Positions 1 to 36,979 of a stretch of DNA of 36,979 nt are shown here, in pieces. The stretch comes from Spartobacteria bacterium (GTDB lineage: Bacteria > Verrucomicrobiota > Verrucomicrobiia > Chthoniobacterales > UBA6821): contig CANIBV010000004.1 in the NCBI GenBank assembly GCA_947466005.1, positions 1 through 36,979 of the forward strand, written 5' to 3'. Under the pieces are notes generated by a model that was given only the letters and a program-made list of their open reading frames with translations, had not been told where the DNA came from and did no database searches. Position 1 is the first letter of the stretch; each line of letters begins with the position of its first letter. The translations under genes and the position numbers were made by a program.

Positions 1-6
1 AGAGCA

Positions 7-819
7 TTGTTCACGCCATCCAAGCAGACTGAGTCTGTTGAAGTCGTTCAGGCCACTGCCGGCTCGGAGGCAATACTTGATGAGGCCTTCTTTGAATTAG
101 GAGCAGGCCACCCGAAGAAAGCACTCCTTGCCTTTCAAAAAATCCAGGAAACCCAGCCATCTCTTACCGGGCTTGATTACCTGATCGCGCGTGCAGCCTT
201 TCAGGCTCGGGAATTCTCGATTGCTGAAGAGGCTCTTCAGCGTTCGTTAAGCCGCAAGGAGATGGATGAGGAAGCCCGTCTTCTGCTTGCCGTGATTCAT
301 TTGTCTCGGAGTAGCGCTGGCGCTGCGCAGGGATCGCAATTCTCCGATCCGCTGACTGACGCGGAGTCCGAGTTCAGGCGTTTTTCCGTGTCCCATCCGG
401 CGGACTCGGCTGTCTATTATCAATGGGCTGAGGCTTTGCGTTCACGTGGGAGTTACCGGACTGCCGCTGAACTGCTGCACAAGGGGCTCCTCCGCTCCGA
501 TCTGATGTCGAGTCAGGCCTTCCTCTTGGCCAAGGAAATCCTTACGCGCCTTCAGAATGAACCCGCCAAAGAAGCGTCCTCGCTCTCCGGAATCACTTCC
601 ATGTCCGGTGAGTTGGCCATCGGTGCTGCACTGGTCGCCCTGCAACACAAGCAGACAACTGAGGCGCTGCTATTTTTCGAAAGGGCACGCGAATTCTATT
701 CTCCATCGGTCTTCCGTGAACTCATCAGCGACAGTGCATTCGACCCGTATCGGACGGATCCGAAAATGAAGTCTTTCTTCACATCGGATCGTGTGGATAA
801 GAGTCTTGGCGCCCCCTAA
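7..819 (+). CDS. Tetratricopeptide-repeat protein, probably 5'-truncated by the window edge
   Basis: ORF open from the window edge with a TTG start; helical TPR-like spacing (LGAGHPKKALLAFQKIQETQPSLTGLDYLIARAAFQ, YYQWAEALRSRGSYRTAAELLHKGL). Confidence 0.6.
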   Translation: MFTPSKQTESVEVVQATAGSEAILDEAFFELGAGHPKKALLAFQKIQETQPSLTGLDYLIARAAFQAREFSIAEEALQRSLSRKEMDEEARLLLAVIHLSRSSAGAAQGSQFSDPLTDAESEFRRFSVSHPADSAVYYQWAEALRSRGSYRTAAELLHKGLLRSDLMSSQAFLLAKEILTRLQNEPAKEASSLSGITSMSGELAIGAALVALQHKQTTEALLFFERAREFYSPSVFRELISDSAFDPYRTDPKMKSFFTSDRVDKSLGAP

Positions 820-960
820 AACGTCGGGATCTCACACGAAAGGGCAAGAGGAGGATGACTTTGTGAAAAAATTCACAAGCCATCAAAAAAGCTCTTGCAA
901 GGAGTGCATTCCTTGACTTGAATTCACATCTCGTTTCTTTAGGACACTGACTTCCGACAC

Positions 961-1791
961 ATGCTTTTCGCCATTTCCCTGATTGCCAGCGCGGAACTTG
1001 CAGCCGAGACGCCCGAGTTCCTCAGCCAGTCTTTTCTGGCATGGTTCACCAACTCCATCCTGGTCACCGCGATCGTGCTCGGCGTGATCGTTTGGATCGT
1101 GCGTTCCTGCACCCGCAAGATCGAGGTGATCCCCGGCTTCGGTCAGAATTTCCTTGAGGCGGTCGTCGAGGGTTTTTACGGAGCTGTTGAGGGAATTCTT
1201 GGCGACAAGATGACCAGGAAGTCTTTCGGCCTTCTTGGAACGCTCTTCATTTTCATCCTGATCTCGAACTGGTTCGGCTTGCTACCGGGCGTCGGTTCAA
1301 TCGGTTGGCATGAGGGAGACAAATTCATTCCTCTCCTCCGTCCGGGAACCGCAGACATGAACATGACCATTGCCATGTCGGTTGTCTCCATGGTGCTCTG
1401 GTTCTACTGGACCATGCAGGTCACGGGGCCGAGTGCTTTCATTAAAGAACTTTTCGGCGTGAAGGGGGGCATGTCTGGCCCGATCCTTTTTCTGCTGGTG
1501 CCTCTCTTTCTCTTTGTTGGCGTGCTGGAGGTTGTTTCCATCTTGGTCCGCCCCGTTTCTCTCTCACTCCGACTCTATGGAAATATCTTTGCCGGTGAGA
1601 ACATGCTCGCGACGATGATCAATATAGGACAAATCTTCCATTTCCCTTCTTGGCTCTCCTCCGTCCTGAGTTGCATTGTCCCCATTCCTTTCTACTTCCT
1701 GGAATTGCTTATCGGATTCCTACAGGCAATGGTTTTCACTCTCCTGATTCTCGTGTACCTCCAACTCTCGACAGCGCACGAGGAACACTAA
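961..1791 (+). CDS. atpB: F1Fo ATP synthase subunit a
   Basis: Subunit a motif VRPVSLSLRLYGNIFAGE; first gene of a canonical atp operon. Confidence 0.95.
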   Translation: MLFAISLIASAELAAETPEFLSQSFLAWFTNSILVTAIVLGVIVWIVRSCTRKIEVIPGFGQNFLEAVVEGFYGAVEGILGDKMTRKSFGLLGTLFIFILISNWFGLLPGVGSIGWHEGDKFIPLLRPGTADMNMTIAMSVVSMVLWFYWTMQVTGPSAFIKELFGVKGGMSGPILFLLVPLFLFVGVLEVVSILVRPVSLSLRLYGNIFAGENMLATMINIGQIFHFPSWLSSVLSCIVPIPFYFLELLIGFLQAMVFTLLILVYLQLSTAHEEH

Positions 1792-1879
1792 GCTGATCGT
1801 TCAAAGACTTTTGGCAGTCGGGACCATGCGAGACGTGGACGGCTACCGGAAACAACACCACCACAAACCAACACATCAC

Positions 1880-2122
1880 ATGCTCATCAACATTCTTGCC
1901 GAAGCCCTTACTTCGGCCAACACGATCACAGGTAGTTTCACCCTCGGCGTTGCCGGAGCAGGATCCGCCATCGGAATCGGCCTGATTGGAGCCCGCATGG
2001 TCGAGGCGATCGGTCGCAATCCCGGAACACTTCCCAAGGTCCTCATGATCGGCATTCTGACGATCGCTTTGGCTGAGGCCATCGCGATCTTCGGTCTGAT
2101 CTTCGCCTTCCAGGGTAAGTAA
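1880..2122 (+). CDS. atpE: F1Fo ATP synthase subunit c
   Basis: 80-aa hairpin proteolipid MLINILAEALTSANTITGSFTLGVAGAGSAIGIGLIGARMVEAIGRNPG...LAEAIAIFGLIFAFQ. The internal ATG at 1880 is preferred over the ORF-track start at 1811. Confidence 0.93.
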   Translation: MLINILAEALTSANTITGSFTLGVAGAGSAIGIGLIGARMVEAIGRNPGTLPKVLMIGILTIALAEAIAIFGLIFAFQGK

Positions 2123-2130
2123 TCCTTCTT

Positions 2131-2169
2131 GGGTGGCGCCCCGTGACCGGGGTGCCGCGCAACCCTTTT
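2131..2169 (+). terminator. Strong intercistronic stem-loop followed by TTTT between atpE and atpF
   Basis: GGCGCCCC (2135-2142) pairs with GGGGTGCC (2149-2156), with one G-T wobble. Flanking GGGT (2131-2134) can pair with ACCC (2162-2165), followed by TTTT at 2166-2169. Confidence 0.6.
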
Positions 2170-2208
2170 AACAAACCAAAAAACACTATCGGGAGAATCT
2201 AACGGAAG

Positions 2209-2706
2209 ATGGAAATTTTAAAACAATTCGGAGTTGATTGGCCGCACTTCATTGCCCAGTTGGTTCTTTTCCTCATCGTTTACTTTGTCCTGAACCGCTT
2301 TGCCTTCGCTCCGTTGCTGAAGGTTCTGGAAGAGCGCCGCAAGCGGATCGAGGAGGGGCAACTCAACGCAGAGAAGATCAAGAAGCAGTTGGCCGAGGCC
2401 GAACTCCGCTATCAGGAGGTTCTTCGCAAGGCCAATGATGATGCCCAGCACATGGTCGAGGAGTCCCGCAAGAACAACGAGGCGTTTTCCCAGCGCGAGA
2501 TGGAAAAGGCCGTCAAGGAATCGGCAGCCATTGTCGATCGTGCCCGTCATGAAATCACCTCCGAGCGCAACCGTATGGTTGACGAGGTGAAGAATGAAAT
2601 GATTTCCCTTGTCATTAAGACCACCGCCAAGGTTGCCGGTAAGGTTCTCTCACCAGAGGATCAGAAACGCCTGAGCGAAGAGGCGGCAAAGAATCTGGTT
2701 GCCTAA
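2209..2706 (+). CDS. atpF: F1Fo ATP synthase subunit b
   Basis: N-terminal TM helix (FIAQLVLFLIVYFVLNRFAFAPLLKVLEERRKRIEEG) then a long charged coiled coil; operon position. Confidence 0.93.
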   Translation: MEILKQFGVDWPHFIAQLVLFLIVYFVLNRFAFAPLLKVLEERRKRIEEGQLNAEKIKKQLAEAELRYQEVLRKANDDAQHMVEESRKNNEAFSQREMEKAVKESAAIVDRARHEITSERNRMVDEVKNEMISLVIKTTAKVAGKVLSPEDQKRLSEEAAKNLVA

Positions 2707-2743
2707 AAAGGCACAGTACCTGATCACTCAAAAAATATCAGTC

Positions 2744-3133
2744 ATGCAGATCCCCAAGGAAGCACGCCGTAAGGCCAAGGAACTCTTTGAGGCGGCTCTT
2801 GATGATTCCGGTCGTCCCGATGCCACCAAGGTACTTTCCATTGCTGACCTTGTGATCAAATCTGCGCCGAGACATGCCGTTCAGATACTTAAGGAGTTCA
2901 CCCGACTGATTCGTCTGGAGACAGGCAAACATCACGCGATCATCGAGAGTTCCGTCCCCATCGATGACGCCACCCGTTCTGCCATCCTGAAGTCACTCCA
3001 GCGACTCGACGGGGGAGAGGTAACCTTGGAGACCAAGGTGGATCCGTCGCTCATCGGCGGGTCACGCATCCGTCTGGGTAGCGAGGTGTGGGATGCCACT
3101 GTGGCCTCCAGACTGATCGCCCTCGCTTCCTGA
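2744..3133 (+). CDS. atpH: F1Fo ATP synthase subunit delta (short form)
   Basis: C-terminal delta signature KVDPSLIGGSRIRLGSEVWDATVASRLIAL; position between atpF and atpA. ATG at 2744 is preferred, giving 129 aa. Confidence 0.85.
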   Translation: MQIPKEARRKAKELFEAALDDSGRPDATKVLSIADLVIKSAPRHAVQILKEFTRLIRLETGKHHAIIESSVPIDDATRSAILKSLQRLDGGEVTLETKVDPSLIGGSRIRLGSEVWDATVASRLIALAS

Positions 3134-3193
3134 TCCATGTCTCTTAACTAATTAACAATCACTCAATCCACTTCCTTTTAACACCCACACACC

Positions 3194-4729
3194 ATGAGCA
3201 ACCTCCTGCAGGAACTTGAATCCAAGATAGACGGCCTTTCCAATTCTTCCGTCACACAATCCAATGTCGGCACGATCCGTGAGATCGGCGACGGAGTTGC
3301 CCGTATCGAAGGACTCGCCGGAGTCATGCTCAACGAGATGCTTGAGTTTCCAGGCGGCGTGTACGGCCTTGCGTTGAACCTTGAAGAGACCGAGGTCGGC
3401 GCGATCATTCTCGGTGACTACACCTCTCTCTCGGAAGGTGATGAAGTCAAGACAACAGGGCGCCTTCTCGAGGTTCCCGTGGGCAAGGAACTTTTGGGCC
3501 GTGTGGTCGACTCTCTCGGACAGCCGATCGACGGCAAGGGGCCCATCCAGTCCAAGACCTTTTACCCTGTTGAAAAAACAGCTTCCGGCATCATCAAGCG
3601 CCAGAGTGTCAGTCAGCCACTCTGCACGGGTATCATGTCAATCGATGCCATGATTCCGATCGGCAGGGGCCAGCGTGAGCTGATCATCGGTGACCGCGCT
3701 ACAGGCAAGACCACCATCGCCATCGACACCATCATCAACCAGGCCAGCATCAACCGTGCAGGTGAAGCTTCCGGGGACACCTCCTTCCGCCCTGTTTACA
3801 GCATCTATGTCGGTATCGGGCAGAAGAATGCGAACATCGCCCGTGTTGTCGACATTCTCTCTTCTAACGACGCTCTCCGGTACACCATCATCATCTCGGC
3901 ACCCGCGTCCGACAGCGCCACGAACCAGTACCTTGCCCCCTTCGCTGGGGCGGCCATGGGCGAGTGGTTCATGGACAACGGCATGGATGCCCTCATTGTC
4001 TTTGACGATCTCTCCAAGCACGCCGTCGCCTACAGGCAGGTTTCCCTGCTTCTCAAGCGCCCATCAGGACGCGAAGCGTATCCTGGCGATGTCTTCTACC
4101 TCCATAGTCGCTTGCTCGAGCGCTCCGCCCGACTTAGCAAGAAAGCCGGTAACGGTTCCCTCACTGCTCTCCCGATCATCGAGACGCAGGCTGGCGACGT
4201 CTCCGCCTACATCCCGACCAATGTCATCTCGATCACTGACGGACAGATCTATTTGGAGACGGATCTCTTCTACCAAGGTATCCGTCCGGCTATTTCCGTC
4301 GGACTTTCGGTTTCCCGCGTCGGTTCCGCCGCACAGATCAAGGCTGTCAAACAGGTTGCCGGAAAGCTCAAGGGCGATCTTGCCCAGTTCCGTGAATTGG
4401 CAGCTTTCGCCCAGTTCGGCAGTGATCTGGATGCCCGTACGAAGACCCAACTCGACCGCGGAGCGCGCATCGTCGAGCTCTTCAAGCAGAATCAGTTCAG
4501 TCCTCAACCCGTCGAACTCCAAGTGGCCATCCTCTGGGCCATGCAGAAGGGTTACTTCGACCCGATTGCAGTCGACCGAGTGAAGGATTTCCAGAATCAG
4601 TTCTCCCAGTTCCTGCTGACACGCAAGGAGCCTGTGCTGGCATCTATCCTCAGGAAGGGTGCTCTCGACGCCGAGATCGAGAAGGAACTCACGGCGGCAA
4701 CCGACGAGTTCAAGGTCATCTTTCGCTAA
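3194..4729 (+). CDS. atpA: F1Fo ATP synthase subunit alpha
   Basis: Walker [32 protein letters not shown]-type region; alpha signature [14 protein letters not shown]. Confidence 0.98.
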
Positions 4730-4759
4730 AAGAACAGACCCCGAGAGACACGAGTCACC

Positions 4760-5635
4760 ATGGCCAACACCCGCGACATCCGCCGGCGCATCAAGTCGGT
4801 CAAGAATACCGCCCAGATCACGAAGGCGATGCAGATGGTCGCCGCCTCCAAGATGCGGAGGGCTCAGCAGGCGGCACTTGCCGGTCATCCCTACTCGCAG
4901 ATTCTCAATAGGGCACTTGTCTCCCTGCGTGACATGGTGAGCGCGGACTCCCATCCGCTGCTGGAGGTTCGACCTGTGAAGAAGGCGCTCGTCCTACTGG
5001 TAACCTCTGACAAGGGGCTTTGCGGAGCGCTCAACACCAACGTGCTCCGAGAGGCTGCCCTGCTCGACAAGGATGCAACGGAGTTCGTAGCTTCGGGAAA
5101 AAAAGGTGCTTCCTTCCTTGCTCGTACTGGCCGAAAAATGATCGCGGATTTCGCGCTAACCGATAATCCCACCTTCCTGCAGACCAAGGCGATCTCTAAG
5201 TTCTGCCTCGAAAAATTTCTTTCCGGTGAAGTCGATCGCGTCGATGTGCTCTACCCGAAATTCGTCAACACGCTGGTCCAGAAACCCACCCAGATAACAT
5301 TGCTCCCGATCACCGATGAGAAAGCGGCCGGTGTCTCCTCAAGTGGCGGCGATAAAGTCGCAACCGAAACCATGGGAGCGCAGTTCCTCTTCGAGCCGGA
5401 TGCCGACGAAGTGCTTGATTCCGTTCTGCCCTATTACTTCCATTTCGAAGTTTTCCAGATGATCCTCGATGCACGCGCCTCCGAGCAGAGTGCCCGGATG
5501 GTCGCGATGAAGAGCGCCACCGACAACGCAAAGGGTCTCGTTAAGGATCTCACCCTCGAATACAACAAGGCCCGCCAGGCCAGCATCACCACCGAACTCC
5601 TTGAAATTACCACGGCCCAAATGGCCCTAGCTTAA
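4760..5635 (+). CDS. atpG: F1Fo ATP synthase subunit gamma
   Basis: N-terminus RDIRRRIKSVKNTAQITKAMQMVAASKMRRAQ; C-terminal ARASEQSARMVAMKSATDNA...LTLEYNKARQASITTELLEI. Confidence 0.97.
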   Translation: MANTRDIRRRIKSVKNTAQITKAMQMVAASKMRRAQQAALAGHPYSQILNRALVSLRDMVSADSHPLLEVRPVKKALVLLVTSDKGLCGALNTNVLREAALLDKDATEFVASGKKGASFLARTGRKMIADFALTDNPTFLQTKAISKFCLEKFLSGEVDRVDVLYPKFVNTLVQKPTQITLLPITDEKAAGVSSSGGDKVATETMGAQFLFEPDADEVLDSVLPYYFHFEVFQMILDARASEQSARMVAMKSATDNAKGLVKDLTLEYNKARQASITTELLEITTAQMALA

Positions 5636-7144
<1,509 letters not shown>

Positions 7145-7555
7145 ATGAGCTCACTTCAACTCGAGATCGTCACTCCGGAAGCGCGCGTTTTCACAGGAAG
7201 CGTACGGATGGTGATTGTTCCCGGGTCGGAGGGTGGACTCGGTATTCTGCCGGACCACATGCCTCTGATGACGGAAATTCTACCCGGTGAGGTGATCGTC
7301 ACCACGGACGATGGAGAACTCTCCCTCGCCGTGGGTGGGGGATTTCTTGAGGTGCTTCCCGACCGCGTTTCCATTCTGACGGATATGGCAATCGTGGAAG
7401 CCGACATCGACGAGAAGGCGGCCGAGGAGGCCGTTGCCCGCGCAGAGAAGGAGATGAGCGAAAAATCTCTCTCTGGTGAGGAGCACGCTTTTGTCCAGGC
7501 TGCCCTGCTTCGCTCGCTTGCCCAACTGCACGTCAAGCGCCGTCGTCACCGTTAG
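7145..7555 (+). CDS. atpC: F1Fo ATP synthase subunit epsilon
   Basis: LQLEIVTPEARVFTGSVRMVIVPGSEGGLGILPDHMPLMTEI; starts directly after the atpD stop. Confidence 0.95.
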   Translation: MSSLQLEIVTPEARVFTGSVRMVIVPGSEGGLGILPDHMPLMTEILPGEVIVTTDDGELSLAVGGGFLEVLPDRVSILTDMAIVEADIDEKAAEEAVARAEKEMSEKSLSGEEHAFVQAALLRSLAQLHVKRRRHR

Positions 7556-7592
7556 TTTCGGAGGGTTTACGTAGGAAGTTGGCCGTCCCCGA

Positions 7593-8234
7593 ATGAGCAT
7601 GGAGGCAACGAAGTCGCCACGTGATCTTCTGGAGATTGCTCTTGAATCGGGACGTCTCCACATTGGCGAAGTCGCATTGGGGCGTGATTTCACACTCCGT
7701 CATGTTGCCGATGTCGGTCGGGATGATCTGATCCGGCACTTCGATCCTGTTGCTGCCCGGGAGATCGCGCGATATGACGCCGAGGGGAAATTCCGCCCGT
7801 TGAAGACAGCTCCTAATCTGAAGAGGGGTTGGTTGCTCGATGTCGGCTCCATTGAGGGAATGGAGCTCGCTTTGGAATTTCTCTATCCCTCCGCGCTCGG
7901 ACTCTGGCTCTCCTGGATCAAGGGCACCCTGCATCCAACCTCGATGAGGGAGACGCTCAACAGGCAGAGCGGCATGTACCGGATCACCCAGTTACTCACG
8001 GTCGGGCAGGCAGGTGAGTTGGTTGGTCGTTGCTGCACCTCCGAGGGGGGATGTCTGCGCACGCTTCTCTGGGATTTGGAACCGGGAGTTCCCGTTCCCT
8101 CGCTTCCATCGGAGAAGCTTTCACTGGATGCCCTTCCCTCGGACCGCATCCCGCTGATCTGCCGCGAGCTCTGCAATCTGGTGGTGGCGGCCGCGAGGCC
8201 CATTGCAAGGGGGAACCTCCCGAAAAAAGAATAG
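7593..8234 (+). CDS. Putative Fe-S cluster protein resembling the DR2241 / CbiX-associated domain
   Basis: GMYRITQLLTVGQAGELVGRCCTSEGGCLRTLLWDLEPG plus a later ICRELC motif give a Cys-rich C-terminal half. Family assignment is from memory. Confidence 0.45.
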   Translation: MSMEATKSPRDLLEIALESGRLHIGEVALGRDFTLRHVADVGRDDLIRHFDPVAAREIARYDAEGKFRPLKTAPNLKRGWLLDVGSIEGMELALEFLYPSALGLWLSWIKGTLHPTSMRETLNRQSGMYRITQLLTVGQAGELVGRCCTSEGGCLRTLLWDLEPGVPVPSLPSEKLSLDALPSDRIPLICRELCNLVVAAARPIARGNLPKKE

Positions 8235-8261
8235 CGGGTCGCTGCACGGACTCCCCTCGTC

Positions 8262-9521
8262 ATGCCTTACCCCGAAGCCACTACTCTTTACCGGGCGAGG
8301 CATCTGTTGCCGATGGGGGAAGCGAGGGGCATGGTGCGCTCTCCGATCGAGGATGGAGGCATCGCGGTACGGGGAGGCGAGATCGTCGCCGTTGAGAGTT
8401 GGACGGATCTTCTCAGGGAGCATCCCGGAGCGATCCGTGAGGATCTGGGCGAGGTGATCCTGATGCCGGGACTCATTAACGCCCACTGCCATCTGGACTA
8501 CGGGATGATGAGGGGGGCGCTCTTTGGAGGGGAATCCTTCTCAGCGTGGATCCAGCGCCTTAACGGCATGAGGCGCTCCCTCGATCAATCCGATTACCTG
8601 GATTCGATTGCCGCAGGTCTAGATGAGTTACGTCACTGGGGGTGCACGACGGTCTTTAATATCGAATCATTTCCGGAATTGCTGCCGTTTCTTCCCGAAT
8701 CGCCCATTCGTGTCTGGTGGTTTCTGGAAGTGCTGGATATCAGGAGCAGGCTGCATTCCTCCGAAGCGCTGACTGGTGCGATCCAATTCTTTGAAAAGGC
8801 GGGCGAGGGGAGCGGTGGATTCGGTATTTCCCCGCATGCTCCCTACACTGTTAGTCGTGATCTCTACAATCTGGCAGGCCTCTACGCGGAAAAATACAAA
8901 GTGCCCCTCTGCACCCATCTGGCCGAGTCGGAGGAGGAGATGGCAATGTTTACAAAAGGCGAGGGAGCGCTTTATGAATTCCTGCGTTCCATCGGACGCT
9001 CCATGGATGACTGTGCCGGGATGACTCCGGTGCAGATTGTCCTCGGTGCCGGATTGATTCCCAAGGGATCGCTCCTCGTTCATATGAATCTGCTGAGCGA
9101 GGGCGACCGAGAGTTCCTCAAGGGCTCTGCCGCCGACTATCCCGTGATTCATTGTCCGCGCACCCACGCCTTCTTCAATCGAGAGCCGTTTGATCTGAAG
9201 TATTTCAGCGAGAGTGGAATCCCGGTTCTGATCGGGACGGACAGCCTGGCGAGCAATCAGGATCTGAACATGTTCGCAGAGATGAGGGCAATGGAGTCTG
9301 CATTCCCTGAGCTAGATCCGATGGACATTCTCTCCATGGCGACGAACAAGGCTGCAGCCGCAATCGGGAGGTCGGGATGGCTCGGGGAACTCTCGCCGGG
9401 AGCAGCCGCTGATTTCATCGCTATTCCGGATGATGATGCTGAGGGGGATATGGAAAGTCTGGCCAAGCGTGTGCTGGCCAACCGGATGCCCCCAAGGGTA
9501 TGGATTTCTGGACGTTCATGA
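8262..9521 (+). CDS. Amidohydrolase superfamily deaminase (aminofutalosine / MTA-SAH deaminase-like)
   Basis: LMPGLINAHCHLD metal motif, ISPHAPYTVS, CTHLAESEEE, VIHCPRTHAFF, VLIGTDSLASN, GELSPGAAADFIAI. Confidence 0.8.
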   Translation: MPYPEATTLYRARHLLPMGEARGMVRSPIEDGGIAVRGGEIVAVESWTDLLREHPGAIREDLGEVILMPGLINAHCHLDYGMMRGALFGGESFSAWIQRLNGMRRSLDQSDYLDSIAAGLDELRHWGCTTVFNIESFPELLPFLPESPIRVWWFLEVLDIRSRLHSSEALTGAIQFFEKAGEGSGGFGISPHAPYTVSRDLYNLAGLYAEKYKVPLCTHLAESEEEMAMFTKGEGALYEFLRSIGRSMDDCAGMTPVQIVLGAGLIPKGSLLVHMNLLSEGDREFLKGSAADYPVIHCPRTHAFFNREPFDLKYFSESGIPVLIGTDSLASNQDLNMFAEMRAMESAFPELDPMDILSMATNKAAAAIGRSGWLGELSPGAAADFIAIPDDDAEGDMESLAKRVLANRMPPRVWISGRS

Positions 9522-11482
9522 AAACTTCCCCGTTATCCGCTTCAACAATGAAGTCGCTTCTCTCCGCCCGTTGGCTTCCGGTGACCCTGCTTACGGCGGT
9601 TCTCCTTCTCGTCGCCGCAGTTTACGCGGAGGCCCTGACCTTTGAGTTCCTACCCTTTTGGGATGATGACACGAACATTCACCGCAATCCGCTCTCCTCG
9701 CCCCTCTCCTGGGGGAGTGTGCTTCTTTTCTGGAAGGGCCCGTTTCAGCAACTCTATATCCCGGTCACCTATTCGGTCTGGGCAGGGTTAGTGGCGCTCT
9801 CCCGCGTCATTGCCGGAACCGGAATTGGCGTCGGACCGATCAATGCGGCACTCTTTCATGGGACTAACCTGCTGGTTCACCTTCTCGCGACGGGAATGAT
9901 CTTTGTTATTGTGAGACGTCTGTTAAACGCTCAGTTCTCCCCCCCGGAGGTTTCCCCTCAGCGCATCCTGAGTGCCGCCGCTATCAGCGCGCTCACTTTT
10001 GCCATTCATCCGATTCAGGTTGAGGCTGTTGCTTGGGTCTCGGGATTGCGTGATCTCCTAGGTGGAGCCATGTCGCTGGCCGCAATCGCTCTTTTTCTCT
10101 CGTGGTTGGATGCCTTTTCCTCTCCAGCGAGGTTGTGTTGGATCCGTTATGCCGGAGCGACTCTCCTATTGCTGCTGGCCTTTGGCTCGAAGCCAGGAAG
10201 CGTCGTCACGCCTGCGCTCGCCCTGATCTGCGGTGCATGGCTCCTCCAATCGGAACGACGTTCTTGGAAGCCTCTCCTTTGGCTCCTCCCTTGGTTTGCA
10301 TTCGCCGTGGTGGAAGTACTCATGACCTCCAGAGCTCAGCCTGCCGCGGAGCTCGCACGCACGCTGGTCCCTCTTTGGGCGCGCCCCTTGGTGGCTGCAG
10401 ATGCAATTTCCTTCTATCTTTGGAAGCTCTTCTGGCCATGCGAGCCATGGGGGATCTGCGCCGATTACGGCAGGTCCCCCAACGCGCTCTTTGATCAGGG
10501 AATCCTTTTCTGGAGTTGGCTTATTCCAGTCGGACTGGCTGGAGTTCTCTTCGCCTTCAAGAAGTCACGTCTCTATCTGCTTCCCCTAGTTCTTTTGGTA
10601 ATCGGTGTCCTGCCCACGCTTGGACTGATTCCGTTTAATTTCCAGGTCGTCTCCACGGTCAGTGATCGCTACCTCTACTTGGCGATGCTGGGGCCGGCCG
10701 TGGCAATGGGCCTCCTAATCTCTCAATCCTCCCTTCGTGTCGCTCTGGGAGTAAGTTGCGCACTGATACCCTTCTGGATCGTGTTGAGCCTTCTCCAGCT
10801 GCCTCAGTGGGCCTCTGGCTCTCTTTTCTTTCCGGCCACGCTGTCTCGCAATCCAACGAGCTGGAAGTCCCGTCATAACTATGCCTGCACGCTTGATGCA
10901 CAGGGAAAGCTCCCGGAAGCATTAGCGGAGTTCCAAGAGGCGATACGATTACGACCTTCCAATGCCGAGGCTTACAACGACTTGGCTCTTGTGCTTCTGA
11001 AGCAGGGGCGTCGGGAGGAGGCGATGCAGAGATTTCAGCAGTCGCTCCAGATCCGCGCGACCAGCGGTGCCGCTAGAAATCTTGCGGCCGTCCTTCTCCT
11101 CAACGGAGACCCCATTCAGGCATCCCGCGTCTACCGCCTTTCGATGCAGATTGAACCTGGAGACCTGCAAAACCAGCGTGCTCTTGCCTGGCTTCTGGCG
11201 ACTCATCCGAGCGATGCCGTGCGGAATGGAAAGGAGGCCGTCGAACTCTCTGAACGGATCGTGGCAGCAACCAATGCGCAGGTGCCGTTGTTCCTTCTGA
11301 CCTGGAGCGCAGCGTTGGCTGAAAGTGGGGATTTCGACCAAGCCGCGGAGGTTTCCCTTCGAGCTGCGGTGGCCTACCAGCGCTCGGGTGATTTAAAGAT
11401 GGCGGCAACGATCCAGGAGAGGATCCTGCCGGCACTGCTGGCCCATCAGGCAATCCGTGATAACCCCGCGCTGGGGCGGTAA
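9518..11482 (+). CDS. Multi-pass membrane protein with C-terminal TPRs (TMTC / DUF1736-like putative glycosyltransferase)
   Basis: N-terminal LPFWDDDTNIHRNP and many TM segments, then TPRs (HNYACTLDAQGKLPEALAEFQEAIRLRPSNAEAYNDLALVLLKQGRREEAMQRFQQSLQ). The ATG at 9518 overlaps the previous TGA. Confidence 0.7.
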   Translation: MKTSPLSASTMKSLLSARWLPVTLLTAVLLLVAAVYAEALTFEFLPFWDDDTNIHRNPLSSPLSWGSVLLFWKGPFQQLYIPVTYSVWAGLVALSRVIAGTGIGVGPINAALFHGTNLLVHLLATGMIFVIVRRLLNAQFSPPEVSPQRILSAAAISALTFAIHPIQVEAVAWVSGLRDLLGGAMSLAAIALFLSWLDAFSSPARLCWIRYAGATLLLLLAFGSKPGSVVTPALALICGAWLLQSERRSWKPLLWLLPWFAFAVVEVLMTSRAQPAAELARTLVPLWARPLVAADAISFYLWKLFWPCEPWGICADYGRSPNALFDQGILFWSWLIPVGLAGVLFAFKKSRLYLLPLVLLVIGVLPTLGLIPFNFQVVSTVSDRYLYLAMLGPAVAMGLLISQSSLRVALGVSCALIPFWIVLSLLQLPQWASGSLFFPATLSRNPTSWKSRHNYACTLDAQGKLPEALAEFQEAIRLRPSNAEAYNDLALVLLKQGRREEAMQRFQQSLQIRATSGAARNLAAVLLLNGDPIQASRVYRLSMQIEPGDLQNQRALAWLLATHPSDAVRNGKEAVELSERIVAATNAQVPLFLLTWSAALAESGDFDQAAEVSLRAAVAYQRSGDLKMAATIQERILPALLAHQAIRDNPALGR

Positions 11483-11581
11483 AAAAGGATGAGGCCCTCA
11501 GGAATGGAAAAACGGAGAGATCCTAGCCGCAAGAACGGATCTTCTTGCTCTTGATGCCGGTGCAGGGAACTCTTCCGGCCC

Positions 11582-12319
11582 ATGACTACGCGCACACGCA
11601 CCTTCAACAGGACCTCCGACACGCTTCGGGAGATTTCCTTCCAGCCAGGAATCGCCCCTCAATCTTCCGGTTCTGTCCTTGTCTCGTTTGGCCGCACTCA
11701 GGTTCTCTGCGCTGCCAGTATTGAGGAGGGAGTTCCCCGTTGGATGAAGGAACAAGGCGTCATCGGAGGATGGCTAACGGCTGAGTACTCGATGCTGCCT
11801 TACTCGACGTCGCCCCGCAAATCACGTGACAGCACCCGCGGCAAGATTGACGGTCGCTCCACGGAGATTCAGCGCCTGATTGGCAGATCTCTTCGTGCGG
11901 GAATCGATCTTGAGGTTCTGGGGTCTAGAACTCTCTGGGTTGACTGTGATGTCCTCCAAGCTGACGGGGGCACTCGCACGGCGGCCATCACAGGAGCCAG
12001 TGTCGCGATCGCCATGGCCTGCCAGAAGCTGATGAAAGAAGGGAAACTGATCAAGAGTCCTGTCTCCCGCCGTATTGCCGCTGTCAGTGTCGGAGTCGTC
12101 GGTTCGGAGGTGCTCCTCGATCTCGATTACCTTGAGGATAAGGATGCCGAGGTGGACCTGAATCTGGTCATGACTGGTGATCTCGAGTTCATCGAGATCC
12201 AAGCCTCCGGGGAGGAGAGTGTGTTTGGCGATGATCAGCTCGCCAAGATGCTTGAATATGGCCGCCGTGGCATCACTCAGTTGGTTGCCAAACAGGAGGA
12301 AATCCTCAAGTCTCTCTGA
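11582..12319 (+). CDS. rph: Ribonuclease PH
   Basis: GSVLVSFGRTQVLCAASIEEGVPRW, GWLTAEYSMLPYSTSPRKSRD, LIGRSLRAGIDLEVLGSRTLWVDCDVLQADGGTRTAAITGA. Confidence 0.97.
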   Translation: MTTRTRTFNRTSDTLREISFQPGIAPQSSGSVLVSFGRTQVLCAASIEEGVPRWMKEQGVIGGWLTAEYSMLPYSTSPRKSRDSTRGKIDGRSTEIQRLIGRSLRAGIDLEVLGSRTLWVDCDVLQADGGTRTAAITGASVAIAMACQKLMKEGKLIKSPVSRRIAAVSVGVVGSEVLLDLDYLEDKDAEVDLNLVMTGDLEFIEIQASGEESVFGDDQLAKMLEYGRRGITQLVAKQEEILKSL

Positions 12320-12387
12320 CGCTCGGTTCAAAAACACTTGACCAGAAGGCCAATAACTGACCATATCACCAGTCAACCAATTTTATT

Positions 12388-12651
12388 ATGTCCAGAAAGT
12401 GCTCCATTACCGGCTCCCGCCCTGTGCGCGGTTCCAAAATTCATCGTCGCGGTCTTGCCAAGAAAAAAGGAGGAATCGGCATGCATGTCACCGCAGTGAC
12501 GCCGCGCTACTTTACACCTAATCTGAAGACCAAGCGCATCTGGGTTCCTGAACTCAAAAAGTTCGTGACTGTCAAAGTCTCGGCTCGTGCACTGAAGACC
12601 ATTTCGAAGAACGGTGCTCACGTCACCCTCTCGAAAGCAGGTCTCATCTAA
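12388..12651 (+). CDS. rpmB: 50S ribosomal protein L28
   Basis: MSRKCSITGSRPVRGSKIHRRGLAKKKGGIG...PNLKTKRIWVPEL. Confidence 0.93.
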   Translation: MSRKCSITGSRPVRGSKIHRRGLAKKKGGIGMHVTAVTPRYFTPNLKTKRIWVPELKKFVTVKVSARALKTISKNGAHVTLSKAGLI

Positions 12652-12687
12652 ATCACTCAACCCCCAACCAAATAAAGAACCAATATT

Positions 12688-12891
12688 ATGGCATTCAGCA
12701 CTGTAAGCAAAAAAAGCGGCAAGACCTATTTCCTTCACCATCGCCTTCAGGAGCTTCGCGGCGGGCAGAAAGTGACCCTTTACTACTTCGGTGGTGAGGC
12801 CAAGGAGGGTGCCCTTGATGCACTCCCAGAAGGTTACGAGATCTCCGAGAACGAGCGTACCGGTCTCCCTCTTCTTAAGAAGAAGCGGTAG
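12688..12891 (+). CDS. rpmG: 50S ribosomal protein L33-like small protein
   Basis: Follows rpmB as rpmG often does: MAFSTVSKKSGKTYFLHHRLQELRGGQKVTLYYFGGEAKEGALDALPEGYEISENERTGLPLLKKKR. The sequence departs from the classic L33 consensus, so the identity is tentative. Confidence 0.45.
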   Translation: MAFSTVSKKSGKTYFLHHRLQELRGGQKVTLYYFGGEAKEGALDALPEGYEISENERTGLPLLKKKR

Positions 12892-12915
12892 TCGTTAAAT
12901 TTCCTCCCCGAGGAT

Positions 12916-12954
12916 ACGGGGGCCGGGACCTAGGTTCCGGCCCCCGTTTTTTTT
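12916..12954 (+). terminator. Rho-independent terminator
   Basis: ACGGGGGCCGG (12916-12926) is complementary to CCGGCCCCCGT (12937-12947), followed by an eight-T run. Confidence 0.93.
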
Positions 12955-13051
12955 GCTCCTTCGCTATTTTAGAGGATACTCAAACGGACAAGGGATTTTT
13001 AACCACGGAGCCATTCGTTCCGAGACGAATCCGAGGGGCTGAGTGATTTTT

Positions 13052-13207
13052 AAATCTGAAATTGCTTATCTGGCCCTTGCTCCGCATTTGAACTCGGGCT
13101 TCCCCAAGCCACTCGCCCCTACCGGGGCTGCTTCGCAGTCCTATCAGCTCCCGCAAGTCGCTGATTTGTTTCATCTGATGCTTTAGCAGGCAAGCAATTC
13201 CAGATTT
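13052..13207. repeat. MITE-like element 1 with 16-nt terminal inverted repeats
   Basis: AAATCTGAAATTGCTT (13052-13067) versus the reverse complement of AAGCAATTCCAGATTT (13192-13207): 15 of 16 match. Internal hairpin GCCCC-TACC-GGGGC. Confidence 0.6.
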
Positions 13208-13332
13208 TCCACTATTCCACAACGTTACCATCTCGAATCAGCGATGAGACTTTTTTTGTAGATCGCTTCCTCAATGAGACCCCCAAGGATGTGGATTTGA
13301 CCCCGATGCTCCCTATGATTACAACTGAAGCA

Positions 13333-14196
13333 ATGAGTATCGACACTAACTACGCACACCCCGAGGCCCTTGTTTCCACTGCATGGGTTTCAGAGCATCT
13401 GAAGGATGAAGGCATCCGTATCATCGAAAGCAACGAGGATGTCCTCCTTTACGACATGGGCCACCTTCCCGGCGCCGTCCACATCGACTGGCAGCGCGAC
13501 CTCCAGGACCACACGATCCGCGACTACATCCAGCCCGAGTCCTTTGCCGCGCTCTGCTCCAAGAACGGCATCACTCCCGACACCACCTGCGTTTTTTACG
13601 GCGACAAGTCCAACTGGTGGTCCTGTTACGCTCTCTGGGTCTTCCGCCTCTTCGGTCACGACAAGGTGAAGGTCATGGACGGTGGGCGTGACAAGTGGAT
13701 CGCCGAGGGGCGTCCTCTGACGCGTGAGCTACCTCATTTTACGGCCAGCTCCTATCCTGTTCCCCCGGTTCGCCGGGATGCGGAGATCCGCGCCTTCTAC
13801 GATGATGCCTTGGCCCAAAGCCGCTCCAAGCTGCCGCTCATCGATGTGCGATCGCCGGGTGAGTTCAACGGTCAGGTCACCCACATGCCGGAGTATCCGC
13901 AGGAGGGCGTGCTCCGCGGCGGACACATCCCAGGAGCCCACGGCGTCCCCTGGAAGCAGGCCGTCAATGCCGATGCGACCTTCAAGAGCGCTGCCGAACT
14001 TCAGAAAATCTACCAAACGGACCTTGGCCTCAAGCCGGACGATGAGATTGTCGCCTACTGCCGCATTGGCGAGCGCTCCAGCCACACCTGGTTCGTTCTC
14101 AACTACCTGCTCGGGTTCAAGAAGGTCCGCAACTACGACGGCTCGTGGACTGAATGGGGCAACAGGGTGGGCGCCCCCATCGAGAAGTCGCTCTAA
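13333..14196 (+). CDS. Thiosulfate/3-mercaptopyruvate sulfurtransferase (two rhodanese domains)
   Basis: [10 protein letters not shown]...[11 protein letters not shown]; active-site loop [29 protein letters not shown] at 13333 is preferred over the longer ORF-track start. Confidence 0.93.
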
Positions 14197-14219
14197 TTTC
14201 CGAATCCAAGTCGTCCCGC

Positions 14220-14699
14220 ATGTCTTACCCACACAAGCTTTCAGCGATCATCGAGCTCTTTGCCGGACTCTCCGATGCCGAGAAGCGCGAGACGCTCATC
14301 TCCTACGCTGATCAGGCGCGACTGCAGGAGCCCAAGGAGGGTGAGCACTTTGACCTTGAGGATGTGCGCAAGGACGAGGAGTGCACCGACACGGTGGCTG
14401 TGTTCCTCCGCTTGGACGAGAAGGGTGGGGGACACTTCCGCGTGACCCTTGGTCCGCAGGTTCAGACGCTCACGCGTGCGATGAGCTCCATCCTCTGCAA
14501 GGGACTCGACGGGATTACGCCCGCCGATGTGCTCTCCATTCCCGCCGATTTTGTTCCCAAGATCGTCGGCGTCGAACTGGTACGTCTCCGGAGCCAGACT
14601 GTCTATTACCTGCTGACCAGGATGAAGGGTGTGGCCAAGGTCTGGCTGCAGCGTCAGCGTCAGTCCTCGCTTGAGAAGGATGACGCCGTTTCCGAATAG
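14220..14699 (+). CDS. SufE-like Fe-S assembly protein
   Basis: LFAGLSDAEKRETLISYA, DEECTDTVAVFLRLDEKGG (SufE Cys position), LGPQVQTLTRAMSSILCKGLDGITPADVLSIP. Confidence 0.75.
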   Translation: MSYPHKLSAIIELFAGLSDAEKRETLISYADQARLQEPKEGEHFDLEDVRKDEECTDTVAVFLRLDEKGGGHFRVTLGPQVQTLTRAMSSILCKGLDGITPADVLSIPADFVPKIVGVELVRLRSQTVYYLLTRMKGVAKVWLQRQRQSSLEKDDAVSE

Positions 14700-15768
14700 C
14701 TTGCCGTCGCGCCGGTGCTTCCTTTTCAAGCCCGATGGGATCGGCGACTTCTTTTTGGCGTCCGGCTTTGTCCGTCTGATGGCTCGGGAGTTCGGCGAGG
14801 AAAATCTCACGATAGCCGTCCTTCCTCCCTTGGAGTCGGTTGTGCATGGGCAATTTCCCAAGGCCTCCGTCGTCCTGCTGCCTATTCGCAAGCAACGGAT
14901 TATCCTGAACGTTTTCGTGGCAAACTGCCTGCGCTGTTTCTCTCCATGGCTCACTCTTCTGGCCTCCAAGGCTGATGTCTCCATCTCCTTGAGGCACATG
15001 AGAGACTATCTGCAGAATGTGCTTTTCTACAGTGTGCGAGCCCAGAGGCGAGTTGTTGCCTCGAATCTATTACTCGGCAATGGCCGCCTGATCCGTCGTT
15101 GGACCGAGAAATCATTCACGACTCTCTTTGGTCCAACGGTGATTCCATACCCCGAATCAGAGGTGGGGATTCCAAGTGAACTTGCCGCCAACAGAGTCAT
15201 TGCTTCCGCTGCCTTGCGGCGGGACGTTGGCATCGGGGAAATCTGGCCGGAGCTCAAGCCTTGTAACATTGCACCGCTTGATTCTCCGTACTGGGTCTGC
15301 GCGCCCTTCTCCAGCGGTACGGGTAAAGACTTTCCCGTGGATCGCTGGCTCGAGGTATTTGCCTCCATGGAGATCCAGGAAAGGCTCCCTTCGCTCGTGC
15401 TGACCGGTTCGGCGGATCAGGCGGGGCGTTTGCAGGAGTTTCTCATGCTTTGGAAACAGGCATCACCGAAGAGCAACGTGATCGCGCAGGTGATGCTACC
15501 TCCCTGTCTTCAAGATTTGATTGATCTACTGGCAGGCGCCGAGTGTGTCCTGACTGTGGATACAGCTGCTGCTCATGCCGCGACGGCACTAGATTGCAGG
15601 ACGCTGGTTCTCTTCTCAGGGCTTCATCAGGGAATGTTTGCACCTTGGACGCGGAGTTTTCGGCAACAATGGATGCTTCCCAATAAATCGGCAGGGCAGG
15701 GGAGTTGGCATTCCAGTCATGAAACGTCTGAAATCGTCAGGGTACTTGAGGAAATCCTCGGAGCCTGA
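14680..15768 (+). CDS. Glycosyltransferase family 9 (LPS heptosyltransferase-like)
   Basis: N-terminal FLFKPDGIGDFFLASGFVRLM; C-terminal LAGAECVLTVDTAAAHAATALDCRTLVLFSG. Confidence 0.85.
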   Translation: MTPFPNSLPSRRCFLFKPDGIGDFFLASGFVRLMAREFGEENLTIAVLPPLESVVHGQFPKASVVLLPIRKQRIILNVFVANCLRCFSPWLTLLASKADVSISLRHMRDYLQNVLFYSVRAQRRVVASNLLLGNGRLIRRWTEKSFTTLFGPTVIPYPESEVGIPSELAANRVIASAALRRDVGIGEIWPELKPCNIAPLDSPYWVCAPFSSGTGKDFPVDRWLEVFASMEIQERLPSLVLTGSADQAGRLQEFLMLWKQASPKSNVIAQVMLPPCLQDLIDLLAGAECVLTVDTAAAHAATALDCRTLVLFSGLHQGMFAPWTRSFRQQWMLPNKSAGQGSWHSSHETSEIVRVLEEILGA

Positions 15769-15823
15769 AGAGTTTTTGATTGCACCGCAATTCCTCCCCG
15801 TGTTTGATTTTCAGCTCTTCAGA

Positions 15824-15898
15824 TCCAGCGTAGCTCAGTGGTAGAGCGGTCGGCTGTTAACCGATTGGTCGTAGGTTCGAATCCTACCGCTGGAGCCA
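15824..15898 (+). tRNA. tRNA-Asn (anticodon GTT), CCA encoded
   Basis: Acceptor TCCAGCG/CGCTGGA, D-arm GCTCAGTGGTAGAGC, anticodon loop CTGTTAA, T-arm GTAGGTTCGAATCCTAC, 3' CCA. Confidence 0.97.
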
Positions 15899-16032
15899 TC
15901 TTAATCGGCTCATGAATCACCTCCATCGGCTGTAAGGGGATCCTTCGTTTCCGGTCAGTTGTTGTTCCAGGGGTGCTTTTACCCATTTCCTGCTTTCCGA
16001 TCCCTTCGGTTTTTGATTTGTTTCAATACTTC

Positions 16033-16572
16033 ATGGACACGCATGCAGCTACTTCCTCTGGTCCCAAGCAAGCGGATCAGATCCCGGCGGATCTCTTGGC
16101 CAATATTGACGAGGCCGTGACTCACTATCCGGTCTCCAAGCGGAGCGCCTCACTCCCTCTTCTCCATCTCTGGCAGAATCACTTCGGCTTCATCGATGCC
16201 AGCGGCGTCAATTGGATTGCCAGTCGCCTAGACCTCGAACCGATCAATATCCTTGAACTGGTCACCTTCTATCCATGGTTCAGGCAGGAGGCTCCCGGCA
16301 AGACGATCATCCGTGTCTGCCGCACGCTCTCCTGCGCACTCGCAGGCAGTTACGATGTCCGCGAGAAGTTCTGCAAGGCCGCCGGCATTGATCCCTCTGT
16401 AAGCGGCCATCATCACGGTCCTCCTGTCAGTCCTGATGGAAAGTACAGCGTCGAGTTCGTCGAGTGCCTTGCCAGTTGCGGTTCTGCTCCCGTCGTTCTG
16501 GTCAATAATGATCTCCACGAGGATGTCACGGAAGCCGACATCCCGAATATCCTCAATCAGTACGCCTCCTAA
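16033..16572 (+). CDS. nuoE: NADH-quinone oxidoreductase subunit E (2Fe-2S)
   Basis: Cys pattern CRTLSC ... ECLASC typical of NuoE; adjacent to nuoF. Confidence 0.93.
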   Translation: MDTHAATSSGPKQADQIPADLLANIDEAVTHYPVSKRSASLPLLHLWQNHFGFIDASGVNWIASRLDLEPINILELVTFYPWFRQEAPGKTIIRVCRTLSCALAGSYDVREKFCKAAGIDPSVSGHHHGPPVSPDGKYSVEFVECLASCGSAPVVLVNNDLHEDVTEADIPNILNQYAS

Positions 16573-16593
16573 GCGCCCTGCCCTTCTTCTCCC

Positions 16594-17934
16594 ATGAAAT
16601 CACTTCTACTTCCTCCTCATCCCAAGGAGCGCCGCGTTGTCTTCCAGAATGCCTGGACCCAGGGTTACACCCCCGACATTGATTGCTACGTAAAGCACGG
16701 TGGCTACGCCGAGCTCAAGAAAGCTCTCGGGATGAAGCCCGAAGAGATTATTGATGAGGTCAAGAAGTCCAACCTCCGTGGTCGCGGTGGTGCAGGTTTC
16801 CCCTGCGGAGTGAAGTGGGGATTCATCCGGCATGATGACGGCAAGCCGCACTACATCACCTGCAACGGTGACGAGTCCGAACCCGGCACCTTCAAGGATC
16901 GTTACATCCTTCACAACGACCCGCACCAACTCATCGAGGGGATGGCCATCGCCGCCTACGCCCTCAACGTCCATCTCGCCTACATCTACATCCGTTGCGA
17001 GTTCCCGAAGGCCGCAGGAATCGTGGCCAAGGCAATCGAGGAGGCTGTTGCCAAAGGATTCCTCGGGAAGAACATCATGGGCAGCGGCTTCGATATCGAG
17101 ATGTATGTCCATCAGGGCGCGGGAGCCTACATCTGCGGCGAGGAGACCAGCCTGATTGAGTCCCTCGAGGGGAAGCGTCCCTATCCCCGCATCAAGCCTC
17201 CCTACTTCCCCGCAGTACTCGGCCTCTACATGTCGCCGACCATCGTCAATAACGTGGAGACCTTCTGCCACGTGAAGCAGATCTTCAAGATCGGCAGCGA
17301 CGAGTACGCCAAGATGGGCACACCCGGCGACGGCGGCACCAGAGTCATGTGCGTCTCCGGCGACGTCGTGCGTCCCGGACCCTACGAGATCCCCGCCGGT
17401 GGAGTCACCCTCGGTGAACTCATCAACGACGTCTGCGGCGGCATGAAGCCCGGCCGCAAGCTCAAGGCGATCATCCCCGGAGGAAGCTCTTCCAAGATCC
17501 TCCGTGCCGGAGAGACCTTCAAGATGAAGGTCAAGGGGCCCGATGGCGAGATGGTCGACAAGGAGGTTCCTCTCCTCGACCTCGTCATGGATGCGGCCAA
17601 CCTGGCGGCCGCGGGCACGATGATCGGAAGCGGAGGCGTCATCGTCATGGATGACTCCCGTGACATGCTCTGGGCGCTCAATAACCTCAACCAGTTCTAT
17701 GCTCACGAGAGCTGCGGACAGTGCACTCCCTGCCGCGAGGGCGTTCTCTGGATCGAGAAGATGACGACCCGCATGGTGAACGGTGAGGGAATCCTGCAGG
17801 ATCCCGCCATACTGAAGAACGTGGCTGACAACATCGCGGGCCGTACTGTCTGTGCCTTCGGCGAGGCCGCTTCCTGGCCTGTGCAGAGCTTTCTCGAGAA
17901 GTTCCCCGAAGAGTTCGCCGTCAAGTCTCATTAA
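16594..17934 (+). CDS. nuoF: NADH-quinone oxidoreductase subunit F (FMN, 4Fe-4S)
   Basis: LRGRGGAGFPCGVKWGF, CNGDESEPGTFKDR, GAGAYICGEETSLIESLEGKRPYPR, ESCGQCTPCREG. Confidence 0.97.
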   Translation: MKSLLLPPHPKERRVVFQNAWTQGYTPDIDCYVKHGGYAELKKALGMKPEEIIDEVKKSNLRGRGGAGFPCGVKWGFIRHDDGKPHYITCNGDESEPGTFKDRYILHNDPHQLIEGMAIAAYALNVHLAYIYIRCEFPKAAGIVAKAIEEAVAKGFLGKNIMGSGFDIEMYVHQGAGAYICGEETSLIESLEGKRPYPRIKPPYFPAVLGLYMSPTIVNNVETFCHVKQIFKIGSDEYAKMGTPGDGGTRVMCVSGDVVRPGPYEIPAGGVTLGELINDVCGGMKPGRKLKAIIPGGSSSKILRAGETFKMKVKGPDGEMVDKEVPLLDLVMDAANLAAAGTMIGSGGVIVMDDSRDMLWALNNLNQFYAHESCGQCTPCREGVLWIEKMTTRMVNGEGILQDPAILKNVADNIAGRTVCAFGEAASWPVQSFLEKFPEEFAVKSH

Positions 17935-18099
17935 ACCCGAACTCCGAAGTTGAAAGAGATGAGTTGGCGTAAGATGGTGGCCGATAGGAGTTGCGGAGAT
18001 TTCGAGGGCGTATCGATTGATACAGGCGAGAATCGGCGCGACTTCTTTGCGGTCAGTAGATTGTGTCAAATCGCTCTCCTCAACTTCGGAGCTCGGGTT
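17934..18099. repeat. MITE-like element 2 with 20-nt terminal inverted repeats, starting in the nuoF stop codon
   Basis: AACCCGAACTCCGAAGTTGA (17934-17953) versus the reverse complement of TCAACTTCGGAGCTCGGGTT (18080-18099): 19 of 20 match. TTAA is present at both ends. Confidence 0.75.
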
Positions 18100-18118
18100 A
18101 AGTCCAAGTAATCTCCCC

Positions 18119-18484
18119 ATGACCCGTCGCGCCGCACTTTTAGTTGCGAGCGTGACTGGGTTTTCTGCAGTTGCCTTGGGGGCCTTCGGGGCGCATGCGC
18201 TGAAGCTACAACTCGAAGCTCATCACACACTCGACCTCTGGAATACGGCGGTGCTCTACCACCTGGTTCATGCTCCCGTTTTGCTCTGGCTCGCTCGCAG
18301 CGCCTCTGTCGCTGCCACCCCCTTTCTCTGCTTTATTGGAGGAGTCCTCCTCTTCTCCGGAAGTCTCTATCTCTTGGCTCTTACGGGCATCGGGATGCTG
18401 GGAGCCATCACGCCGTTCGGCGGCCTCCTTCTCATGGCTGGCTGGATCCTGATTGGGATAGGCGGATTCCGTGCCGAATCATGA
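18119..18484 (+). CDS. DUF423 family small membrane protein
   Basis: GFSAVALGAFGAHALK...WNTAVLYHLVHAPVLL...GGVLLFSGSLYLLALTG...TPFGGLLLMAGW. The ATG at 18119 excludes the repeat-derived N-terminus of the ORF-track entry. Confidence 0.85.
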   Translation: MTRRAALLVASVTGFSAVALGAFGAHALKLQLEAHHTLDLWNTAVLYHLVHAPVLLWLARSASVAATPFLCFIGGVLLFSGSLYLLALTGIGMLGAITPFGGLLLMAGWILIGIGGFRAES

Positions 18485-18900
18485 TTGCACAGACCGAAAT
18501 CATCAGCATTCCCACGCAAGGGAAGGGAACCTACGAGATCACCGATGATGTTGCCGCCTTGGTCGCCCGAAGCGGAATCCGAACCGGCCTCGCCACAATC
18601 TTCCTCCAGCACACCAGCGCCAGCCTCGTGATTTATGAAAATGCAGACCCGACCGCACGGGCCGATCTCCATAGCTTCTTTGAAGATCTGGTCCCGGAGG
18701 ATAACCCCGACCTGATCCACACGGCCGAGGGGCCGGATGATTCCACGAGCCACCTCCGGATGGCATTGACCCGGACCAGCGAGTCGGTTCCTGTCGCAGA
18801 GGGACGCCTCCAGCTTGGCACCTGGCAGGGCATCTACCTCTTCGAGCACCGCCGAGCCCACCATCAGCGAACCGTGGTCGTCAGTCTGATCGGGAACTAG
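18481..18900 (+). CDS. YjbQ / UPF0047 family protein (secondary thiamine-phosphate synthase-like)
   Basis: TGLATIFLQHTSASLVIYENADPTARADLHSFFEDLVPE...HLRMALTRTSESVPVAEGRLQLGTWQGIYLFEHR. Confidence 0.92.
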   Translation: MIAQTEIISIPTQGKGTYEITDDVAALVARSGIRTGLATIFLQHTSASLVIYENADPTARADLHSFFEDLVPEDNPDLIHTAEGPDDSTSHLRMALTRTSESVPVAEGRLQLGTWQGIYLFEHRRAHHQRTVVVSLIGN

Positions 18901-19000
18901 CGACTGAAGGCTGAAGATCTGATGGATGAATCAAAAGAATCAAGAACTCAGCAAAGGAATATCGGAGTCTGACCGTATCAGGATTGCTGTCCTACTCTCC

Positions 19001-20302
19001 TTACCTGAAGACTAGGCGGCAGATCACCAGAGAGGCGGCCACGCCTGCGGCATCAGCCAAGAGACCCGCAGCAAGAGCATGCCTGCCACGTCGGATCGCC
19101 ACCGAGCCGAAGTAGACGGCCAGAACATAGAGCGTGGTTTCCGTTCCTCCGAGAATAGTCCCGGCAAGTTGTGCCGCGTAGCTGTCAGGACCGCAGGCTT
19201 TCACAATCTCGGCAAAGAGTCCCGTGGCGGCGCTCCCACTCATGGGGCGTACCAGGACCATCGGGAGCACCTGAGAGGGGAGTCCGATCAGATCAAGTAG
19301 AGGGGCAAGAAGGCGACTGAGGATGTCGATCCCTCCGGCGGCCCGAAAGATGCCTACCGCGACGAGGATAGCGACAAGATAAGGGAAGATGCGCAGGGCT
19401 ACCTGGATTCCCTCCTTGGCTCCCTCGACAAACTCCTCATAGACAGAGACCCCTTGGAGGGCTGCGTAGAGGGGAAAAAATCCGATGAGAAAGGGGATCG
19501 CGACCAGTGAGATCGATTGGATGACGGTAATGGCGATTGAGGGGCCTGAAACTTGGGAAGAAACAAGATGGCAGATGGTACCTGCAAAAAGGGCGACATA
19601 GGCACCCAGTAGGAGTTTTTTCCAGAGGGAGAAGGGACGGGGGGGGGCGGAAGATGGGAGGACGACGTTCTCCGTGGAACGGAGGATGGTGCCGACTGCA
19701 TGTTCAAGAGGAGGGAGTGCAAACATCGGGAGTCGCTGCAGGAGTTTCACGGAGGTGATGCCGGTCAGGAAGGAACAGGTCGTGGCGACGAGTGCGGTGC
19801 CGATGATCGCAGTGGGATGAGTGGCGCCTGCGGCGGCGAGGATGCCGACAGCCGTGGCAGGGATCAACTGGACTGAGCTGGTATTGATCGCAAGGAATGT
19901 GCACATCGCGTTGGTGGCGGTGCCGGGGCGGGGATTCAGAGACTCCAGCCCCTGCATCGCTCTCAGACCAAGTGGTGTGGCGGCGTTGCCAAGGCCAAGC
20001 ATGTTGGCGGCGATGTTCATCACCATGGCTCCCATGGCGGGATGATCCGCCGGGACATCAGGAAAGAGACGGATCAACAGGGGGCGCAGCAGTCCCGAGA
20101 GGCGCTCCACGGCCCCCGACTTCTCTGCCAGACGCATGATCCCGAGCCAGAGAGCCATCACGGCACCGAGAGGCAGAGCGATCGTCATTAGGGAACTCTT
20201 GCAGGCATCAAAGGTCGCTGCGGTCAGGGCTTCGGTGCGCCCGGTCAGGACTCCGAGCACAACTCCGCAGAGAATCAGTCCTAGCCAGAGGTAATTGAGC
20301 AT
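19001..20302 (-). CDS. SpmA-SpmB fusion, nucleoside-recognition (Gate) domain membrane protein
   Basis: Two Gate-like domains: MLNYLWLGLILCGVVLGVLTGR...GNAATPLGLRAMQ...NAMCTFLAINTSSVQLIP, and a C-terminal half with VRPMSGSAATGLFAEIV...GTILGGTETTLYVLAVYFGSV. Confidence 0.88.
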   Translation of the reverse strand: MLNYLWLGLILCGVVLGVLTGRTEALTAATFDACKSSLMTIALPLGAVMALWLGIMRLAEKSGAVERLSGLLRPLLIRLFPDVPADHPAMGAMVMNIAANMLGLGNAATPLGLRAMQGLESLNPRPGTATNAMCTFLAINTSSVQLIPATAVGILAAAGATHPTAIIGTALVATTCSFLTGITSVKLLQRLPMFALPPLEHAVGTILRSTENVVLPSSAPPRPFSLWKKLLLGAYVALFAGTICHLVSSQVSGPSIAITVIQSISLVAIPFLIGFFPLYAALQGVSVYEEFVEGAKEGIQVALRIFPYLVAILVAVGIFRAAGGIDILSRLLAPLLDLIGLPSQVLPMVLVRPMSGSAATGLFAEIVKACGPDSYAAQLAGTILGGTETTLYVLAVYFGSVAIRRGRHALAAGLLADAAGVAASLVICRLVFR

Positions 20303-20570
20303 ATCGTGGTTTTTAGAATGAGGGAGTCCTGTGTCCCAAGAGAAAACAGCTTCTGAGATCAAATCAGGAATTCAGGAATTCAGGAACTGAAAGAAATTAG
20401 GTTAGGATCCTCGGATCAAAAAAACGGTTCTTTTGAGTATGCCGGATCTTCCTATTATCAAATTGCTAGGACTCTCATTGTTCCCTTATTTCCAGTTTTC
20501 CTGATTAAATTTCTCCGTTCGGTAAAATTCCCGTGGCAGGCGAGAGAGCTTTCGCTTTAATACTCTGACT

Positions 20571-21137
20571 ATGTCAGTCTGCCCTGATCGCTGGATTCGC
20601 AAAATGTCGCTCAAACACGGGATGATCGAACCGTTTGTGGAGCGACAAGTCCGTTCTTCGGATGATCGTCAGATCATCAGCTATGGCCTCTCCAGCTATG
20701 GTTATGACCTGCGTGTTGCCGACGAGTTCAAGGTCTTTACCAACGTCTTCAGCGCCATGGTTGATCCCAAGAATTTCGACGAGAAATCATTTGTCGATGT
20801 GAAGACAGATATCTGTGTGGTTCCTCCCAACTCTTTTGCCTTGGCCCGCAGTGTGGAATACTTCCGCATTCCCCGCGAGGTCCTCACTATCTGCGTTGGC
20901 AAGTCGACCTATGCCCGCTGCGGCATCATCGTGAATGTCACTCCCTTTGAGCCGGAGTGGGAGGGACATGTGACCCTTGAAATCTCCAACACGACTCCCC
21001 TTCCTGCCAGGATCTATGCGAACGAGGGTCTGGCGCAGGTTGTCTTCTTCGAAGCCAATGAGCCATGCGAGACCAGCTACGCTGATCGTGGAGGCAAGTA
21101 CATGAAGCAACGCGGAATCACCGCGCCGAGGATGTAG
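20571..21137 (+). CDS. dcd: dCTP deaminase
   Basis: [76 protein letters not shown]. Confidence 0.96.
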
Positions 21138-21195
21138 GGAAAGCGGACTCTGTCCGCCTTGAAAGATGAGACCTGATTCCTTCGGGTTTCCGGTT

Positions 21196-21690
21196 TCAAG
21201 TCTCAGGTTTTTCTTCCGGGGCTTCCCCTTCAGGTTCTTCGCCCGGCTTCTCTTTCGTCATCTTCTTAAGGACTTCTGACATGTCCTCCACCTCGTCCCA
21301 GACAGGGCGTGTGATATAGATTGGGGCATTTTGCTGTGCTGCCATCGCCAGGCAGTCGCTGGGGCGTGCATCAAGTTCGATCACTTTGCGCTGTTGAAGC
21401 TCATTCTCTACCGTGACGATCATGCGACCGTAGTAGGTGGCTCCCTTGAGGTCGTTGATGATCACCCTCTCCACCTTCGCCCCGAGTGAAGTGAGGAGTA
21501 ACCCCATCAGATCATGGGTGAGGGGACGTTCACTCTTGGTTCCATTGATGAGAAGGCTGATCGCATTGCCGACCATCGGGTCCATATAGATAACAAAGGC
21601 CTTCTGGTCATTCCCGAGGAAAACGGCGCTCCCGCTCGTCGTCGGAAAAATCGCCTTGATTTCGATAAGCAGGACTTCTTTGGAGATCAT
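21196..21690 (-). CDS. DUF151 bifunctional nuclease family protein with acidic C-terminal tail
   Basis: VFLGNDQKAFVIYMDPMVGNAISLLINGTKSERPLTHDLM...ARPSDCLAMAAQQNAPIYI. Confidence 0.88.
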   Translation of the reverse strand: MISKEVLLIEIKAIFPTTSGSAVFLGNDQKAFVIYMDPMVGNAISLLINGTKSERPLTHDLMGLLLTSLGAKVERVIINDLKGATYYGRMIVTVENELQQRKVIELDARPSDCLAMAAQQNAPIYITRPVWDEVEDMSEVLKKMTKEKPGEEPEGEAPEEKPET

Positions 21691-21750
21691 GGAACAAGTA
21701 TGCCCAAATGAGAGAGGAACGCATCTACGCTTTCTGCTTATCCTGCTCTT

Positions 21751-22368
21751 CTACGGCTTGTAATCGGGATGAATGATTCCGCGGCGTTTGTATTCCTCGG
21801 AGAGGACAAGGTAATGGTCGGCCCAGGAGCCAAGTCCCGCCTGCTCCTCCGGGGTGAGCATCCGGACGATTCGCCCGGGTGAGCCGACGACCATTGATCC
21901 GGGGGGGATCTCAGTATTCATCAGGATCGTGGCATGAGCGCCGATCAGGCAACGCTCGCCGATGACGGCCCCGTCCAGAATGATCGCTCCCATGCCGATC
22001 AATGCCTCGTCGCCGATGGTGCATGCATGGACGACGGCGTTATGTCCGATGGTCACACGACGCCCGATGGTGACGCCTTGATTTGTCGCGACGTGAATCA
22101 CTGCATTGTCCTGAACGTTACTCTCCTCGCCGACCTTGATGGCGGCGATGTCGGCACGTAGCGAAGCGCCCGGCCAGATGCTTGACCGTGCTCCCAGCGT
22201 CACGGCTCCAACGAGGAATGCACCTGGCGCGACAAGCGCATCGTTGGGAACATGGGGTGATCGGGCGAGGTTCGTTGCTACGATTTTAGCGAAGTAGTCA
22301 AGATGTTCTGGGTGGAAGATGTCGGCTGCGGGGTGAGTGTTCATGGGGTTATTCTGAATATTCTTCAT
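21751..22368 (-). CDS. Gamma carbonic anhydrase family protein (left-handed beta-helix hexapeptide repeats)
   Basis: GARSSIWPGASLRADIAAIKVGEESNVQDNAVIHV...TIGHNAVVHACTIGDEALIGMGAIILDGAVIG. Confidence 0.9.
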   Translation of the reverse strand: MKNIQNNPMNTHPAADIFHPEHLDYFAKIVATNLARSPHVPNDALVAPGAFLVGAVTLGARSSIWPGASLRADIAAIKVGEESNVQDNAVIHVATNQGVTIGRRVTIGHNAVVHACTIGDEALIGMGAIILDGAVIGERCLIGAHATILMNTEIPPGSMVVGSPGRIVRMLTPEEQAGLGSWADHYLVLSEEYKRRGIIHPDYKP

Positions 22369-22452
22369 AATGGGTGTTGACAGTATGCGATGGTTTTTTT
22401 CTTCTATCTCTTGTCACAAGACACCAACACACCCAACCCAACACAACAATCC

Positions 22453-22731
22453 ATGAGCAGCAAACTCCATCTCGTTGAATCCGTCCAGAAGGCCCTCGGC
22501 AAAGACGTCTCCAAGGCCCACTCCGAAAAAGTCGTGGCAGCAGTCATCGACAGCATCAAGAGCCTCGTTAAGAAGCATAAGAGCCTCCAGTTGATCGGAT
22601 TTGGCACCTTCAAGGTCGTCAACCGCAAGGCCCGCAAGGGAATCAACCCCAAGACCGGAAAGGCCATCCAGATCAAGGCTTCCAAGAGCGTTCGCCTGAC
22701 ACCAGGCAAGGCTTTCAAGCAGTCTCTCTAA
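22453..22731 (+). CDS. HU-family DNA-binding protein
   Basis: LIGFGTFKVVNRKARKGINPKTGKAIQIKASKSVRLTPGKAFKQSL; ATG at 22453. Confidence 0.95.
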   Translation: MSSKLHLVESVQKALGKDVSKAHSEKVVAAVIDSIKSLVKKHKSLQLIGFGTFKVVNRKARKGINPKTGKAIQIKASKSVRLTPGKAFKQSL

Positions 22732-22757
22732 GTTTTAAAGGGTTTCCCCCCCGCCTC

Positions 22758-22795
22758 AGAAAACCCGTTATGCCGTTTGGCATAACGGGTTTTCT
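22758..22795 (+). terminator. Terminator hairpin downstream of the HU gene
   Basis: 17-bp perfect stem AGAAAACCCGTTATGCC/GGCATAACGGGTTTTCT with a GTTT loop (22775-22778). Confidence 0.9.
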
Positions 22796-22836
22796 CATTC
22801 CTAACGCCGTCGCTTTTACTCTATGCTGTCGTTCTC

Positions 22837-23823
22837 ATGAAATCACCACTTGTTGTTTCCGTTACCGGTGCCGCTGGGCAGATCGGCTACTCACTCCTTC
22901 CCCGCATCGCCTCAGGGCAGGTATTCGGCTATGACCAACCCGTCGCCCTTCGCCTGATTGAGATTGAACCAGGAATGAAGGCTCTCGCCGGCGTGGTCAT
23001 GGAACTCAACGACTGCGCTTTCCCCCTCCTTGAGTCGGTCGTGGCGACCTCTGATCTTGATGTCGGATTCGACGGGGCCAACTGGGCTCTTCTTGTCGGC
23101 AGCGTGCCCCGCAAGGCTGGGATGGAGCGCAAGGACCTCCTCGGCATCAACGGGAAGATCTTCATCGGTCAGGGGCAGGCCATCGAGCGCAACGCAGCTG
23201 ATGACATTAATGTTCTTGTTGTCGGCAATCCCTGCAACACGAATTGCCTCATCGCCATGAAGAATGCACCAAGCGTTCCGGAGAATCGCTGGCATGCCAT
23301 GACTCGCCTCGATGAGAACCGCGCCAAGAGCGCCCTAGCCGAGAAGGCTGGATGCCACTCCCGGGATATCACTAAGCTCGCCATCTGGGGCAATCACTCC
23401 AGCACCCTCTATCCAGACTTTGAGAACGCTCTGATCAATGGCGATCCTGTGAGCAAGTACATCCCGGATAGCGCCTGGCTTGAGGGTGACTTCATTAAGG
23501 ACGTCCAGCAGCGTGGAGCCGCCATCATTGCGGCACGAGGGCTCTCCTCGGCCGCCTCTGCGGCACATGCTGCGCTCGAGACCGTTATCTCCCTTCGCGA
23601 GACCACTCCCACTGACGAATGGCGAAGCGTGGCTGTTGCCTCCGACGGCTCCTACGGCGTCGAGAAGGGCCTCATCTGTTCCTTTCCGACCCGATCCAAC
23701 GGCAAATCAGCCTCGATCGTCCAAGGCGTCGAGCTCAGCGATTTCGGTAAGGCCAAGTTCCAGCTGTCCCTCAACGAGTTGCTGGAGGAAAAGGCAATGG
23801 TCTCAGAGCTTCTGCCACAGTAA
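22837..23823 (+). CDS. mdh: Malate dehydrogenase (type 2)
   Basis: [64 protein letters not shown]. Confidence 0.96.
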
Positions 23824-23978
23824 GGAGAATAGGCTGAAGACTTTTAGACTGTTAGGAAAGAGATGGGGGCTCTCCTCGGCCTCATTCTCCAGGCAGTTTT
23901 CAGGCCATCCGGTATTCCCCCCTACTGATCCCTCTGCCTAATAGCCTTCAGTCTAAACCGCTAAACACCTCACCTTCC

Positions 23979-25394
23979 ATGTCCCACGATCTTCCTCCCG
24001 CCGATCCCGTCACCCACCGTTCAGAAACCGATAGCATGGGGGCGATCCCCGTTCCTCACCATCGGTATTACGGGGCGCAGACTGCCCGCTCTCTGATCCA
24101 TTTTGACATTGGGAACGACACCAAGCCGCCCGAACTCATCAAGGCCCTGGGCCAACTCAAGAAGGCATGCGCCCTTGCCAACCGCGATCTTGGCAAGCTC
24201 CCACCGGAGAATGCTGAGCTAATCGTCCGCGCGGCCGACGAGGTGATATCTGGCAAACTGGATGATCACTTTCCCCTGCGTATCTGGCAAACCGGCAGCG
24301 GCACCCAGAGCAATATGAACGCCAATGAGGTCATTTCTAACCGAGCGATCGAGATGGCGGGGGGAGTTCTTGGCTCCAAGGCCCCGATTCATCCCAATGA
24401 CCACGTGAACATGTCGCAGTCCTCGAACGACACCTTCCCCACCGCGATGAACATCGCGGCAGTATCCGTCGTCAGGCAACGCCTCATCCCCGCTGTCAGG
24501 CACCTGCGTGGCGCCCTTGATGCCAAGGCCAAGGATTATGTAGACGTTGTTAAGATCGGACGCACCCACTTGCAGGATGCCACCCCAATGACCCTGGGCC
24601 AGGAGTTCTCCGGTTATGTGGCGATGCTGGATTCGGATCTTCTCCGTCTCCATGAGATCCTGCCTGGATTGGAGTCTCTTGCCATCGGAGGAACCGCCGT
24701 CGGCACAGGCCTCAACTCACATCCCAAGTTCGGGGATGCCGCCGCCGCCCACCTCGCGCAGATGACCGGATATCAGTTTAAGTCAGCCTCCAATAAGTTT
24801 GCCGCCCTCTCATCGCACGGAGAGTTCGTTTTTGCCAGTGGTGCCCTTAAGTCACTCGCCACCTCGCTCATGAAGATTGCCAACGATCTTCGCTGGTTGG
24901 CCTCAGGCCCCCGTTGCGGTCTCGGTGAGCTTTCACTGCCGGAGAATGAGCCGGGTTCATCCATCATGCCCGGCAAAGTCAATCCCACGCAATGCGAGGC
25001 GGTCACCATGGTAGCTGTCCAAGTTATGGGGAACGATGCCTCCATTGGCTTTGCGGCATCCCAAGGAAACTTTGAACTGAATGTCTTTAAGCCGGTCATC
25101 ATTCACAATTTCCTCCACTCCGTCAGGCTCCTCTCCGATTCCTGCCACTCCTTCACGGATCATTGCATCATCGGTATTGAGGCGAATCTGGAGACGATTG
25201 CTGGATATGTCCGGAATTCACTCATGCTGGTCACTGCGCTCAACCCCCACATTGGCTACGACAAGGCTGCTCAGATTGCCAAGAAGGCCCACAAGGAGAA
25301 GAGCAGTCTGAAAGAGGCAGCAGTGGCGCTTGGGTATCTGACCGCTGTGCAATTCGATGATTGGGTGGTGGCCTCCGACATGACCCACCCTTAG
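23979..25394 (+). CDS. fumC: Fumarate hydratase class II
   Basis: [51 protein letters not shown]. Confidence 0.95.
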
Positions 25395-25828
25395 GTGTGG
25401 AGCCACCGATCTAGGAAGAGAAGAATTCGATGCTTGATAGCGGCTGCAAACGTTACTCAACCCAAACGGGGGTAAAGTCTGATCTTGGGAAGAAACCTAG
25501 GCTTTTTGGAGTACCTCGTCTGTTAGTGAGATTGCACTAGTGACAGCCTTATCGTACGGGAAAGCTGATCTTTGCGTTCCAGGCTTTTGATCTTCCGCTT
25601 GATGTGACTCGGTATCTGATTGATTGACGATTGGATGACACTCTCGCGAAGAGAGTCTCTCCCTTTGATGATGTATGACATGTGCGCATAGTCTCACTTA
25701 TTCACATAACAGCAATGAAAATGTTAACATTCTGTTAATAAATAAAACAAATACTTAGGGGATGCACTTTAACTCCCTCTGCATCTTTCAACTCAGGATG
25801 CATTGCTCGCGCTGAAGATGAATAAAGA

Positions 25829-25851
25829 ACCCCATCGCAAGCAGCTGGGGT
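25829..25851 (-). terminator. Putative terminator at the 3' end of the minus-strand murA cluster
   Basis: ACCCCA (25829-25834) / TGGGGT (25846-25851). On the minus strand the stem is followed by TCTTTATT. Lies just past the murA stop. Confidence 0.55.
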
Positions 25852-25866
25852 CTTCACTGATAACGT

Positions 25867-27126
25867 TTATGCCTTCACTCGTTCGATGTGGGCGCCAAGT
25901 CCGTTGAGCTTCTCGTCAATAGCTTCGTAGCCGCGGTCGATGTGGTAGACGCGGCTGATCTCGGTCACTCCATCGGCCGGAAGTGCGGCGAGGACGAGTG
26001 CTGCCGATGCACGAAGATCACTGGCCATAACGGGAGCCCCGCTCAGGCGTTCCACTCCGTGAATCGTGGCGCGGTGATCAGCCAGATCAATGTTGGCACC
26101 CATGCGCTTGAGTTCAGAGACATGCATGAAGCGCTGGGGGAAGACGGTTTCGGTCACTACGCTGGTTCCGTGCATGGTCGCGAGCATCGCGCAGAACTGA
26201 GCCTGCATGTCGGTGGGGAAGCCGGGGTAGGGGTGGGTCTCGAGGTGGAGTGGCTTGCGCGAGCCGTTCGGGGAGATGCTGACCGTGTCACTCGTGTGAG
26301 AGAGGTCGAAACCAGCCGTCTTGAGAGCAGTGATCACGGCCCCCAGATGACTAGGCTCGGTCCTTGTAATGGTAACGCACTTTCCGGCAATGGCACCGGC
26401 TACAAGGAAGGTGCCCGCCTCGATTCGATCCGGGATGACAGTGTGATTGGCTCCATGCAGTTCCTTCACTCCCTCAATCTCGATCCGCTGGGTTCCTGCT
26501 CCGGAGATCTTGGCACCCATGGCGATAAGAAAATTGGCCAGATCGACGACTTCTGGTTCCTCTGCGGCACCCTCGATCAGCGTTGTTCCCTCGGCGAGAA
26601 CGGCTGCCATCATGATATTGCCAGTGCCAAGGACGGTTGGGCCATGGCGTCCGCGAAGATTGATACGGGTCCCCTTGAGTTGCTTTGCTTCAAGCAGGAT
26701 GTCACCTCCCTTGACGGTGACCTTCGCTCCGAGGGCCTCAAAGCCCTTCAGATGGAGATCAATGGGCCGATCGCCAATGACGCAGCCTCCAGGGAGGGAG
26801 ACCTTGGCTGATTTTTCACGGCCTAGAAGAGGGCCCAGAACGCAGACGGAGGCACGCATCTTCCGGACGATCTCGTACGGGGCCTCAGTGATGATCTTTT
26901 CAGCCCGGATCTGGACAACGCCGCTGGCCCTCTCCACCTCACAGCCGAGTTGTCCGAGGATGGTGAGCATGTAGTGGATGTCACTCAGGTCAGGAACCCT
27001 GTCGATGACGCACTTTTCCTTTGTCAGGAGCGTGGCTGCTAGAATGGGAAGGGCAGAGTTCTTGGACCCACTAATGCGAACGTGGCCATCTAGGCTGTGC
27101 CCTCCGTGAACGAGAATCTTATCCAT
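25867..27126 (-). CDS. murA: UDP-N-acetylglucosamine 1-carboxyvinyltransferase
   Basis: ISGSKNSALPILAATLL, MRASVCVLGPLLGREKSAKVSLPGGCVIGDRPIDLHLKG. Confidence 0.97.
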   Translation of the reverse strand: MDKILVHGGHSLDGHVRISGSKNSALPILAATLLTKEKCVIDRVPDLSDIHYMLTILGQLGCEVERASGVVQIRAEKIITEAPYEIVRKMRASVCVLGPLLGREKSAKVSLPGGCVIGDRPIDLHLKGFEALGAKVTVKGGDILLEAKQLKGTRINLRGRHGPTVLGTGNIMMAAVLAEGTTLIEGAAEEPEVVDLANFLIAMGAKISGAGTQRIEIEGVKELHGANHTVIPDRIEAGTFLVAGAIAGKCVTITRTEPSHLGAVITALKTAGFDLSHTSDTVSISPNGSRKPLHLETHPYPGFPTDMQAQFCAMLATMHGTSVVTETVFPQRFMHVSELKRMGANIDLADHRATIHGVERLSGAPVMASDLRASAALVLAALPADGVTEISRVYHIDRGYEAIDEKLNGLGAHIERVKA

Positions 27127-27143
27127 GATGAGTGTCTGTTACC

Positions 27144-28001
27144 TTATCTGTTGCCTTTCACTGCTTCGATGAAACGCAGGATTCCTTGGTAATCTGGCAA
27201 GGCGATAATGTCGCGATAATTATGCCCGGCGAGGCAGGCAATAACCTGCTCTGATTGGTCGATGCCGATTTCCAGGAGGAGATGCCCCTCTGGGGCGAGG
27301 TGCTCGGCGGCGAGTGGAGCGAGTCGGACGATGAGATCGAGTCCATTGACCCCTCCATCCAGTGCAAGAAGCGGGTCGTGTTGGACCTCCCTACTGAGCC
27401 CCGCAATATCTCCAGATGGGATGTAGGGAAGATTGGAGGTAATGAGATCGAAGGGACCGGTTTCAGAAAATTTCAGGGGGATGAGATCGGCTTCTAGAAA
27501 GGTTATTTTTTCGACATCCAGTAAGACTGCATTTTCCTGGGCGAGTGAAAGGGCCTCAGGGGAGATATCGGTGGCGGTGACCTTGGCCTCCGGGCGCTCC
27601 AGAGTGAGGGTGAGGGGAATGACGCCGGTTCCCGTCCCCACATCGAGAATGTTCGACAGGCTCTTGTAGGTCAGGGCGCGCTCGACGAGTTGCTCTGTCT
27701 CCGGACGGGGTATGAGGGCGCGTGCATCACTCTTGAATGTGCGTCCGAAGAACTCGACTGAGCCGAGCAGATGTTGGAGGGGAAGGCCCGTTCCTCGTCG
27801 GCGCACGAGATCACGCAGTGGCGCACGTTCATTCTCTCCCAGGGGGCGATCAAACTGCAGGTAGAGGTCCATGCGCTTCAATCCCATGACATGGGCGAGC
27901 AGATGCTCGGCGTTGAGCCGCGGCTGCTCGACACCCTGCTTGCTGAGAAACTCGGATGCCCCTTTGAGGACATCCAGCAACGACATCATGGTCGTTGACA
28001 T
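27144..28001 (-). CDS. prmC: Peptide chain release factor N5-glutamine methyltransferase
   Basis: LIPRPETEQLVERAL, ILDVGTGTGVIPLTLTLERP, FDLITSNLPYIP (variant of NPPY). Confidence 0.93.
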   Translation of the reverse strand: MSTTMMSLLDVLKGASEFLSKQGVEQPRLNAEHLLAHVMGLKRMDLYLQFDRPLGENERAPLRDLVRRRGTGLPLQHLLGSVEFFGRTFKSDARALIPRPETEQLVERALTYKSLSNILDVGTGTGVIPLTLTLERPEAKVTATDISPEALSLAQENAVLLDVEKITFLEADLIPLKFSETGPFDLITSNLPYIPSGDIAGLSREVQHDPLLALDGGVNGLDLIVRLAPLAAEHLAPEGHLLLEIGIDQSEQVIACLAGHNYRDIIALPDYQGILRFIEAVKGNR

Positions 28002-28006
28002 ACCCC

Positions 28007-29089
28007 TTATTCCGCAGCGGACTGCTCGAGTCGTTGCTGGGTATCCGCCGCCTCGATCGAGGCGATCAGATCGGCGATATCCCCCTCCATGACGCGGTCG
28101 AGATTGTAGAGCGTCACTCCGATGCGGTGCTCGGTGAGTCGATTCTGAGGGAAGTTATAGGTGCGGATCTTTTCTTCACGACCTCCGGAGCCGATCTGGC
28201 TTTTGCGGTGTGCCGCATACTTCTGGGCCTCCTCTTCGCGCTTCTCCTCAAGGAGGCGTGAACGGAGAATGGTGAGCGCCTTCTCCTTGTTCTTCTGCTG
28301 GCTGCGACCATCCTGACAGCGCACGATCTTGCCCGTGGGGATGTGCATGACCTGAACCGCGGAGTCGGTAGTGTTGACGCCTTGACCGCCCGGTCCGCCT
28401 GCACGGCAGACTTCGATGCGGAGATCCTGGGGGCGCAACTCGATATCGACCTCCTCGGCCTCCGGAAGCACGGCGACGGTTGCCGTGGATGTGTGGATGC
28501 GTCCCTGCGCCTCGGTGGCTGGTACGCGCTGCACGCGGTGGACACCGCTCTCATAGCGGAGGCGGCGGAACACATCGTCTCCGAATATCTGGAAGATTAC
28601 TTCCTTGAATCCACCTGCGTCGTTGGCGCTCGCCTCGATGAGTTCATAGCGAAGACCATTGGCCTCGGCGTAACGCGTGTACATCCGGTAGAGGTCCCCG
28701 GCAAAGATGGCGGCCTCGGATCCGCCTGCGCCGGCACGGATTTCGACAATGGCATCACGGTCATCATCGGGCTGCGGAGGAAGAAGGGAGAGGAGGACCA
28801 CTTGCTCAAGCTTCGGGATCTGGGTGCTGATCTCCTGGATCTCGACCTTTGCCAGTTCGGCCATCTCGGCATCATTTCCGGCAGCCAGTTCCTCGTTTTC
28901 GAGGAGTTGCTTGCGGTAGTTCTCGAGCTGGTCCCAGGTTGAGATCAGTTTCTTGACCCGGGCATGTTCCTTAAGGACTTCACGCGCCTTGTTGGCATCG
29001 TCAAAGAGGGAAGGATCGGCAATGACCTTCTCAAGCTCTTCAAAGCGCTGGCGGCGCTTTGCGATGAGTGGTGTGAAATCAAGGTTCAT
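28007..29089 (-). CDS. prfA: Peptide chain release factor 1
   Basis: [78 protein letters not shown]-type region. Confidence 0.97.
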   Translation of the reverse strand: [360 protein letters not shown]

Positions 29090-29346
29090 GGTGTTGTGCC
29101 ATCTTACTGAGATAGCTGGACTTTATGGCGCAGGGTTTTTGGTGAAGGGTGAGGCGGAAGACTGAAGATTATCTTCTGGTCAGCAGAGAGATAACTACGC
29201 TGCTCTACGCCAAATGAACCAGCAATGAAATCTGGTTCATGATGAAAGATGGTATTGGTTCCCGATCAAGGGGATCGGAGAGCCGCTCGGCACCGGCGGA
29301 TTCCGGTACCATTCGTCTTCCCGACAAGAGGTCGGGAAGAATGAAG

Positions 29347-29589
29347 CTAGGCCTTCTTGGTCAGCGAAGGCTTCGTTGCGCGGGTGGCGCGAACGTTGCC
29401 GTAGCGACGGGTGAACTTCTCAATACGGCCTGCCGTATCAATGAACTTCTGTTCACCGGTGAAGTAAGGATGGCAGGAAGAGCAGATACCGATCTTGATA
29501 TTCTCGCGAGTCGAGCGGGTCTGGTAGGCAGCACCGCAGGCGCAAATGATCGTGGTGGCGTTATATTCGGGATGAAGACCAGCTTTCAT
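29347..29589 (-). CDS. rpmE: 50S ribosomal protein L31 (Zn-type)
   Basis: MKAGLHPEYNATTIICACGAAYQTRST...IKIGICSSCHPYFTGEQKFIDTAGRIEKFTRRYG with CxC and CxxC. Confidence 0.95.
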   Translation of the reverse strand: MKAGLHPEYNATTIICACGAAYQTRSTRENIKIGICSSCHPYFTGEQKFIDTAGRIEKFTRRYGNVRATRATKPSLTKKA

Positions 29590-29635
29590 AGAGCTAGTTA
29601 CTTTGCCTCAAGGAATCCCCTGAGGCAATGAAATT

Positions 29636-30730
29636 TCAACCAATTCTCTTTCTCCACTCTTGATAGATCAACGGGGAGATCTCGGAGGGCTTGATCTCGC
29701 TGCGTCCCCCCCAGAAAACATTGGTGTAGAGAAGTGGAATGCCGGCCTCCTGAAGATGCTTGTCCATGGCTGCCTTGTGTTCAAGAAGGCGGGGTTTCTC
29801 GGTCCCGTGGGCCACACCCATGATGTTCACATGATTGAACTCAGGGCCACCCTCACGCCAGTAGCAGTGGGTCATGATGTCATGACGACCGATCTCCGCG
29901 CCCGCCTCCGCCTCGCGTCCTGGAGGGACGGCCCAGTGAAAGAGTCCGTTGAATCTGGTGACGCGGACTCCGGTGGAGGAGGGCTTCACATGCTCGAGGA
30001 AGGTGGAGAACCTTCCGAGTAGCTTGCGATCCAGAAAGGAGCGGGCCACTGAGTGGAATTCGTCCTGAGTGACGCCCGCTGCTTCGGCTCGTTTGATCCA
30101 GGGGAAGGTAGTTATCTCCTCCGGAGTGAACTCACGCTTGAGCTCCAGAAGAACGCGCCACTCCAACTCGGTGAGATGAACGACAGCGGGGCTCATCATG
30201 GTGGCCGGGTTCTCGGAACGGTCTCCCGGTTCGCAGGTCTTGCGACGCACATGACCGACGCCCAGTGCGAAGATCCCCCTTGCAGGCATGAGTCGGAAGG
30301 AATCTGCACCGATCTTCTTTGTCAGGAGATCACAATGCTCGGTCAGGGAGAACCCCGCAGGAACCTTGAGCGTCGTCCAGAGGCGAAAGGCTCCCCCGGG
30401 GATCTTGGCATCGGTCGATCGGATCACGACGTGTCCAGAGAAGGGATCCTCCTTGAAGAGGAATTCGAAGGCAGCATCCAGATTCTCCTCGGGGACACGC
30501 CATGCGACGAGTGCTCCCTCGGCAAGGTTATTGGCGATCAGGGTCTGGCGGACGCGGCGGATGGTGCCCGCTTCCAGCATCGCTCGCACACGTGCCAAGA
30601 CGGTCTCCAACGGCTGCCCCGACTGCTCGGCGATGACGGAGAATGGATCCTCATGGAATCCGGCGATCTTATCCTCGGAAATGGCAAGGATGGCTGCGTT
30701 GACGGGGTCGTTGTGTTCGACGGGAAGCAT
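29636..30730 (-). CDS. Lrp/AsnC-type protein with two AhbA/AhbB-like halves (siroheme decarboxylase-like)
   Basis: Two HTH-like plus AsnC-like units. First: ISEDKIAGFHEDPFSVIAEQSGQPLETVLARVRAMLEAGTIRRVR. Second: LKREFTPEEITTFPWIKRAEAAGVTQDEFHSVARSFLDRKLLGRF. MTHCYWREGGPEFNHVNIMGVAHG resembles the AhbB/NirDLGH 'shCY.R...yN...M.HG' motif. Confidence 0.7.
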   Translation of the reverse strand: MLPVEHNDPVNAAILAISEDKIAGFHEDPFSVIAEQSGQPLETVLARVRAMLEAGTIRRVRQTLIANNLAEGALVAWRVPEENLDAAFEFLFKEDPFSGHVVIRSTDAKIPGGAFRLWTTLKVPAGFSLTEHCDLLTKKIGADSFRLMPARGIFALGVGHVRRKTCEPGDRSENPATMMSPAVVHLTELEWRVLLELKREFTPEEITTFPWIKRAEAAGVTQDEFHSVARSFLDRKLLGRFSTFLEHVKPSSTGVRVTRFNGLFHWAVPPGREAEAGAEIGRHDIMTHCYWREGGPEFNHVNIMGVAHGTEKPRLLEHKAAMDKHLQEAGIPLLYTNVFWGGRSEIKPSEISPLIYQEWRKRIG

Positions 30731-30855
30731 TGTTGGAAAAGGATGCAGGCTGTTAGGTCAGAGAAAATAAGTTGTTCAGGGCATAGGTAACACATGCCGT
30801 GAGTGATTGGTTATTCGTCTTCACACACTTGAGACAGCGAGAAACCTCTTTAACT

Positions 30856-32319
30856 TTATAGTCCCGGTTGGCCGGGCCGACGCTTATGCCACTCGGTGGA
30901 CTGCTCGTAGGCGTGGCCGATCCGAAGGAGTCGGCTCTCGCCGAAGGGGCGTCCGAGCAGTTGGAGTCCCACCGGGAGATCCACGCCGTCGCGGTTGGAG
31001 AATCCGCACGGGAGGCTCAGCCCGCAGATGCCCGCGAGGTTCGTTGCGATCGTGAAGATGTCGGCCAGGTACATCTTGAGGGGGTCGTCGGTTTTCTCGC
31101 CGAGGCGGAAGGCCGTTTCGGGAGAGGTGGGGGAGACGATGGCGTCGACCTTGGTGAAGGCTTGGTCGAAGTCACGGCGAATGAGGGTCCTAACCTTCTG
31201 GGCACGCAAGTAGTAGGCGTCGTAGTAGCCGCTGCTCAGCACGTAGGTGCCGAGGATGATACGGCGCTTCACCTCGCGTCCGAATCCCTCGGCGCGTGTC
31301 TTCTCGTAGAGCGAGAGCAGGTCCTTGGCCTCGGGTGAGCGTCGTCCATAACGCACGCCGTCAAAGCGGGCCAGATTGGCCGAGGCCTCGGCGGTGGCAA
31401 TGATGTAGTAGACAGCGACGGCATACTCGGTGTGTGGCAGAGAGATCTCAACCGGTTCGGCTCCCAGAGAGACAAGCTGTTTGATTGCGGCGTCCACGGA
31501 GGAACGGACTCCGGGTTCCATGCCATCGACGAAGTATTCTTTCGGCACGCCGATGCGCAGTCCCTTGAGGTCACGGCCGATCTCGGCGGTGAAATCCTCG
31601 TCGGGAAGCTCAAGAGAGGTGGAGTCATGGGGATCCTTTCCGGCCATCGCATTGAGGATGATGCCGCTATCCTCCACGGTGGAGGTAAGGGGGCCGATCT
31701 GGTCGAGCGAGGAGGCGAAGGCGACGAGGCCGTAGCGGGAAACGCGCCCGTAGGTTGGCTTGAGACCCACGCAGCCGCAGAGAGCCGCGGGCTGGCGGAT
31801 GGATCCTCCTGTGTCCGATCCGAGGGTTGCGAGGGCTGTGCCGGCAGCAACTGCAGCTGCAGATCCGCCGCTGGAACCACCGGGGATGCGGTTGAGATCC
31901 CAGGGGTTGTGAGTTGGGTGGAAGGCCGAGTTTTCCGTCGAAGAACCCATGGCGAATTCGTCCATGTTCATCCTTCCGAAGGGGATGGCACCCGAGGCGC
32001 GGAGTCGAGCCACGGCGGTGGCGTCGTAGGGAGCTGTGTAGCCATCCAGGATTCGGGAAGCCGACTGGCATGGTTGACCCTTCACGCTGATGGCATCTTT
32101 AATACCTATCGGGATGCCACCCAGTGGCTTGGAGAGATCTGCGTGTGCAGCCTCCTTCTTAGCTGTCTCGAGATTTCGCTCAATGTAGGCTCCGATTGCC
32201 GGATCAACTGAAGCGATGCGTGCCTCGAGTCCCTCTATCAGTTCGATCGGGGAGAGTTCCTTGGAACGGAGGAGACGACGGGTCGCCGCGATGCTCTGAA
32301 AGGGTGTGAAGGTGGACAT
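30856..32319 (-). CDS. gatA: Asp-tRNA(Asn)/Glu-tRNA(Gln) amidotransferase subunit A
   Basis: [76 protein letters not shown]. The ATG at 32319 is preferred over the longer ORF-track start. Confidence 0.97.
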
Positions 32320-32428
32320 GGGAAGACGAGAGAGGGATGAGACCTGAGACTTGAAACCTGAATATGGGAAAAGAAAAAAACTGAAATCCTGAAAAGCTAA
32401 AAAGCGGAAAATGGTGAGGGAGTTTTGA

Positions 32429-32743
32429 TCAGTCGAGAACCTTGGGGACAACGAAGAGCCCGTTGGCGTTGTGCGGGGCGTTTTCCAGGATCGTCTTCTT
32501 GGGAAGACTCTCCGTGACCGCATCTTCACGGATCACATCGAAGACCGTGATTGCATGGGCGGTCGGTTCGATGCCCGAGATGTCGAGTTTGTTCATCTGT
32601 TCGACGTGATCGAGAATGCGTCCTATCTGAGGGCCGAAGATTGCTGCCTCTTCCGGCGTGATCTCAATTCGCGCAAGACGCGCGAGGTAGGAGACGTCAA
32701 TCGTGTGATGGGGAGTGGACGGTGAAGTGCAAGGGGAGGCCAT
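32429..32743 (-). CDS. gatC: Asp-tRNA(Asn)/Glu-tRNA(Gln) amidotransferase subunit C
   Basis: [50 protein letters not shown]. Confidence 0.94.
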
Positions 32744-32862
32744 GAAAAATGGAATTATAAAAGCTGAAAGCTGCAGTAACGGATACGAAGTAACGGCCGG
32801 GCAAGCAAAGCTGAAAAGAGCGATTTAAGCCGAACGCTGCCGAGCGCGCTCCTGTTCTGCAC

Positions 32863-34008
32863 TCAAAGCAGCTCGCTGTACCGGCTCCTGAGATAGGAAT
32901 CGGTCATTCCCGCAACGTAGTCCGCGACGGCGCGCGGAAGGCCGTCATGCTCGACGCGGGCAAGGGAGCGGGTGCCAAGTCCGCCAATTCCAGCCAGTCC
33001 GCTTGGTTGTTTAAGGAGGTGGCTGAAGACAGCCTCCATCTGACTGCAGGCATTCTCATTGGCTCCTTTCACCTCGGGATGGCGGTAGAAACGCTCGTAG
33101 AGGTGGCGCCTGAGCGCGGCATTCCGTGACTTAAGCTCCGCTGAATAGCCGATGAGTCGGGAAGGCAGGCTGCGGACATCGTCAACCGAGGTGACTCCCG
33201 AGGAACGGATCGCTTCGCTACTCGTTGCGACGAGATCCTCGACCTCGCGGTTAATTAGGCAACGCAGGATGAACTTACGGTGAGTGCGGGGGCCGGAGGA
33301 GAGAAGTTGACCTGCGGATTCTTCAAGCGCCTTGGCCTCAGCCTCCCTCCAGAGATCAAGTTCGGAGAGTTCTTCCTCAGGAAGCAGACCCGAGGCAAGT
33401 CCATCCTCAAGGTCATGGCTGTAGTAGGCTACCTCATCGGCGATATTGGCAACCTGCGCCTCCAGTGAAGGGCTCGGGTACTCGGCCCCATCTGGGTGAA
33501 TCAGTGCCCTGTGATGCTTGCGCAGGCCCTCAAGGACCTCATAGGAAAGATTCAGGCCAGCCTGCTGCGGATAGCTCTCCTCGAGCACCTCGACGACGCG
33601 CAGACTCTGCTCGTTGTGGTCGAATCCCCCCTGATCCTTCATGAGGAGATCCAGAGTCTCCTCTCCGGCATGGCCGAACGGTGGATGACCGAGATCGTGG
33701 GCAAGGGCAATTGCCTCAGCAAGGTCTTCGTTGAGACCAAGGGCACGGGCCACGGTACGACTGAGTGAGGCAACTTCGATAGTGTGGGTCAGGCGGGTGC
33801 GGTAATGGTCTCCCTTGCCGTTCAGGAAGACCTGAGTCTTGCCATCGAGACGGCGGAAAGAGGTGCCGTGGACAATCCGGTCACGGTCACGCTGATAGCA
33901 GGAGCGAAAAGAATGTCCCTGCTCGGGTCGGAGGCGCCCGGCACTCTCCGAGTCACGCTGCGCATAGGGTGCCAGGAGGGCTTCGCGGGGATCGGAAGAA
34001 TGTGTCAT
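32863..34008 (-). CDS. dgt: dGTP triphosphohydrolase-like HD protein
   Basis: RDRIVHGTSFRRLDGKTQVF, RTRLTHTIEVASLSRTVARALGLNEDLAEAIALAHDLGHPPFGHAGEETL. Confidence 0.92.
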   Translation of the reverse strand: MTHSSDPREALLAPYAQRDSESAGRLRPEQGHSFRSCYQRDRDRIVHGTSFRRLDGKTQVFLNGKGDHYRTRLTHTIEVASLSRTVARALGLNEDLAEAIALAHDLGHPPFGHAGEETLDLLMKDQGGFDHNEQSLRVVEVLEESYPQQAGLNLSYEVLEGLRKHHRALIHPDGAEYPSPSLEAQVANIADEVAYYSHDLEDGLASGLLPEEELSELDLWREAEAKALEESAGQLLSSGPRTHRKFILRCLINREVEDLVATSSEAIRSSGVTSVDDVRSLPSRLIGYSAELKSRNAALRRHLYERFYRHPEVKGANENACSQMEAVFSHLLKQPSGLAGIGGLGTRSLARVEHDGLPRAVADYVAGMTDSYLRSRYSELL

Positions 34009-34025
34009 GGAACGGAGTTATGAAT

Positions 34026-34164
34026 TCTCGCGCAGAGGCGCAGAGAACGCAGAGGAAGAATCTTCGATTGAGCAGTAAGAAATCGATTGTGGATTCAAGT
34101 CGAAGGCATTACCTGATTTCTGTTTTTTACAAATATCTCCGCGCCTCTGCGCCTCTGCGGGAGA
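34026..34164. repeat. MITE-like element 3, 'GCAGAGGCGCAGAG' dispersed-repeat family
   Basis: TCTCGCGCAGAGGCGCAGAG (34026-34045) versus the reverse complement of CTCTGCGCCTCTGCGGGAGA (34145-34164): 19 of 20 match. Spurious translation contains RAEAQRTQR ... YLRASAPLREI. Confidence 0.8.
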
Positions 34165-34173
34165 TCTCTTCGT

Positions 34174-35292
34174 CTAAACGTTGAAGCGGAACTCCATCAC
34201 GTCCCCGTCCTTGACCTCATATTCCTTGCCCTCGATCCGTAGCTTGCCAGCTTCACGGCATTTGGCGGCGGAGCCAAGCGCATCAAGATCGGCAAAGGCC
34301 ATTGTCTCTGCAGCGATGAAGCCGCGTTCAAAATCGCTGTGAATGACGCCCGCCGCGGCGGGAGCCTTGTCACCGGTGTGGATTGTCCAGGCACGAGTCT
34401 CCTTGGGTCCGTAAGTGAAGTACGTGCGGAGTCCGAGCAGCGCATAGGCTCCGCGGATGAGCTTGCCGACGCCGCTGTCGGAGACTCCGAGACCCTCGAG
34501 GTACTCCTTGGCATCCTCCTGGGGAAGTTCTGAAAGCTCGCTCTCGATCTGTGCGCTGACGACGACTGTGCCGGTGCCATGATGGGTCGCGGCGTAATCG
34601 ACAACGGCCTTCACATGGGGATTGGTGGAGTAATCACCCAGTTCTAGCGGCGCGAGATCCTCTTCGCGGACGTTGGCTGCAAAGAGGACAGGCTTGGCGC
34701 TCAGGAGGAAGAATCCGGCCATCAGCTTCTTCTCCTCATCGGTCAACTCTGCGGTCGATGCGGGCTTTCCCTCGTTGAGGTGAGGGAGGAGCTTTTCCCC
34801 AAGCTCGATCTCGGCCTTGGCCACTTTGTCGCCGGTGCGCGCGGCCTTGCCCTGACGCTCGATCCGCTTCTGGACGGTGGCCATGTCAGCTAGGACTAGC
34901 TCCGTCGTGACGATTTCGATGTCGCGGACTGGATCGATCGATCCCGCCACATGGTGGATGTCCTCGTTCTCGAAGCATCGGACGACCTGGACGATGGCAT
35001 CGACCTCGCGGATGTGGGCGAGGAACTTGTTCCCGAGTCCTTCACCCTCGCTTGCGCCCTTCACGAGGCCGGCGATATCGACAACCTCGATGGCGGCCGG
35101 GATGACTTTCTCGGAGCCAGCAAGCGACCTGAGTCGCTCGAGTCGGGCGTCAGGAACGTTCACCACGCCGACGTTCGGCTCGATAGTGCAGAAGGGGAAG
35201 TTTGCCGCCTCGGCCTTGCGGCTCCGGGTGAGGGCGTTGAAGAGAGTTGATTTGCCCACATTGGGGAGTCCGACGATTCCTGTTCTTAACAT
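34174..35292 (-). CDS. ychF: Redox-regulated/ribosome-associated GTPase-family ATPase YchF
   Basis: [73 protein letters not shown]. Confidence 0.97.
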
Positions 35293-35362
35293 CTAACCTT
35301 GCTACCTGAGGCGGGGCCGGGGAAAAACTTCTTTTACACACCAAGGCAAAAAAACTTTTCCC

Positions 35363-36133
35363 ATGAAAAAACCTAGCACCCCACTTTTACCCCTCATTTC
35401 CTCCCTGGATGACCTTCTGAATACTGCTGCTGTCACCGACTACCCGGGGGCGGTGAATGGCCTCCAGATCGCCAACAGCGGCGTGATCACACGCATCGCC
35501 GCCGCCGTGGATTCCTGCGAAGCAGTGATCAGCGAGGCTGCACGCGTGAAGGGAACACTGCTTCTCGTGCATCACGGTCTATTCTGGAACGGAGTGCAGC
35601 CGATCACTGGCCCACTCTACCGGAAGATGAAGGCAGCACTCGATGGGGATCTCGCCCTCTACAGTTCACACCTGCCGCTCGATCTGCATCCCAAGCTCGG
35701 GAACAACATCCTGCTGGCAAAGGCCCTCGGACTCACTGGGATCAAACCCGCCATTGAACTCATGGGCCAATCTGTGGGAGTCACTGGAAAGATCAAATCT
35801 CTCACGAGGGATGCCTTTGCCCTCCGCCTCTCGGAGGCGATCGGCGCTAAGGTTCATGTCGCTGCGGGCGGATCGAAAAAGATCCAGAGTGTTCTGGTCG
35901 TTACGGGTGGGGCAGGAAGTCAGGTGGCGCGCGCCGCTTCACTCGGTGTCGATGCCTTCGTCACGGGTGAGGGGCCGCACTGGAGCTATACGTCCGCAGA
36001 GGAACTCGGAGTCAATCTTTTCTACGCGGGGCATTACGCCACGGAAACTTATGGGGTGAAGGCCCTGGCCTCACATCTTTCCGCCAAGACAGGCCTCCCC
36101 TGGATCTTCCTTGATCATCCGACGGGGCTGTGA
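35363..36133 (+). CDS. NIF3-like dinuclear metal center protein (GTP cyclohydrolase I type 2 homolog)
   Basis: YPGAVNGLQIANSG, LLVHHGLFWNG, YSSHLPLDLHPKLGNN, FVTGEGPHW, AGHYATETYGVKAL. Confidence 0.93.
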   Translation: MKKPSTPLLPLISSLDDLLNTAAVTDYPGAVNGLQIANSGVITRIAAAVDSCEAVISEAARVKGTLLLVHHGLFWNGVQPITGPLYRKMKAALDGDLALYSSHLPLDLHPKLGNNILLAKALGLTGIKPAIELMGQSVGVTGKIKSLTRDAFALRLSEAIGAKVHVAAGGSKKIQSVLVVTGGAGSQVARAASLGVDAFVTGEGPHWSYTSAEELGVNLFYAGHYATETYGVKALASHLSAKTGLPWIFLDHPTGL

Positions 36134-36720
36134 AGCCCTTGACTTCAGTGTTCTTCCGTCAGGACCCGCTCCTCTGTGCGCGTGAGCTGATCGGATGCAG
36201 ATTCGGGGTGGGGGAGACAGCGGGAATCATCGTCGAGACCGAGGCCTACACAGCCGAGGGCGACCCGGCCTGCCACACCTGGAAGCGACAGGGGGCCCGG
36301 GATTTTGTGACCGGGAATGATCCGGGAACTGCCTACGTCTACCTCAACTATGGGATGCACTGGCTCTTTAACTTTTTGGTGAAGGGGGGTGCGGTGGATG
36401 ACAAGCACGGTGAGACGCGGAACGGGTTTGTCCTTATCCGGGCGCTGGATCCTGTTGCTGGCATCGGGTTGATGCAGGAGCGCAGGAAACGCATGGCCAT
36501 TGGCGAACTCTGCAATGGTCCGGCCAAGCTGACCCAAGCCCTTGGCATCCATGGGGCTCACCACGGAAGCAATCCCTTCTCGCTTGAGGGATGGACACTC
36601 ACGTCACCCGAGGGAACTCCCGAGGTGCTCGTCTCCACCCGTATCGGGATCTCGCAGGCGACGGACTATCCGTGGCGCTTCCTGCTTAAGGGAAGCCTCG
36701 GGGTGAGTTCTTGCGCGTGA
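36130..36720 (+). CDS. mpg: 3-methyladenine DNA glycosylase (MPG/AAG family)
   Basis: IIVETEAYTAEGDPACHTWKRQ, GTAYVYLNYGMHWLFNF, VLIRALDPVAGI, LCNGPAKLTQALGI. GTG start overlaps the previous stop. Confidence 0.95.
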   Translation: MKPLTSVFFRQDPLLCARELIGCRFGVGETAGIIVETEAYTAEGDPACHTWKRQGARDFVTGNDPGTAYVYLNYGMHWLFNFLVKGGAVDDKHGETRNGFVLIRALDPVAGIGLMQERRKRMAIGELCNGPAKLTQALGIHGAHHGSNPFSLEGWTLTSPEGTPEVLVSTRIGISQATDYPWRFLLKGSLGVSSCA

Positions 36721-36751
36721 ACGGTTGATCTTCTGGTCTGTTGGGAAAAAG

Positions 36752-36784
36752 AAAAGCCGGACCGAATGAACGGCCCGGCTTTTT
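36752..36784. terminator. Bidirectional terminator between mpg (+) and the small lipoprotein gene (-)
   Basis: AAAAGCCGG (36752-36760) / CCGGCTTTT (36775-36783). A-run on one side and T-run on the other. Confidence 0.9.
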
Positions 36785-36827
36785 GAAAACTCAGGACTTC
36801 CGGTTGACCGGTCATCCCCCCTTCAGC

Positions 36828-36947
36828 CTATTTGGACTTAACCTGGCAGCTCTTGGTTGGCTGGCAGCTCTGCTTGTGACAGCAGGCGCCGAGTGTGAGA
36901 GTTGCTGCTGCGAGAGCGACAACTGCTGCGATCTTGGTGATGGTCAT
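36828..36947 (-). CDS. Small Cys-rich putative lipoprotein (39 aa), absent from the ORF track
   Basis: Minus-strand ORF MTITKIAAVVALAAATLTLGACCHKQSCQPTKSCQVKSK. Upstream AAAGGAGG at SD distance (GAAAGGAGGCGAAATATATCATG); lipobox-like LGAC. Confidence 0.8.
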   Translation of the reverse strand: MTITKIAAVVALAAATLTLGACCHKQSCQPTKSCQVKSK

Positions 36948-36979
36948 GATATATTTCGCCTCCTTTCTTTGCTGGTTGC

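Follow-up and report, generated by a model that had tools for sequence, protein, structure and literature searches.

The start codon of atpA, the gene for the F1 ATP synthase alpha subunit in a Spartobacteria genome, is preceded by 54 nucleotides that contain no G, and this tract is confirmed as a real, start-codon-linked feature that exceeds chance expectation. We read it as a translation-initiation leader without a Shine-Dalgarno (SD) sequence, in which the start would be found through accessibility and local context, and we give this reading a probability of roughly 0.7. The atpA leader is not singular; it is the extreme of a genome-wide, strand-specific trend. The window, meaning the whole stretch of 36,979 nucleotides that was analysed, is contig C4 of an assembly (G000) of 1.55 Mb that is 77% complete, and genome-wide counts were made on 977 kb.

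The G-free tract before atpA

The tract (TCTCTTAACTAATTAACAATCACTCAATCCACTTCCTTTTAACACCCACACACC) is composed of 20 C, 18 A and 16 T and lies within the 60-nt spacer between the atpH stop and the atpA start; with the AT of the atpA ATG, the run without G extends over 56 nt (3140-3195). By itself the leader has a predicted minimum free energy (MFE) of 0.0 with no internal pairing. In the window, where G makes up 28.5% of the bases at 57% GC, the second-longest G-free run is 35 nt, and in 240 simulated windows (60 simulations for each of four Markov orders) the longest G-free run was 49 nt, with a mean of ~28-30. Across 977 kb of the genome and both strands, four G-free runs of at least 48 nt occur and none in four order-3 Markov replicates, while runs of at least 40 nt number 23, against 1-3 in the replicates. 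All four of the longest runs terminate exactly at the ATG of a called gene, namely atpA and three genes that we take, from reading their translations, to be phosphoglycerate-mutase-like, hisA-like and a putative secreted protein. Because the longest runs all end at an ATG and Markov sequence gives none, the atpA tract is both real and linked to its start.

The first-pass annotation had described a 53-nt G-free leader without an SD, unlikely to arise by chance in a G-rich genome. The absence of G stands and no SD tetramer is present in the leader, although the length is 54 nt, the earlier coordinates having begun one base late. That chance is an improbable source is borne out by the Markov replicates; the description of the genome as G-rich was overstated and the estimate of 0.75^53 too naive. 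The picture of G-free leaders strewn at random and unlinked to expression, which that annotation had set against its own proposal, does not describe this genome, in which the longest runs end at starts and leader G falls, if weakly, with the expression proxies described below.

The operon around the tract is complete and encodes subunits a, c, b, delta, alpha, gamma, beta and epsilon in that order (Table 1). AtpA is 88-92% identical in 15 same-genus genomes, and the closest named atpA records, at 88-90% protein identity, come from Spartobacteria/Chthoniobacterales (Verrucomicrobiota) assemblies; almost every relative compared keeps ATGAG(C/T) at the atpA start. The upstream cistron atpH was listed from a TTG at 2699 that overlaps atpF, and PF00213 begins at residue 16 of that version. 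The ATG at 2744 is the more likely start, since it better fits both the start of the Pfam domain and the usual spacing. Given the operon context and the absence of anything resembling a terminator or promoter, we infer that the leader is transcribed together with atpA. A consensus scan for an internal promoter or terminator in 3000-3300 gave 0, and a search of 2600-3400 for known RNA families gave no Rfam match up to E = 1. No tandem repeat was called in the atpA leader of this genome, and the sole tandem array called in positions 1-8000 of the window lies in the atpE leader. The run that ends at the gene of an HU-family DNA-binding protein is a second case of the G-free start pattern in the window.

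Table 1. Positions of features in the window and, where a locus handle is given, elsewhere in the genome
Feature	Position	Strand	Remarks
atp operon	961-7555		complete
G-free run up to and including the AT of the ATG (1880) of atpE (subunit c)	1850..1881	+	0 G in last 20 nt before ATG
atpH (delta/OSCP), cistron upstream of atpA	2744..3133	+	PF00213; TGA stop 3131-3133
G-free leader of atpA	3140..3193	+	zero G; fills most of atpH-atpA spacer
Conserved 3' block TTTTAACACCCACACACC	3176..3193	+	adjoins atpA ATG; genus consensus ~TTTMAACACCCACAAACC
atpA, F1 ATP synthase alpha, ATG start	3194..4729	+	PF02874, PF00006, PF00306 (N, centre and C domains of ATP-synt_ab)
atpD (beta) leader	5612..5665	+	7 G in 54 nt, 2 in last 20; genus means 5.3 and 0.9
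G-free run of 34 nt at the start of an HU-family DNA-binding protein gene, closing within its ATG (22453)	22421..22454	+	PF00216, E 9.3e-25
Histone-H1-like ORF	L117:4985-5185 = G000:C3 24985-25185	+	
rpsU locus	L155:4700-4943 (G000:C38)		relatives L250-L253, L255-L266, L271, L272, L274

Start-site composition across the genome

Start calls rest on a simple gene caller and one relative; the 211 ATG starts treated as confident are those at which another species of the genus has an aligned ATG. Upstream of these starts the G fraction is 0.26 at -60 and drops to 0.13 over -10 to -1, C occupies -1 in 63% and G occupies -2 in 8%, and A is enriched at -14 to -10. Control DNA keeps its G (0.27 in convergent intergenic regions, 0.29 after stops), and the depletion is confined to the sense strand and to the start side of spacers. 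In leaders that begin less than 15 nt behind the previous gene, G is lost only in the last ~10 nt, a restriction that points to the footprint of the ribosome.

SD sequences are scarce. SD tetramers are found at 10.9% against 8.6% in shuffled sequence, whereas E. coli, treated identically, gives 73% against 20%. Confident leaders are predicted to pair less strongly with the 16S tail than mock windows do (means of -2.3 and -4.0), and 7.6% of the former but 13.3% of the latter reach -8 kcal/mol or below. A small SD excess remains at -14 to -9, and a few percent of genes probably use an SD. The anti-SD itself is intact, with GGATCACCTCCTTTCT (CCUCC retained) at the 3' end of three 16S genes from the same genus; no 16S gene match was found in the G000 contigs. 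The strongest SD in the genome sample, AAAAAGGAGGTGGATT at -16.9 kcal/mol, precedes a lysine- and alanine-rich, histone-H1-like ORF.

Predicted structure is relaxed at starts, where 40-nt windows fold at -3.5 kcal/mol, compared with approximately -7 upstream and -8.7 downstream. The stretch from -35 to +15 folds no more weakly than its own shuffles, so weak folding at starts is a compositional effect. The first-pass annotation had proposed correlating leader G with expression and with orthologue conservation. Leader G falls only weakly with a crude codon-usage proxy whose reference set is two genes (rho -0.24, partial -0.19), and within the atp operon G in the last 20 nt falls with subunit copy number, as described below. 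Leader G content is correlated between the orthologues of two species at a rho of 0.61, and of 0.58 where leader identity is low. Because orthologues agree even where their leaders are poorly alike, low leader G looks like a gene-specific, selected trait.

Some leaders carry short repeats. Tandem, G-free 7-mers of the form (TTCATNN)n, oriented with the sense strand, lie 8-26 nt before the ATGs of unrelated genes, which we presume from their translations to be mutL-, Lrp- and U32-peptidase-like, and 13 of the 18 intergenic arrays stand within 40 nt of a same-strand start (p ~7e-6). They occur at L149 (start of the gene at 1186-2971, minus strand), L137, L135, L130, L131, L139 and other loci. 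Autocorrelation with a period of 7 or 8 was rejected as a leader-specific feature, after-stop spacers showing it too; among periodic repeats, only the oriented TTCATNN arrays associate with leaders.

Leader conservation and the atp operon

The genus comparison covers 16 species, G000 and 15 further ones, and in all 16 the atpA leader has 0-4 G in 54 nt and no SD, with a mean of 1.9 G where 13.8 are expected. In a second species of the genus (L086) the atpA leader is also wholly G-free, over 58 nt. Low G persists although identity among the genus leaders is 57-76% (14 G in 432 nt over eight leaders); the upstream part drifts, and the block before the ATG is best conserved. Sister-genus atpA leaders likewise have 0-4 G, with a tract of 65 nt in L006, whose leader is identical to that of L100, and some deeper lineages have an SD-like sequence before atpA, such as AAAAAGGAG in L282 and L284. 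In the sister genus, the atpA leaders of L099, L100, L102 and L103 are built of imperfect ~8-mers (for example CTTTCAA/CTCTTCAA/CTTTTAA) and hold little or no G; G-free leaders may in some cases originate by repeat expansion.

Other abundant genes of the genus lack a G-free leader of this length. Leaders of rpsL have 9-15 G over 54 nt, with G absent chiefly from the final 12-20 nt; those of groES have 13-16 G over 54 nt. In the groES leaders (L343; L330-L334, L339-L344) a AAGGAAAAACACACC-like sequence adjoins the ATG, below a G-rich upstream element, and the leader end ACACACC is similar to the conserved atpA block.

ATP synthase contains approximately 10 copies of subunit c, three each of alpha and beta, and one or two of the others. 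Over the 20 nt that precede the start, the genus mean of G is 0.4 for c, 0.0 for alpha and 0.9 for beta, and 1.8-5.6 for delta, epsilon, gamma, a and b. The three multi-copy subunits are thus the three lowest of eight (chance 1/56), a ranking to be taken as a lead, since the last-20-nt measure was picked after the genus data had been viewed. Start-region MFE follows the same order of groups, at -0.4, -2.1 and -1.8 for c, alpha and beta and -3.0 to -6.4 for the others, and correlates with subunit copy number across the eight genes of this one operon, a and epsilon being drawn from one species (Spearman 0.87, p 0.005). G over the full 54 nt shows no correlation with copy number (rho -0.17) because the subunit c leader is G-rich from -54 to -25. 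The atpF leader has an SD-like tetramer in half of the genus.

Tests outside the genus provide the better check. There, paired tests show less G and less folding in alpha and beta leaders than in gamma and delta leaders, and the same is true of alpha relative to b; p is ~1e-10 for alpha being less folded than gamma, delta and b, values that are optimistic with phylogenetically related loci. As judged from leader sequences, the trend of open leaders at multi-copy subunits holds across the phylum.

Initiation without SD pairing, its rivals and known systems

In the mechanism we favour, a leader RNA without G can form no internal G-C or G-U pairs, so that the start region would stay single-stranded and accessible to the 30S subunit. 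Openness and context (C at -1/-2, A at -14 to -10), not SD:anti-SD pairing, would mark the start, and open structure would presumably raise initiation, with S1 perhaps helping to capture the leader and ordinary mRNAs making little use of the anti-SD. Selection would act on most genes of the lineage and most strongly where one cistron of a polycistronic mRNA must out-translate its neighbours; within atp, this would favour c, alpha and beta over delta, gamma, b, a and epsilon. The proposal of the first-pass annotation, that initiation proceeds without an SD on an unstructured leader, finds support at the level of sequence in the scarcity of SDs, the depletion of G in sense-strand leaders, the low G of all 16 species and the open leaders of the multi-copy subunits in the atp operon.

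Several other accounts of the tract can be weighed against this evidence. The leader contains TTAACA and TTTTAA, an 18-nt-spaced pair at about sigma-70 spacing, and its best conserved part in the genus is the TTTMAAC block, as might be expected of an internal promoter or a near-leaderless F1 start that begins a few bases before the ATG. We consider such a promoter improbable, given that the consensus scan found no -35/-10 match in the tract, that the upstream TTAACA hexamer is not kept in relatives, that start-proximal depletion also precedes genes with less than 15 nt, and hence no room for a promoter, behind an upstream gene, and that a T/A signature at -12/-7 is absent genome-wide before starts. 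Slightly less probable still is that the tract loads Rho, as a rut-like ‘C>G bubble’ that would monitor translation between the F0 and F1 parts of the operon: the longest G-free tracts abut start codons rather than stops, G depletion peaks in the last 10-20 nt, and Rho termination at this position would sever F1 expression, even though 20 C and no G in 54 nt would suit Rho loading and the genome encodes a Rho RNA-binding domain. We give no better odds to a tract without function, whether a compositional accident or the product of strand-biased mutation in transcribed spacers. Intergenic composition is looser and this tract was picked for being extreme, but order-3 Markov sequence does not yield such a tract, after-stop spacers are not G-poor, and low G is maintained in every genus species while the leaders themselves diverge.

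A closer rival holds that binding of S1 to the pyrimidine/A-rich tract is an essential capture step, beyond mere openness. A full-length, multi-domain rpsA is present in this genome (G000:C35:729-2237; TIGR00717, 618.5 bits against a cut-off of 577, single domains not being counted) and above the curated cut-off in relatives, and S1-dependent capture has been proposed for SD-less Bacteroidetes (PMC3155529). We lean against an essential step, as the leader is rich in C and not in U; S1 capture and openness lead to the same expectation for the sequence, which cannot separate them. In F. johnsoniae, purified bS1 has little effect at rpsU (PMC9976891), a result that says little about SD-less mRNAs, rpsU being SD-bearing. 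Some role for S1 in atpA initiation is possible.

The gene rpsU, which encodes bS21, is an exception to leaders that avoid SDs. In all 16 genus species its ATG is preceded by GAAAGCAGGTGAATT (or GGAAAGCAGGTGAATT), for which a duplex of -15.3 kcal/mol with the 16S tail, including one mismatch, is predicted. This exceeds the -13 kcal/mol threshold of PMC9976891, a study that used a program other than our RNAduplex. With a 14-nt tail and an SD window, rpsU ranks third of 773 G000 leaders (mean -2.9); with a longer 16S tail it ranks 19th, since matches with GGATC, a segment beyond the anti-SD, then dominate. The leaders of rpsR, an L33-like gene and rpsA pair more weakly (+1.9 to -2.0), and those of rpsL were read by eye; the comparison covers few ribosomal-protein genes, most of their operons lying outside the contigs examined. 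Extended SDs of the GAAAGCAGGTGAATT type also precede rpsU in members of the family, and are absent or take other forms in other families of the order.

In Flavobacterium, the extended SD of rpsU serves autoregulation by ribosomes that lack bS21, and bS21 helps to hide the anti-SD (PMC9976891). The chance that the extended SD works likewise here is perhaps one in three. The bS21 of this genome has no tyrosine, so the Y54 pocket residue is missing, and its match to PDB 7jil (the F. johnsoniae ribosome) spans residues 5-46 only; without that contact, we do not assign this genome to the Bacteroidia mechanism. A broader proposal, which we put forward tentatively and at rather less than even odds, is that this Verrucomicrobiota lineage, independently of Bacteroidota, largely withholds the anti-SD, lets bS21 synthesis report through the rpsU SD and sets atp-type stoichiometry through the openness of G-free, C-capped leaders.

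The contrast within this genus, of ordinary leaders that avoid G, an rpsU with a near-complete anti-SD match and an operon whose leader openness tracks copy number, bears on how starts are found without SD pairing outside Bacteroidota. It makes testable whether anti-SD occlusion by bS21 evolved repeatedly and whether operon stoichiometry can be tuned by openness alone. Gene callers that expect an SD may misplace starts in such genomes.

The closest known systems are the SD-less leaders of Bacteroidota such as Prevotella and Flavobacterium (PMC3155529, PMC6847099), which likewise combine an intact anti-SD, few SDs, relaxed structure and local context. Their context consists of A at -3 and AT enrichment near -13, whereas the present genome, from another phylum and at 57% GC, avoids G and favours C at -1/-2 and A at -14 to -10. 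According to the accessible part of PMC10783764, a class of SD-scarce genomes with conserved CCUCC includes Akkermansia and Verrucomicrobia bacterium IMCC26134, and on that description the genome studied here fits the class in its SD scarcity and in the CCUCC kept by its relatives' 16S. The literature searched, part of it accessible only in extract, contains no account for Verrucomicrobiota of G-free tracts, of a C(-1) context, of graded atp leaders or of the rpsU exception, and it makes no mention of rpsU extended-SD autoregulation in that phylum. With bS21 autoregulation in Bacteroidia and Chlorobia (PMC9976891), the genus shares, in an SD-scarce genome, a very strong SD on rpsU that none of the few other ribosomal-protein genes compared possesses; it differs from Bacteroidia in phylum and in a bS21 without the Y54 contact, which Chlorobia likewise lack, and anti-SD occlusion here is putative. 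The TAACTGA heptamers of Beggiatoaceae (PMC4679880) are, like the (TTCATNN)n arrays, 7-base direct repeats just upstream of SD-less starts and oriented toward them, but the unit differs and the arrays stand in leaders other than that of G000 atpA. Finally, non-SD genes with weak structure at the start codon are known from many phyla (PMC5397173) and follow the same general principle, which here is the default mode of the genome and is achieved by the near-absence of G. The G-avoiding, C-capped leaders of this Verrucomicrobiota lineage, with their atp grading and rpsU exception, appear to be a new form of a principle known from Bacteroidota.
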